NCBI GenBank assembly: GCA_016222905.1
Contig: JACRPZ010000046.1
Coordinates: forward strand, 1-55,387
DNA length: 55,387 bases
Reading direction: 5' to 3'
Source of the DNA: Nitrospirota bacterium
GTDB lineage: Bacteria; Nitrospirota; Thermodesulfovibrionia; UBA6902
This document shows positions 1-55,387 of the stretch, piece after piece (position 1 is the stretch's first letter; each line of letters opens with the position of its first letter). The position numbers and the translations under genes are program-made. The notes under the pieces are model-generated. The model saw only the letters and a list, made by a program, of their open reading frames with translations, did no database searches and was not told the DNA's origin.

Positions 1-304
1 CGATTTCTCAACGGAGGAGACGAAAAACAGAAATTGTCTCTCGGAAGCTCCAAGACTGAAGTGAAGTCTCTTTGCTTCCTCCAGACAAGACTTATGGAGT
101 GTGCACTTTATACTTGAAAAACTTTTTCATAGATGACGACAAAGGAAACCCAAAAAGAATCAATCCCATTGCCATTTCTTTTATAAGTTTCGCAAATATT
201 TTTATTACCATGTTGACAAAAAACAGCTGTCCTGCTATTTTTATTCTGTTTGTTTTTTCGCGCCTTGAAGTTTCTTCATTTTTATTAAATGGTTAGGAGC
301 TTGG
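1..304. other. Upstream region of the atp operon, no confident gene
   Basis: I see no convincing coding sequence here. Short open frames exist on both strands, for example a 39-codon hydrophobic frame on the minus strand at about 92-211, but none has a good ribosome binding site or a recognisable family. The stretch holds the probable atp promoter and ends in an AGGAG ribosome binding site at about 293-297, just before atpF'. A usual atpI gene is not visible within the window. Confidence 0.5.
213..241 (+). promoter_or_regulatory. Sigma-70-type promoter of the atp operon
   Basis: A perfect TTGACA at 213-218 is followed after 17 bases by TATTTT at 236-241. This is a strong match to the housekeeping consensus. 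Transcription would begin near 248, leaving a leader of about 57 bases before the first atp gene. No other good promoter was seen between here and atpC. Confidence 0.6.
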
Positions 305-724
305 ATGTTAGAACTCAATAAGTGGTTTTTTGCACAATTAGCTAATTTTCTTTTGTTGTTGATAATCCTCAATATTGTCCTTTTCAAGCCTATCTTGCAG
401 CTCTTTAAAGAAAGGGAGAAGCGCACAAAGGGGTCCCTTGACGAGGCAAAGGCCATGGATGCAGAGAAGGACAATATGCTTGCTCAGTTTGACGCAAAAA
501 TAACAGAGGCAAACGAGAAGGCGAGGGGCATTCATGGTGAGCTGAAGAATGAAGGGGCAAGAGTTCAAAAAGAGACATTTGAAGCGGCCCAGAAGGACGC
601 GGCAGCTATCAACATGAAGGCAAAACAGGATCTTGACGCTGTAGTGAAAGAGACAAAGAATAAATTGAGGACGGATGTTAAGGCCTTTTCAGAGAAGATT
701 GTGGAAAAGATGGTGTCTGCATGA
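305..724 (+). CDS. atpF: ATP synthase Fo subunit b' (first b-type subunit)
   Basis: This 139-residue protein starts with a short hydrophobic anchor (about residues 9-27, rich in Leu/Ile) and continues as a charged, Lys/Glu/Ala-rich coiled coil. That is the plan of the b/b' stalk subunits, which hold the F1 head static relative to the membrane. It is the first of two b-type genes, as in organisms with a b/b' heterodimer. ATG start with AGGAG about 8 bases upstream. Its stop overlaps the start of the next gene (ATGA), implying translational coupling. Calling it b' rather than b rests on order and on its shorter length. Confidence 0.85.
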   Translation: MLELNKWFFAQLANFLLLLIILNIVLFKPILQLFKEREKRTKGSLDEAKAMDAEKDNMLAQFDAKITEANEKARGIHGELKNEGARVQKETFEAAQKDAAAINMKAKQDLDAVVKETKNKLRTDVKAFSEKIVEKMVSA

Positions 725-1317
725 AAAGAGCTGCAAAATCCCAAATCACAATGCTCTTCATTTTGACAATCTTTGTAAATCTTATACTTGTTGCATCTGC
801 ATTTGCATTTAGCGGCGGAGGTCACGAAGAGCAGCACTTCACATGGAAAGACTGGCTATGGCCGATTGTTAATTTTGCCATACTCTTTGGCGTTCTTTTC
901 TACTTCGGGCGCAAGCCGGTCAGGGAATTTTTACAGAAGCGCACAGAGTTAATAGAAAAATCAATAAAAGAAGCTGAGGAAGCAAAGGCGCTTTCAAGGA
1001 GGACGCTTGATGAGGTCCAGGCAAAACTGAAAAATACCGACAGCGAAATAAATAAAATACTTGAGAATTCAAAACAGGCCGGCGAGAGAGAAAAAGCGGC
1101 CCTTATTGCCGAGGGCGAACACATCAAGGAGAGGATAATTGAGCAGGCTAAATCAAATATAGATTTTGAACTGGAAAAAGCAAAGAAAGCAATAAAGACC
1201 GAGGCTGCGCTTATGGCGCTTGAGCTTGCTGAGAAGCAGATCAAAGAGAAGCTCGGACAGAAAGAGCAGGAAGGCCTTTTTGATGAATATATCAAGAAAC
1301 TTGAGGTAAAGAATTGA
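721..1317 (+). CDS. atpF: ATP synthase Fo subunit b
   Basis: This 198-residue second b-type subunit has two hydrophobic stretches. The first (about residues 9-29) resembles a signal or extra anchor; the second (about residues 44-62) lies in the usual 'WPIVNFAILFGVLFYFGRKP' anchor position of b subunits. A long charged coiled coil follows and would contact the delta subunit. The N-terminal extension before the standard anchor is typical of some b subunits encoded after a b' gene. It overlaps atpF' upstream by 4 bases and atpH downstream by 4 bases, so the three stalk genes are coupled. Confidence 0.88.
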   Translation: MKRAAKSQITMLFILTIFVNLILVASAFAFSGGGHEEQHFTWKDWLWPIVNFAILFGVLFYFGRKPVREFLQKRTELIEKSIKEAEEAKALSRRTLDEVQAKLKNTDSEINKILENSKQAGEREKAALIAEGEHIKERIIEQAKSNIDFELEKAKKAIKTEAALMALELAEKQIKEKLGQKEQEGLFDEYIKKLEVKN

Positions 1318-1850
1318 ACAAGACCTATGCGGCAAAAAAGCTCAGCAAGGCGCTGATAAATACTGTTGATATTTCAGCAGTGCCCCGTGTGATTGCAGAA
1401 CTTGATGCATTTTCCGGGCTGATTGACGCGGACAAAAGATTTAAGCTCCTCTTCGTAAGCCAGATATTTTCCGAAGACGAAAAGAAGAAGGCGCTTGACC
1501 AGATACTTTCACATATGAAGGCGTCGCCTCAGGGCGCTAAATTCCTGACTTTGATAATTACGCAGGGCGCTGTTACAGCGATTAAAGAGATAATCAACGC
1601 TTCCTTAAATATATATGAGGGAAGAATCGGAAAGGTGACGGCAGAGGTGTCCTCGCCGGTGGCGCTTGATGAAAACTACAGCAACAGGCTTAAAGCAGTG
1701 TTAAAGACGATGACAAACAAAGAGGTTGAGATCGAGAGCAGTATTGATCCGTCGCTTATCGGCGGTTTTATTGTAAAAGTCGGCAGCACTATATATGACA
1801 GCAGCCTTAAAGGACAGCTTCAACTTTTGAAAGCTGAGCTTACAAGATAA
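1314..1850 (+). CDS. atpH: ATP synthase F1 subunit delta
   Basis: The 178-residue length and the C-terminal segment with 'IGGFIVKVGSTIYDSSLKGQ' are characteristic of the delta/OSCP family. Delta joins the b stalk to the top of the alpha3beta3 head. The start is TTG at 1314, overlapping the stop of the b gene (TTGA), so it is probably translated by re-initiation. The family's N-terminal helical domain (about residues 1-105) and C-terminal domain are both present. A 33-base gap separates it from atpA. Confidence 0.92.
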   Translation: MNKTYAAKKLSKALINTVDISAVPRVIAELDAFSGLIDADKRFKLLFVSQIFSEDEKKKALDQILSHMKASPQGAKFLTLIITQGAVTAIKEIINASLNIYEGRIGKVTAEVSSPVALDENYSNRLKAVLKTMTNKEVEIESSIDPSLIGGFIVKVGSTIYDSSLKGQLQLLKAELTR

Positions 1851-1883
1851 ATTACGATTGACAATTATTCGGGGGGTGACTTA

Positions 1884-3401
1884 ATGGAGATTTCAGAGCT
1901 TAAAGCTGAGGAAATAAGTGAATTAATAAAGAGGCAGATCACTGATTTTGAGAAACGTGTTGACGTTAGCGAGGTCGGCACAGTTGTTAAGGTCGGCGAC
2001 GGTATTGCGAAGATATATGGGCTCGATAAGTGCATGGCTTCCGAGCTTCTCGAATTTCCCAATAATGTATTCGGGATGGCGCTGAACCTTGAGACGGATT
2101 CAGTCGGCGCCGTTTTATTCGGCGAAGATACTCTTATCAAGGAAGGCGATCTCGTAAAACGTACAGGGAAGATCATGTCTGTCCCTGTTGGAGAAGCCCT
2201 GCTAGGAAGAGTAGTCAATGCTATCGGCCAGCCTATTGATGGAAAAGGGCCGATCAACTCGACAGAAAGCAGGATAGTTGATGTGGTGGCCCCCGGTATC
2301 ATTGACAGGCAGCCTGTTCGTCAGCCTCTGCAGACTGGAATAAAAGCGGTAGACGCAATGATCCCCGTTGGAAGAGGGCAGAGAGAGCTTATCATCGGTG
2401 ACCGTCAGGTCGGTAAAACCGCGATAGGCATTGACGCCATTATCAACCAGAAGGGCGGAGACGTTTTATGTATATATGTTGCTATCGGTCAGAAGCGTTC
2501 CAACGTTGTCCGTGTTGCCAAAAAACTCGAAGAAGCAGGCGCGCTGGAGCACACAATTATTGTTTCAGCTACGGCGAGTGAGCCCGCTCCGCTTCAGTAC
2601 ATTGCTCCCTATACAGGATGTACGATGGGAGAATACTTCAGGGACAAGGGCAAACACGCATTGATCGTATATGATGACCTTAGTAAACAGGCGACTGCAT
2701 ACAGGCAGCTTTCGCTGCTGCTCAGGCGTCCTCCGGGACGTGAGGCCTTCCCCGGAGACGTTTTTTATCTCCATTCAAGACTGCTTGAAAGGGCGGCAAA
2801 ACTTTCTGATAAACTCGGAGGCGGTTCGCTTACGGCGCTCCCGATCATTGAGACACAGGCGGGCGACGTGTCCGGTTATATTCCGACAAACGTTATCTCA
2901 ATCACGGACGGCCAGATTTACCTTGAGCCGGAGCTATTCTACGCCGGCGTTAGACCCGCGGTTAACGTCGGTCTTTCGGTCAGCCGTGTCGGCGGCGCGG
3001 CACAGACAAAGGCGATGAAGCAGGTGGCGGGAACTCTCAGGCTCGACCTTGCTCAGTTCAGGGAAATGGCTGCGTTCGCCCAGTTTGGCTCCGATCTCGA
3101 TAAAGCGACCCTCTCTCAGATAGAGCGGGGCAAGAGAATGGTTGAACTCCTGAAGCAGGGACAGTATGTTCCTATGACCATGCAGGACCAGGTCATTGTC
3201 CTGTTTGCCGGAACACAGGGCTATCTTGATGATATCCCGGTTGAAGCCGTCAAGAAATTTGAAGAGGAGTTCGTGAAGTTCATGCGCGTATCAAAGGATG
3301 ATATCCGCAAGGAACTCGGTGAGAAGAAGGCGATTGACGACAGCCTGAAAGCAAAACTGGTTCAGGCCATAGAAGAATTCAAGAAAGGATTTCACGCATA
3401 A
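1884..3401 (+). CDS. atpA: ATP synthase F1 subunit alpha
   Basis: A 505-residue non-catalytic nucleotide-binding subunit of the F1 head. The P-loop GDRQVGKT lies at residues 172-179, and the alpha signature [14 protein letters not shown] appears near residues 363-376. The N-terminal beta-barrel and C-terminal helical domain are full length compared with family members of about 500-510 residues. The ATG is preceded by a GGGGGG-rich ribosome binding site at about 1870-1876. It is in an operon with the stalk genes upstream and atpG downstream after a repeat-filled 69-base gap. Confidence 0.97.
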
Positions 3402-3408
3402 AAAGAAG

Positions 3409-3470
3409 TTGTTAGAAATTAGTTGTTAGTTTTTAGACTGACAACTGACAACTGACAACTGACAACTGAT
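3409..3470. repeat. ACAACTG heptamer array with inverted arm before atpG
   Basis: Four perfect tandem copies of ACAACTG occupy 3441-3468 and run straight into the atpG start codon at 3471. A GTTGTTAG-type inverted counterpart sits at about 3409-3430, so the spacer could fold into a stem. No Shine-Dalgarno sequence is visible between the array and the ATG. This is one of three different repeat families found in spacers of the atp operon. Confidence 0.8.
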
Positions 3471-4349
3471 ATGGCTACGTTACGGGACATTAAAATACGG
3501 ATTAAGGCGGTCCAGAACACCCAGAAGATCACCAAGGCCATGAAGATGGTCTCTGCCTCAAAGCTGAGAAAGGTGCAGAACCGGATGCTCGATCTGAGGC
3601 CATACGCGGAGAAGATGCGCGGGGTACTTATGAACCTTGCCAAAGGAGCGGACAGTGAGTCCCATCCATTGTTGGCCTGCAGGCCCAGGAAGACTGTGGA
3701 GGTTTTGGTAATCACTTCCGACAGGGGGCTCTGCGGGGCCTTTAATACAAATATCCTGAAGGCTGCACAAAAGTTTATTGACGAACATACAAAAAATGGG
3801 TTCCATGTAAGCATCAGCACTGTAGGGAAGAAAGCAAGGGATTATTTTAAAAGAAGGGGCGTTGCTACCCGGCATTCATGGACAGGCATTTCAGGGAATG
3901 TGAGGTTCTCAAACGCTCAGGAGATAGCAAAAGACGTAAAAGATAATTTTATAAATGAGACGATTGACGAGGTGACCGTGGTGTTCAACGCCTTCAAATC
4001 CATGGCTACGCAGACCGTGACAGTTGCGCATCTGCTTCCGCTCTCTCCTGAAGAAGATGGGAAGGAAGGGGCTGCTTCAGGAGCAGCTGTTGATTTTATT
4101 TATGAGCCTTCAGTGGAGGCAATCTTTGACGAACTGATACCGAGGAATATTGATATACAGATTTTCAGGGCGCTCCTTGAGAGCTCGGCGGCTGAGGAGG
4201 CCGCAAGGATGTCTGCTATGGAGAACGCGACAAAGAGCTGCAGTGAAATGGTCGGCTCACTTACGCTCAAGTTCAATAAAGCCAGACAGGCAGCCATTAC
4301 AGGTGAGTTAATGGATATCGTAGGCGGTGTTGAGGCGTTGAAAGGATAG
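3471..4349 (+). CDS. atpG: ATP synthase F1 subunit gamma
   Basis: The 292-residue rotor shaft of F1. The N-terminus 'ATLRDIKIRIKAVQNTQKIT' and the C-terminal helix 'NATKSCSEMVGSLTLKFNKARQ' followed by ITGELMDIVGG are the hallmark ends of gamma, which form the coiled coil inside the alpha3beta3 ring. Length is normal. The ATG at 3471 follows directly on a heptamer repeat array with no clear ribosome binding site, so translation efficiency may depend on upstream coupling or on the structure of the spacer. Confidence 0.95.
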   Translation: MATLRDIKIRIKAVQNTQKITKAMKMVSASKLRKVQNRMLDLRPYAEKMRGVLMNLAKGADSESHPLLACRPRKTVEVLVITSDRGLCGAFNTNILKAAQKFIDEHTKNGFHVSISTVGKKARDYFKRRGVATRHSWTGISGNVRFSNAQEIAKDVKDNFINETIDEVTVVFNAFKSMATQTVTVAHLLPLSPEEDGKEGAASGAAVDFIYEPSVEAIFDELIPRNIDIQIFRALLESSAAEEAARMSAMENATKSCSEMVGSLTLKFNKARQAAITGELMDIVGGVEALKG

Positions 4350-4351
4350 TA

Positions 4352-4445
4352 AACAGTAGTTAGCAGTAAGTAGTAAGCAGTTAAGGGAAGAGACATAAAG
4401 ATGCTTGCATTTCCTAACTACTAACTACTGTCTACTATCTACAAA
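4352..4445. repeat. AGTAGT-type inverted repeat between atpG and atpD
   Basis: The atpG-atpD spacer starts with AGTAGTTAGCAGTAAGTAGTAAG-like sequence (4356 on) and ends with its approximate complement CTAACTACTAACTACTGTC (about 4415-4435). The two halves could form a long imperfect hairpin. Its sequence is unrelated to the heptamer array before atpG, but it has the same low-complexity, inverted style. Confidence 0.7.
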
Positions 4446-4469
4446 ATGATAAAAAAATGGAGGACATAG

Positions 4470-5885
<1,416 letters not shown>

Positions 5886-5889
5886 GAAA

Positions 5890-5975
5890 AAGAATAAATC
5901 CACAGATTACGCAGATTACACAGATAACTAATGAAGGCAAATCTGTGAAATCTGCGGATAATAAATCTTAGAGGA
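5890..5975. repeat. CACAGATTACGCAGATTACACAG-type inverted repeat
   Basis: The atpD-atpC spacer contains tandem imperfect units of CACAGATTACGCAGATTA (from about 5900), and then an inverted counterpart reading AATCTGTGAAATCTGCGGA at about 5940-5959. Repeats of this wording are known as dispersed intergenic elements in various bacteria. A related CACAGAG-type element lies between cdsA and dxr in this window. Confidence 0.7.
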
Positions 5976-5981
5976 TTATAA

Positions 5982-6386
5982 ATGGCTGATAAACTGACGT
6001 TAGACATTGTAACACCATACGGGCTTGTTTTCACGGATCAGGTTGATGAGGTAGTCGCCGCAGGCAGCGAGGGTGAATTCGGTGTCCTGCCTCATCATGC
6101 GAGGTTCCTTACCACGCTTAAGATCGGGATGCTTACCTATAAAAAAGGCACTGAGACGGGATATATTTTTGTAAGCGGAGGATATGCCGAAGTCGGCCCT
6201 GACAAGGTTGTGATACTTGCCGACAGCGCTACAAAGGCCGCTGATATTGATGTTGAAAGGGCACGTGAAGCAAAGAAACGCGCTGAAGAGAGACTTAAAC
6301 AGAAGGATAAATTTGATGAAGCAAGGGCAGAAGCAGCCCTCAATAGAGCAATAGCAAGAATACATATAGCGGAAAAAACAAAATAG
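5982..6386 (+). CDS. atpC: ATP synthase F1 subunit epsilon
   Basis: The 134-residue epsilon subunit. The N-terminal beta-sandwich begins 'KLTLDIVTPYGLVFTDQVDEV' and contains GEFGVLPHHARFLTTLKIG, the signature that contacts the c-ring and gamma. A C-terminal helical hairpin (about residues 88-134) can inhibit ATP hydrolysis in homologues. ATG start with a GAGG ribosome binding site about 9 bases upstream. It closes the atp operon. Confidence 0.95.
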   Translation: MADKLTLDIVTPYGLVFTDQVDEVVAAGSEGEFGVLPHHARFLTTLKIGMLTYKKGTETGYIFVSGGYAEVGPDKVVILADSATKAADIDVERAREAKKRAEERLKQKDKFDEARAEAALNRAIARIHIAEKTK

Positions 6387-6413
6387 CCTTATCTGCTTTA
6401 GCTCTCCTTATTG

Positions 6414-7070
6414 ATGTTAAAACTTCTCATCTTCGATCTTGACGGCACGCTTGCAGACACAAGCCTTGATATTGCCGATGCCGTAAACTATGCTATTGAG
6501 CCGCTTGGAAAGGGCCCTTATTCTGTTGAAGAAATCAAGGCGATGGTCGGCTCAGGAATAACAAATCTCATGCGTTCCTTGATTCCTTCTGAATCATCAA
6601 TTTCCGAAGAACATATCATAAAAAGGTTTCTTGAATATTACTCTGAACACCTCCTTGACAACACGAAAGCCTATCCTCACGTAAAAGAGATCCTTTTAAA
6701 GATAGGTGGATGTTATAAGAAAGCCGTAATATCCAACAAGAGAGAAGGCTTCTCAAGAGAGATAATGGAGGGTATAGGTATTTTGCAGTTTTTTGACATA
6801 GTCCTTGGCAGCGACAGCGTCAGGGAGCAGAAGCCGTCTCCTGTTCCGCTGCTTGAGGTTATGAAGAGATTCGGGGCTGCAAAAGATGAAGCTGTCATGA
6901 TAGGCGACAGCAGTTATGATATTGAAGCTGCCAGAGCCGCTGGCATAAAGGTGATTGCAGTTACATACGGCTTCCGTTCGAGGGAAACTCTGAAAGATGC
7001 TGATTATATAATTGACAATTTTGATGAATTAGTAAAGATCATCCCTCAAATACATGAATCCAAACCCTGA
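6414..7070 (+). CDS. gph: HAD-family phosphatase, phosphoglycolate phosphatase-like
   Basis: A 218-residue haloacid dehalogenase-like hydrolase. Motif I FDLDGTLADT at the N-terminus carries the nucleophilic Asp; the conserved Lys lies in REQKPSPVPLLEVMKRFG; motif IV is MIGDSSYDIEAARAAG. The helical cap (about residues 20-85) and length match Gph, which removes phosphate from 2-phosphoglycolate, but pyrophosphatase PpaX and other HAD members look alike. I prefer ATG 6414 over an in-frame TTG at 6411. It follows atpC by 27 bases and may be read through from that operon. Its end overlaps the trmN6-like remnant. Confidence 0.8.
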   Translation: MLKLLIFDLDGTLADTSLDIADAVNYAIEPLGKGPYSVEEIKAMVGSGITNLMRSLIPSESSISEEHIIKRFLEYYSEHLLDNTKAYPHVKEILLKIGGCYKKAVISNKREGFSREIMEGIGILQFFDIVLGSDSVREQKPSPVPLLEVMKRFGAAKDEAVMIGDSSYDIEAARAAGIKVIAVTYGFRSRETLKDADYIIDNFDELVKIIPQIHESKP

Positions 7071-7161
7071 TGAAACCCTTGACATCATTAAAGGGGTAAA
7101 ACTCTTTCAGTCAAAGAGGGGCTATCGCTTCAGTATGGATGCTGTTCTGCTTGAGAACTGA
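7054..7161 (+). pseudogene. Truncated tRNA1(Val) A37 N6-methyltransferase (TrmN6/YfiC-like)
   Basis: Thirty-five codons from ATG 7054 give a protein starting MNPNPDETLD and ending GYRFSMDAVLLEN before TGA 7159-7161. DETLD...GYRFS.DAVLL is the conserved N-terminus of the TrmN6 (YfiC) SAM-dependent methyltransferases, which are normally about 240 residues. Everything from the SAM-binding motif onward is missing, and I find no continuation in any frame downstream. It overlaps gph by 17 bases, the arrangement expected for a former operon partner, so the gene was probably cut by a deletion whose far end lies near 7161. Confidence 0.75.
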
Positions 7162-7229
7162 AGCTTTTTTCGTCTTTTCAACTTTTTTACGAAAGAACCA
7201 TCTTTTTCGAGTCCCTGTTGTCGAGTCCC

Positions 7230-7258
7230 TTGACAGTAAAGTGTGTATTATGTATCAT
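7230..7258 (+). promoter_or_regulatory. Promoter of the small Tyr-rich protein gene
   Basis: TTGACA at 7230-7235 and TATCAT at 7253-7258 are separated by 17 bases. Transcription would begin near 7265 and leave a leader of roughly 135 bases before the ATG at 7401. The leader has no long open frame and could hold regulatory structure. Confidence 0.55.
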
Positions 7259-7400
7259 TTGAGCATAATCTTTGAGTCGGTTCACGAGGAATTGTTTGAA
7301 GGGGGGTGAGGACAAAAAACAGCTATCGATCTGTTCATTGTTGAGACAGGCAAAGATCAAAAATAAACAATAGATAAATTATTTTTGAAAGGAGGAAATT

Positions 7401-7718
7401 ATGAAGAGAATTGTCTTAGTAGTTGCTATGGCATTAATGCTGTGTATGAGCGCCAATATGGCTGAAGCTTACGTATGGGGTACCGATTACCCCTATACCG
7501 GGGATTTTACCACGATTTATGACCGGTACAGCTGGGATTACTATAACCATCTGAATCTGACTTATAACTGGGGAAATGCGACCGCTTCCGCCACCGAAAT
7601 TGATCCTAACGGGGTCCCGGGGGCGTATTATTGGGCAGACTATTACCCCGCTTATTTCGATCTGTATGTCTCGTTTGATGGTTATAACTGGTACTATTAC
7701 GGATATTACTACATGTAA
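7401..7718 (+). CDS. Small secreted Tyr/Trp-rich protein of unknown function
   Basis: A 105-residue protein with a clear Sec signal peptide (hydrophobic core about residues 4-20, probable cleavage after AEA at residue 23). The mature part is strikingly aromatic: repeated Tyr and Trp in patterns such as YDRYSWDYYNHLNLTYNWG, and a terminus ending in YYYGYYYM. I recognise no family. The strong AAAGGAGG ribosome binding site, its own consensus promoter and a strong downstream hairpin suggest high expression. An aromatic-rich surface or matrix protein is a guess. It stands alone, convergent with the gspC-like gene. Confidence 0.7.
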   Translation: MKRIVLVVAMALMLCMSANMAEAYVWGTDYPYTGDFTTIYDRYSWDYYNHLNLTYNWGNATASATEIDPNGVPGAYYWADYYPAYFDLYVSFDGYNWYYYGYYYM

Positions 7719-7758
7719 CAGCTTTGCCTGTCTGTTAGAAATAGGCGAAAAAAATAGC

Positions 7759-7797
7759 ATAACAGGGGATGTCCTTTAAAAAGACATCCCCTGTTAT
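7759..7797. terminator. Strong intrinsic terminator between convergent genes
   Basis: A perfect 15-bp stem (arms 7759-7773 and 7783-7797) encloses a 9-base loop. On the minus strand the stem is followed by a run of T (complement of the A-run at 7749-7754), so it ends transcription of the minus-strand gspC-like gene well. On the plus strand the T-tail is weak, but the hairpin lies just behind the Tyr-rich gene. Confidence 0.85.
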
Positions 7798-7798
7798 G

Positions 7799-8515
7799 TT
7801 ATTGGGGGACTGTCTGTTTTTTTATAAGGTCATGAAACATATCTTTCAGTTGGGGCGGCACTTTGTCCCTCAGCTCAGGAGGCATTTCTTTGATAATTAC
7901 TCCCGGAGGCAATCCGCTGCCGGCAGGTTTTTCCTCAAGAATTGAATTTAGGTCTTTTGTCTCCTCTATGGCCGGAGCAATAGTCACCTGTGCGATCTGC
8001 CCTCTTGATGGCTGGGTGTCGGATATTTTTACCTCGATTCTGTCTTCACCTCTGACCATAAACACCCTGTCATGATGAATTTCTGCCAGTGTATAATTGT
8101 TCAAAGATTTTCCCAGCAATACCGTCTGCTGCCTCTTTCCTCTCCCCGGACTGCTGTATGGGGCGTTCCGTTCTTCCATGTATGCGATAGCTGCCGTATC
8201 AGTTATTAAGGTGCCATAGAGTACAAACTCAGGTTTTACTGTGAGTTGTGTGTCTTTTGTTTCTGCCGGTATCTTCCTTTCAGGATGAAAAAGGCTCTGG
8301 TCTGAAACAATAAGATATTCCGTTGCAGGAGGGGACTGAAACCGGTCCCCCGCTGAAATAGTGTGCTGAGGTGTGCCAATTTTTTGCGCAGTCTGCGGGA
8401 GTGCTGTTTTCTCCCCGAGCGCAGGCAACAAATAGGAATTTGCTGATATATAAATTGCGCCCAGCAGGAACAGATTGAGCACATTTATGTGTCTTGTCAC
8501 GGATTTTATCATCAT
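7799..8515 (-). CDS. GspC-like protein (type II secretion inner-membrane component), orphan
   Basis: About 238 residues. An N-terminal membrane anchor (about residues 8-27) is followed by a periplasmic part containing 'PEFVLYGTLITDTAAIAYME' and 'LNNYTLAEIHHDRVFMVRGE'. This pattern (L-x-G-T...A-x-I...Y-x-L-x-x-I...D-x-V) matches the homology-region domain of GspC, which links the secretion ATPase platform to the GspD secretin. A Pro-rich tail replaces the usual PDZ or coiled-coil end. No other gsp genes lie nearby, which is unusual, so a role with a distant type II or type IV pilus system is only inferred. I chose ATG 8515; an in-frame TTG at 8524 is also possible. Confidence 0.55.
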   Translation of the reverse strand: MMIKSVTRHINVLNLFLLGAIYISANSYLLPALGEKTALPQTAQKIGTPQHTISAGDRFQSPPATEYLIVSDQSLFHPERKIPAETKDTQLTVKPEFVLYGTLITDTAAIAYMEERNAPYSSPGRGKRQQTVLLGKSLNNYTLAEIHHDRVFMVRGEDRIEVKISDTQPSRGQIAQVTIAPAIEETKDLNSILEEKPAGSGLPPGVIIKEMPPELRDKVPPQLKDMFHDLIKKQTVPQ

Positions 8516-8720
8516 AGTCAACAATTGCCGATATAAGTATACAACAACAGGCCCGCATGCCGCCTTGTCTCTCTTCTAACAATTGCACCACAGCGTTGAT
8601 GAAGTTGCAATATTTTATCATTTTATTGTTTAGATGGGAACTGTTTTTTATGGATTTTTCAACAGCCTGTTGTTGCTTGCATAAGGGTAAAATATTGACC
8701 AAAATTTAATACTCAGGTTA

Positions 8721-8749
8721 TTGACTCTTTTGTCCGATTCATATATATT
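8721..8749 (+). promoter_or_regulatory. Promoter of the LysM-NlpC/P60 gene
   Basis: TTGACT at 8721-8726 and TATATT at 8744-8749 have a 17-base spacer. The predicted start near 8756 leaves a leader of about 30 bases. It faces away from the gspC-like gene, so the 270-base gap is a divergent control region. Confidence 0.55.
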
Positions 8750-8787
8750 GTTATGGACACAAGGAAATGTCCAAAGGATAAAATAAT

Positions 8788-9546
8788 ATGAGATTATCTT
8801 TTTTATTTACAGTCTTATTCTCTGTCATACTGATAAGCACTCAGGCTTTGGCGGATAAGATATATACTGTCAAGAAGGGGGACAGCCTTTATAATATATC
8901 CAAAAAATTCAAAACCAAAGTTGAGGCTATCAGCGAGGCTAATAAACTTGGTTCCAGCAAACTGTCTCCCGGCACAGAGTTAATAATCCCCTCCAAGGAA
9001 GCTCGAAAAGAAGACGCTGCTGAGATAAATGTGTTGCCCTCAATAAACACCAAGGCTGACAATACGAAGGATACTGAAAAAATCAAAGAGATAATTAACG
9101 CTCCTGAACCTCAGCGTTCAAAGCTGAAGGAGTTTCTGGTTTTTATCGCTCAGCAGACGATAGGGATCCCCTACAGGTTTGGAAGCAATACTTTTTTAGC
9201 TACGGATTGTTCTGGATATGTGCAGAACGTTTTCAGTCTTCTGGGCATAAATATCCCAAGGAGCGCGCGGGAACAATTTCATTTCGGCGAAGCTGTAGAC
9301 AAAGGAGACCTTTCCATAGGAGATCTTGTTTTTTTCAGAACTTATGCATCATTTCCTTCACATGTGGGAATTTATCTTGGCAATAATCTTTTCATACACG
9401 CATCAACACTTGGCAAAAAGGTGACCATTGACAGCCTTGCAATGCCATACTTCGTAAAAAGATTCATAGGCGCAAAAAGGCTGCCGGGGCTTGATGAAGT
9501 GAGCGCCGGTGATTTCCAAGAATCATTAGAAACAGCTATCCGCTGA
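8788..9546 (+). CDS. Secreted LysM + NlpC/P60 peptidoglycan endopeptidase
   Basis: A 252-residue cell-wall hydrolase. It has a signal peptide (about residues 1-22), one LysM peptidoglycan-binding domain (about residues 25-68, YTVKKGDSLYNISKKF), a charged linker, and a C-terminal NlpC/P60 domain. The catalytic Cys is C141 in DCSGY, the His is H192 in SHVGIYLG, and H204 fits the third catalytic position. The family cleaves D-Glu/meso-diaminopimelate bonds in peptide stems. All key residues are present, so it should be active. It is transcribed alone from its own promoter. Confidence 0.88.
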   Translation: MRLSFLFTVLFSVILISTQALADKIYTVKKGDSLYNISKKFKTKVEAISEANKLGSSKLSPGTELIIPSKEARKEDAAEINVLPSINTKADNTKDTEKIKEIINAPEPQRSKLKEFLVFIAQQTIGIPYRFGSNTFLATDCSGYVQNVFSLLGINIPRSAREQFHFGEAVDKGDLSIGDLVFFRTYASFPSHVGIYLGNNLFIHASTLGKKVTIDSLAMPYFVKRFIGAKRLPGLDEVSAGDFQESLETAIR

Positions 9547-9636
9547 TCCCCGGTTATAGTCACCATCATGCCTTCCATTGAGTAAACCGTTGTCGTTAAT
9601 AACGCAGGATACGGATTTTTTGATAAAATAGTACTC

Positions 9637-11244
9637 ATGGAAAAAGAGCTTATCAATGAAGATATTAAGAAGTCGCTGCGTGAGGCGTTTAAACAACTTA
9701 AAGATAGCGTTTTGATCGAGGTCTATACTCAGGCGGGTATGAATGAGCCTTTCAATGAAGCCGCGGTGAGCCTGCTGAAAGTCATGCCTGAACTTACGGA
9801 CAAGATCAAAGTTAGTTTTTATAGACTGAATGACGAGTATGCCAAGAAGCGCGGGATTGAAAGGTCTCCGACAATCCTTATAGCGCCTGATAAATACAAT
9901 ATCCGTTATACCGGAGCTCCCGCAGGTGAAGAGGCCGGTTCATTTGTCCTCTCTTTAATAATGTCGTCAACAGGGAGGAACTTTATTTCAAATGATTCAA
10001 GAAAGCGGCTTGAAAGGCTTACAGAAAAAAGGCAGGTACGAATTTTTGTCAGTCCTACCTGTCCTTACTGTCCTCAGCAGGTGCTGTATGCGGTATCAGC
10101 AGCAATAGAGAAAAAAGACCTCGTTTCGGCGGAGATTATTGAGATTTACGAGAACCTGGACCTCGCTGAAAAATATGCCGCCATGTCTGTTCCGAAAACT
10201 TTTGTCGGTGAAACACTCATTGCGCCTGGACTCCTGCCGGAGGACCAATTCATAGAGTCCATCATTGAAGGGAAACCCGTTGAGTATGTAATGCCTGCCG
10301 GTAGGCAGGATCTGAGGGATTACGATATCGTTGTTATCGGCGGCGGCCCTGCCGGACTCACAGCCGCAATGTACGCGGAGAGGAGCGGACTGAAGAGCAT
10401 TGTATTTGAAAGCGCGAATGCCGGGGGGCAGATATCAATAACTCCTGTAGTTGAAAATTACCCAGGCTTTGCAAGGATCGCTGGAAGGATGCTTGTTGAT
10501 ATGATGGTAAAACAGACACTGGAATATTCCATCCTTCTTCAGGGAGTTGGTGTAAATGAGATAAAGAAAAAGGACGGGGGTTTTGAAGTGAGCACGGGAA
10601 GGGGAATATACAGTGCCAAGGCGATTATTATAGCAACAGGGGCCGGCAGCAAGACGCTCAATGCGCTTGGGGAGACCAGCCTTGCGGGTAGGGGCGTGAG
10701 CTATTGTGCGACATGCGACGGATACCTTTTTAAGGACGGGAAAAATGTCATTGTCGTTGGGGGAGGCAACAGCGCACTGACTGATGCGCTTTATCTTGAC
10801 AGCCTTGGGGCACATGTGACTTTAGTGCACCGTAGAGACTCCTTTAGGGCGGAAGAGAGATTGCAGCAGAGTATATTTCAGAGGAACATACCTGTTCTGT
10901 TTAACAGTGTAGTGAAAGAGATCCACGGCAAAAAAGTAGTTGAAAAAGTCACGATTGAAGACATAAAGACGGGGAATAAGAGGGATGTGGCAGCGCAGGG
11001 CGTTTTCATAGCAATAGGTTATGACCCCAATAATGAGATAGCGCAGAAACTCGGTCTGAAACTTGACGAAGAAGGTTATATAATAGTTGACGGGCATATG
11101 AGGACATCCATGCCCCTTGTATACGCAGCGGGTGATATAACCGGAGGGGTCAAGCAGATTGTTACCGCTGTTTCTCAGGGAGCGGTTGCAGCGCTTTCCG
11201 TGTTTGAAGATATCTCAAGCCCTTACTGGAAAAAAAGCTTATGA
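9637..11244 (+). CDS. Glutaredoxin-like/thioredoxin reductase fusion
   Basis: A 535-residue two-part flavoprotein. Residues 1 to about 215 form two thioredoxin folds: the first has no Cys pair, the second carries CPYC (C142, C145), like AhpF N-domains and protein disulfide oxidoreductases. From about residue 230 comes a thioredoxin reductase: FAD motif [17 protein letters not shown], redox pair CATC (C357, C360), and the NADPH motifs VGGGNSA and HRRDSFRA. Electrons would run NADPH to FAD to CATC to the fused CPYC. The linker MPAGRQDLRD is encoded by a CCTGCC/GGCAGG palindrome (10294-10309). ATG 9637 has no strong ribosome binding site. AhpF is the alternative, but no ahpC is near. Confidence 0.88.
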   Translation: MEKELINEDIKKSLREAFKQLKDSVLIEVYTQAGMNEPFNEAAVSLLKVMPELTDKIKVSFYRLNDEYAKKRGIERSPTILIAPDKYNIRYTGAPAGEEAGSFVLSLIMSSTGRNFISNDSRKRLERLTEKRQVRIFVSPTCPYCPQQVLYAVSAAIEKKDLVSAEIIEIYENLDLAEKYAAMSVPKTFVGETLIAPGLLPEDQFIESIIEGKPVEYVMPAGRQDLRDYDIVVIGGGPAGLTAAMYAERSGLKSIVFESANAGGQISITPVVENYPGFARIAGRMLVDMMVKQTLEYSILLQGVGVNEIKKKDGGFEVSTGRGIYSAKAIIIATGAGSKTLNALGETSLAGRGVSYCATCDGYLFKDGKNVIVVGGGNSALTDALYLDSLGAHVTLVHRRDSFRAEERLQQSIFQRNIPVLFNSVVKEIHGKKVVEKVTIEDIKTGNKRDVAAQGVFIAIGYDPNNEIAQKLGLKLDEEGYIIVDGHMRTSMPLVYAAGDITGGVKQIVTAVSQGAVAALSVFEDISSPYWKKSL

Positions 11245-11369
11245 TTTTGCCTGTTCCTGTTTTATTTTATCAGGCAATTGTCCGTAGAAATCGGCGCCTA
11301 TCATTTCGGGCTTTTATTTAGATATAATAGTTCACATTAATTCTGCATCTGAACACGAAACTCTCACAT

Positions 11370-12272
11370 ATGATCAGCGTCATAATCCCGACACGAAATG
11401 CTGAAGGCCATATCCACAGGCTCCTTGACTCCTTAAAGAAACAGTCAGTGCCGAGCGAGACAATTGTCATTGATTCATCCTCTTCAGATAACACCGTCAG
11501 TATCGCAGAATCTTTGGGCGCAAAGACAAAGATAATTGTGAGGGGTCTTTTCGGCCACGGCAAGACGAGAAATCTTGGGGTTAATCTTGCATCTGGCGAT
11601 ATCATCATTTTCCTGACACAGGACGCATTGCCTGCTGATGAGCATTTTCTTAAAAACCTGATAAAACCGCTTGATAATCCTGAAATAGCCGCTGCATACG
11701 GCAGACAGATACCTAAGGCGGATGCAAAGCCTACTGAAAAGTTCTCAAGGTTCTTTAATTATCCCGATACCCCGCTTATAAAAGACAGCAGCGCGTTTTC
11801 AAGGCTTGGTATAAAGACCTTCTTCTTCAGCAATGTCTGTTCGGCTATACGCAGAAAGGAATTTGAAGAGTTGAGGGGATTTTCAGAGAATCTGATTATG
11901 AATGAAGATATGCTCTTTGCCTGCAGGCTGATAAAGAGCGGTTATAAAATAGCATATGTGCCGGAAGCAAGTGTTATTCATTCCCATAACTACTCTTTGA
12001 GACAGCAGTTCAGAAGATACTTTGATATAGGGGTATTCCTTAGAAAAAACCTTGAAACACTGAATTACGTAGATCCAAATAATGTCGGGGTCAGATTTTT
12101 AAGGGAAGAGATCAGGTATCTAATGAAAAACGGTTATTACAGATGGTGTCCTTATCTTGCAGGCGAGTCAATCTCCAAATTTATCGGCTATAAGCTTGGC
12201 CGGCATTATGATCTGCTGCCGCTTTCCATAAGAAGAAGGATAAGCATGCACAGCAATTACTGGAATGAATGA
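11370..12272 (+). CDS. Family 2 glycosyltransferase, rhamnosyltransferase-like
   Basis: A 300-residue GT-A fold enzyme. It begins 'MISVIIPTRNAEGHIHRLLD' and has the IVIDSSSSDNT nucleotide-binding motif. A QD pair (TQDALP) takes the position of the usual DxD, as in rhamnosyltransferases of the WbbL type, and NEDMLFACRL follows as the ED acceptor-base motif. A role in envelope polysaccharide assembly is supported by the next gene and by the large minus-strand cluster. A lone -10-like TATAAT at 11323-11328 may start this two-gene transcript. Substrate cannot be deduced. Confidence 0.82.
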   Translation: MISVIIPTRNAEGHIHRLLDSLKKQSVPSETIVIDSSSSDNTVSIAESLGAKTKIIVRGLFGHGKTRNLGVNLASGDIIIFLTQDALPADEHFLKNLIKPLDNPEIAAAYGRQIPKADAKPTEKFSRFFNYPDTPLIKDSSAFSRLGIKTFFFSNVCSAIRRKEFEELRGFSENLIMNEDMLFACRLIKSGYKIAYVPEASVIHSHNYSLRQQFRRYFDIGVFLRKNLETLNYVDPNNVGVRFLREEIRYLMKNGYYRWCPYLAGESISKFIGYKLGRHYDLLPLSIRRRISMHSNYWNE

Positions 12273-12323
12273 TAGAGATAATGGGGGTTCAGCAGCCTGT
12301 CAAAATCTCTCCAATTTTTTTCT

Positions 12324-13478
12324 ATGAAGACCGCTATTGTTCATGAATGGCTGATAAGTTATGCCGGTTCCGAAAGGGTTCTTGGTCAGATCGCCGGACT
12401 TTATCCGGATGCGGACATTTACAGCCTTTTAGATTTTCTCCCGGATGGAGAGAGGGATTTTATTTTTAATAAGCATGTAAATACATCATTTATACAGAAG
12501 CTTCCTATGGCAAAGGAGAAGTATCGTAACTATCTGCTCCTGATGCCTTTTGCGATAAAGCGTTTTGACCTGTCAGGATATGACCTAATAATAACAAGCT
12601 CTCACACTGTGGCTAAAGGGGTCAAGAAATACCCCGGCCAGCTCCATATCTGTTACTGCCATACCCCAATGCGGTATATATGGGATTTGCAAAGCCAGTA
12701 TCTGAAGGAGTCCGGATTAGACAGGGGGATAAGAGGCGTAATATTAAAGGCGCTTTTCAGCGGTCTAAGAAAGTGGGATGTCGCAACCTCAAAGAATGTT
12801 GATCACTTCATTGCCAATTCTCACTATATTAAAGAGAGGATAAAGAAGGCTTATGGAAGGGATTCCGAGGTAATTTATCCTCCTGTGGATATTGAAAATT
12901 TTAAAGTTAATGAAAAGAAAGAGGACTTCTTTATTGCTGTCTCAAGGATGGTTCCTTACAAAAAGATGGATCTGATTGTTGAGGCATTTTCTGAAATGGG
13001 GCTGCCGCTCATTGTTATCGGCGACGGTCCGGACTTCGGTAAAGTTAAAAGAAAGGCAGCAAAGAATATAGAACTCATGGGACATCTGAAAGTCGATGTC
13101 CTGAAGATGTATATGCAGAAGGCCAGGGCGCTTGTCTTTGCAGCTGAAGAAGATTTCGGCATAGTGCCTGTTGAGGCGCAGGCTTGCGGAACTCCTGTGA
13201 TAGCTTTCGGCAAGGGGGGGATAAGAGAGACGGTTATCCCGCTTTCCGAAAAGGAAGCACCAGGCATGGAGCTGAAGCACCCAACCGGGATCTTTTTTAA
13301 TGAACAGACAACTTCGGCGCTGATAGATGCCATAAAGAGGTTTGAGAAGATAGAGGAGAGATTCAATCCATATGATCTGAGAAGGAATGCCGAAAAATTC
13401 AGCAAGGAAAGATTCGATAAAGAATTCAGAAATTTTATAAATGGGAAGACAGCGGGTTTTTCAAATAAAGCCATATAG
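12324..13478 (+). CDS. Family 4 glycosyltransferase
   Basis: A 384-residue GT-B enzyme. The N-domain begins AIVHEWLISYAGSERVLGQI; the C-domain carries the donor site VSRMVPYKKMDLIVEAF and the EX7E motif region EEDFGIVPVEAQACGTPVIAF, typical of GT4. These enzymes transfer sugars from nucleotide donors in LPS or capsule synthesis. It lies 51 bases after the GT2 gene on the same strand and converges on the O-antigen ligase operon. No obvious membrane segment. Confidence 0.85.
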   Translation: MKTAIVHEWLISYAGSERVLGQIAGLYPDADIYSLLDFLPDGERDFIFNKHVNTSFIQKLPMAKEKYRNYLLLMPFAIKRFDLSGYDLIITSSHTVAKGVKKYPGQLHICYCHTPMRYIWDLQSQYLKESGLDRGIRGVILKALFSGLRKWDVATSKNVDHFIANSHYIKERIKKAYGRDSEVIYPPVDIENFKVNEKKEDFFIAVSRMVPYKKMDLIVEAFSEMGLPLIVIGDGPDFGKVKRKAAKNIELMGHLKVDVLKMYMQKARALVFAAEEDFGIVPVEAQACGTPVIAFGKGGIRETVIPLSEKEAPGMELKHPTGIFFNEQTTSALIDAIKRFEKIEERFNPYDLRRNAEKFSKERFDKEFRNFINGKTAGFSNKAI

Positions 13479-13513
13479 GTTAGAAAGCTTGTGTAAGCAG
13501 GAATGCCATGATA

Positions 13514-14800
13514 TTATTGATTTGACTCTCTGTGAATTACAAATATCATTGCCATAAATAGAAATATCATATTGCCGTAACTCTCCTGCCAGAAGCCGTT
13601 AGTCAAATTGATGATTACATATGAAACTATCAGACCGATACTGCATTTCAGGAAGTTTCTTGCCTCGCCTTCTTTTGAAATTCTGATCGCTGTTATCATT
13701 TTATGAATAACGGTAAACCATAACAATATGAAAACTGCAAGTCCAGTAACCCCTATCTCAAAGGCGATCTGAAGGAAGAGGTTATGAGGGTTGACCTTTC
13801 CATAGATCATATGAGTCTGTCTTGTAAAGTAATCATATGCGATCGGATATTCTTTTTTAAGCGGCTCAATAAGTTCGGAATCTTTTGCCACCCATGCCAT
13901 CTTCTTCCAACCATATCCATAACCTGTAAGCGATCTTTTTTTGATTAAATTAAAGGTGACAAGCCATAATCCTTTGCGGCCTGAGAGGCCGATGTCAGAA
14001 ACGTATGTATCAGCATCTGCTAATGTCCTGTATTTGGAGAATCTCTCAGCGTCCGATGTGATGATAAAGGACGTAATAAGGAGCGCGGCCAGCAGATAGC
14101 AGGCCGCAAATTTGTATCTTTCTGCAAGAAGAAGCGATATTAATACGGCTATGGGCACACTGATAAAGGCAGTTCTGGAGTTGTAAATATATAAAAGGAT
14201 AAAGCCAAAACATAACGTGATAATTCCCAGACGCTTCTTCCATTTCTCCTCCTTTACAGATAAAAGCCATGCAGCAATAAAAGGGAGATAGAATGTCGCC
14301 TTGTTGGCATACCCTGAAAAGAAATATTCACTGAGTTGTCTCCATGATGTGGAGGGTATCAGTCTGTAGAAAGTATCCCAGTCTTTTGCAACGTTCTCAA
14401 TAATGGATGCAAATGTTATGAATGCAAAACTGGAAATCAAAATCCAGAGCAGTGGCTTAATATCACGAAAACTTTTGAATTCGGAAATTACAACAAGAAA
14501 GACTACAACTTCTTTCATTAGATTTTTCCTGATAGCATTCAAACTCTCAAGAGGATAGGGTCCGGATATGGAAACCAGCAAAGACCATGATAGTAGCAAA
14601 GACAAGGAAATTATTGTTTTATCATTTAACTCTATTTTCAGTGCTCCATTAACTAGTTTAATTACCAAAAGTATTAGCAAACTGTAAAAACTAATCTCTC
14701 TGATAGAATTAAAATGATTGAAGGGCTGAAAGAATATTAGCACGTACAAAAGTACCCTTGTAGCGCCGGAGATGGTTAGTTTGCCTATAGAGTTCATCAT
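13514..14800 (-). CDS. O-antigen ligase-like membrane protein (WaaL/Wzy family)
   Basis: A 428-residue protein with about ten hydrophobic segments. The conserved periplasmic loop region includes ITGYGYGWKK-like sequence (SLTGYGYGWKK) and, later, the diagnostic NPHNLFLQIAFEIGVTGLAVF with its His. This pattern fits PF04932 O-antigen ligases and polymerases, which move undecaprenyl-linked glycan to lipid A core or polymerise repeat units. It is the last gene of the six-gene minus-strand operon, starting 4 bases after the GT9 gene. Ligase and polymerase cannot be told apart by sequence alone. Confidence 0.82.
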   Translation of the reverse strand: MMNSIGKLTISGATRVLLYVLIFFQPFNHFNSIREISFYSLLILLVIKLVNGALKIELNDKTIISLSLLLSWSLLVSISGPYPLESLNAIRKNLMKEVVVFLVVISEFKSFRDIKPLLWILISSFAFITFASIIENVAKDWDTFYRLIPSTSWRQLSEYFFSGYANKATFYLPFIAAWLLSVKEEKWKKRLGIITLCFGFILLYIYNSRTAFISVPIAVLISLLLAERYKFAACYLLAALLITSFIITSDAERFSKYRTLADADTYVSDIGLSGRKGLWLVTFNLIKKRSLTGYGYGWKKMAWVAKDSELIEPLKKEYPIAYDYFTRQTHMIYGKVNPHNLFLQIAFEIGVTGLAVFILLWFTVIHKMITAIRISKEGEARNFLKCSIGLIVSYVIINLTNGFWQESYGNMIFLFMAMIFVIHRESNQ

Positions 14801-14804
14801 AGAT

Positions 14805-15920
14805 TCAGTTTACCAGCAATATTTTTTTAGCAGCAGAGAATATCTCTTCCACCGACACTGCTGCAACGCATTCCCTTGTTTTCAGTTTGCAGTTATATAG
14901 GCTCTTGAACGCATGGGAGCACGGGACGCAGGGGAATTTATTCCGAATTATTATAGCACACTCACTTGTTGGCCTCTGGTCCTGCATGTCCGAAGGGCCA
15001 GCAACATTTATAAGGGGAACGGAGAGGGCGTCTGCCATATACGTTATCCCGGAGTCCACACCTATAAACAATGAGAGTCTCTCAAGGAGGGCGGGTATTT
15101 CGGCAAGACTGAACTGTCCAACCGCGTTAATAACTCTCTCTGTACGGCTGAAGGATTCAAACAACCTTTCCGCTTTATCTTTATCCTGACCCGACCCTAT
15201 GAGGACTATATAAGTCCCGGTATTATCAAGCAATTTATTAACGATCTCCGTTATCTTACCCGCTTCCATTTCTTTCATTTTATTGCCACTGCTCACAGCG
15301 ATACCGGTTAAGAGCTTATCGTTCGATCCTAACAGATCCAGAACCATGATATCCGAACCTTCAGACTTATACACATCTTTAGATATATCGTTACTTTCGA
15401 CCCCGATCTTTCTTAACATTTGCATATAAGTCTCAATGACCATCCTACCCCTTATATGTTTTTCCAGATGGGTGAAAAGGACAGATGCAAGTTTAAAAGT
15501 CAGTCCGCAGAAATCAGGCATCACGGAAAGTCTGACAGGAACCAGTCCCCAAAATAGTGCAATTGCGTATGAGACATTCGGATTTAAGCATATTGCAATA
15601 TCATATCTTCCTTTGCGAATGAGGTTTGATAGTCTTATCTTGCCTGCAAAACCCTTGCAGTCTGTTTTTTTTATCGTCAGTATTTTGTTAACATAAAAAT
15701 TGTTCTCCAGCAGTTCTTTGTTAATTGGATCAATGATGGCTGTAAGATGAGAATCAGGATATTTTTTTTTAATCTCCCTGAATACAGGCGTAGAACATAT
15801 TAAATCGCCTATCTTTGCGGTCTGGATTACCAGAATATTTCTGACTGCCTTCCTTTTATGCTGTAAAAGCAGCACGAAAAATACAGGGCTCAATAAATAT
15901 GACAATAAAACGTAAAGCAT
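14805..15920 (-). CDS. Family 9 glycosyltransferase (ADP-heptose:LPS heptosyltransferase-like)
   Basis: A 371-residue GT-B enzyme. The N-domain has NILVIQTAKIGDLICSTPVFREIK with the catalytic Asp of GT9. The C-domain has the donor-site pattern GVDSGITYMADALSVPLINVAGPSD, where Thr-His is usual but Thr-Tyr is seen. An N-terminal hydrophobic stretch (about residues 1-18) could be a membrane anchor. Heptosyltransferases build the LPS inner core. The C-terminal Cys cluster (CVPCSHAFKSLYNCKLKTREC) recurs in this subgroup. Spacing to both neighbours is 4 bases. Confidence 0.82.
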   Translation of the reverse strand: MLYVLLSYLLSPVFFVLLLQHKRKAVRNILVIQTAKIGDLICSTPVFREIKKKYPDSHLTAIIDPINKELLENNFYVNKILTIKKTDCKGFAGKIRLSNLIRKGRYDIAICLNPNVSYAIALFWGLVPVRLSVMPDFCGLTFKLASVLFTHLEKHIRGRMVIETYMQMLRKIGVESNDISKDVYKSEGSDIMVLDLLGSNDKLLTGIAVSSGNKMKEMEAGKITEIVNKLLDNTGTYIVLIGSGQDKDKAERLFESFSRTERVINAVGQFSLAEIPALLERLSLFIGVDSGITYMADALSVPLINVAGPSDMQDQRPTSECAIIIRNKFPCVPCSHAFKSLYNCKLKTRECVAAVSVEEIFSAAKKILLVN

Positions 15921-15924
15921 ATTT

Positions 15925-16578
15925 TTATACGGCTTTATTGGCGATTATGAAAATTCCTGTAGCGAAATCTATATCAAAAAATTTCATTAAGGGTTTAAAA
16001 AGCAAGGCCAATAGACGATGTTTAAGTTTTCTTTTAGTAGAGACTCTGAATATTTGAATATTTTTAAACCCGATTAGCAATAAAAGTCCTCCTAAATCAT
16101 GATAACGGTAAGAGGTGGTATGTGTACAATCAACATAAAAAGCTGTTGGGTGATAGTTATTAGGAATTGTTAAGAAAATATTGCCGCCGGCTACCATTAA
16201 TTGATTGCATTTCTGTAAGAGCCTGCCCCCTTCAGCTAATGACAAATGCTCCATGATGTCAAGAAGCAATATACCATTAAATTTCTCGTTTATTTCCTCC
16301 ATAGAATAATAATCATGCAATTTTTTATTATCAATATCCATACTTTTATACTCAATTGTTTCTATACTATTGGAACAAATCTCTTTAACAAATCTGTCCC
16401 CTCCGCCAACATCCAGCAATTTACCGTTGAATTCGTATAATACGTTTTTTATCATGTCTTTTTTTGTGCTGTATATGACAGGGATCTTTAAAATGGAGGG
16501 AAAAAGTCTTCTTGCCTCTTCGCGGTATTTTTTTATATCACTCCATGTAATTGAATCTTCGTTAATAATATCAGACAT
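15925..16578 (-). CDS. Class I SAM-dependent methyltransferase
   Basis: A 217-residue protein with the SAM-binding motif GKLLDVGGGDRFVKEIC (about residues 52-68), a motif II-like acidic residue in YKSMDID, and FNGILLLDIMEHLSLAEGG resembling the DxxEHL segment of sugar and lipid methyltransferases. It probably methylates a glycan or glycolipid during surface polysaccharide synthesis, inferred from position between GT genes with 3-4 base gaps. The C-terminus is hydrophobic, suggesting membrane association. Substrate unknown. Confidence 0.75.
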   Translation of the reverse strand: MSDIINEDSITWSDIKKYREEARRLFPSILKIPVIYSTKKDMIKNVLYEFNGKLLDVGGGDRFVKEICSNSIETIEYKSMDIDNKKLHDYYSMEEINEKFNGILLLDIMEHLSLAEGGRLLQKCNQLMVAGGNIFLTIPNNYHPTAFYVDCTHTTSYRYHDLGGLLLLIGFKNIQIFRVSTKRKLKHRLLALLFKPLMKFFDIDFATGIFIIANKAV

Positions 16579-16581
16579 TCA

Positions 16582-17784
16582 TTACTCCAGAATCTCTTTA
16601 AAATTACTCTGAACATTCCTGGCATATGTTTCAATTGAATAATTATCAATAACCCGCTCATGTCCCATTTTCCCCATATCATTTCTTATTTGTTTGGAAG
16701 ATAATAGACTTAATATGCAATCTGCCAGTTCTTTTGTATTATACTTTTCAAACAATAAACCTGTCTTTCTATTTATGATTAGTTCCGCTGCCCCTCCAAT
16801 TCTTGAAGCAATAACAGGCTTTGCCATAAGCATCGCTTCAAGAATAACACGCGGCAACCCCTCTTTTTCAGATGTCATAATGAAAATATCCATAGCATTT
16901 ATGTATGAAATTGCATCTGACTGGAAACCAGTCAATATAACCTTGCCATTAAGATTTTTTCTATTAACAAGCTTAAGCAGCTTATTTCTTTCATGGCCTT
17001 CCCCCACGATTAAACATTTAATACGGCAATCAGTTTTAATTGCGGCTATGTGCAAGGCGTCAATTAAATCGGAAATCCGCTTTCTTTTGATAAGGGAACC
17101 AACCGTGCCTATTACAATATAATCATCTGAAATACCCCATTTTGATTTTATTTCCTGAGAAGAGATGCTGGGTTTTGTTTCAGGATCTATTCCATTATAA
17201 ACAACTACACATTTAGAAGGCTCAATCCTCTGCTGTAAAAGATTATTTTTGACTCCTTCAGAAACACAGATTATTCTGGCAAGTCCTTGATTAGCGTTTT
17301 TTATCACGAGAGAATTGAGCTGTGCCTCTATGCGGCTGTGCTGTATCGCAGGGATATGAGTTATCTTCGCCGCTATAATGCCTTCAAGATTTGATGACGG
17401 CTGGTTGTTCATATAAAGCAGGTCTATGTTTTTGCTCTTGATTATTTTCGATATCTCTGCCGCATTTTTCTTGATTCGGGTCTGATAATCAACAAAAAAA
17501 AGAAAATACCTCTTAAGGTTCTTACTGAAGAACAGGACATTCCTGAATATTTCTTTAATTATTTTTTCTGCAACCGCAGGCTTTACCTGCTTTATAAGCT
17601 GAAACTGAATCCCAAGTTTTTCAATCTCTGTTTTAATGTCAGAGTCATTTCCTCTTTTATAATTCTCATAAAACAATGCGGAAAAACTGTACGTGCTTTT
17701 ATCGATCCTTCTCAGAAGTTCGAGAAGACTGTTTGTTCCGCCTCCCCATTCCTTGCCTGTGTCAAGAACCAGTATTTTCTTCAT
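16582..17784 (-). CDS. Family 4 glycosyltransferase
   Basis: A 400-residue GT-B enzyme. The N-terminus KKILVLDTGKEWGGGTNSLLELLRR contains the Gly-rich GGxxxxLLEL motif. The donor domain has IGTVGSLIKRKRISDLIDAL and EKEGLPRVILEAMLMAKPVIASRIGG, the GT4 EX7E region. It lies in the minus-strand operon, 3 bases before the methyltransferase gene. It is somewhat more AT-rich and Lys/Ile-rich than the housekeeping genes, as O-antigen genes often are. Acceptor sugar unknown. Confidence 0.85.
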   Translation of the reverse strand: MKKILVLDTGKEWGGGTNSLLELLRRIDKSTYSFSALFYENYKRGNDSDIKTEIEKLGIQFQLIKQVKPAVAEKIIKEIFRNVLFFSKNLKRYFLFFVDYQTRIKKNAAEISKIIKSKNIDLLYMNNQPSSNLEGIIAAKITHIPAIQHSRIEAQLNSLVIKNANQGLARIICVSEGVKNNLLQQRIEPSKCVVVYNGIDPETKPSISSQEIKSKWGISDDYIVIGTVGSLIKRKRISDLIDALHIAAIKTDCRIKCLIVGEGHERNKLLKLVNRKNLNGKVILTGFQSDAISYINAMDIFIMTSEKEGLPRVILEAMLMAKPVIASRIGGAAELIINRKTGLLFEKYNTKELADCILSLLSSKQIRNDMGKMGHERVIDNYSIETYARNVQSNFKEILE

Positions 17785-17802
17785 ATAATGTGCATAAAAA
17801 AT

Positions 17803-18747
17803 CTAACGTGTTTTTTTTGCTACAACAAAAAGATAGTCTCCCCGCCGAAACTTATAAACTAACCATCCGAGGAAGGCTTTCAGCGGGAGTTGGGCAGACC
17901 TGCGAATATTTTTTACATATTGCTTCCCCTCTTTATGTGGGGAGTTCTTTTTGATCTTTGTCTGCCTGATAACTTTTTCAGATTTCTTGATTTTAGCAGA
18001 AAAGGGCAACAGCTTACGCATGCTTTCCCCGATTCCGACACGGTACTGGTCAAAATCACGGTTGCGCGTTATCGCTGGAATAAAATTGTGTCGCTGAAGC
18101 AGTCCTGTCAAGGATTTTAATGTGAAGTGAAATCTATGCTCAGGGATTATCAACTCCCATGCCGGTCCCTTATATCTTGCATATGGGCTTGATATGTCAG
18201 GGACTTCTATCACAAGACAGCCTCCTGGTTTAAGCCAACGGGATATTTTCCCCAGTGCCATGCCAGGATCTTGGAAATGCTCAAGCACATGAAACATTGT
18301 TATTATATTAAAAGACGCCTCAGGGAAGTCTGTATCTTCTATCATGCCCTGTATGACGTCGATCTTCAGTTCTATTCTTGCATAATCTGCGTAGAATTCA
18401 GTAGGCTCCAAACCTTGAATATCTGCAACATATCTCTTTATCTCTTTAAGAAATAGGCCTTCACCGCAGCCTATATCAAGAACCGAAGCCTCTTTATACA
18501 GGAATCCTTTAATGAGGGCTGCTCTTTGACTGACGTTTCTTTCTCTTGATCTGATCTTGTCTTTGTCCACATGCGTAGACCGTTCTTTCTCGTAGTACTT
18601 CTTGTCCAATGAAGACCTCATATCGAATATGATCCCGCATCTTCCGCACTCTAATATATAGTCGATATCATTAAAGTAAGGCTGTGCCGTGATTCTGCAG
18701 ACCGGGCAAGCAGGCGCATTATTATCCATTTCATTTAAAGAGGTCAC
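17803..18747 (-). CDS. Zinc-ribbon plus SAM-dependent methyltransferase
   Basis: A 314-residue protein. The N-terminal CPVC...CGRC (about residues 14-38) forms a small zinc ribbon. The methyltransferase core follows: ASVLDIGCGEGLFLKEI (about residues 88-104), then FNIITMFHVLEHFQDPGMAL and LKPGGCLVIEVPDI. This domain order is typical of C-methyltransferases and related enzymes acting on nucleotide sugars or glycolipids. The C-terminal 70 residues are basic, then hydrophobic. It is the second gene of the operon, 78 bases behind the first GT4 gene and 18 before the next. Confidence 0.8.
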   Translation of the reverse strand: MTSLNEMDNNAPACPVCRITAQPYFNDIDYILECGRCGIIFDMRSSLDKKYYEKERSTHVDKDKIRSRERNVSQRAALIKGFLYKEASVLDIGCGEGLFLKEIKRYVADIQGLEPTEFYADYARIELKIDVIQGMIEDTDFPEASFNIITMFHVLEHFQDPGMALGKISRWLKPGGCLVIEVPDISSPYARYKGPAWELIIPEHRFHFTLKSLTGLLQRHNFIPAITRNRDFDQYRVGIGESMRKLLPFSAKIKKSEKVIRQTKIKKNSPHKEGKQYVKNIRRSAQLPLKAFLGWLVYKFRRGDYLFVVAKKTR

Positions 18748-18825
18748 TAATAAGTAGCCGTTTAAAAAAACTATATGGCGGTTCCCATTTTAAATAACTC
18801 TACAGATGAACAAACTTCATCTATC

Positions 18826-19962
18826 TCAAGTGTTGCACTTCATTATTGAACTGGCGACCTGACAATCCTTTCCGGAAATAAGATTAACGATTTCTTTGAC
18901 CGCATTTTTAATTGGAAATTCCTCTGCCTTTGCTCTGGCCCTCTTGCCCATTTCTCCGCCTGAAGCTAATGCAGATATTATCCTCTCTGCAAGCAGTGTT
19001 ACATCTAAAGGGTCAACTATGAATCCCTGGATCCCCTCTTCAATAATTTCTGAAACACCATTATGTTGCGTAGTAATTACCGGAAGGCCGGAAGCCATTG
19101 CTTCGAGCGTGGCATTGCTGAACGGGTCATAGATAGTCGGAAGTACGAATACATCAGAAATTGCATATAGATTTTCGACCTCTTTCTCAGGGCCCCAGAA
19201 TGTGACTTTTTTATAGATCCCCAGCTTTTTTGCGCTTGATATGTATACGTTTTTTGCCGGTCTTCCGGCAATTATCAGTCTTGTATTGTTCAAATCCATA
19301 AGCGAAAAGGCCTTAAGAAGAGAAGATACACCTTTCCTTTTAAAATCAGCGCCGATGAACAAAATGATATTATTTTCAGTTATTTGATATGAATTTCTTA
19401 ATGTCTTCTTTTTCTCGTCTCCGGCAGGCTTAAACCGGCTGGTGTCCACTCCGTTATAAATAACAGTTATTTTGTCCGGTGATATGGAATAGTTTCTGAC
19501 AATATCATTTTTTACCATTATTGAATTTGCTATTATACAGCGGGAATTCTTAAAACATCTGCTTTCAAGATAAAGCAATACAAGGTGAAGGGGATTTATT
19601 TTATGACTAATTCTTTTCAAAAAAGGCTCCATGATTCCACGCTTCTTAAGCCATTCTTTATGACACCCGTCGCCCGCCCTATAAATATCTTGATATAACG
19701 TCCTTTCGAAACTCAGAATAACGTCGGGAGAAGCTTTCTTCAATTCCTTTCTTGACCTTAATGCAAATATACTACTTGAAAGAAATGATGGTTTCCGGCA
19801 TGCGCTTACAATGCGGATACTGAAGGTGTCGTAAGCCATGGCATTTGTACTGAATATATCAATTTCATGTCCTTGTTCAGAGAGCTTTCCGGCCACAAGC
19901 CGCAGATAATTTTCAGCCCCGCCATAGGGATTATAATTCTTTCTGACAAGAGCAATTCTCAT
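18826..19962 (-). CDS. Family 4 glycosyltransferase, first gene of the minus-strand operon
   Basis: A 378-residue GT-B enzyme starting MRIALVRKNYNPYGGAENYL, with donor-site segments IIIFIGADFKRKG-like (NIILFIGADFKRKG) and PTIYDPFSNATLEAMASGLPVITT containing the EX7E-type motif. The N-terminal YGGAENYLRLVAGKLSEQGH resembles WaaG-type LPS core glycosyltransferases. An AAGGAT ribosome binding site lies about 9 bases before the ATG. The promoter should lie in the AT-rich region above 19962, but no clear consensus was found. Confidence 0.84.
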   Translation of the reverse strand: MRIALVRKNYNPYGGAENYLRLVAGKLSEQGHEIDIFSTNAMAYDTFSIRIVSACRKPSFLSSSIFALRSRKELKKASPDVILSFERTLYQDIYRAGDGCHKEWLKKRGIMEPFLKRISHKINPLHLVLLYLESRCFKNSRCIIANSIMVKNDIVRNYSISPDKITVIYNGVDTSRFKPAGDEKKKTLRNSYQITENNIILFIGADFKRKGVSSLLKAFSLMDLNNTRLIIAGRPAKNVYISSAKKLGIYKKVTFWGPEKEVENLYAISDVFVLPTIYDPFSNATLEAMASGLPVITTQHNGVSEIIEEGIQGFIVDPLDVTLLAERIISALASGGEMGKRARAKAEEFPIKNAVKEIVNLISGKDCQVASSIMKCNT

Positions 19963-20698
19963 TTGGTGATTATCCTTAATATATTGATAATTAGGGTCTA
20001 TCCATAAATTGCCATTATTTTGTCATAATATCAAAATATTAGGTGATTTAAAACCTCTCCTCGAGATATTCGCCGATGAAACTTTCTGAACTATAAGTGT
20101 CTGTATGCTTAATATGGCTTGTTTTCAGAATTGACGCGAACCATATGCCTGATAAAGAAGCGTAGGATGATTATTTGTTAATTTGTCCACGGTGTTTAAT
20201 ATAATCCTGATGAACAAACTTCTTCTGAAGTGGCGAAGCCTGCAATTATCAAAGAGAGAATAATATCAGCTATTCTTAAGCTGATGAATTCATCCTTTCT
20301 TGGAAATCTTAAAAGCGCAGACAGTGTGATATTTCATAAATAAAACGTTATAAAAATCAATAAGTTATCTTTAAAATTCAAAGTATTATGAGATTTTCTT
20401 CGCATAACATTAATGTGACTCGACACTAATTATGAGAGTTAAGTGGTCACCACCCTTATTAGCAGCATAAATATTAATGATATGCGGAATATATTACTAT
20501 ATTCTGTCAATAAAAAGATACGATAAACATCAGGAAGTTCGGATGTTATAACAGGCTTCTTCATTATCAGTTCTCATACCAACAGCTTAGCTGAAATCCC
20601 TTGTCTCATAGCCTTCCTTCCGTTTGACGTCTCTGTATGCAGAATAGTAAACTTCATAATTTCAATGCCTGTTGACGAATAAATATTTTAACGCGAAT

Positions 20699-20850
20699 TT
20701 ATTCCAGTGAAAATTCGGGGATTATAACAGCCACGCCCAATTCGCGCGGGTCGTCATTAACACCCCATTCTTTTGGACTCCATGTACGGGAAACATTCAA
20801 AGATCATACGAAATATTGTATTATCTTTTCATCAGGTTTTGTATAAGGGG
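20699..20850 (-). pseudogene. Decayed C-terminal domain related to the 21271-23838 protein (copy A)
   Basis: On the minus strand, reading toward TAA at 20699-20701, the frame gives LNVSRTWSPKEWGVNDDPR followed by ELGVAVIIPEFSLE and stop. This closely parallels the end of the large neighbouring protein (VDRTWNPKSVGISQDGRDLG, then VAVAIP). An in-frame TGA lies six codons before RTW, so this copy is broken. Weaker similarity (PDEKIIQYFV) reaches to about 20850. It was probably the end of a paralogous gene once transcribed leftward. Confidence 0.65.
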
Positions 20851-21057
20851 ACGCATAACGGAATTATCTCTCATTGGTGCTAATGAATTTTTTTATAATA
20901 ACAGCAAAATGGAACTTTTCTTGAAATGTGTTCATGATTATATTGGGGAGAGACTTGTGAATATCATGCCCCATTGCTGATTGAAATATTATTAAAGAAA
21001 TTTCATTAGGCATAATAAGCAGTAGCAAAACATATTACTTGAAACAGTCAATTTTGA

Positions 21058-21159
21058 GAACAAAAAATCATAACTTTTCAGGTCATTAGAACAGGGAGTC
21101 CGAAAGCTTTTGGAATATCCGGTGATGGTCGAGAATTGGGCGTTGCTTTGGCACTGTGA
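21058..21159 (+). pseudogene. Decayed C-terminal domain related to the 21271-23838 protein (copy B)
   Basis: The plus-strand frame ending at TGA 21157-21159 reads EQKIITFQVIRTGSPKAFG followed by ISGDGRELGVALAL. It matches the tail of the intact protein (SKVLTLQVDRTWNPKSVG, ISQDGRDLGVAVAIP) position by position, with the conserved Trp changed to Gly. An in-frame stop lies immediately before this stretch and a frameshift seems likely upstream. It lies 112 bases before the intact gene and in the same direction, as if a tandem duplicate had decayed. Confidence 0.65.
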
Positions 21160-21270
21160 AAGGACAAAGCTATTCACAAATGAAGAGAAACATATAAAGG
21201 TTTTCAGGGAATTATTAACATATCCAAGCCGGTATCAATATGAGCGTAAGATACGCAGGTGTTTTATAAT

Positions 21271-23838
21271 ATGTCATCGAATATTATTCTTAAAGTTTTC
21301 ATAGGCGTCTTCTTATGTACTAATATTCTATTAAGGTTAGATGCCTTTACCCACAGCCCCTTTCATAGAATCCTTTTTATATCTGCAATACTCTGCTGTT
21401 TTTTTGCTCTCTTATATCCGAAATTCCTAAAAAAATTATTGTTAGTTTTTGGGGCAAGTTTTATCTTTTACGGGGTTCATTCCAATTCAATATACAGCCA
21501 TACATTCGAACTGCTGGTAACCCTAATTACGATAACACTGTTTATTTTGAATTTAAAAGAGAATCCTCCTCAAAAGAAGAACAAACACCTTGTATCTTTA
21601 CTCTTTCTTTATGTAGCGCTATCAACACTCTCATTATTTATACTGCCGTTAGACTATATAACCAAGACTTATTTATTGTCAGGACTAAAGAGTTTTGCAA
21701 ACGCATTAACACATGCTGATGCAGGGTCGTATCTTTACCCGATTGCCGGCGTTAATAGACTGATTCTCTTTTTCTTGTTTATCACGCAGATATCAAGCCT
21801 TACCGACAGCAAAAACAGTTACAAGTCACTTTTCATAGGAACATTTTACGGGGCTGTGCTTTCAGTTATTTTGGGTTTACTGGACTATTATTCTATTATG
21901 TCTTTGTCCGGTTTCAGAATGTTAGACCCCAATGTAAATCCGTTAGATATTCAGTTGCGCTTGCAATCTACTTTTGGACATCCGGGCTGGTTTGCGGAAT
22001 TTATAATTATTTCAATCCCTTTTCTCCTGATAGGTTTTTCAGGTTGGCATAAAACATCTTCATGGAAATTATTTTTATTTGCTATTTTATTCTTATGTGA
22101 GCTTGCCTTGATTCTCAGTAAAGCAAGAGCGGTATGGGTAGCTTTTCCACATACGATATTCTTCTTCTGGTTGCTTTTTTTTAGGACAAAGCATGATAAA
22201 CCTATAAGCTTTAAAATAGATAAAAAGGATTTTATTAAAATATCGTTTTTTGCATCAATTACCGTAGTAGTCGGTCTCATTGTTGCTTACATGGTACTGG
22301 GGGTAAAAGGTTTACCAGCGCAGGACATGGCAAAATATACAAACAAGAATATTATTACATTCGAAAAAAATGAGGGAGGTAAATTATCAGGGGAACAAAA
22401 ACCTAAAAGCCTGTTAATACGAAAATTCACCAACCCTTTTCAGTCAAATGACATAGTAAGGCAGCACAATTTAATTATGAAAAGGTCGAATATTATTGAG
22501 AGTCTTAGGTCTCGTTCCGGTGTAATATGGATGCAAGGGATTGATGTTGGAGTTGAAAGCCCTTTCTTTGGATCAGGTTATGAATCCTATCGATGGCATA
22601 CAGACATTCTCAGTAATATTCCTGAATTCACATCTGCCAGAGAAAGACAGCTATCACTGGATACCCCTCATAGTTTCTTTATTCAACTTTTTGTAAGCGG
22701 TGGTTTAGTTGGTCTTTTCCTGTGGATTTTGATTGTGATATACGTCATTTTAATATTACTGATAGATTTTAAGCAGGAAAAGACCTATTTAAATATTCCG
22801 GTGATACTTTCTATCGTTAGCTTTCATCTTTACGGCATATTTCAGGACATGCAGTACATTCCAGTGATCTGGTTCTTCATATTACTAAATATCGGTTACG
22901 CCTTAACTATAGGTGAAAACGTATTACCCATCAGACACTGTAGATTTTGGAAAATGCTTCTTAGTATATGCATAATTCTGACAGTGTTAAGCGGATTTGT
23001 ATATTTTAAGTATCCCGTATCTAAAAAAATAAGTGAAAAATATGGCTTATGGGTATATGCGACAGATCAGAACCGTGATAACTATATTGGCTTTTTTAGC
23101 CCCGAGAAATGGAAAACTGGGAAATACAGATGGAGCCAGAAGGAAGGTATTTTAGTCATTAAAGGACACAGTATTGTTGAACTCTCATTTCATGCCAGCC
23201 ACCCGGATATTGAAAAAAAACCTGTTATGTTAAACATTCTATTAAATAAAGAACCTTTCGATAAGGTGATTTTTACAAAGGAAGGGTCTATTACAAGAAA
23301 ATATTATATACCAGACAGTTCCAACAACATACAAGAGTTGCTTTTAAAGGTTTCGAGGACATGGAATCCCTACAAAAATGGAGGAAGCAATGATAATCGT
23401 GATTTGGGAATCGCTGTGAGTGAGATTAAGTTCCTTGAAGAAATACCGGCAGATGGCATAGGTTTTTATAGCTGGGAACAATTAGGTGGCGGTCAGATCA
23501 CGGGATGGCCTGATAGCCTGCCGGTGAAATTCCGCTGGGCCGGGATGCGTGCTTCAATGAATATAGGAGGAATATTGAAAGAAGATATCAAACTTTTTCT
23601 GTTTTCTAATCACCCTGATATTAAAGAGAATCCGGTTGGAGTTAAGATATTTGGTAATCATGGGCTTGTATGGGAAGATATTTTCATGGAAAGTAAGTGG
23701 AAAAAGGCAGTCATTAAACGAGATGAGATAAAAGATTCAAAGGTATTAACTCTGCAGGTGGACAGAACGTGGAATCCTAAATCGGTAGGTATTTCACAGG
23801 ATGGCAGAGATTTAGGGGTTGCGGTGGCAATACCTTAA
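21271..23838 (+). CDS. O-antigen ligase-like protein with duplicated C-terminal domain
   Basis: An 855-residue protein. About twelve hydrophobic segments fill residues 1-590. The loop GSGYESYRWHTDIL followed by TPHSFFIQLFVSGGLVGLFLW marks it as a PF04932-type O-antigen ligase/polymerase or glycan-transferring relative. After the last membrane segment (about residue 585) come two similar units of about 110 residues. Each contains SNHPDIKENPV-like (SHPDIEKKPV) and RTWNP...GRDLGVAV-like motifs, so this is a tandem duplication, probably a periplasmic beta-rich domain. ATG 21271 with AGGTG upstream is preferred to GTG 21259. AT-rich, with two decayed copies of its tail nearby. Confidence 0.75.
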   Translation: MSSNIILKVFIGVFLCTNILLRLDAFTHSPFHRILFISAILCCFFALLYPKFLKKLLLVFGASFIFYGVHSNSIYSHTFELLVTLITITLFILNLKENPPQKKNKHLVSLLFLYVALSTLSLFILPLDYITKTYLLSGLKSFANALTHADAGSYLYPIAGVNRLILFFLFITQISSLTDSKNSYKSLFIGTFYGAVLSVILGLLDYYSIMSLSGFRMLDPNVNPLDIQLRLQSTFGHPGWFAEFIIISIPFLLIGFSGWHKTSSWKLFLFAILFLCELALILSKARAVWVAFPHTIFFFWLLFFRTKHDKPISFKIDKKDFIKISFFASITVVVGLIVAYMVLGVKGLPAQDMAKYTNKNIITFEKNEGGKLSGEQKPKSLLIRKFTNPFQSNDIVRQHNLIMKRSNIIESLRSRSGVIWMQGIDVGVESPFFGSGYESYRWHTDILSNIPEFTSARERQLSLDTPHSFFIQLFVSGGLVGLFLWILIVIYVILILLIDFKQEKTYLNIPVILSIVSFHLYGIFQDMQYIPVIWFFILLNIGYALTIGENVLPIRHCRFWKMLLSICIILTVLSGFVYFKYPVSKKISEKYGLWVYATDQNRDNYIGFFSPEKWKTGKYRWSQKEGILVIKGHSIVELSFHASHPDIEKKPVMLNILLNKEPFDKVIFTKEGSITRKYYIPDSSNNIQELLLKVSRTWNPYKNGGSNDNRDLGIAVSEIKFLEEIPADGIGFYSWEQLGGGQITGWPDSLPVKFRWAGMRASMNIGGILKEDIKLFLFSNHPDIKENPVGVKIFGNHGLVWEDIFMESKWKKAVIKRDEIKDSKVLTLQVDRTWNPKSVGISQDGRDLGVAVAIP

Positions 23839-23947
23839 GCTCGATAAGTCATCAGCACAAGTGAAGATAGTAAATATTACGCCTAAATCACGGCCTCAAG
23901 CATCTTAAGTTTTTTGACTAATCCACGGCATAAGGGTGTCTCTCTCC

Positions 23948-24133
23948 TTATGTGACGCTTGCCGAGGTCGCCCCATGTACATCTTTGATTAATAAATATT
24001 TAGCCGCAACCAGCAGCGTAACGCCAAACAGCAATGGATAAAACGCGCTTAAGGCGTCCGGATACGATAAGGAAACCAACGAATATATAATAAAAACTCT
24101 CCAGGAAAACAATAACCCCTCCTTGCCATCCAA
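23948..24133 (-). pseudogene. Possible C-terminal fragment of a membrane protein
   Basis: Sixty-one codons with two hydrophobic stretches (LFSWRVFIIYSLVSLSY and FYPLLFGVTLLVAAKYLLI). The composition and its place in a glycan gene cluster suggest the tail of a polytopic protein, but no motif confirms this. No ribosome binding site precedes the first ATG. A chance open frame is the alternative. Confidence 0.25.
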
Positions 24134-24181
24134 TCTTAATCGGACAGTTTATGCGTTTTCTACAGTCTTACTGCAGGGTTC

Positions 24182-24210
24182 TTAACAAAACATTCGACTT
24201 AAGTTATAAT
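24182..24210 (+). promoter_or_regulatory. Promoter of the FG-GAP/uppS/cdsA operon
   Basis: TTAACA at 24182-24187, a 17-base spacer, and a perfect TATAAT at 24205-24210. The predicted start near 24217 gives a 37-base leader before ATG 24254. It probably drives the FG-GAP-like gene and the overlapping uppS. Confidence 0.6.
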
Positions 24211-24253
24211 ATCAAATTGTTTCTAAATAAGAATTAGATCTGAACATTCACAG

Positions 24254-26017
24254 ATGCGTAATATAAAAAAACCTCTCATAATATTATTGCTCTTTATAGC
24301 GCTTCTTTTATGCGCCGGGGCGGCCTTTTCCGAGATCCCTTCCGCCAAACCTGATGACGGGGTTGATTCTGTCAGGGATTCCGTTCTCTCATATTTCAGT
24401 CCTGTGAGCGGAGAGGTTAAAGAGTTTGCGGATGGAATTGTAAGTATCAGCCTTTCGGCTGAAAAGGAACTTAAGAACGGGACGCGTTTATCTGTTTACA
24501 GAGAGGGCAGCCCGTTCTATCACCCGGTTACAAAGGAATTGATCGGCAAGACTGAGAATTTTGCAGGGATGATAGAGGTCACCAAAAGCGGTGCTGATAA
24601 CCGAACATACACCTGCCGGACAGTAAAGGGTGATATAAAACCCGGTGATATAGTCAGGGTCACATCTTCAAAGATAAAGCTTGCCTTTTTCCAGGATAGA
24701 AAATCCGCATGGGATCTCTCGGAACTCTTTTTTAACTCATTGAAGAACTCGGGCCGTTTTGAGATACTTGAGGCATATGCCGATAAATATGAACCGGAAT
24801 ATTTATCCGGTCTTGCCAGAGGGCTTGGCGCTGAGGCATTTCTCTTCTTTTCGACCCCTTCCAAATCCGGCAATAAGTTTCTAAATGTAAAGCTCTTTTG
24901 GGCTGAGGACGTATATCTCTTTGCAGAGATAGAAAAGGACGCGGGTTCCGCTGCCGCAGGCTCTGTATCTGATGAAAAATTTATAAATATTAATCTGGCA
25001 GGAACAGAGCCGTGGAGGAGCAACGATGTCGCAGGAGGGGAATTAATAGCAACAGGCGATGTTGACGGCAACGGCGAGAGGGAGATGGTGGTCAGCGACG
25101 GGACTAACCTGAGGATATATGATATTAAAGAGAAACCTCTGGAGAAGTGGTTCATAAACGGCGGCTCTCACGAGAGACATCTCTCCATTGATATTCTTGA
25201 CCTTAACAATAACGGACGTGCCGAAATATTTGTTACCTCTTACATCCCGGGTAACAATATAATGAGCTCTTTTGTTCTGGAATATGACCCTTCCGAAGGA
25301 TACAAAAGGATATGGGATAAGGCCTCTTATTTTTTCAGGGTCACAGGAAAGTCACTCCTTATGCAGAAGTTTACAAGTTTTGGAATATTCAGCGGCTCTG
25401 TTTTTGAAAGCATCTGGAAGGACGGGAATTATCAGACAGACAAACCGCTTGAACTTCCCAAAGGGGTAAATATCTATGGTTTCGCATTTGCAGACTGGAA
25501 AAAAGACGGACGCAGACAGATAATTTCATTTGATGATAAAGGGTATCTGAATTTATATATGAACGGGCAGTCAATATGGAAAAGCAAGGATACTTACGGA
25601 AAATTTACGATCTCTTTTTATAGAAAAGCTGCTTCATTGTTTGACAGCTCTTCGAAGAGTGATAACAATTCATTTGGCAATCAGGAATCGGAATGGTATG
25701 TCAGGGGCAGGCTGCTTGCTGTTAATACATCCCGTGGACAGGAGATCATAGCTGTGAAGAAGATCCCTTTGTTGTCAAATGTTCCCGGGCTCGGCACTAA
25801 CAGCGCCGAGATCTATTCCTTATGGTGGGACGGCGCTCATATGGATGAATCGTTTATGATGCGCGGTATTTCAGGGCCTGTTACAGATTACCTGATAGAG
25901 GGAAACGAAATATTTATACTTGCCAGAAAGGGGCTGGCCGCTTTTCTTAAAAAGTCGTATAAGGGAGATTTCGCAAGGGGCGGAAGGCTCTATTATTACA
26001 ATCTTGGTGAAAAATGA
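24254..26017 (+). CDS. Exported FG-GAP/VCBS-repeat-like protein
   Basis: A 587-residue protein with a signal peptide (hydrophobic about residues 7-25, likely cut after AFS). A first domain of about 220 residues contains a possible flagellar-assembly-T-like or CsgG-like fold. From about residue 255 there are FG-GAP-like units: GELIATGDVDGNGEREMVVSD, ILDLNNNGRAEIFVTSY and FAFADWKKDGRRQIISFDDK. These Asp/Asn-rich loops (DVDGNGE, DLNNNGR, DWKKDGR) bind Ca2+ in beta-propellers. Function unknown; an envelope structural or sensing role is a guess. Its stop overlaps the uppS start by 4 bases, which couples it to cell-envelope lipid synthesis. Confidence 0.65.
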   Translation: MRNIKKPLIILLLFIALLLCAGAAFSEIPSAKPDDGVDSVRDSVLSYFSPVSGEVKEFADGIVSISLSAEKELKNGTRLSVYREGSPFYHPVTKELIGKTENFAGMIEVTKSGADNRTYTCRTVKGDIKPGDIVRVTSSKIKLAFFQDRKSAWDLSELFFNSLKNSGRFEILEAYADKYEPEYLSGLARGLGAEAFLFFSTPSKSGNKFLNVKLFWAEDVYLFAEIEKDAGSAAAGSVSDEKFININLAGTEPWRSNDVAGGELIATGDVDGNGEREMVVSDGTNLRIYDIKEKPLEKWFINGGSHERHLSIDILDLNNNGRAEIFVTSYIPGNNIMSSFVLEYDPSEGYKRIWDKASYFFRVTGKSLLMQKFTSFGIFSGSVFESIWKDGNYQTDKPLELPKGVNIYGFAFADWKKDGRRQIISFDDKGYLNLYMNGQSIWKSKDTYGKFTISFYRKAASLFDSSSKSDNNSFGNQESEWYVRGRLLAVNTSRGQEIIAVKKIPLLSNVPGLGTNSAEIYSLWWDGAHMDESFMMRGISGPVTDYLIEGNEIFILARKGLAAFLKKSYKGDFARGGRLYYYNLGEK

Positions 26018-26709
26018 AGATTAAGCATGTTGCGATAATCATGGACGGCAATGGACGATGGGCGAGGCAGAAGGGGCTCCCCCGTATTCAGGGGCACAGG
26101 GAGGGCGTTAAAAGGGTAAATGAGATAGTGGAAGTATCCATTGAGAAGAAGCTTAAGGCTCTTACTTTCTATACCTTCTCCATGGAAAACTGGCAGAGGC
26201 CGAAAGCCGAGGTGAACGCCCTTATGCGTCTTCTGAGTGTTTATTTGAAGAGCGAAATGAAGAGGCTGGTTGACAAGAATGTGGTCTTCAGGGCGATCGG
26301 CGATATCAAGAAACTCCCTGACGGAGTGCAGAAACTGATAATGGATTTTGAGACATTATCAAAAAACAATACGGGTCTTTTACTCACAAGCGCACTCAGC
26401 TACAGCGGAAGGGAAGAGATAGTCAACGCCGTAAAAAATATGCTGAGCAATGATGTGAGGCCTGAGAAAGTTGATGAAAAAATGTTGGAATCCTATCTTT
26501 ACACTGCCGGTATCCCTGACCCTGATCTGATAATACGCACAAGCGGGGAGATGAGACTCAGCAATTTTCTGCTGTGGCAGTCTGCTTACGCTGAGTTTTA
26601 TTTTACAAATACTCTCTGGCCTGATTTTGGAAGGGAGAAGTTTATATCTGCCATCAAGGAATATCAGGGGCGGGAGAGGAGATTCGGCGGTCTGACAGAG
26701 AAGAGCTGA
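26014..26709 (+). CDS. uppS: Undecaprenyl diphosphate synthase
   Basis: A 231-residue cis-prenyltransferase. The N-terminal HVAIIMDGNGRWA binds substrate diphosphate and carries the catalytic Asp; FSMENWQRPKAEV and DPDLIIRTSGEMRLSNFLLWQ are the other diagnostic motifs. It condenses isopentenyl diphosphate onto farnesyl diphosphate to make the C55 lipid carrier used for peptidoglycan and O-antigen. It overlaps the upstream gene by 4 bases and precedes cdsA, dxr and rseP, the usual envelope/isoprenoid gene order. Confidence 0.97.
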   Translation: MKIKHVAIIMDGNGRWARQKGLPRIQGHREGVKRVNEIVEVSIEKKLKALTFYTFSMENWQRPKAEVNALMRLLSVYLKSEMKRLVDKNVVFRAIGDIKKLPDGVQKLIMDFETLSKNNTGLLLTSALSYSGREEIVNAVKNMLSNDVRPEKVDEKMLESYLYTAGIPDPDLIIRTSGEMRLSNFLLWQSAYAEFYFTNTLWPDFGREKFISAIKEYQGRERRFGGLTEKS

Positions 26710-26780
26710 AATTAATCCCTAAATCTCTCAATGCTTCGTTTATTCCCGGACGAAACATGCCGGTAGAAATCTTCTGATAT

Positions 26781-27605
26781 ATGAGCACAATGCAAGCCGG
26801 AATAAAGAAGGGCTTTAATTTTAAGCGGGTGGCTGTGGCAGGGATATTAATCCCCGCATTGTTTGTATATATTTACTCATTGCCGGCTTCGCCGTATTTT
26901 CTGGGACTCCTTTTAGTCATCTCCATGTTGAGCATGATGGAATTCTTTGCAATGTATAACGTGCCTGCAAGGATGCGTCTGCCTGCTGTTTTAACCGGGG
27001 GGGCGGTTTTTTATGTTGTTTGCGTGTTCCCGTCCAGAACTCCGGAGGCTTTTTTTACAGGCATAATTTTTTTGCTCTTATTGAGGCTTTTTACGGGCGG
27101 TTCTCCGTCAGGGAGCATGAAGGAGTTAGGCCCTGTTGGGGTCGGCCTTCTGTATATAGCGGGGTTGCTCTCATATCAGTGGAGTCTGAGAAACTATTCT
27201 CAGGGCATGGAATATATATTTCTTCTTTACATTGCCGGCTGGTTTGCCGACAGCTCGGCATATTATGTAGGAACTTATCTTGGGAAGAGAAAGCTCTGTC
27301 CGGTCATAAGTCCAAACAAGACATACGAAGGCGCATTAGGAAGCATTATCGGAGGTGCGGCGGGAGTGGTTGTTGCAGTATCTGTATTTAATATGCCGGA
27401 TATTACAACTGCAAAGGCTATAATAATCGGTGCATTGTTAGGAGCGGCAACGATCGCCGGAGACCTTATAGAATCCATGTTTAAGCGAGATGCTGGTGTA
27501 AAGGATTCAGGCAGTCTTATCCCCGGTCATGGCGGACTGCTTGACAAGCTGGACGGATTTCTTGTCTCAGGCCCGGTGCTGTACTTTATATTGAAATATT
27601 ATTAA
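26781..27605 (+). CDS. cdsA: Phosphatidate cytidylyltransferase
   Basis: A 274-residue integral membrane enzyme with about seven hydrophobic segments. It has the signature near the C-terminus KRDAGVKDSGSLIPGHGGLLDKLDG, whose Asp and His residues form the catalytic metal site, and SPNKTYEGALGS earlier. It makes CDP-diacylglycerol from phosphatidic acid and CTP for phospholipid synthesis. Length is normal. The ATG at 26781 lacks a strong ribosome binding site. It follows uppS by 71 bases. Confidence 0.95.
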   Translation: MSTMQAGIKKGFNFKRVAVAGILIPALFVYIYSLPASPYFLGLLLVISMLSMMEFFAMYNVPARMRLPAVLTGGAVFYVVCVFPSRTPEAFFTGIIFLLLLRLFTGGSPSGSMKELGPVGVGLLYIAGLLSYQWSLRNYSQGMEYIFLLYIAGWFADSSAYYVGTYLGKRKLCPVISPNKTYEGALGSIIGGAAGVVVAVSVFNMPDITTAKAIIIGALLGAATIAGDLIESMFKRDAGVKDSGSLIPGHGGLLDKLDGFLVSGPVLYFILKYY

Positions 27606-27618
27606 CCCGGAAATGGCA

Positions 27619-27835
27619 ATTAAACACAGAGGTCGCAGAGGAAATATATTGATAGTAAAATAAGAATTGAATTTTGTTAATGATTTTCTCTGTGCACTCT
27701 TTCATGCAAGGATAAAATTGATTATTTTCCAAAAGATAAGAAGAGAACGCAGAGAATGACTTAATAATAAAGGCTTTTTAAAAATCCATAATGTCTCTAT
27801 GAACTCTGTGGTTTCTTAAAATGCATTTTTGGGGT
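27619..27835. repeat. CACAGAG-type dispersed inverted repeat between cdsA and dxr
   Basis: The 245-base spacer is made of CACAGAGGTCGCAGAGGAAA-like sequence (from 27625), its counterpart TTTTCTCTGTGCACTCT (about 27682), AGAACGCAGAGAATGAC (about 27745), and TCTCTATGAACTCTGTGGTT (about 27795). The CACAGAG/CTCTGTG units face each other, so it could form nested hairpins. It resembles the CACAGATTACGCAG repeat before atpC in style. No gene lies within it. Confidence 0.65.
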
Positions 27836-27850
27836 TAAAAAGGAATTTTA

Positions 27851-29005
27851 GTGAAGAGACTCTCCATATTAGGTTCTACAGGCTCTATAGGCAAAAATAC
27901 GCTTGAGGTAATCAGCCGTAATCCTGATACGTTTAAGATTGTTGCGCTTACGGCAAGGAATAATATCAGTCTGCTTGAATCCCAGATAGCGCAGTTTAAT
28001 CCTGAGGTTGTGGCGGTCTTTGATGGGTCTGAGGCGGAGAGGCTAAGAAGCAAAAAACTTCCGGTGAAGATCCTTTCCGGCGAAGAGGGTGTGATCGAGG
28101 CGGCAACTCTTGAGAACGTTGACATGGTTGTCTCTGCAATCGCCGGCTCAGCCGGGCTCATGCCGACACTCGCCGCTGTAAAAGCAGGTAAGACAATAGC
28201 GCTTGCCACAAAAGAGGCGCTTGTAATGGCAGGTAGTATAATCATGGCAGAGGCATTGAAGAGAGGCGTAAAGATCATACCCATAGACAGCGAGCACAGC
28301 GCAATCTTCCAGTGTTTAAACGGAAGGGATATTGAAGAGGTTAAGAGGATCATACTGACAGCTTCAGGAGGCGCGTTTCTTGGCAAAAGCGCGTCCGAAT
28401 TAGAGAGTGTGACCCCTGAAGATGCCCTGAATCATCCCAACTGGGATATGGGCAGGAAGATAACCATAGATTCAGCGACGCTGATGAACAAGGGACTTGA
28501 AGTAATAGAGGCGTATTGGCTTTTTAATATTCCGGTTGAGAAGATAGATGTGGTTATTCATCCGCAGAGCATAATACATTCGATGGTTGAATTTATTGAC
28601 GGAAGTATTCTGGCGCAGATGTCAGTGCCGGATATGAAAGGGCCTATAAGCTACGCCCTTTCTTATCCTCACAGGACTGAAAATGTTATGCCTGCTTTGA
28701 ATCTGACTGATGTGGCGAAGCTCACATTTGAAGAACCTGACCATGAAAAGTATCCCTCGCTCTCACTGACTTATGATGCGCTTAAGAGAGGAGGGACCAT
28801 GCCATGTGTCCTTAATTCATCCAACGAGGCTGCTGTTGAGGCCTTCTTAAATAAAAGAATCTCATTTACAGCTATTACACGGGTAGTTTCCAAAACAATG
28901 GCGGAGCATTCCGTATTGAAGGGCGAGACTATTGAAGAGGTATTAAGCGCTTCCATCTGGGCGCGTCAAAAAGCAGAGGAGATAATCAATGAAACGGAGA
29001 ATTAA
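27851..29005 (+). CDS. dxr: 1-deoxy-D-xylulose 5-phosphate reductoisomerase
   Basis: A 384-residue NADPH-dependent enzyme of the MEP isoprenoid pathway. It has the nucleotide-binding LGSTGSIGKNTLEVI at the N-terminus, the metal and substrate motif PIDSEHSAIFQCL, the flexible loop TASGGAF, and NHPNWDMGRKITIDSATLMNKG. It supplies precursors that uppS, two genes upstream, turns into the C55 carrier. The start is GTG 27851. It is separated from rseP by 3 bases. Confidence 0.96.
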   Translation: MKRLSILGSTGSIGKNTLEVISRNPDTFKIVALTARNNISLLESQIAQFNPEVVAVFDGSEAERLRSKKLPVKILSGEEGVIEAATLENVDMVVSAIAGSAGLMPTLAAVKAGKTIALATKEALVMAGSIIMAEALKRGVKIIPIDSEHSAIFQCLNGRDIEEVKRIILTASGGAFLGKSASELESVTPEDALNHPNWDMGRKITIDSATLMNKGLEVIEAYWLFNIPVEKIDVVIHPQSIIHSMVEFIDGSILAQMSVPDMKGPISYALSYPHRTENVMPALNLTDVAKLTFEEPDHEKYPSLSLTYDALKRGGTMPCVLNSSNEAAVEAFLNKRISFTAITRVVSKTMAEHSVLKGETIEEVLSASIWARQKAEEIINETEN

Positions 29006-29008
29006 AAA

Positions 29009-30115
29009 ATGACATTATTGTGGGCGGTAGTTCTTTTTGGCATTCTGATATTCTTTCATGAGCTTGGCCATTTCCTGCTGGCAAAGATTTTAGGCGTGAA
29101 GGTCCTGAAGTTCTCTCTCGGCATGGGGCCTAAAGTTATAGGCAAAAAGATAGGAGAGACCGAATACGTAATCTCTGCGTTTCCTCTCGGAGGCTATGTC
29201 AAGCCTCTTGGCGAGGAGCCCGGGGAGGAGCTTACTGAGGAGGAGAAGCCGAGGGCATTTAATTTTCAGGCGCCGTGGAAGAGAGCGGCTATTATCCTTG
29301 CAGGCCCTGTCTTTAATCTCGTCCTGGCATATCTTATCTTTTTATTCTTCCTCGGCATTAATCAGCCCATAATAATTCCGGATTTAGACAGCATAACAAC
29401 CTCGATTGAGAGCGTTCAGGATAATTCCCCCGCGATGAAGGCAGGGCTTCAAAAGGATGACGCAGTTGTTGCGATTAATGAAAAGCCTGTAAGCGACTGG
29501 AATGAGATGGCGGAGGTCTTTGCAAAAAATCCGGGGAATGAGCTGTCAGTCAGGGTAAAGAGGGGCAGTGAAATGATCAATGTCAAAATTATCCCTGAAT
29601 CAGTAACAGCCAAGGATGAAGACGGCAAAGATACCGTTACCGGCAGGATAGGGATTTCAAAGAAGCTGAATGCTCATTTTATTGAGAGCAAAGGGATCTT
29701 TGAAGCCCCTTTTAGAGCTCTGGAGGCTCTTTACGGCTGGTGCGTACTTACAATTAAAGTTGTTGTAATGTTATTTACCGGTGGGGTGTCGGCAAAACAG
29801 GTCGGCGGGCCGATATTAATTGTTGATGCGGCAGCCAAGGCAGCCTCTGTCGGTGCATTTGCGTATTTCAACTTTATAGCGGTGATCAGCGTAAACCTTG
29901 CAATCCTCAATCTCATGCCTGTGCCTGTACTTGACGGAGGACACTTGATGTTCCTCTCAATTGAGGCTTTAAGAAGAAGGCCGCTGAGTGAGAAGGTGCT
30001 GAATTGGGCTAACAAGGTAGGAATGGCGCTGCTCTTAATGCTGATAGCCTTTGTCTTTTACAACGATATAATGAGGATAATTGTTCCGTGGGTCGAGAAG
30101 TCGCTTAATCAATAG
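29009..30115 (+). CDS. rseP: Site-2 zinc metalloprotease RseP
   Basis: A 368-residue intramembrane protease. The zinc site HELGH lies at residues 17-21 in the first membrane segment, a PDZ domain covers about residues 125-200 (SPAMKAGLQKDDAVVAINEKPVSDW), and the second metal motif NLMPVPVLDGGH is near residue 307. In other bacteria RseP cuts anti-sigma factors after a site-1 protease, releasing ECF sigma factors. That makes it a candidate partner of the ECF module at 35253. ATG with a short gap after dxr. Confidence 0.95.
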   Translation: MTLLWAVVLFGILIFFHELGHFLLAKILGVKVLKFSLGMGPKVIGKKIGETEYVISAFPLGGYVKPLGEEPGEELTEEEKPRAFNFQAPWKRAAIILAGPVFNLVLAYLIFLFFLGINQPIIIPDLDSITTSIESVQDNSPAMKAGLQKDDAVVAINEKPVSDWNEMAEVFAKNPGNELSVRVKRGSEMINVKIIPESVTAKDEDGKDTVTGRIGISKKLNAHFIESKGIFEAPFRALEALYGWCVLTIKVVVMLFTGGVSAKQVGGPILIVDAAAKAASVGAFAYFNFIAVISVNLAILNLMPVPVLDGGHLMFLSIEALRRRPLSEKVLNWANKVGMALLLMLIAFVFYNDIMRIIVPWVEKSLNQ

Positions 30116-30145
30116 AAAATTTCTTCAGGCGCGTTTATTAATGCT

Positions 30146-30628
30146 ATGTCAAGACCTCCGACAATACGAAAACTCGCCTCTTCAGGAGGCGTCATATTCC
30201 GTGATTCAGCAAAAGGGGCTGAGGTTGCGCTCGTCTCTGTTAAAAAAAGAATTGTCTGGTGTCTGCCCAAGGGAATTATAGAAAAAGGGGAAGAGCCGGA
30301 TAAAACCGCATTAAGGGAAGTAGCGGAAGAGACAGGGTTAAGCGGGAAGATACTTGAGCAGATAGGGCAGATATCTTACTGGTATTTTCTGAAAGAGAAG
30401 ACTATCAGGGTTCACAAAACTGTCCATTTTTTTCTGCTTAAGTATGCATCAGGAAGTACAGATAACCATGACCATGAAGTGGAGGAAGCCAGGTGGTTTC
30501 CGGTTGATGAGGCGATAGAGAGGCTTCAGTATAAAGGTGAGAAGGATATCATGATGAAGGCAAAACAGATGATAGAGGCGAAATATATTAAACTGAAAAA
30601 TGCAGATATTGCTCAATCATATAATTAA
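30146..30628 (+). CDS. Nudix hydrolase
   Basis: A 160-residue protein with a full Nudix box, GIIEKGEEPDKTALREVAEE then TGL (about residues 48-70), giving the Glu residues that bind Mg2+. An N-terminal ASSGGVIFR resembles diadenosine polyphosphate and NUDT2/MutT-like members. It probably hydrolyses a nucleoside diphosphate linked to another group; substrate unknown. The last residues (KNADIAQSYN) are encoded by a sequence found again, inverted, just behind uvrB. It starts 30 bases after rseP, so may be in that operon. Confidence 0.88.
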   Translation: MSRPPTIRKLASSGGVIFRDSAKGAEVALVSVKKRIVWCLPKGIIEKGEEPDKTALREVAEETGLSGKILEQIGQISYWYFLKEKTIRVHKTVHFFLLKYASGSTDNHDHEVEEARWFPVDEAIERLQYKGEKDIMMKAKQMIEAKYIKLKNADIAQSYN

Positions 30629-30635
30629 CTTGATG
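30595..30635 (+). repeat. Nudix-tail repeat, copy 1 (inverted partner at 45056-45096)
   Basis: From GAAAAATGCAGATATTGCTC (30595) to about 30635 the sequence matches the minus strand of 45096-45056 with only about two mismatches. Here it encodes the last residues of the Nudix protein, KNADIAQSYN, and the stop codon. The second copy would encode KNADIAQSDN and stop if read in the same frame. Confidence 0.75.
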
Positions 30636-30679
30636 AATTATTATTCACAAGGCCGATGTATTTATCAGACATCCTGTCT

Positions 30680-31741
30680 TCACGCCTTATTCATATTCTT
30701 CTTTGCTGTCTTCATGAAGCGTCCGAATGCCCTGTCCTTTTTCCGTTTATCCACATACGACATCTCGTGGTACTGAGATTCCTTCTTAAGCTTCATATAG
30801 CTGGAATAGCGTTCTTCACTCAACTCACCATTTGTAACTGCAGTTAGAACTGCGCAGTTAGTTTCCTGTGTGTGGCTGCAATTTGCATAGTGACATTTCC
30901 CGGAAAGTTCAATAATATCTTCAAAGCCCTGATTAACTCCATCGCTGGCACCAAGAAGACCCAGCTCCCGCATTCCTGGCGTATCAATCAACATCGAGCC
31001 TTGATTAAGGAAGATAAGCTGCCGGCGCGCCGTTGTGTGTGTGCCTTCTCCCGTTCCACTTACGGCATTTGTGTTAAAAGTGTTCTGTCCAATCAAGCGG
31101 TTGATGAGGGTCGTCTTGCCAACTCCCGATGATCCAAGCAGGCAATATGTTTTTCCCGGGACCAACACCTGTTGGAATTCGTCAAATCCGGATCCGGTTA
31201 TGTTACTGAGGGCAAAGACCCTGGCTATGATGCCGGTCTGTTTAACAGCTGCAAGTTTTTGTTCCAGTTCACTGTGAGAGATCAAGTCCGTCTTGGTAAG
31301 AATAACCATCGGCTCAACGTGGCCGTCAGCTGCCATTACCAAATACCGGTCCAATCTTTTCATATTAAAGTCAAAATGACACGATTGAACAATGAAAGCG
31401 ATATCGATGTTGGCTGCAATCATCTGGAAATCCACGTTTTCACCAGCGCATTTACGGCGTAAAAACGTTTTTCTTGGAAGAACTCCATGAATAATTGCCT
31501 CGGTATTATCGTTGTGGTATTGCACCGTAACCCAATCGCCCACACATGGCAGGTCAACTGGGGATTCAACCCGGAAATAAAATTTCCCTGCAAGTCCAGC
31601 TGGAATCTCCCTGAGTTCATTTTTGATAAGATACGAACCACGATCAACCGCTGATACACGCGCTATATCGTGACCATCTTGACGCAAGGCATTAAAATGT
31701 GTTTCAAACCACTGATCAAAACCCAGATCTTTCAATTTCAT
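30680..31741 (-). CDS. rsgA: Ribosome small subunit-dependent GTPase RsgA
   Basis: A 353-residue circularly permuted GTPase. An N-terminal OB-fold (about residues 30-110, GDWVTVQYHND) is followed by the G4 motif LTKTDL, then G1 GSSGVGKTTLINRL, G3 DTPGMRELGL, and a C-terminal zinc site CHYANCSHTQETNC. G4 before G1 is diagnostic. RsgA acts in late 30S ribosome maturation. The lysine-rich tail is typical. It is convergent with the Nudix gene, and its upstream region holds two similar hairpins. Confidence 0.95.
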   Translation of the reverse strand: MKLKDLGFDQWFETHFNALRQDGHDIARVSAVDRGSYLIKNELREIPAGLAGKFYFRVESPVDLPCVGDWVTVQYHNDNTEAIIHGVLPRKTFLRRKCAGENVDFQMIAANIDIAFIVQSCHFDFNMKRLDRYLVMAADGHVEPMVILTKTDLISHSELEQKLAAVKQTGIIARVFALSNITGSGFDEFQQVLVPGKTYCLLGSSGVGKTTLINRLIGQNTFNTNAVSGTGEGTHTTARRQLIFLNQGSMLIDTPGMRELGLLGASDGVNQGFEDIIELSGKCHYANCSHTQETNCAVLTAVTNGELSEERYSSYMKLKKESQYHEMSYVDKRKKDRAFGRFMKTAKKNMNKA

Positions 31742-31798
31742 AATATTTTATCGCGAACATCGAAGTCTATCTCATTGACATCATTATGTTTTTCAGGT

Positions 31799-31900
31799 GA
31801 CTAATATGCTATTTGTTATATTAGTCGCGTTATAAATCTGATAGTCTTTCAATGAAATATTATACAGATGACTAATACGCATTTTTTAATGTTAGTCATG
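31799..31900. repeat. Pair of similar GACTAATA/TTAGTC hairpins upstream of rsgA
   Basis: Two inverted repeats lie 70 bases apart. The first has arms GACTAATAT (31799-31807) and ATATTAGTC (31818-31826). The second has arms ATGACTAA (31868-31875) and TTAGTCAT (31892-31899). Their shared TGACTAATA half-sites look like two operator sites for a dimeric regulator, or two copies of a small mobile hairpin. They lie 58-158 bases upstream of the rsgA start. Confidence 0.5.
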
Positions 31901-31992
31901 CTCAAAAGTGAAGTTCTTTATTAGAAGGGGCAGGCCGCAACATGCCGCTAAAGATTTTTCCTGTTATCGCGAACGACTTAAGTAAATACTCG

Positions 31993-32043
31993 CCCTTCGA
32001 CAAGCTCAGGGTGACATGTCATGGTGAGCTTGTCGAACCGTGG
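31993..32043. repeat. Palindromic TTCGACAAGCTCA element, copy 1
   Basis: Perfect 13-base arms TTCGACAAGCTCA (31996-32008) and TGAGCTTGTCGAA (32025-32037) surround AGGGTGACATGTCATGG-type sequence. A related copy is at 51918-51974. This wording recurs as an extragenic palindrome in many bacterial genomes. Here it runs into the yfcH gene and supplies its last eleven codons (TVRQAHHDMSP). Confidence 0.8.
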
Positions 32044-32935
32044 AATTAATTCCAAATATCGCCTTCAGCGCATCCTCTAAATCATGATATTTGAACTTAT
32101 ATCCTGACCTTACGATCTTCTCAGGCAAGACCCGTTGTCCTGTCAGAAGCATACCGCCGAGTTCTCCGAGGGTCAATTTAACGATAAATGAGGGAACCGC
32201 AAGCCATGATGGCCTGTGAATGGCATCTCCAAGAGTAGAACTGAACTCTCTATTTGTGACCGGATTCGGCGCGGTTGCATTGAGGGGCCCTGAAAGGGAT
32301 TCATTCTCAAGAGCATATTTAATAATGCCGAGAACATCATTCCTGTGTATCCACGAAAACCATTGTTTTCCGCTGCCGACAGGGCCGCCTAAAAAGAATT
32401 TAAAAGGGGTCATCATCTTGGGCAGCGCGCCTCCGTCAGCTTCCAGCACACCGCCGATACGAATCAGCACAACACGTATGCCTGACTCCTGCGCCTTCAA
32501 TGCTTCCTCTTCCCATGCTTTACAAACTCGTGCAAGGAAGTCAGAAGCAGGCAGAGTATCCTCTGTAACATATTCATCTCCGTGAGCGCCGTAGTATCCG
32601 ATTGCAGACGCGCTGATTAACACCTTAGGTTTGGAAGCTGCTTTCTTAATTGATTCTACGAGAGAGCGGGTTGTATCAATACGGCTTGACATGATAAGCT
32701 CCTTGCGTTTCTTTGTCCATCGTCCCGGTGCTACAGGCTCGCCTGCAAGGTTGATGACAGCATCAAAGCGGGAAATTACATCAGAAGGAATAAGCGCGGG
32801 AGGATTCCACGTAAGCTTTTCTTTTGAAACAGATGTCTGTCTCGTGGTGACTACAACAGTGTGCCCTGAATTGCGAAGCTCACGGCTTAACGGCGTCCCG
32901 ATAAAACCGGTGCCGCCTGTGATAAGTATGTTCAT
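32006..32935 (-). CDS. TIGR01777-type NAD(P)-dependent epimerase (YfcH-like)
   Basis: A 309-residue extended short-chain dehydrogenase. It has the Rossmann motif NILITGGTGFIGTPLSREL, FDAVINLAGEPVAPGRWTKK, ISASAIGYYGAHGDE with the YfcH-type Tyr, and the C-terminal DUF1731-like segment MLLTGQRVLPEKIVRSGYKF. Function in bacteria is not established; related proteins associate with cell division or envelope stress. The last residues TVRQAHHDMSP come from a palindromic repeat and likely replace the original end. It lies 12 bases downstream of tgt on the same strand. Confidence 0.85.
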   Translation of the reverse strand: MNILITGGTGFIGTPLSRELRNSGHTVVVTTRQTSVSKEKLTWNPPALIPSDVISRFDAVINLAGEPVAPGRWTKKRKELIMSSRIDTTRSLVESIKKAASKPKVLISASAIGYYGAHGDEYVTEDTLPASDFLARVCKAWEEEALKAQESGIRVVLIRIGGVLEADGGALPKMMTPFKFFLGGPVGSGKQWFSWIHRNDVLGIIKYALENESLSGPLNATAPNPVTNREFSSTLGDAIHRPSWLAVPSFIVKLTLGELGGMLLTGQRVLPEKIVRSGYKFKYHDLEDALKAIFGINSTVRQAHHDMSP

Positions 32936-32947
32936 GGGATAATTATA

Positions 32948-34078
<1,131 letters not shown>

Positions 34079-34208
34079 TTACTTCAAGGGACTATGAATA
34101 GAAATCTTTCTTGAGTTGATCTTCGGGAATAAATCGGCTTACATGGCTCAAGCACTCCAGCCTATTGTTTATTCAATCATTCTCAGAAAATGGCCGCAAG
34201 CTATTCGG

Positions 34209-34296
34209 GCTAACGATATTATTAACTGGTTTCTTGTTATCATACCAAAAAGCAAAGCTTTTGATAAGAAATTTGACAAATTTTTGAGGGCATGGA
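34209..34296 (+). repeat. ~85-bp duplicated promoter-bearing element, copy 1
   Basis: The stretch from GCTAACGATATTATTAACTG through TTGACAAATTTTTGAGGGC matches 37989-38077 over its whole length with few differences. Both copies contain TTGTTATCATACCAAAAAGC and a TTGACA -35 box, and end inside the promoter spacer. Different -10 boxes follow in the two places. Both copies point the same way and precede unrelated genes. Confidence 0.85.
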
Positions 34297-34302
34297 TATA
34301 TT
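34273..34302 (+). promoter_or_regulatory. Promoter of the small secreted protein gene (from repeat copy 1)
   Basis: TTGACA at 34273-34278 lies within the duplicated element, and TATATT at 34297-34302 lies just past its right end. The spacer is 18 bases. A start near 34309 would give a leader of about 93 bases. Confidence 0.5.
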
Positions 34303-34401
34303 TCACAGCTTGTAACCTTTCTTCCTTTGTTTCGTCTTATCTATAACATGACGGCTCATATTATCAGCAGTCGTGATCTAAATAATGAAGGGGGTGAAGA
34401 G

Positions 34402-34560
34402 ATGAAGAGAACGAAATCTGCAGTTGTTGCAATAATCATTGCGTTAACGCTCACAATCGGCGCTTCCGCATTTGCAATGGGCACATGCAAGTGCACTATG
34501 GGCACATGTACCGGCTCGGGCACTATGGTCCCGGGTTCAGGCACCATGACAGGCAAATAG
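34402..34560 (+). CDS. Small exported Cys/Gly/Thr/Met-rich protein
   Basis: A 52-residue protein from ATG 34402, preceded by a strong GGGGGTG ribosome binding site. The signal peptide has a hydrophobic core at about residues 8-22, likely cut after AFA. The mature peptide of about 27 residues has repeats MGTCKCTMGTCTGSGTM and GSGTMTGK with three Cys. I recognise no family. Metal binding is conceivable from the Cys and Met content but unproven. A longer in-frame start at 34327 would pass through an unrelated leader and is rejected. Confidence 0.6.
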   Translation: MKRTKSAVVAIIIALTLTIGASAFAMGTCKCTMGTCTGSGTMVPGSGTMTGK

Positions 34561-34570
34561 TTATAACATC

Positions 34571-34608
34571 AAGGGCAATATCAAGAGTTAGCTTTTGATA
34601 TTGCCCTT
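34571..34608 (+). terminator. Terminator hairpin after the small secreted protein gene
   Basis: Perfect 14-base arms AAGGGCAATATCAA (34571-34584) and TTGATATTGCCCTT (34595-34608) with a 10-base loop, followed by CTATTT. The T-tail is poor but the stem is strong and lies 11 bases after the stop codon. Confidence 0.75.
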
Positions 34609-34650
34609 CTATTTGCATATACTTTAATTGCTACATTACACAGCTTAAGT

Positions 34651-34762
34651 GAAGCTCCCCGCCTACAAGGCGGGGCTTCTTAAAAAACAAGGATAAGGGA
34701 ACATCCTGTTCCCTTATAACCCCTTGGCAAGGATGCCATTCATCCCCGTGCACAGCACGGGG
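34651..34762 (-). mobile_element. IS200/IS605-like end remnant with clustered hairpins
   Basis: Four hairpins lie in 112 bases: CCCCGCC/GGCGGGG (34657-34675), ATAAGGGAACA/TGTTCCCTTAT (34693-34717), TGGCA/TGCCA (34725-34738) and CCCCGTG/CACGGGG (34744-34762). On the minus strand the block ends with a GC-rich hairpin and GGGGAGCTTCAC. That is the look of right ends of IS200/IS605 elements, where the TnpB guide RNA scaffold is encoded. No tnpA or tnpB is present. A family assignment from memory only; another structured RNA is possible. Confidence 0.45.
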
Positions 34763-34776
34763 TATTCTGGCATAAT

Positions 34777-34805
34777 TTCATAAATTCATACTCTCTTCAT
34801 ATAAT
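34777..34805 (+). promoter_or_regulatory. Promoter of the CBM48/ECF-sigma operon
   Basis: TTCATA at 34777-34782, a 17-base spacer, and perfect TATAAT at 34800-34805, 18 bases before the lipoprotein start. A housekeeping-type promoter, so at least the first gene may be made without the ECF factor. Confidence 0.5.
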
Positions 34806-34822
34806 TCCGCTAAGATTTGTTA

Positions 34823-35200
34823 ATGAAATTAACGGAGAATACAAGACGGCGCTTCCTGCTCTCTCTCTTCCTGATCCCGGCAGCGGTTGCCGTTCTGTAC
34901 GGATGCAGTTTAAAATACAGCGGGCCCCGGGTTGTAAAGGGCGGCGTAATGTTCCACATTAAGGCAGAGGACGCCAAAAGGGTTGCCGTCGCAGGCAGTT
35001 TTAACCAATGGAATGCCGATAAAGACATCCTTTCCGGCCCTGACAAAAATGGAGAGTGGAGCATTGTCATTCCCCTCGCTGACGGACGATATGAGTATCT
35101 TTTCTTAATGGATGGAACGCGCTTGTTCTTGGACCCTGATGCCCCTGTCGCGGAGGATAGTTTTGGCGGAAGAAATTCGGTTGTTTCGATAAAGCGATAA
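34823..35200 (+). CDS. Lipoprotein with CBM48 (glycogen-binding-like) domain
   Basis: A 125-residue protein. An Arg-rich N-terminus and hydrophobic stretch end in the lipobox-like LYGC (Cys about residue 29). The rest is one early-set beta-sandwich: GGVMFHIKAEDAKRVAVAGSF-type sequence with NQWNADKD, then GEWSIVIPLADGRYEYLFLMDG, the pattern of AMPK/isoamylase N-terminal CBM48 domains that bind alpha-glucans. The same domain ends the putative anti-sigma protein two genes on. ATG 34823 is preferred over TTG 34817. Ligand binding is inferred from fold only. Confidence 0.75.
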   Translation: MKLTENTRRRFLLSLFLIPAAVAVLYGCSLKYSGPRVVKGGVMFHIKAEDAKRVAVAGSFNQWNADKDILSGPDKNGEWSIVIPLADGRYEYLFLMDGTRLFLDPDAPVAEDSFGGRNSVVSIKR

Positions 35201-35252
35201 TGGCATGCTGTAACAATTATGATTCCATTTTCGTCTTATTAACAGGAACAAT

Positions 35253-35813
35253 GTGGAAATACAGAGAGATGAATACGCGCTTATCAAGGAATGCGTGGAC
35301 GGGAATGCGGAGGCATACGCCGTCCTGGTAGACAGGTATAAGGATATGATTTACAACATAGCTTACAGAATGTTAGGCGATGCCGACACAGCTCATGATA
35401 TGGCCCAGGAGAGCTTTATATCGGCATATGCCGGCTTGAAGAAATTTAAAAATGATTCCAAATTCTCCACATGGCTTTACAGTATTGCGGTAAATAAATG
35501 CCGGGACCATCTAAGAGGCAAAAGGCCTCACGTTCCGATTGATGAGATAGCAGAAGTTGCCTGTTCAGCGGCAAATCCAGAAGAGGGTCTGCAGAGCAGG
35601 CAGATGCTGGACGGTATACAAAACGCCCTTAATGCATTGCCCGATAATTACCGCGAGGCGATTATCTTAAAACATATTGAAGGCCTGGATTACAAAGAGA
35701 TGGGGACCATAATTGGCATTGACGCAGGGACGCTCAAAGTAAGGACGCATAGAGGAAGAGAGATGCTGAAAAAATTATTAAAAGGGACCGGGGTGTTTGA
35801 TGGACAACGATAG
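35253..35813 (+). CDS. ECF RNA polymerase sigma factor (RpoE-like)
   Basis: A 186-residue sigma-70 family member with only regions 2 and 4. Region 2 reads YAVLVDRYKDMIYNIAYRML and DMAQESFISAYAGLKKFKND through FSTWLYSIAVNKCRDHLR. Region 4 reads ALNALPDNYREAIILKHIEG and YKEMGTIIGIDAGTLKVRTH with its helix-turn-helix. GTG start at 35253. It overlaps the next gene by 14 bases, the usual sigma/anti-sigma coupling. A conserved role in envelope sensing is inferred from its partner's membrane topology. Confidence 0.92.
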   Translation: MEIQRDEYALIKECVDGNAEAYAVLVDRYKDMIYNIAYRMLGDADTAHDMAQESFISAYAGLKKFKNDSKFSTWLYSIAVNKCRDHLRGKRPHVPIDEIAEVACSAANPEEGLQSRQMLDGIQNALNALPDNYREAIILKHIEGLDYKEMGTIIGIDAGTLKVRTHRGREMLKKLLKGTGVFDGQR

Positions 35814-36447
35814 AGAGCTTATCCATAAGCTGCTGGATGGCGGACTTCCCTCTGATGAGACAGCAGCTCTCATGAAGAGGGTAAATTCCGATCCGGATTT
35901 GCTGGAAGAGTTCACCTTATTAAAAGAAGCCGTTACTGTTATTGAGAAGTCTGAGCGGAAACAGGCGTCCGCATCGTTCACTTCAGATGTTATGAGACGA
36001 TTATCTTCAGGCGCAAAGGCTGAAAGGAAAGGGTGGAGGAATTTCTTTTTCGGAGAGAGGATATTCAGATGGAACATGGCTTATGCCGCTGCAGCGCTCC
36101 TTCTTGCCGTGCTGACAGCAGGAGGCATTTATAATTTCAGAAGCGGCGGGCAGATTCCTTATTCTGCTTTGGATAAATCTGCCGTTACAGTGAAATTTAA
36201 CTTTTATTCCCCTGATGCGAAGAGCGTTTCCGTTGCGGGAGATTTCAATAAATGGAGGACCGATGCCGGGGTCATGAGGAGAGAGGAGGGAGGGATCTGG
36301 ACTATCAAGATACCGTTGAAGCCCGGAGCATATAATTATATGTTCGTTATGAATGGAGATGCCTGGATAACCGACCCTGAAGCCGCAGCATATCACGACG
36401 ACGGATTCGGGTACAAAAATTCTGTTGTAAGGGTTGATAAATTATGA
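35800..36447 (+). CDS. Putative anti-sigma factor with periplasmic CBM48 domain
   Basis: 215 residues. The N-terminal part (about 1-55, HKLLDGGLPSDETAALMKRV) resembles the helical cytoplasmic domain of anti-sigma factors, but no zinc HxxxCxxC is seen. One membrane segment follows (about residues 90-108, AYAAAALLLAVLTAGGIY). The outside part (about residues 125-215) is a CBM48 sandwich: KSVSVAGDFNKWRTDAG and GGIWTIKIPLKPGAYNYMFV. It thus could gate the sigma factor in response to a glycan outside the membrane. Start ATG 35800 overlaps the sigma gene; its stop overlaps the next start by 4 bases. Confidence 0.72.
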   Translation: MDNDRELIHKLLDGGLPSDETAALMKRVNSDPDLLEEFTLLKEAVTVIEKSERKQASASFTSDVMRRLSSGAKAERKGWRNFFFGERIFRWNMAYAAAALLLAVLTAGGIYNFRSGGQIPYSALDKSAVTVKFNFYSPDAKSVSVAGDFNKWRTDAGVMRREEGGIWTIKIPLKPGAYNYMFVMNGDAWITDPEAAAYHDDGFGYKNSVVRVDKL

Positions 36448-37358
36448 AATCAATTAAGACAAGAATCTTCATTTTCTGCATAATTCTGCTTGCGGGTTGC
36501 GGCGTTGCCTCGGCAGACACCGGAAAGGATATGGAAGAGTTGAGGCTTTCGCCTGAGATGTCGGCGGTCCCGCTGGATGAGAGGGAAAGCCTCCTGAAGA
36601 TCTTAAATGATGCGGTGAAGGCCGGCGTACCGTCAACTGATATTGCGCTCATTGTTAAGAGAGGGCTGGCAAGAGGATGGGAGAGCAAATCAATCAAAGA
36701 GTCAGTGCTCCTGCTTACCAAAACAGAGCAACAGGGTCTGCCATTGACCTCTCTGCTGGACAGATTTCATCAGGGGCAGGCAAAGGGAGTGCCTTTTGAG
36801 AGAGTCTCTGCTTCAGCAAACAAATTGACTGAAAAACTTTCGGCGGCTGACGGGATGGTCGGCAGTCTTATGAGAGGCGGCATGAAGGAAGGCAAGGGCG
36901 ATGAAAAAGGGAAAACCATCCAGACTGTTGCGCGGGCCATGGAAAGATCAGTCCCTGATGCTGCTGTTATGCAGATAGGGGCTAAACTCATGAAGAGTAA
37001 CAGTCCGTTATCGAAGTTAGACGCCGCCGTTTCAACCATGACCAATGCCATAGAGATGGGCATGCAGCCCGCGCAGGCATCAAAAATGATGAATATGGCG
37101 ATAGACAAGGGTTATTCTGAAACCGATATGATGATGATGGAGAGAGAGATGTTCAGCATGATGAGAGACGGCGCAACGATGAATGATGTAATGAGGAATA
37201 TGGAGACCATGATGAATAGCGGAGGGATGGGCTTCTCAGGCTCAGGCATGGGTGGAGGCGCCATGATACACAACGGCACCGGAATGAGCGGCAGTCCCGG
37301 CATGACTCACGGAGGTTCAGGCATGGGCGGCGGAGGCGGAGGCATGCACGGCAGGTAA
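36444..37358 (+). CDS. Exported protein with Met/Gly-rich tail, fourth gene of the ECF module
   Basis: A 304-residue protein. The N-terminus has a signal with lipobox-like LLAGC (Cys about residue 19). Residues 30-230 are helical and charged with no family I recognise. The last 60 residues are Gly/Met/Ser-rich with repeated GSGMGGG and GTGMSGSPGM units and His (MIHNG, MTHGG, MHGR). Such tails sometimes bind copper or are flexible, but this is speculation. It overlaps the anti-sigma gene by 4 bases, so all four genes form one transcription unit. Confidence 0.6.
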   Translation: MKSIKTRIFIFCIILLAGCGVASADTGKDMEELRLSPEMSAVPLDERESLLKILNDAVKAGVPSTDIALIVKRGLARGWESKSIKESVLLLTKTEQQGLPLTSLLDRFHQGQAKGVPFERVSASANKLTEKLSAADGMVGSLMRGGMKEGKGDEKGKTIQTVARAMERSVPDAAVMQIGAKLMKSNSPLSKLDAAVSTMTNAIEMGMQPAQASKMMNMAIDKGYSETDMMMMEREMFSMMRDGATMNDVMRNMETMMNSGGMGFSGSGMGGGAMIHNGTGMSGSPGMTHGGSGMGGGGGGMHGR

Positions 37359-37510
37359 GAAAAGGACAACGCCGCTGCTGCAATGAGTTTCAGTTCGATC
37401 TCTGTGGTGAGTAATGCGTTAAGGTTGCGCAGGGTAAGGCTTTGAGAATGTAAACTCCACCGGGTCAACGGCTTAAATCAGTGGGGCGAATTTCGCATTT
37501 GCTTGCTTGA

Positions 37511-37978
37511 TTAGACAATCTTATATTTCTTCCTCCACTTAAATTCAAGTTTTAGATCTTTAGCAAGAAGCCTGTCTGGACCAAACAAATTTCCACTTGG
37601 AATAAGCACATAAAGACCCCAGATACCAACGAGTATTGAAATCGAGAACTTTAATAAAAATATTGGCATTGTTACCCATATTGTACAAGCAATAAAACCA
37701 ACTATGCGTCCCCATTTAGTGCGTGTTACAAAACCAATAAATGTTAAAATGTTTAACAAATTTAGCGAAATATTCTTAGGATTTTTTAAGGATTTTATAA
37801 CAACATCTTTTCCACCGAAATTATTAATTATTCCAGCCTGAATAGCCAAACCTACAATAGCTATAACGATAATAGCTGCTATTGATTTAATTGATTCAGA
37901 CCTGAAATAAATCTTATTTAGCTCTTTAGTGCTTAATTCTTTAAAATCCTTGCGTTCCCTATTTTCCTGTGTTTCCAT
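37511..37978 (-). CDS. Small integral membrane protein of unknown function
   Basis: A 155-residue protein. A charged N-terminus (about residues 1-33) is followed by three or four hydrophobic segments: SIAAIIVIAIVGLAIQAGII, LNLLNILTFIGFVT, IVGFIACTIWVTMPIF and ISILVGIWGLYVLI. It ends in a basic tail. I recognise no family. AT-rich, unlike the neighbouring ECF module, and on the opposite strand. It lies between the two copies of the 85-bp element, nearer the second, and may have arrived with it. Confidence 0.55.
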   Translation of the reverse strand: METQENRERKDFKELSTKELNKIYFRSESIKSIAAIIVIAIVGLAIQAGIINNFGGKDVVIKSLKNPKNISLNLLNILTFIGFVTRTKWGRIVGFIACTIWVTMPIFLLKFSISILVGIWGLYVLIPSGNLFGPDRLLAKDLKLEFKWRKKYKIV

Positions 37979-37988
37979 TTTTATTTAT

Positions 37989-38077
37989 GCCTAACAATAT
38001 TATTAACTATTTTCTTGTTATCATACCAAAAAGCAACATTTTTGATAAGAAATTTGACAAAATTTTGAGGGCGTGAT
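37989..38077 (+). repeat. ~85-bp duplicated promoter-bearing element, copy 2
   Basis: Second copy of the element at 34209-34296, in the same orientation. It again ends within a promoter spacer, with TTGACA at 38054-38059. The sequence to the left is the 5' end of the small membrane-protein gene; to the right is the hypothetical gene at 38100. Confidence 0.85.
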
Positions 38078-38083
38078 TATAAT
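38054..38083 (+). promoter_or_regulatory. Promoter from repeat copy 2
   Basis: TTGACA (38054-38059), an 18-base spacer and perfect TATAAT (38078-38083). Only about 10 bases would lie between the transcription start and ATG 38100, so the message would be nearly leaderless. Confidence 0.5.
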
Positions 38084-38099
38084 TCCTCACTTACTAACC

Positions 38100-38462
38100 A
38101 TGCAAAACGAAGAACTTATTCATGACTGGATGATCTCTCACCTTGCTCACAGGCTGTCAAGGGATTACACGGACATTAAAACAAACATCAGGAATGACAG
38201 AAGAAACGAATTCAAGGGCCGCTATCCTGATCTTATCCTCGCAAATCACGGGATGGTGCTTGCTATCATGGAAGTTGAGACTGAAAACACTGTAAGCCCT
38301 GAGAAGGCGGATGAGTGGAAGCTCCTTTCAGGGCTTGGGGCAAAGCTGATCATAATGGCGCCGAAAACTTTAAGAGCCAAGACCCTTGACCTTCTATGGA
38401 AAAAAGGGATTGCCGACAAGGCATCAGTGGGAAGTTATGAGCTTAGCGTAACCATGCCTTAA
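38100..38462 (+). CDS. Hypothetical protein, possible PD-(D/E)xK-like nuclease fold
   Basis: A 120-residue protein from ATG 38100. The segment YPDLILANHGMVLAIMEVET resembles the Asp...Glu-x-Glu variant of the restriction-endonuclease-like core, and GAKLIIMAPKTLRAKTLDLL would be the next strand-helix. The fit is suggestive only. A GTG at 38073 would extend the frame but lies upstream of the -10 box at 38078-38083, so I reject it. Transcribed from the repeat-borne promoter; no coupled gene. Confidence 0.5.
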   Translation: MQNEELIHDWMISHLAHRLSRDYTDIKTNIRNDRRNEFKGRYPDLILANHGMVLAIMEVETENTVSPEKADEWKLLSGLGAKLIIMAPKTLRAKTLDLLWKKGIADKASVGSYELSVTMP

Positions 38463-38503
38463 CGCCTCTTACTATAAGTGTATTAGTAAGAAAACACATC
38501 AAA

Positions 38504-38580
38504 AAATCTCCCCACACCCCTCTTTGCCAAAGAGGGGCAGTTTTCCTCACTTTGGCAAAGGGAGGATAGGAGGGATTTTA
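38504..38580. repeat. Palindromic CCCCTCTTTGCCAAAGAGGGG element
   Basis: A near-perfect palindrome (CCCTCTTTG/CAAAGAGGG around 38518-38537) and a second CTTTGGCAAAGGGAGG unit lie between the hypothetical gene and the IMPase-like gene. Similar but not identical CCCC/GGGG palindromes sit at 39418-39507 and 40599-40677. Confidence 0.65.
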
Positions 38581-38613
38581 TAATTTAATGTCTTCATACT
38601 TACGAACTCCTTA

Positions 38614-39420
38614 CTATACCTTCAGCATCTCCAGAGCTTTTCTATGCAGAACTTCATTCCCCGAGGCAAGAAGTGTGGTTGAGCGTTTAACATCTGCCGG
38701 AATATGATCTATATTTTTGCCGTTGATGTCTGTAATAATACCGCCTGCTTCTTTTATCAGCAGGTAACCGGCTGCAAAATCAAAGCTTCTTGACGGCGCA
38801 GGCGTAACAAACATGCTTACAGCCCCCTGAGCGAGAAAAGCCATATCAAGCGCAGTGGAGCCGAAGCACCTCACTCTGTTAAATAATGAAAGAAGCGGCA
38901 AGATACTGGGGATGTCTACTCTTGGGGTCTGGGCTTCATAGGCTATGACACTGAAAGACTCATCCTGCTGCGTTCTGACAGGTTTTCCGTTGAAGATGCT
39001 TCCCTGACCCTTTATCGCCCAAAACTCATCGCCGCTTATCAGGTTTATTACATAACCGGTTGAGACATCCCCGACAGTATCGCCTTCTATGAGCGCGATC
39101 GAGGTTGAAAAGAGCGGGATGCCGCTCACGGCATTCCTGCTGCCGTCTACAGGGTCCACCAAAAGCCTATGGCCTCCGCCTTTTATCTCTTTGGTCCCGT
39201 ACTCTTCCGATACAATGGTGACAGGCTTGCCAAGTTTTTCAATCTCTTCAAAGACTATATCTTCGGCCTTCTTGTCAATCTGATAGGTCTTGTCGCCGCC
39301 TGCTCCTCTCCCTATTGGCGCGCTTCCGAATTCTTCCCAGACAAGAGGAGGAATCTCCTCTTTCAGCCTTCTGCCTATCTTCCTAATGTCATTAATATTC
39401 ACAATCTGCCTATCAATCAC
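38614..39420 (-). CDS. Inositol monophosphatase-family phosphatase
   Basis: A 268-residue enzyme. The metal-binding LLVDPVDGSRNAVSGIPLFS is the IMPase motif, VSEEYG supplies the first acidic residue, and the C-terminal SRSFDFAAGYLLIKEAGGII replaces the usual WDxAAG. Members dephosphorylate inositol phosphates, fructose-1,6-bisphosphate or PAP. The Arg in DGSRN, where Thr is common, points to archaeal-type or FBPase/IMPase dual members, but this is uncertain. The start is GTG 39420 with AAGGGGAGG immediately upstream on the minus strand, adjoining a palindromic repeat. Confidence 0.8.
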   Translation of the reverse strand: MIDRQIVNINDIRKIGRRLKEEIPPLVWEEFGSAPIGRGAGGDKTYQIDKKAEDIVFEEIEKLGKPVTIVSEEYGTKEIKGGGHRLLVDPVDGSRNAVSGIPLFSTSIALIEGDTVGDVSTGYVINLISGDEFWAIKGQGSIFNGKPVRTQQDESFSVIAYEAQTPRVDIPSILPLLSLFNRVRCFGSTALDMAFLAQGAVSMFVTPAPSRSFDFAAGYLLIKEAGGIITDINGKNIDHIPADVKRSTTLLASGNEVLHRKALEMLKV

Positions 39421-39507
39421 CCTCCCCTTAATCCCCTCCCCTCAAGGGAGAGGAATTTTAAAAGAGTTCCCTCGCCCCTTGGGGGAGAGGGTTAGGGAGA
39501 GGGGTAT
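39418..39507. repeat. Palindromic CCCTCCCC/GGGGAGAGGG element
   Basis: The stretch CCTCCCCTTAATCCCCTCCC (39421 on) is mirrored by TTGGGGGAGAGGGTTAGGGA and GAGGGG (to about 39507). Together they make a long inverted repeat with smaller CCCCTCAAGGGAGAGG palindromes. Elements of this wording are common dispersed repeats. It lies against the start of the IMPase-like gene. Confidence 0.7.
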
Positions 39508-39531
39508 TCCCCGTTCAATGCTAAAAAACAG

Positions 39532-40590
39532 TTACGCATTACTCGCTGTGAGATATTCATTCACTTTATCAGGGTTAAAACTTCTTGCCCTCAATACATT
39601 ATGCATAAAATTAAATATCTTTCGCCTTTTTGCCGGTGTTACATCAGGATAAAAAACAGGGTTTGCAACCACCGCGCCTCTGAACGCATAAAAAGGCGCA
39701 GTTACTTTCAGAAGATCTTTGTCGCCTGTCCTTCTGATATATTCTTTATAAAATAATTTCAGCGCCTCAAGATAAGGCCCCCGGACATCCCCATAGTGAT
39801 TTATTGAGAAGAAGATGTAATTTATCGTAAGCGCGGTCACATCATCCGCCGCATCACCCCACGGCCCCCGGCTTCTGTCAAGTAGGATGAAGTCCCCGCC
39901 TTCTTTAAACCATATATTCCCCGGGTGAAAATCACCGTGTATCTGACAAAGCCTGCCATGTTTTGGTTTCAGACGCATCCTCCAGTCAACGCACATCTTC
40001 TCAATCTCAGCCATCTCTTTATGACTTATTGCGCCTTCAGGGTATGTATCAAAGACACCCATAAGACACTCACCGTGCCCGATAGTGTCTCTCACTTTTC
40101 TCCAGTAAAGTTGCTTTGATTCCTTCCTGACCGCATGTATCTCAGCGAGATACAATGCCATCGCTTCTATCTTCTGAATATCAATTGGATCAAGCCTATC
40201 CTTTTTGGAAAATCCTGAAAGGTCATTGAAGTAATGCTTGCCTTCAGCCCTCTCCATCAGGAGATAATATTCTCTGCCGCCGCCGATGGATTTTATTGAG
40301 CCGTCTTTAAGCTCTGCAAGCACTTCAACCGCCTTCACATGCTTCGGCAGATTCTTGAATTCATCGAGGTCGAGCAGAAATACCCCTGCCCGGTCAGAAG
40401 GGTAATCATGCTCCAGCCCTTGAGGGAAGAGCCCCTTTATGACATATTGCTTGATCCCTTCGAGCCTCTTTATCTCTATCAGAAAACCCGCGCCCTGCAC
40501 GCCCTCGCCGAGTTTGCGGATATTCACCTGTCTGGCATCAACGCCGAAAAGATTTTTGATGTACTGCGTTATGCTCTTTTTATTGATCAT
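39532..40590 (-). CDS. Aminoglycoside phosphotransferase-family kinase-like protein
   Basis: A 352-residue protein of the APH/choline-kinase fold. It has a hinge-like YYLLMERAEGKHY, the catalytic loop CQIHGDFHPGNIWFKEG, and the metal-binding ILLDRSRGPWGDAADDVTAL in place of the usual DFD/DWE. The HGDFHPGN motif is canonical. Such chromosomal members usually phosphorylate sugars or small metabolites rather than antibiotics. It is flanked by palindromic repeats on both sides and followed by the IMPase-like gene on the same strand. Confidence 0.8.
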   Translation of the reverse strand: MINKKSITQYIKNLFGVDARQVNIRKLGEGVQGAGFLIEIKRLEGIKQYVIKGLFPQGLEHDYPSDRAGVFLLDLDEFKNLPKHVKAVEVLAELKDGSIKSIGGGREYYLLMERAEGKHYFNDLSGFSKKDRLDPIDIQKIEAMALYLAEIHAVRKESKQLYWRKVRDTIGHGECLMGVFDTYPEGAISHKEMAEIEKMCVDWRMRLKPKHGRLCQIHGDFHPGNIWFKEGGDFILLDRSRGPWGDAADDVTALTINYIFFSINHYGDVRGPYLEALKLFYKEYIRRTGDKDLLKVTAPFYAFRGAVVANPVFYPDVTPAKRRKIFNFMHNVLRARSFNPDKVNEYLTASNA

Positions 40591-40598
40591 GCCATGCT

Positions 40599-40677
40599 TC
40601 CCCCTTTAACAAAGGGGGATTGAGGGGGATTTTATTATTGCAAAATCTCCCTGACCCCTCTTTTCCTAAGAGGGGAA
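40599..40677. repeat. Palindromic CCCCCTTTAACAAAGGGGG element
   Basis: CCCCCTTTAACAAAGGGGG at about 40600-40618 is followed by TGAGGGGGATTTTATTATTG and an inverted AAATCTCCCTGACCCCTC, ending with CTCTTTTCCTAAGAGGGG. The outer parts could pair to make a larger hairpin between uvrC and the APH-like gene, and could work as a transcription stop for uvrC. Confidence 0.65.
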
Positions 40678-42513
40678 TTATCTAAGTGACTTCTTTATCA
40701 ATTCAGCAGTCTTTATATTTATACCCTTCAAGGATGCTATGTCGTCTATAGTCGCGCTTCTTATTTTATCAATGCTCCCAAAATGTTTCAGAAGCGTAAG
40801 CCTCCTTGTCTTTCCGATGCCCTTTATATCTTCAAGCGGGGACCTGAGCGTCCTCTTTGTCCTGAGTTTCTTATGATAAGTAATTGCGAATCTGTGAACC
40901 TCATCGCGTATCTTCTGGAGCAGGTGCGTCATAGGCATAAGAGAGTCTAAAGAGATCGCATCTCTCCTGCCGGGCAGAAATATCCTGTCAGGCTCATGCT
41001 TACTCTTACGCGAAGCGGAGGTTTTGCTCTTAATTGTTTTTGCCTTGGCGATAGCTGCCAACTCAACAGGCAGATCAAACTCTCTCATCGCCTTCATTGC
41101 GGAGGTGAGCTGTCCCTTTCCGCCGTCAATCAGGATAAGCTGGGGCATCTCTGTATCATCTTCTGAGATGCTCTTCAGATGCCTTACGACAACTTCCTCC
41201 ATCATCGCAAAGTCATCAATGCCTTTTACTGTCTTTATCTTATAAACCCTGTAGTCGTCTTTAACAAACTCTCCGTCCTCCCATACGACAAAAGCCCCCA
41301 CTGCCTCAGAGCCGGAAATGTTTGATATATCAACTGCCTCTATCCTTTCAGGTATATTCTTTAATTTCAGAAGCTCTTTTATAGAGAGAAGTGTTTTATC
41401 AACTCTCTTGTCTTTATGTTTACTAAGGGCAAAGAGGGCGTTATGATTGGCCATATTAAGCACTTTCTTTTCTTGCTCCCCTCTTGCGTATGAGAGCCTG
41501 ACAGGCCTGCCGCTTCTTTTTTCAAGCCACTCTTTCTCAATAGTCAGTTCAGCCTTAACCGGTATGATTATCTTTTGAGGAATGAGTATCTCTTTGGAAT
41601 AGAACTGCTCTATGAAGCTTGATATAAGCTCGATCTCCTCAATATCGCCGACATTCTTCAGGAAGAAGTCTTTCTGTCCGATAACCTGTCCGTTCCTGAT
41701 AAAGAGCATAAAGACCAGCGCCTCGTTATCTTCCTTGAATAATCCGATGACGTCTATGTCTCCAAGTTCCGGCGCGATGACACGCTGTGACTCCCAGGCC
41801 CTCTCTATATTGTTTAAGGTATCCCTAACCTGCGCCGCCTCTTCATACCTTTGCTCTTTTGCAAGGCTCGTCATTCTCTGATGAAGGCTTGACAGAAGCT
41901 CCTTCTTCTCCCCCATGAGAAAGAACTTCACATCGTTTACGGTCTTTATGTAAAGATCATGGTCTTTGTCTGAGCGCCTTGACTTGTCGCAGGGCGCGAG
42001 GCACCTGCCCATCTGGTACTGGACACACGGCCTTAAGGGCTTATCCATGCTGTATCCGCATGACCTGATAGGAAAGCCGCGTTCTATGAACTTAAGCATT
42101 TCCCACATCGTTGCCGCAACGACATAAGGGCCGAAATACAGGGAACCGTCCTTATCTATCTTTCTGACAACTTCGAGCTTCGGCCACCTCTCTTTGAGCG
42201 TGAGCTTGAGGTATGGGTAATTCTTGTCATCCCGCAGGATTATGTTGAATTTCGGCTTGAACTGCTTGATGAAGTTCGCCTCAAGAGCAAGCGCTTCTAC
42301 CTCGTTCTCCGTAACGATATATTCAAAGTCCCTGATCTCCTCGACCATCTTTGCCTTGCGGTTATCAAGCGGCGCGGACTTCTGGAAGTATGACCTGAGC
42401 CTGTTCCTTAGGTCCTTGGCCTTTCCGACGTAAATAGTCTTCTCTTTCGCCCCTTTCATTATGTAAATGCCGGGCGAGGATGGGGCTTGCAGGAGTTTGT
42501 TTGTTAAATCCAT
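40678..42513 (-). CDS. uvrC: Excinuclease ABC subunit C
   Basis: A 611-residue dual-incision nuclease of nucleotide excision repair. It has an N-terminal GIY-YIG domain (PGIYIMKGAKEKTIYVGKA), a UVR domain for UvrB binding (EQRYEEAAQVRDTLNNIE), the RNase-H-like nuclease core (AVDISNISGSEAVGAFVVWE and LILIDGGKGQL), and C-terminal helix-hairpin-helix motifs (LEDIKGIGKTRR, IASLKGINIKTAELI). Complete. It stands alone on the minus strand, divergent from trxB; uvrB lies 2.6 kb away on the same strand. Confidence 0.97.
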   Translation of the reverse strand: MDLTNKLLQAPSSPGIYIMKGAKEKTIYVGKAKDLRNRLRSYFQKSAPLDNRKAKMVEEIRDFEYIVTENEVEALALEANFIKQFKPKFNIILRDDKNYPYLKLTLKERWPKLEVVRKIDKDGSLYFGPYVVAATMWEMLKFIERGFPIRSCGYSMDKPLRPCVQYQMGRCLAPCDKSRRSDKDHDLYIKTVNDVKFFLMGEKKELLSSLHQRMTSLAKEQRYEEAAQVRDTLNNIERAWESQRVIAPELGDIDVIGLFKEDNEALVFMLFIRNGQVIGQKDFFLKNVGDIEEIELISSFIEQFYSKEILIPQKIIIPVKAELTIEKEWLEKRSGRPVRLSYARGEQEKKVLNMANHNALFALSKHKDKRVDKTLLSIKELLKLKNIPERIEAVDISNISGSEAVGAFVVWEDGEFVKDDYRVYKIKTVKGIDDFAMMEEVVVRHLKSISEDDTEMPQLILIDGGKGQLTSAMKAMREFDLPVELAAIAKAKTIKSKTSASRKSKHEPDRIFLPGRRDAISLDSLMPMTHLLQKIRDEVHRFAITYHKKLRTKRTLRSPLEDIKGIGKTRRLTLLKHFGSIDKIRSATIDDIASLKGINIKTAELIKKSLR

Positions 42514-42651
42514 AGGGTAATTATAACTGAAATCTTACTCTAAGGATAGAACGAATTGAGAAAGCATGGAAACATCTAAAAAGACTTTAGAAAATATTTT
42601 TTGATATAATGTAAATGGTTTCTTTAACCTTCATACAGACAAAGGGGAGAT

Positions 42652-43590
42652 ATGACTGAAGAACTTTATGATGTTGTGATTATAGGAGGAGGGCCTGCCG
42701 GGCTGAGCGCAGCGCAATATGCCGCCCGCTCCAACCTAAAGACAATCGTGCTCGACAAGTCTCCAACAGCAGGAGCACTCGCATTTACAAGCAAGATAGA
42801 GAATTATCCTGGACTGTGCTCTCCTATGAGCGGCAAAGAACTGCTTGATATCTTCCGTAAACAGGCGATAGGATTCGGCTCCGAATATGTAGAAGCACAG
42901 GTCGTGGGCGTCAACCTGGAGGGTGAGGTAAAAGAAGTCATAACAATGGACAAAACATATAAGGGAAAGTCTCTGATAATTGCAACGGGATCTATGGGCA
43001 GAAAACCCGGTATAAAGGGCGAAAAGGAGTACCTTGGCAAAGGCGTAAGCTACTGCGCAATATGCGACGCTGCGTTTTATAAAAATATGACCGTATCTGT
43101 TATCGGCGACTCAGAGGAGGCTGTAAAAGAGGCCGAGGTATTGACACGATTTGCAAAGACCGTACACCTGATAGTCCCGTCAAGCGAGTTGAAAGTGGAG
43201 CACCCTGTGCTTCAATCGGATAAACTGAAAGTTATTGCAGGACAGAGGGTGGTAGAAATTACAGGAACAGATTTTGTCACAAATATCAGGATCAAGGATA
43301 TCGCGACTGATGAGGAGAAAGATATGCCGACAGACGGCGTCTTTGTATATCTGTACGGCAGCAAGCCCGTAGTGGATTTTCTTAACTTTGCAGTCGATCT
43401 TAGCGATGAGATGTGCATCCTCTCGGACAAGATGATGGAGACCTCCACCCCGGGCGTATTCTCAGCCGGCGATGTCACATGTGTTGAGGTGAGGCAGGTT
43501 GTTGTCGCGGCAGCATATGGCTGCATCGCGGCCCTTTCCGCTGAAAAATACCTGCATCACAGAAAGCGGAGAAAGTACGACTGGTCGTAG
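42652..43590 (+). CDS. Divergent thioredoxin reductase-like flavoprotein
   Basis: A 312-residue protein. The FAD site is canonical ([20 protein letters not shown]) and a CxxC pair is present (CAICDAAF, Cys about residues 136 and 139), as is the FAD-tail motif GVFSAGDVT. The second Rossmann fold is odd: where VGGGDSA and HRRxxxRA should bind NADPH there are [12 protein letters not shown] and [13 protein letters not shown]. It may take electrons from NADH, ferredoxin or F420-like donors rather than NADPH. It lies 20 bases before tpx and so probably serves it. GGGGAG ribosome binding site. Confidence 0.82.
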
Positions 43591-43610
43591 AGAATGCAAG
43601 GAGGGTAATA

Positions 43611-44159
43611 ATGGCAAAAATATTATTAAAGGGTCAACCGATTGAGACTATCGGTGAACTTCCCGCAGTAAACAGCATAGCCCCGGCTTTTACTCTAACA
43701 AAGACCGATCTCTCGGATGTTTCGCTGGCTGACTTTAAGGGCAAGCGGATCATCCTGAATATCTTTCCAAGCATTGATACAAATGTCTGCGCAGCCTCGG
43801 CAAGAAGGTTTAATGAAGAGCTCAATAAACTGGATAATACCGTTGTGCTGTGCGTCTCCGCTGATCTTCCGTTTGCTCATAACAGATTTTGCGAGGCTGA
43901 AGGCTTGAAGAATATCATACCTCTTTCAGTATTCCGGGCTGCGAATTTCGGAAGAGACTACGGGGTGACTATCAAAACCGGGCCCATTGCCGGCCTCCTT
44001 TCAAGGGCTATTGTAGTCATTGATGAAAAGGGAAAGGTCATTTATACGGAACAGGTCCCGGAAATAGCCCAGGAGCCTGATTATGATGCAGCGCTTAAGG
44101 CAAGTGGTTATTTTATATCTGACTGTGAGCCCGGCTTGTCAGGAATCTTCATGCAGTGA
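43611..44159 (+). CDS. tpx: Thiol peroxidase (atypical 2-Cys peroxiredoxin)
   Basis: A 182-residue peroxiredoxin with the Tpx-type opening [20 protein letters not shown] and active-site [18 protein letters not shown], whose Cys (about residue 61) is peroxidatic. A second Cys in [14 protein letters not shown] (about residue 95) fits the Tpx resolving position. It reduces hydroperoxides with thioredoxin. The C-terminus is about 15 residues longer than typical Tpx and includes another Cys (SDCEPGLSG). AAGGAGGG ribosome binding site. In an operon with the divergent reductase. Confidence 0.92.
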
Positions 44160-44192
44160 TATGAGTTATAAAGGAATGATTCCCGACAGCGG

Positions 44193-44910
44193 CTAACTCT
44201 CCCGATTAGCTTCTTCCTTCTCCTCTATTTTACAGGCAGCAATCTCATCAAGGGTACGGCGTTGCGCTGCAGCGCCGAGACGGGCCGCTGCATATACTGC
44301 TGCTATAAGCAAGATAAAGGCTGCGCCAACCGACAACGGAGTCCAGAAATCCTTCGGAAGGTTTTCGTAAAGCCCGTATCCGCCGAAAGCTATGAAGATA
44401 ATCGCCGCAGCCCATTTGATCGTCCGCTCCGGTATATGTTTTCCCATAACATTGCCGACAATTATGCCGAAGCCGTTTGAGATTATCATTCCTAAGGTTG
44501 TCCCCATCCATACGGAAATGATCGCGTTGTATTCCACGGCAAGGGCAATGGTGGCAAGCTGAGTCTTGTCGCCCATTTCCGCCATGAAGAATGCAATAGT
44601 AACCGTCCAGAAAGGGGCCAAAATTATACCGCTTCTCTTCGTCTTCAAGCGTATCGCCGCGGATAGTCCAGAGGCCGAAGATGATGAAAGATACGGCAGC
44701 TGCAATCTTTATGTATATAAGAGGGACAATTGCGGCAAGGTAATTGCCTGCCGAAGCAGCAAGCAGATGATTGGCTGCTGTTGCGACAAATACCCCCCAC
44801 ATGACCGTCTGCCACCTGAACTTGCAGGCAAATGCCATGGCGAGAAGCTGGGTCTTGTCGCCCATCTCTGCCAACACAACAAATATCAGTGATGCAATAA
44901 ATGCTTTCAA
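44193..44910 (-). pseudogene. TMEM165/GDT1-family cation transporter with frameshift
   Basis: Two overlapping minus-strand frames together make one protein of the UPF0016/GDT1 (Mn2+/Ca2+ exporter) family. The first begins at TTG 44910 (MKAFIASLIFVVLAEMGDKT), has an AAGGAG ribosome binding site, and is coherent to GDTLEDEEKR. The second continues from SGIILAPFWTV and holds the second AEMGDKT copy. The two EMGDKT motifs are the family signature. A one-base change in phase near 44630 separates them. It may be a real mutation, an assembly error or, less likely, programmed frameshifting. Confidence 0.8.
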
Positions 44911-45055
44911 TTAATTCTCCTTAATCCAAGGGATGCATTAAGAAAAATGCAGGTGTTGTGAAAGCAGATAATTTTCGATACCTTAGTTGCAATATTAACC
45001 AACCTAAGCATGCACATTTTTCTTCAACGCCTTCTATATATTATTTAAATAAATC

Positions 45056-45096
45056 CATCGAGTTAATTATCTGATTGAGCAATATCTGCATTTTTC
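45056..45096 (-). repeat. Nudix-tail repeat, copy 2
   Basis: The minus strand here repeats the end of the Nudix gene (30595-30635) with about two mismatches, including AATGCAGATATTGCTCAATC. It lies 13 bases after the uvrB stop. If read in the Nudix frame it ends KNADIAQSDN and stop, as though a copy of that gene's tail had been placed behind uvrB. Confidence 0.75.
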
Positions 45097-45108
45097 GGGT
45101 TAATCTTC

Positions 45109-47109
45109 TCAAGTCTTTACCCCGATCTCAAGCTGTCTCTTCTTGATCGCCTTTATCCTGTCCCTTATCTCCGCTGCCTTTTCAAACTCCAGTCTCCCGG
45201 CGGCCTCCTTCATCTCATCTTCAAGCTTCTTTAAAGCCGCGTCATTGATATACTCCGCCTTCTCTTCCGCAACTGCCGGCACTGTCCAGTAGTCAGCCTC
45301 ATAGACTGAGCGGAGGAGATTGGTTATATCTTTTACTATCGACCTCGGCGTTATCTTATTATCCTTATTATACTTCTCCTGGATCTTGCGTCTCCTATCT
45401 GTCTCATCCATAGCCCTCTGCATTGAGCCTGTTATATTATCAGCATAGAAGATGACCTTGCCGTTTATATTCCTTGCGGCCCTGCCTGCGGTCTGTATAA
45501 GCGAGCGCGCCGATCGGAGAAAACCCTCCTTATCCGCATCAAGTATGGCAACGAGCGAAACCTCCGGAAGGTCCAGCCCTTCCCTTAAAAGATTGACCCC
45601 TATCAATACATCGAACTTGCCCAGCCTCAAGTCCCTGAGTATCTCTATCCTCTCAAGTGTATCAATGTCCGAATGCAGGTACCTCGCCTTTACGCCAAGC
45701 TCCGTATAATAATCGGTTATATCTTCCGCCATCTTCTTTGTAAGGCTCGTTACCAGCACCCTCTCTCCATTCCTGGATCGTTCCCTTATCTCTCCAAGAA
45801 GGTCATCAAGCTGTCCCGCTGCAGGCCTCAGATCTATCACAGGGTCCTTTAATCCGGTTGGCCTGACTATCTGTTCAACCACCCTGCGGCCTGATTTTTC
45901 AAGCTCGTACTCTGACGGTGTGGCAGATACGTAAATTGCCTGCTTTATCTTCTCCTCAAACTCGCTGAACTTCAGCGGACGGTTATCAAGGGCTGATGGA
46001 AGCCTGAAACCGAAATCAATGAGCGTCTGCTTCCTCGCCCTGTCGCCTTCATACATGCCGCCTATCTGCGGGATAGTGGCATGTGATTCGTCTATGATCA
46101 TGAGGAAGTCTTTGGGAAAATAATCGATCAGGCATGAAGAAGCCTCTCCCGGCAGCCTGCCGCTCATGTGTCTTGAATAATTCTCTATCCCATGACAATA
46201 GCCGAACTCCTTAAGCATCTCCATATCAAACCTCGTCTTCTGCTCGATCCTCTTCGCCTCAACCATCCTGTCCTGCCGCTGGAAGTGATATATACTCTCC
46301 TCAAGCTCCTGCTCGATCGCGGAGAATGCCATCTCCAGTCTCGGCCTTGGAGTTATCCAGTGGCTGTTGGGGTAAATGGTCTCCTTATCTATCCTCCTCA
46401 AAACCCTGCCGGTCAATGAATCGAATTCATAAATACCATCAATATCATTACCGAAGAATTCAACCCTCAGGGCATTATCGCCGGAGAATGACGGGAATAT
46501 CTCAACAATATCTCCTCTGACACGGAAGGCGCCTCTCTTCAAATCATCGGTGCGCTCATACTGCATATCAACGAGCCTTCTCAGGAAGGCGTCTCTTTCT
46601 ATACGCATCCCTTCTTCGATCAGGAAGTGCATTGCCTGGTAATCTTCCGGAGAGCCTATGCCGTAAATGCAGGATACGGACGCGACTATGATGGTGTCGT
46701 TTCTTTCGAGTATGGAACGTGTTGCCGAATGCCTCAGTCTGTCAATCTCTTCGTTTATCATCGCGTCCTTCTCAATGTATGTGTCCGTAGTCGGCAGGTA
46801 CGCCTCAGGCTGGTAGTAGTCGTAGTAGCTCACAAAGTATTCCACGGAGTTTTGGGGGAAGAAGGTCCTGAATTCGCTGTAAAGCTGTGCCGCAAGGGTC
46901 TTGTTATGGGCTATGACCAGCGCGGGTTTATTCACGTTTGCTATCACATTGGCAACAGTGAATGTCTTGCCTGAGCCTGTGACGCCGAGGAGCACCTGAT
47001 GATTGAAGTTTTTATATAAACCTTCCGTAAGCGTTTTTATAGCCTTCGGCTGGTCGCCCGTCGGTTTAAAATCAGATGTTAGTTTAAACTTGTCTGAAGT
47101 TCTTCTCAA
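45109..47109 (-). CDS. uvrB: Excinuclease ABC subunit B
   Basis: A 666-residue DNA-damage-verifying helicase. It has [13 protein letters not shown] at the start, the Walker [15 protein letters not shown], the beta-hairpin [12 protein letters not shown], helicase motifs including [11 protein letters not shown]-type ([16 protein letters not shown]) and [13 protein letters not shown], and a C-terminal UVR domain ([18 protein letters not shown]). Complete length. The start assigned is TTG 47109; no strong ribosome binding site is visible. Single gene on the minus strand. Confidence 0.96.
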
Positions 47110-47136
47110 TGTCGTAACATGCTTGCGAAACGCTAC

Positions 47137-47183
47137 CCAACCGCATAACTATAATGATAGCAAATGGTTATGTCAATTTGATT
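47137..47183 (+). repeat. 47-bp repeat, copy 1 (partner at 52031-52077)
   Basis: CCAACCGCATAACTATAATG through GTTATGTCAATTTGATT matches 52031-52077 at about 43 of 47 positions, in the same direction. Internal ATAAC/GTTAT halves could form a small hairpin. It lies between uvrB and a hypothetical gene, at the left edge of the accessory region; the partner lies in front of the truncated methylase gene. Confidence 0.75.
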
Positions 47184-47309
47184 TCACTATATATTTCCTT
47201 ATTGCGCTATTCAACCTGCTATGGTATAACATATGACAAACTAATTGTAATTAAGATTACTCTCTTCTATTGGAAGTGAGCATAATTTAATCAGAAAGGA
47301 GAATATCGC

Positions 47310-47636
47310 ATGCCCTTATTTCAGATTGATAATTACAAAATTATTTATTACAGCCCCTGCCACGACGAGAATTATTTAAGTACTGCAGCACGGATCACGT
47401 TATATAGAGGTCAAGCTCCGGTGGGAGATTTGTTCTTCATAAAAGATGAGGAACCAATGCCGCCCCGCAATTTACCCCTTTCCCCATTTAGGATATATTT
47501 TCCCCTCAGTCATTTCGATACGATAATGTCTATCCTTAGAAATGAGAAGCCGCTCTATGCCAATATAACGTCAACGGGATATGCTTACATAGGCACTACT
47601 CAGTATGAGCCGGTGGGAGAGGAAGAAGGGGTTTGA
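47310..47636 (+). CDS. Hypothetical 108-residue protein
   Basis: A soluble-looking protein from ATG 47310 with a good AAAGGAG ribosome binding site. It has no signal peptide or membrane segment and is rich in Tyr, Pro and Ile (YKIIYYSPCHDENYL, PPRNLPLSPFRIYFPLSHFD, ITSTGYAYIGTTQ). I recognise no family. It is the first gene of the accessory region between uvrB and the first ygiD-like fragment. The coding signal is moderate: ribosome binding site and amino-acid composition are credible. Confidence 0.6.
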   Translation: MPLFQIDNYKIIYYSPCHDENYLSTAARITLYRGQAPVGDLFFIKDEEPMPPRNLPLSPFRIYFPLSHFDTIMSILRNEKPLYANITSTGYAYIGTTQYEPVGEEEGV

Positions 47637-47858
47637 GCAGCAGTTAAATATTTTATGTGATACATGTTCATATATAACCACAATAACAAAAAGGGGCATG
47701 TATAATTCTCCATTATTTCTCTACAGAATTGCCTGTAGGCCTAACATGTCGGGAACTTCTTCATACCCAACAACAGCCCTCGTAGTCAGCCAGCGGAAAG
47801 CACGCGGAATACCAATCCTTAACAGCGAGGAGCTAGGAATTGAGAGGAGGTTTTTTCA
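47637..47858. other. Gap before ygiD-like copy 1
   Basis: No convincing independent gene. An open frame ends at 47862 with RGIPILNSEELGIERRFFH and its stop overlaps the ygiD-like start. Part of this tail (ATCCTTAACAGCGAGGA before GAGAGGAGG) is echoed upstream of ygiD-like copy 3 (GATCCTGAACAACGAGGA). It may therefore be the remnant of the gene that originally preceded ygiD. Confidence 0.4.
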
Positions 47859-48008
47859 TTGACTGATCTGATGCCGGTAATCTTCTTCGGACATGGCAAT
47901 CCGATGAACGCATTATCGAAGAATGCTTACACTGAAGGCTGGGCTTCTATCGGCAAATCAATCCCCCGTCCCACGGCCAGTGCTTGCCGTTCAACCTTTC
48001 GGCAATGA
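47859..48008 (+). pseudogene. ygiD-like dioxygenase 5' fragment, copy 1
   Basis: From TTG 47859 the frame reads [20 protein letters not shown] then KNAYTEGWASIGKSIPRP, the start of the YgiD/LigB-type extradiol dioxygenase family (PVLFVGHGSPMNAL in typical members of about 260 residues). The His in GHGNP is a metal ligand. A one-base insertion after CCCACGGCC shifts the frame relative to copy 3, giving a stop at 48006-48008. A strong GAGAGGAGG ribosome binding site is retained at 47842-47850. Only the first 45 or so codons of the family are present. Confidence 0.75.
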
Positions 48009-48202
48009 AGGCCGGCCAGAAGTTCAAAACGAACCATTTATAATGGGCTCATTTTAATCATGTTAATTGATCCTGAAGCTGCAACCGCTTGATTTCCACC
48101 CGTTTTATTTTCTGGCATGGCTATTGCATTGTTGTTAACTGACAAGCAATATATTATCTATAAAAAATATGAAACATAAAATATTAATCAGGAGGAACTG
48201 AT

Positions 48203-49021
48203 ATGAATAAGTTATACGCAGCCTTTCTGTCCATAATCATTCTCTATTTATCTGTTTTGCCGTCCCATGCTGCAACCGTTGAAGTTTCCATTATTGACAG
48301 CAGCTTTCAACCCGCCAACATAACTATCAATGCCGGCGACACGGTCCATTGGACAAACAACGGAGCCTTGCCTCATACAACAACAAGCGGCGTTGACGGC
48401 AACCACATTGACGGTTTATGGAACTCGGGAACTCTGAATTCCGGGCAGAGCTTTTCGGTTATGTTCAACGAGGCGGGAACATTTCCGTATCACTGCTCTT
48501 TTCATTGGTTTGCGGGAATGAAAGGCACTGTGACCGTAAATCCTCCGGTATCTTTAATGCCTCTCCCGTCAGGTCATCAGGGGTTTGTCTACCTTCCTGT
48601 AACTGCGCCTGAGTTCAGCAATAACCCTGCGCAGGCAAAACCCGTTGGCGTCGGACCGGTTGCTGTTGGGGGGAGCATGCTGGATGTTCAGATTGGACTG
48701 AACGGCTTTACAGGCACTGTTGACGTTTACGGAGCATACTCGCTTGAGTCAGCTCCCGGAGTTATTCATGTATTGAACCAAGACGGCGTCTCCTTTACGG
48801 CTTTCACCCTTGGGGAGATACTGAACTCCGTAGCTTCTGGCATTCCGCCTGCCGGAGCACAGCCGTGGATGGCGAATACAATAGGGACTATAAATGTGAG
48901 TCTCTTTAATACCGCTGTCTCCAATCTGCCTTCCGGTACATATATAATTTATCTACTCGTGAGCACCCCCGGCAGCCTTGCAGACTATTATTTATGGCAG
49001 ACATTATTTATAGTACCGTAG
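48203..49021 (+). CDS. Exported plastocyanin-like cupredoxin protein
   Basis: A 272-residue protein. The signal peptide is about residues 1-23 (LPSHA cleavage). The first domain (about residues 24-113) is a type-1 copper cupredoxin: [27 protein letters not shown] with the first His ligand, and [15 protein letters not shown] with Cys, His and Met ligands. The second part (about residues 115-272) has no recognised family and contains beta-rich Gly/Pro segments. Electron transfer or copper handling in the periplasm is inferred. Strong AGGAGG ribosome binding site. It lies between ygiD-like copies 1 and 2. Confidence 0.82.
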
Positions 49022-49043
49022 AGCTGTAACAAATGGTATTATC

Positions 49044-49205
49044 ATGCCTAATTTTTGCTTCCACTACGGAAAGCATCACAAGACATATGTCGAAAACCTG
49101 AACAAGCTGATAGCAGGAACTGAGTTTGCAAACCTGACGCTGGAGAAGATCATCACCGGAACAGCCGGCAAGGCTGACAAGACTTCGGACATGGCAATCC
49201 GATGA
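49044..49205 (+). pseudogene. Fe/Mn superoxide dismutase fragment joined to ygiD-like copy 2
   Basis: From ATG 49044 the frame reads [20 protein letters not shown] then [17 protein letters not shown], which is the first helix region of iron/manganese superoxide dismutases (FHYGKHHxxYVxNLNxLIAGTE). It includes the metal-ligand His before the YGKHH segment's Tyr. The family's first 20 residues and everything after about residue 70 are missing. At 49183 the sequence switches abruptly to the ygiD-like fragment, and the frame stops at 49203-49205. A clear chimeric junction between two gene stumps. Confidence 0.75.
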
Positions 49206-49270
49206 ACGCATTATCGAAGAATGTTTACACTGACGGTTGGGTTTCTATCGGCAAATCAATCTTGCGTTAG
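49184..49270 (+). pseudogene. ygiD-like dioxygenase 5' fragment, copy 2
   Basis: Codons from TTC 49184 read [19 protein letters not shown] then VSIGKSILR and stop (49268-49270). It lacks the first ten codons and the ribosome binding site kept by the other copies, because its left end is fused to the superoxide dismutase stump. On the right it departs from copies 1 and 3 after SIGKSI. Confidence 0.72.
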
Positions 49271-49399
49271 AGCGCATCTGTGGAAATTCTTCCTCTCAAT
49301 TTGATTATCGTGTAACCAATTTGTACCTGGTTAATTTCACCAACTTTGGCTATGATAGAATTTAAATATACATCAACGATCTCGCGTGGAGAACTTATA

Positions 49400-51100
49400 T
49401 TGAATAGAGCAATTCTTTTATCAGTCATTCTGATTGTTTCCATCTGCCTGTCTCTTCCGGATGCTGTTTTTCCGGCTGATGACCGGTCTTTGTCTGAAAA
49501 AGTCAGCGAATTTATAAAGGCTCAGGTTGAGGAAAACAATAGAGGGACCGGGATCACGCTCGCAGGAGAACCTGTCTATACTTCAAAAATGCTTGCCCGC
49601 TTCTACACAAAGAGAAATTTTCTCCCAGCCTGGAGCGAAGATCATGGACCGCTTGGACAGGCTGAAACACTTCTTAAGACAATAAAAGGGGTCAATCAAC
49701 AGGGACTCGTGCCTGAATATTATCATTTGGAGGCGATAGAGAACCTGCTTCAGCTTGCGCGTTCAAAAAATAGAAAGAAGTTCTTAATTGAGCCGGTTAT
49801 GCTTGCTGAACTTGACCTGCTCCTGACAGACGCATTTTTGATGATGGGGTGTCATTTCTCGGTCGGCTGTGTCAACCCCGTATCGGCTGACGCGGATTGG
49901 TTTGCCCTGAACTCGGATCTTGAGGTTGACCGCATTCTTGAGGAGGCTTTGAAAAGGAACCGCGTCAATGAAATGCTGCTTGCTCTGCTTCCTTCTCAGG
50001 ATGACTATACCAAACTCGCGCAGGAACTCGCTCATCACAGGGAAATAGCAGATAGCGGCGGCTGGCCTCCGGTATCAGGCGGCCCAACCCTGAAAAAAGG
50101 CATTAAAGACAGCCGCGTCATTGAACTCAGAAAACGCCTTGCCGTCACAGGGGACTTACCCCTGGAAGGAAAAAAGACCGGCCTCTTTTTTGACAAAGAA
50201 CTCGAACAGGCCGTGCTCAATTTCCAGCAACGCCACGGACTGAAGGCTGACGGAGCTGTCGGCCCCTCAACACTTTCCGCGCTTAACGTTACTGCCGAAG
50301 AACGCGTAAGGCAAATACAGGTCAACATGGAACGCACTCGCTGGATCTCCGGGAACCTCGGCAGCCGGTATATCAGAATAAATATTGCGGATTACAGGCT
50401 GGATGCAGTTGATAACGGGCGGACCGTGATCTCCATGGCTGTTGTAGTGGGAAAACGATACTGGTACACCCCCGTATTCAGTGAAAAAATGACTTACCTT
50501 GTGCTTAATCCTTACTGGAACGTTCCGGAAAGCATCGTGGAGGAAGAGATACTGCCCGGGATCAGAAAATCGCCTGATTACCTTGCTAAACATGATATGA
50601 AGATCTTGAGCGGCTCCTGGGATAGCACAGAAGAGATCGATCCGCTTAGTATCAACTGGGACACAATAACAGGAGACCATTTTCCCTACAGGCTCCGTCA
50701 GGAGCCCGGGCCGAAGAATCCACTTGGCAGGATCAAGTTCATGTTCCCGAACAAATTCAATGTCTACCTGCATGATACCCCGAGCAAGAACCTCTTCTCA
50801 AAAAATGTCAGGGCCTTTAGTCACGGATGCATACGAATAGAAGAGCCTATGGAGCTTGCTGAATATCTTATGCTTTCTGATCCGGCTTGGACCAGAGAAA
50901 AAATCGAAGCTGAAATTAAAAACGGTGTTGAGAAGGCCGTTCCTCTTCCCGTACCGATCAGCGTTCATGTGATTTATCTAACAGCCTGGGTTGATGAGAA
51001 GAGTATCATGCAGTTCAGAGACGATGTGTACAATAGAGATATGCAGCTTTATGAAGCCTTGAGGAAAAAACCTGCCGGGCCCAGATCTTCTTTGAAATAA
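49400..51100 (+). CDS. L,D-transpeptidase (YcbB/LdtD-like) with peptidoglycan-binding domain
   Basis: About 566 residues. The signal anchor begins MNRAILLSVILIVSICLSLP. A catalytic-lobe scaffold domain follows, then a PG_binding_1 domain (about residues 245-310, LEQAVLNFQQRHGLKADGAVGPSTLSAL), then the YkuD domain with RAFSHGCIRIEEP, whose Cys is the nucleophile. It makes 3-3 peptidoglycan cross-links or attaches lipoproteins. I prefer TTG 49400, with GGAGA seven bases upstream and a proper signal start, over ATG 49352 or TTG 49346. It pairs with a YcbK-like gene, as in enterobacteria. Confidence 0.88.
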   Translation: MNRAILLSVILIVSICLSLPDAVFPADDRSLSEKVSEFIKAQVEENNRGTGITLAGEPVYTSKMLARFYTKRNFLPAWSEDHGPLGQAETLLKTIKGVNQQGLVPEYYHLEAIENLLQLARSKNRKKFLIEPVMLAELDLLLTDAFLMMGCHFSVGCVNPVSADADWFALNSDLEVDRILEEALKRNRVNEMLLALLPSQDDYTKLAQELAHHREIADSGGWPPVSGGPTLKKGIKDSRVIELRKRLAVTGDLPLEGKKTGLFFDKELEQAVLNFQQRHGLKADGAVGPSTLSALNVTAEERVRQIQVNMERTRWISGNLGSRYIRINIADYRLDAVDNGRTVISMAVVVGKRYWYTPVFSEKMTYLVLNPYWNVPESIVEEEILPGIRKSPDYLAKHDMKILSGSWDSTEEIDPLSINWDTITGDHFPYRLRQEPGPKNPLGRIKFMFPNKFNVYLHDTPSKNLFSKNVRAFSHGCIRIEEPMELAEYLMLSDPAWTREKIEAEIKNGVEKAVPLPVPISVHVIYLTAWVDEKSIMQFRDDVYNRDMQLYEALRKKPAGPRSSLK

Positions 51101-51194
51101 CCCGGAAGCCTCTATCATATATAAAATCAAACTGGCGCCATTGTGTTATAATAAAAGCGTCTGTTGTGATCTATTACCATAGGAGGGTTTTATA

Positions 51195-51776
51195 ATGATA
51201 GTGGATAATAAAGATAATGATACGACACCATTAGGGATAAGCCGCAGATGGATCATTAAATTAGGGCTTTTAACCGCGGCAACTTGCCTTATCCCTTGTA
51301 AAGCACTTGCATCTGTTGCTGATTTCTTTTCAAATGAACGGGCACTCTGTCTTCATAACATGCACACAGAAGATAAAATCGAAGCTGTTTACTGGCAAAA
51401 CGGGAATTACATTCCTGAAGTCCTCAACAAGATTAACATTCTTTTCCGTGATCATTATACTGAAAAAGTTGCAACAATTGATAAAAAACTGCTGGATCTT
51501 TTATCTGCCATACAGGCCAAACTCAAATCCACAGAGCCGTTCCAGATCATTTCTGGTTACAGGTCGCCGGAAACAAACACCCTTCTCAGAAAAAAGAGCA
51601 GTGGTGTTGCAAAGAACAGCATGCATATGCTGGGCAAGGCTGTGGATTTCCGCATTCCCGGTTTTAGCCTTTCAGATGTGAGGAACGCCGCTTCTGAGCT
51701 TCAGGCAGGAGGAGTAGGCTATTATGCGAAATCAAATTTCGTCCACGTTGATGTAGGCGAAGTGCGTTACTGGTAG
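51195..51776 (+). CDS. DUF882/YcbK-like M15-type peptidoglycan peptidase, Tat-type signal
   Basis: A 193-residue protein. The N-terminus SRRWIIKLGLLTAATCLIPC has an Arg-Arg pair before a hydrophobic core, like a twin-arginine signal. The body is a Peptidase_M15-like domain: IISGYRSPETNTLLRKKSSG, NSMHMLGKAVDFRIPG (zinc His and Asp) and FVHVDVGEVRYW (zinc His). The family is thought to trim peptide stems; YcbK lies next to the L,D-transpeptidase YcbB in E. coli, as here. AGGAGGG ribosome binding site. The gap to the upstream gene is 94 bases. Confidence 0.85.
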   Translation: MIVDNKDNDTTPLGISRRWIIKLGLLTAATCLIPCKALASVADFFSNERALCLHNMHTEDKIEAVYWQNGNYIPEVLNKINILFRDHYTEKVATIDKKLLDLLSAIQAKLKSTEPFQIISGYRSPETNTLLRKKSSGVAKNSMHMLGKAVDFRIPGFSLSDVRNAASELQAGGVGYYAKSNFVHVDVGEVRYW

Positions 51777-51894
51777 AACCGGAATACTCTAATATCCGGG
51801 CATCTCTTGAATTTTCTCCCATTCCTACAGGTCTTTTGCGTGAAGCAGATACTTTGAGCGTAAGACTGTCAGTAGTTCCCGCAATTTTTCCGTC

Positions 51895-51975
51895 ATACCC
51901 GCGAAGGCGGGTATCCACCCTTCGACAGGCTCAGGGTGACACATTGTCTGTCATGGTGATCTTGTCGAACCATGG
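51895..51975. repeat. Palindromic hairpin plus TTCGACAGGCTCA element, copy 2
   Basis: A perfect 8-base hairpin (arms 51895-51902 and 51907-51914) is followed by CCTTCGACAGGCTCAGGGTG and, after a short spacer, GATCTTGTCGAACCATGG. The arrangement repeats that of 31993-32043 but the arms have drifted. Both copies are of the widespread CTTCGACAxGCTCAGG type. Confidence 0.75.
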
Positions 51976-52030
51976 TTTCCCGATTACGACCTCGAGAATG
52001 ACAACCAACGCGTCACAAATGGAATATTAT

Positions 52031-52077
52031 CCAACCGTATAACTAAAATGATATCAAATAGTTATGTCAATTTGATT
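52031..52077 (+). repeat. 47-bp repeat, copy 2
   Basis: CCAACCGTATAACTAAAATG through GTTATGTCAATTTGATT, matching 47137-47183 in the same direction at about 43 of 47 positions. Here it lies 120 bases upstream of the truncated methylase gene. Confidence 0.75.
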
Positions 52078-52197
52078 CTAGTATTTATTTGACCTTGCAT
52101 GGTAATTCTGATATCATCCAGAAAACTGATTAAATAACTGGTTGTACATTAAATAATAACGGCAAAATTAAATGCAATTGAAGACCCTCCGCCGATA

Positions 52198-52704
52198 ATG
52201 CTAAGCTATAGCAAGATGGCAAATCGTAACGGTAAAAACGGCAAAGCAATTCGATTTATTGATTTATTCTGCGGCATCGGCGGCTTCCGCATCGCTGCTG
52301 AACAATTAGCCGGTGACTTAGGCGTGCCAGTCAAGTGCGTTTTTTCGAGCGACATTGATGAGGACTGTCAAAAGGCATATGAGGAAAATTTCGGTGAAAA
52401 GCCAGCGGGAGACCTCGCGGCTGTCAAAGCTGAAGATATCCCCGATCACGATATCCTTCTTGCAGGGTTCCCTTGTCAGCCATTCAGTATAATTGGTCAC
52501 AGAAAAGGTTTTAATGACACTCGCGGCACACTTTTCTTTGAAATTGCACGCATAATTGAAGCAAAGAAACCAACTGCATTCATACTGGAAAACGTCAAAT
52601 TATTAGCAGGCCATAATAGCGGCAAGACGCTTAAGCGCATCATGGTTGCTCTAAGAGACTTAGGCTATCATGCCGACTTTCGTATCTTCAATGTAGCTGC
52701 TTGA
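52198..52704 (+). pseudogene. Truncated DNA (cytosine-5) methyltransferase
   Basis: 168 residues. Motif I is IRFIDLFCGIGGFRIAAEQL, motif IV carries the catalytic Cys in AGFPCQPFSIIGHRKG, and motif VI is FILENVK. The protein stops after DLGYHADFRIFNVAA, so motif VIII, the target-recognition domain, and motifs IX-X are missing; family members are about 320-420 residues. It cannot methylate unless a second half is supplied from elsewhere, and none is adjacent. The restriction endonuclease gene begins 12 bases later. A deletion between the two genes seems likely. ATG 52198 or 52216. Confidence 0.8.
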
Positions 52705-52715
52705 GTTATTTGTAA

Positions 52716-53462
52716 ATGAAAAATGTTTTTTCAATAAGAGATAAATCAATTTTAGTTGGACTTTATTTGTCAAAATTTGATGATGAAGCATTAAGTGCAC
52801 TTGGATTCAGAGGATTTAACGAAGCATTCAATACACTTGGCTATTCAATCGGTTCAAAACCCGCTTCAATAAAAAATTACCGCGATGAATTTGACCCTTT
52901 ATTCCCTAATCAAAGAAAGGGCTGGCATAAAAGACCAATCAGAGAATATTGCAAAAAATTTTATGATGATTTTTCTAAATTAAAATTTGGTTCTTTCACA
53001 GAATTGATTAAGAGCCTTGTTTTTGATAATTACGATATAGAAAAAATTACGGCAAAAGTTGAGAAGAAAGACATGTCTGAAACTGTTGCCAAGCGACTTG
53101 TAACAGGGAAAGCAGCGGAAGAATATTTCAAAATAAATTACAAACTTGTCTCCAATTTTATGAATTATGAGTTGAAAGACACGACAAACCTTGCTTGTGG
53201 ATTTGATTACAAGTTATCGTTGGAAAAAGATTTTTATTGCATTGAAGTAAAAGGGTTAAATGCGAATTCAGGAGGAATCGCATTAACAGAGAAAGAATTT
53301 TATGTTGCCTCTGAATTGAAGAAAAAATATTGTCTTTTTGTTGTAATGAATTTCATTGAGAAACCTAATCATCAATTTTTCTTTGATCCATTGAACAGCA
53401 AGTTAACTTTTAAAAAAGTTGAAAGGAAAGTAATTCAAATAAATTACTCTACTACGATATGA
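52716..53462 (+). CDS. Putative type II restriction endonuclease with DUF3883-like nuclease domain
   Basis: A 248-residue protein. The first 100 residues (FNEAFNTLGYSIGSKPASIK) look like an N-terminal specificity or DNA-binding region. The C-terminal part carries ACGFDYKLSLEKDFYCIEVKG then LNANSGGIALTEKEFYVASE, with Asp...Glu-x-Lys, the PD-(D/E)xK pattern seen in DUF3883 and restriction enzymes. Together with the methylase stump and Vsr it forms a former restriction-modification locus. AT-rich and Lys-rich, unlike housekeeping genes here, which suggests acquisition. Its stop overlaps the next gene's ATG. Confidence 0.72.
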   Translation: MKNVFSIRDKSILVGLYLSKFDDEALSALGFRGFNEAFNTLGYSIGSKPASIKNYRDEFDPLFPNQRKGWHKRPIREYCKKFYDDFSKLKFGSFTELIKSLVFDNYDIEKITAKVEKKDMSETVAKRLVTGKAAEEYFKINYKLVSNFMNYELKDTTNLACGFDYKLSLEKDFYCIEVKGLNANSGGIALTEKEFYVASELKKKYCLFVVMNFIEKPNHQFFFDPLNSKLTFKKVERKVIQINYSTTI

Positions 53463-53662
53463 ATAAGCATTGGGAATGTTATTTATGTGGTGAAGAAGAT
53501 GTTTTTGACAATCCAGCGTCAGGATTTCTTGGCAACTATCATCCACTATGTTTAAACTGTGCCAATAATGTATTCCATTGTGCAAATCATACAGACAGGT
53601 TTCGTTTAACTTATCATTCAGAATATGGTGATTTGAAATTTGTGAATAATAAATTGGTCTAA
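53459..53662 (+). CDS. Small zinc-ribbon-like protein in the R-M locus
   Basis: 67 residues with CYLCGEED near the N-terminus and LCLNCANNVFHC in the middle, giving two Cys pairs plus His that could hold one or two zinc ions. No known family. It overlaps the endonuclease stop codon (ATGA) and precedes vsr by 26 bases, so it is probably co-transcribed with the restriction gene. A regulatory or accessory role is only a guess. Confidence 0.55.
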   Translation: MNKHWECYLCGEEDVFDNPASGFLGNYHPLCLNCANNVFHCANHTDRFRLTYHSEYGDLKFVNNKLV

Positions 53663-53688
53663 AATATAAGACATAACGCTCAAGAATA

Positions 53689-54063
53689 ATGGCGAGTGTA
53701 AAGTCCAGAAATTCAAAATCCACAGAACTTAAGTTTATTTCATGTCTCAAAGAAAAGGGCATTACCGGATGGCGTCGTAATTATCCTATGACTGGTAAGC
53801 CTGACTTTATCTTTTCAAGAATCAAGACAGCAGTATTCATTGACGGATGTTTTTGGCATGGCTGTCCCAATCATTGCCGTATACCTTCATCAAATGTAAA
53901 TTACTGGAACAACAAAATTGAGAAGAATAAAATTAGAGACAAGCAAATAACAAAGGCACTGAAAGTGAAAAACTGGAAGATAATCAGAATTTGGGAGCAT
54001 GAAATTAAGACAGGAAAACTCAATCAAAAACTGAAACAAATAATAGAGATTGTACAACAATAG
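53689..54063 (+). CDS. vsr: Very short patch repair endonuclease
   Basis: A 124-residue mismatch endonuclease. It has SVKSRNSKSTELKF at the start, WRRNYPMTGKPDFIFSRIKT with the catalytic Asp, VFIDGCFWHGCPNHCRIP with the zinc ligands and family signature, and KIEKNKIRDKQITKAL. Vsr nicks T:G mismatches made when 5-methylcytosine is deaminated, so it normally accompanies a C5 methylase. Here the methylase is truncated. ATG start without a strong ribosome binding site. Confidence 0.92.
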   Translation: MASVKSRNSKSTELKFISCLKEKGITGWRRNYPMTGKPDFIFSRIKTAVFIDGCFWHGCPNHCRIPSSNVNYWNNKIEKNKIRDKQITKALKVKNWKIIRIWEHEIKTGKLNQKLKQIIEIVQQ

Positions 54064-54171
54064 GAAGGAAAGAGAGTCAAGTCTTGTTTATTGCAATTTC
54101 TGAAGAGCATAGAACTATCCAGTGCCGATCCTGAACAACGAGGATTTATGAATTGAGAGGAGGGTTGTTCA

Positions 54172-54387
54172 GTGACTGATCTTATGCCGGTTATCTTCTT
54201 CGGACACGGCAATCCGATGAACGCATTATCGAAGAATGCTTATACTGATGCTTGGGTCTCTATCGGCAGATCAATCCCGCGTCCCAAGGCCGTGCTTGCC
54301 GTATCTGCTTTAAATACGCCTGTCCGTAGCCACTGTTCAACCGCCGCATTATTTTTCCTTTGCTTCAATATAGCAAATACGCTATAA
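54172..54387 (+). pseudogene. ygiD-like dioxygenase 5' fragment, copy 3
   Basis: From GTG 54172 the frame reads [46 protein letters not shown] and then diverges into LNTPVRSHCSTAALFFLC before stopping at 54387. This is the longest family-like copy, reaching the VSA that precedes HW in complete YgiD proteins. The GAGAGGAGGG ribosome binding site upstream is retained. The tail runs into the -35 and -10 boxes of the toxin gene, so the truncation coincides with the start of the toxin-antitoxin module. Confidence 0.75.
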
Positions 54388-54388
54388 T
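54360..54388 (+). promoter_or_regulatory. Promoter of the toxin-antitoxin pair
   Basis: TTGCTT (54360-54365), a 17-base spacer and perfect TATAAT (54383-54388). The expected transcription start falls at or beside the GTG start codon at 54395, which would make the toxin mRNA leaderless. Confidence 0.5.
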
Positions 54389-54394
54389 ATTACA

Positions 54395-54727
54395 GTGAAC
54401 TGGACAATCACCTATTATAGCGAATCTGTGCAGCAGGAAATTCTTGCCATGCCCGCAGGCTTTCTTGCCCGGTATCTTCGATATTCAGACAGGATGGAGG
54501 TTTTTGGTCCGGATCTGGGTATGCCGCATACTCGCGCAATGGGTGACGGCCTGTTTGAGTTGCGGTTGAAAGCCGCGGAAGGAATTGCGCGGGTCTTCTA
54601 CTGCACTATGGTTGGCAAAAAGATAATGGTGCTGCACCAGTTCATAAAAAAAACAGATAAAACCCCGCCCAGAGAAATTGAAACAGCCCGACGGCGGATG
54701 AAGGAGGTAAAAAATGCTCACACATAA
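54395..54727 (+). CDS. RelE/HigB-type toxin (phage-derived Gp49-like)
   Basis: A 110-residue protein. EILAMPAGFLARYLRYSDRM, MPHTRAMGDGLFELRLKAAE, GIARVFYCTMVGKKIMVLHQ and FIKKTDKTPPREIETARRRM form the conserved core of Gp49-like HigB toxins, which act as ribosome-dependent mRNA nucleases. GTG start at 54395 with no leader. The antitoxin gene follows with a 14-base overlap, the reverse of the usual antitoxin-first order but normal for HigBA. Flanked by ygiD-like copies 3 and 4. Confidence 0.88.
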   Translation: MNWTITYYSESVQQEILAMPAGFLARYLRYSDRMEVFGPDLGMPHTRAMGDGLFELRLKAAEGIARVFYCTMVGKKIMVLHQFIKKTDKTPPREIETARRRMKEVKNAHT

Positions 54728-55061
54728 AGAACTTAAGGCTCGCGCTCTCAATCGTGCAGACGTTAAGGCCGAATATGCCCGGCTTGATGAGGAGTTTACT
54801 CTTCTCGATGAGTTTCTGAAGGCACGCGCCGCCGCAGGCATCACTCAGGCGGAGGTTGCCGAACGTATCGGCACAACTCAGTCGGCAGTAGCACGTCTGG
54901 AATCCGGTGGGGGGAAGCACTCGCCATCACTGGCCACATTACAAAAATATGCTCATGCCCTCGGTTGCAGACTTGAGTTGCGGCTGGTCAATCAGGCTAT
55001 GAAAGCAGGCGGTCTAAAAAAACATTCTATCGGAGGCGCAAAAAAACTGCGTATCGGTTAG
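54714..55061 (+). CDS. HigA-type antitoxin, XRE-family helix-turn-helix
   Basis: A 115-residue DNA-binding protein with an Xre-type helix-turn-helix: RAAAGITQAEVAERIGTTQS followed by AVARLESGG (about residues 42-70). The N-terminal coiled stretch (ALNRADVKAEYARLDEEF) typically binds the toxin. It would neutralise the toxin and repress the pair's promoter. GGAGG ribosome binding site at 54703, inside the toxin gene. The C-terminal tail is basic (KKHSIGGAKKLRIG). Confidence 0.88.
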   Translation: MLTHKELKARALNRADVKAEYARLDEEFTLLDEFLKARAAAGITQAEVAERIGTTQSAVARLESGGGKHSPSLATLQKYAHALGCRLELRLVNQAMKAGGLKKHSIGGAKKLRIG

Positions 55062-55102
55062 TTATCTTGTTATCTTAGCAAAAGTGAGAGGAGGGTTTTT
55101 CG

Positions 55103-55255
55103 GTGACTGATCTGATGCCGGTTATCTTCTTCGGACATGGCAATCCGATGAACGCATTATCGAAAAATGCGTACACTAACGGAATAATTAGTGACACATC
55201 CCGTGTTTCGTCAAACACAAAGGAGAGACTATGGCTTATAACTTCCGCAATTTGA
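55103..55255 (+). pseudogene. ygiD-like dioxygenase 5' fragment, copy 4, cut by an IS end
   Basis: From GTG 55103 with GAGAGGAGGG upstream, the frame reads [20 protein letters not shown] then KNAYTNG and departs into IISDTSRVSSNTKER, stopping at 55255. The break comes at about 55179, where GGAATAATTAGTGACACATC begins, possibly the left end of the transposase-bearing element that follows. Whether the rest of ygiD lies beyond the IS cannot be seen. Confidence 0.7.
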
Positions 55256-55387
55256 GACTGCTGAAAAAGACTGGCATTAAGTTTGCATAAATAAAGCAAA
55301 CATAAAGTCAGGAGGGACGATGATAAAGAAGGATTACGGGCAGGTCAGTTTCTACAGCTATATATACGACGCGGTAATACCGAAAGA
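55179..55387 (+). mobile_element. Probable left end of an insertion sequence
   Basis: From about 55179 the ygiD-like sequence gives way to TAATTAGTGACACATCCCGT, about 140 bases of non-coding leader, and a transposase-like start at 55320 that runs off the window. The abrupt interruption of a recognisable gene and the following open frame suggest an IS boundary. The other end is outside the window, so the terminal repeat cannot be confirmed. Confidence 0.45.
55320..55387 (+). CDS. Transposase, N-terminal fragment (window edge)
   Basis: ATG 55320 follows a strong AGGAGGG. The 22 visible codons, MIKKDYGQVSFYSYIYDAVI then PK, resemble the beginning of IS1182/IS5-group DDE transposases, where a Tyr/Ile-rich segment is followed by IPxDHxLR. 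The window ends before any catalytic residue, so the family is a guess. Confidence 0.4.
   Translation, partial: MIKKDYGQVSFYSYIYDAVIPK

Follow-up and report, generated by a model that had tools for sequence, protein, structure and literature searches.

The window analysed here, a 55,387-nucleotide stretch of DNA from a Nitrospirota bacterium, contains a compact operon that probably encodes a transmembrane switch made of an ECF sigma factor and an anti-sigma factor, in which an outer CBM48 domain reports on a glycan or on a glycan-bound partner; we give this reading a probability of about 0.6. Sensor anti-sigma factors are a known kind of regulator, and this one would combine an RsgI-like sensing logic with an RsiW-like switch. 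An ORF scan of the window located four tightly packed and overlapping ORFs on the + strand, at positions 34823-37358, where an earlier note on this DNA had described genes for a CBM48 lipoprotein, an ECF sigma factor, a putative anti-sigma factor and an exported protein. The arrangement is not due to chance, because it recurs in dozens of species.

Sigma factor, anti-sigma factor and distribution of the unit

The second gene of the operon (35253..35813, +), starting with GTG, codes for a sigma factor of 186 aa with complete regions 2 and 4 of sigma70 and no other sigma70 region, as expected for the ECF type. The Pfam matches (Sigma70_r2, E=1.6e-20; r4_2, E=1.5e-13) and the match to TIGR02937 were all over the cut-off, and its best relative in NCBIfam was SigW. 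Whole-genome searches with PF04542 and TIGR02937 revealed no other clear ECF sigma factor.

The third gene (35800..36447, +) overlaps the sigma gene by 14 bases and codes for a protein of 215 aa consisting of an anti-sigma domain, a transmembrane (TM) helix and a CBM48 domain. The RsiW-like anti-sigma domain comprises residues 1-74 (35800..36021, +). A profile of 22 homologues matched, over residues 6-74 and with E=8.1e-10, the Bacillus RsiW of PDB 5wuq, which was crystallised with SigW, and NCBIfam gave a weak anti-sigma match to the N-terminal half of the protein. The AlphaFold2 model consists of four helices (residues 2-13, 18-30, 32-50 and 60-70), a TM helix (89-114) and a CBM48 sandwich; a four-helix layout is found in RsiW as well (PMC5358783). 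The zinc motif C/H-HxxxCxxC is absent from the window protein and its 21 aligned relatives, which places them outside RsiW proper and the ZAS domains. Canonical zinc anti-sigma domains carry zf-HC2-like motifs, and such motifs are kept in two distant members of the family, L110, which passes the Pfam cut-off, and L142, which stays below it. Judged from the profile match and the four-helix model, the N-terminus of the window protein is a true RsiW homologue with a class I sigma-binding domain, predicted to bind the sigma factor, which agrees with the role that the earlier note had assigned to it.

Exactly one TM segment was predicted from hydropathy in all 22 aligned anti-sigma proteins (residues 93-111 in the window protein; 36076..36132, +), with an excess of K/R on its N side in most of them, including the window protein. 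The single segment and the distribution of charges predict that the CBM48 half lies outside the inner membrane, as had been claimed, and we discarded a cytoplasmic location of this domain on topology.

The full-length anti-sigma-CBM48 protein occurs in 59/396 sampled Nitrospirota genomes. Relatives in named genomes, taken from the best 80 of 501 matching stretches, come from Candidatus Nitrospira defluvii, N. moscoviensis, Acidobacteria, Rokubacteria, Gemmatimonadota, Fodinibius roseus and an Elusimicrobia MAG. Neighbours were counted only in loci with room to see them; these loci are not independent, many coming from Nitrospira, and a few distant ones also contributed to the profiles. The sigma gene immediately precedes that of the anti-sigma factor in 75/76 loci, and 58/62 have a second CBM48 no more than 1.2 kb away. 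The pairing of a sigma factor with a TM-CBM48 protein, for which the earlier note had suggested a neighbourhood search, is thus conserved. Gene order varies, the lipoprotein gene opening the operons of Thermodesulfovibrionia type and standing third in those of Nitrospira, and presence is patchy: the unit was found in 3/37 genomes of the window's own family and in 24/49 good genomes of the genus holding N. moscoviensis.

CBM48 domains, the fourth protein and the ligand question

The predicted extracytoplasmic CBM48 of the anti-sigma factor spans residues ~128-213 (36181..36438, +) and belongs to this family by both profile and fold, with a Pfam CBM_48 match at residues 130-193 (E=6.7e-13) and a Foldseek match to the glycogen-binding domain of AMPK-beta (E=3.4e-8, rmsd 1.2 A). 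The first gene of the operon (34823..35200, +) codes for the second CBM48 protein, an AMPK-beta-like lipoprotein of 125 aa (Pfam AMPK1_CBM, E=2.8e-12) with the lipobox LYGC and Ser at +2; the lipobox Cys is conserved in >90% of 21 homologues.

We aligned these domains with AMPK-beta-1, whose glycogen contact residues we take to be W100, K126, W133 and N150. At the positions of W100, W133 and N150, 68/68 anti-sigma factors keep the AMPK residue without exception, whereas K126 is replaced in every copy, by Met in 63/68 and by Ser in 5/68, so that the full contact set is not present. The lipoproteins retain W100 in 30/30, W133 in 28/30 and N150 in 29/30 cases; the window's own lipoprotein has Leu in place of W133 and is left with a single contact tryptophan. 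The competition for one ligand between sensor and lipoprotein that the earlier note raised is speculative. Conservation of the two tryptophans and the asparagine with a changed K126 is what would be expected of a working aromatic platform of altered specificity, although it does not prove one, and glycan sensing by the outer CBM48 is our leading inference from these alignments.

The most serious rival is that the CBM48s are protein-docking modules, through which the lipoprotein, the fourth protein, an outer-membrane barrel and the anti-sigma factor touch across the periplasm; the system would then report envelope or outer-membrane assembly stress in the manner of RseA/RseB, without any sugar. 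The behaviour of the CBM48s of CE1 xylan esterases gives this possibility weight, since they did not bind any glycan assayed and, in a crystal dimer, grip each other (PMC8040265). It also gains from the consistent loss of K126 in the anti-sigma factors, from the status of the operon sigma as the only clear ECF sigma of the genome, which would allow a general envelope-stress role, and from the operon of Fodinibius roseus (L140 10729-11988), where an exported, barrel-like protein carries the second CBM48 as a C-terminal fusion. On the other side, surface residues matching the glycogen contacts, two tryptophans and an asparagine, are invariant across a wide phylogenetic range, and a module present in about half of the good genomes of one Nitrospira genus is unlike a core stress system. 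We regard docking as somewhat unlikely, but as the alternative most worth keeping in mind.

In a tree of CBM48 domains, which has limited resolution, the sensor, lipoprotein and cytoplasmic CBM48s separate from one another, and similar internal groupings appear within each family. The separate lineages of the sensor and lipoprotein domains are consistent with a long co-inheritance of the two. This tree, which rests on few columns and has partial support, gave no backing to the idea that the two CBM48s arose by a recent duplication.

The fourth gene (36444..37358, +) codes for an exported protein of 304 aa, designated fam1. The earlier note had called it an exported Met/Gly-rich protein; the description as Met/Gly-rich applies only to the disordered last ~40 residues, the protein being mainly a folded helical-repeat domain. 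AlphaFold2 predicted, with a mean pLDDT of 85, a confident array of 14 helices over residues ~44-258, for which we found neither a PDB match at E<=1e-3 nor an informative match in Pfam or NCBIfam, and the protein itself appears to be undescribed. The composition of the tail varies by lineage, from Met/Gly to the Arg/Asp/Glu/Pro seen in Nitrospira. Sensing of copper or heavy metals, prompted by the Met-rich tails and by Cus/Cop-like genes near the operon in genome G033, was set aside because the Nitrospira tails are Arg/Asp/Glu/Pro-rich and the Cus/Cop-like neighbours are not conserved.

The helical-repeat protein is the most constant partner of the anti-sigma factor, being present in 62/62 loci. 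Across the 396 genomes we found it in 62 and the anti-sigma factor in 59, with both in 58, the anti-sigma factor only in 1 and the helical-repeat protein only in 4; at least one of these exceptions lies at a contig end, since the anti-sigma match in G400 begins at base 3 of its contig. That this protein is more constant than the second CBM48 (62/62 versus 58/62) would fit an ordinary switch controlling its own operon, in which the helical-repeat protein senses the real signal and the CBM48 acts just as an inert E-set spacer. We consider this improbable, because a spacer would not be expected to keep the same two tryptophans and asparagine in 68/68 anti-sigma factors, and no self-regulatory ECF motif precedes the operon. 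Finally, a CBM48 facing the cytoplasm and reading cytoplasmic glycogen, which would follow the rule for CBM48s and has company in the cytoplasmic PilZ-CBM48 and free CBM48 proteins of this lineage, is hardly credible given that the RsiW-like half can meet the sigma factor only in the cytoplasm, that there is exactly one TM segment with an N-side K/R excess in most members, and that the partner CBM48 protein is a lipoprotein.

Proposed switch and relation to known systems

Under the glycan-sensing reading, the cytoplasmic RsiW-like domain would, by homology to the solved complex, hold the SigW-like sigma factor at rest, while the outer CBM48 would report the state of an envelope glycan or of a glycan-bound partner. 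It would probably do so together with the CBM48 lipoprotein and the exported helical-repeat protein, joined in relatives by a barrel of the outer membrane. Once the ligand is engaged or lost, the anti-sigma factor could become open to cleavage in two steps, the second of them probably by RseP, and the freed sigma factor would then transcribe genes for the envelope or the extracellular matrix. RseP, which the earlier note had proposed for this step, is indeed encoded in the genome as a RseP/RasP-type site-2 protease that is not linked to the operon (29009..30115, +; TIGR00054, E=1.3e-91), and it is the second protease in SigI/RsgI of Clostridium thermocellum (PMC12203970). No candidate for the site-1 protease came to light; for PrsW, a search of the genome with PF13367 gave no match, while control genomes did.

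The switch with a glycan-reporting outer domain is supported by the RsiW match, the four-helix/TM/CBM48 model and the single, N-in TM segment; by the conserved neighbourhood, the co-occurrence of the anti-sigma factor and the helical-repeat protein and the invariant contact residues; and by the separate CBM48 lineages, the barrel fusion in Fodinibius, an adjacent glycosyltransferase gene (GT2; see below) and the zf-HC2-like motifs of L110 and L142. Against it count the replacement of K126, the non-binding CE1 CBM48s, the lack of an ECF promoter motif, the absence of PrsW and the presence of the GT2 neighbour in only two loci. A bolder version, which we put forward tentatively as possible rather than probable, is an undescribed trans-envelope polysaccharide-sensing system, widespread in Nitrospirota and several other phyla, in which paired CBM48s, one lipoprotein-anchored or barrel-fused and the other on the anti-sigma factor, would gauge a self-made or captured glucan, and the helical-repeat family would carry or tune the signal to a dedicated ECF sigma factor governing matrix or surface genes.

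The system resembles SigW/RsiW of Bacillus subtilis (PDB 5wuq, PMC5358783) in its homologous sigma-binding domain, its single-pass anti-sigma factor and a SigW-like sigma factor encoded directly upstream, but differs in the missing zinc ligands, in an outer half folded as a CBM48, in a genome without PrsW and in the extra conserved operon partners. With SigI/RsgI of C. thermocellum (PMC12203970) it shares a cytoplasmic sigma-holding domain, one TM segment and an outer module of carbohydrate-binding type. In contrast to that system, it has an ECF sigma factor with an RsiW-type domain, a Gram-negative envelope and a CBM48 instead of CBM3, CBM42 or PA14, and there is no room between the TM segment and the module for an autocleaving periplasmic domain. 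Neither Pfam nor NCBIfam gave an RsgI family match for the window anti-sigma factor and, because the sigma type and the anti-sigma domain also differ, we do not consider the system a member of the RsgI family.

The outer CBM48 shares its fold, two contact tryptophans and an asparagine with the glycogen-binding domain of AMPK-beta (PDB 1z0n, 4yef), but has K126 replaced and is found outside the inner membrane, on an anti-sigma factor or a lipoprotein anchor. In E. coli SigE/RseA/RseB, too, the anti-sigma factor faces the envelope and a periplasmic partner is encoded along with it, whereas here the partners are CBM48 and helical-repeat proteins; Pfam and NCBIfam gave no match to FecR, RseA or RseB domains in any of the four proteins. 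In the openly accessible literature, which leaves most subscription journals outside its scope, we did not find a prior description of a CBM48 anti-sigma factor or of the four-gene unit.

Glycan-sensing anti-sigma factors with outer CBMs have been described for the Gram-positive SigI/RsgI, and here a Gram-negative lineage seems to have arrived at this logic on its own, starting from an RsiW-like switch and a glycogen-type module. Nitrite oxidisers such as Nitrospira defluvii and N. moscoviensis carry the unit, and the aggregates and matrix of these bacteria are important in nitrification and in the treatment of waste water. The unit is accompanied by a near-universal partner without a known family. 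Two tryptophans and one sigma factor offer a concrete, testable handle.

Surroundings of the operon

Genes for outer-membrane barrels accompany the operon in relatives, with a BBP2_2 gene downstream in L069 (E=7.7e-11) and a Phenol_MetA_deg gene upstream of the sigma gene in Nitrospira; a search for a BBP2_2-type homologue elsewhere in the window genome, run without a positive control, did not find one. Ahead of the Nitrospira operons lie genes for DUF5666 proteins and for exported proteins of low complexity. Exported proteins with long low-complexity runs of Arg/Asp/Glu, and DUF5666 proteins, were noted beside the operon in L116 (7534-8136), L119 (7491-8138) and L101 (7540-8211). In two species (L034/L068 and L082), a chitin-synthase-like GT2 gene adjoins the operon.

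The shared ECF promoter motif envisaged in the earlier note was not recovered, as no convincing bipartite motif of this type precedes the operon or the neighbouring genes; in its place, the operon is preceded by a TTCAT-type direct-repeat element. This candidate cis element, TTCATANTCTCTTC, lies 24 bp before the lipoprotein start (34785..34798, +). Among 147 loci, exact matches to it were confined to the region before this operon, in the window and two other genomes, each sampled twice, and its chance expectation in the window is 0.11 at one mismatch. Elsewhere in the genome there are two more exact matches, neither of them before such operons. We abandoned the definition of a regulon from this element, as no operon recognisably related to this one follows these other matches. 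The element is conserved in L040, L043, L070 and L072 as part of an 11-bp direct-repeat pattern resembling sites of the OmpR/PhoB family, and in L070 genes for an OmpR-type regulator and a histidine kinase lie directly upstream.

Two 95-bp direct repeats, 88% identical (34210-34304 and 37991-38085), flank a 3.7-kb stretch containing the operon, and a third copy is found on contig C72 at 23984-24075; they could be copies of a promoter-like element or else mark the ends of a cassette that was inserted. Upstream of the operon, the ORF scan identified a gene for a small exported Met/Gly/Thr-rich peptide of 52 aa (34402..34560, +), and small Met/Gly-rich exported repeat peptides occupy this place in four genomes (the window, L072, L074 and L076). 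Between the peptide gene and the operon are G+C-rich inverted repeats (34640-34770) that resemble IS200/IS605-type ends or REP elements.

CBM48 domains also occur in other contexts. In many genomes of the window's family, a PilZ-like N-terminal domain, assigned by eye, is fused to a CBM48 (L010-L013, L016, L018-L020, L023 and L025), which suggests a link between c-di-GMP and glycogen. L008 encodes at 1498-2583 (-) a ParA-type ATPase, likewise assigned by eye, with a C-terminal CBM48.
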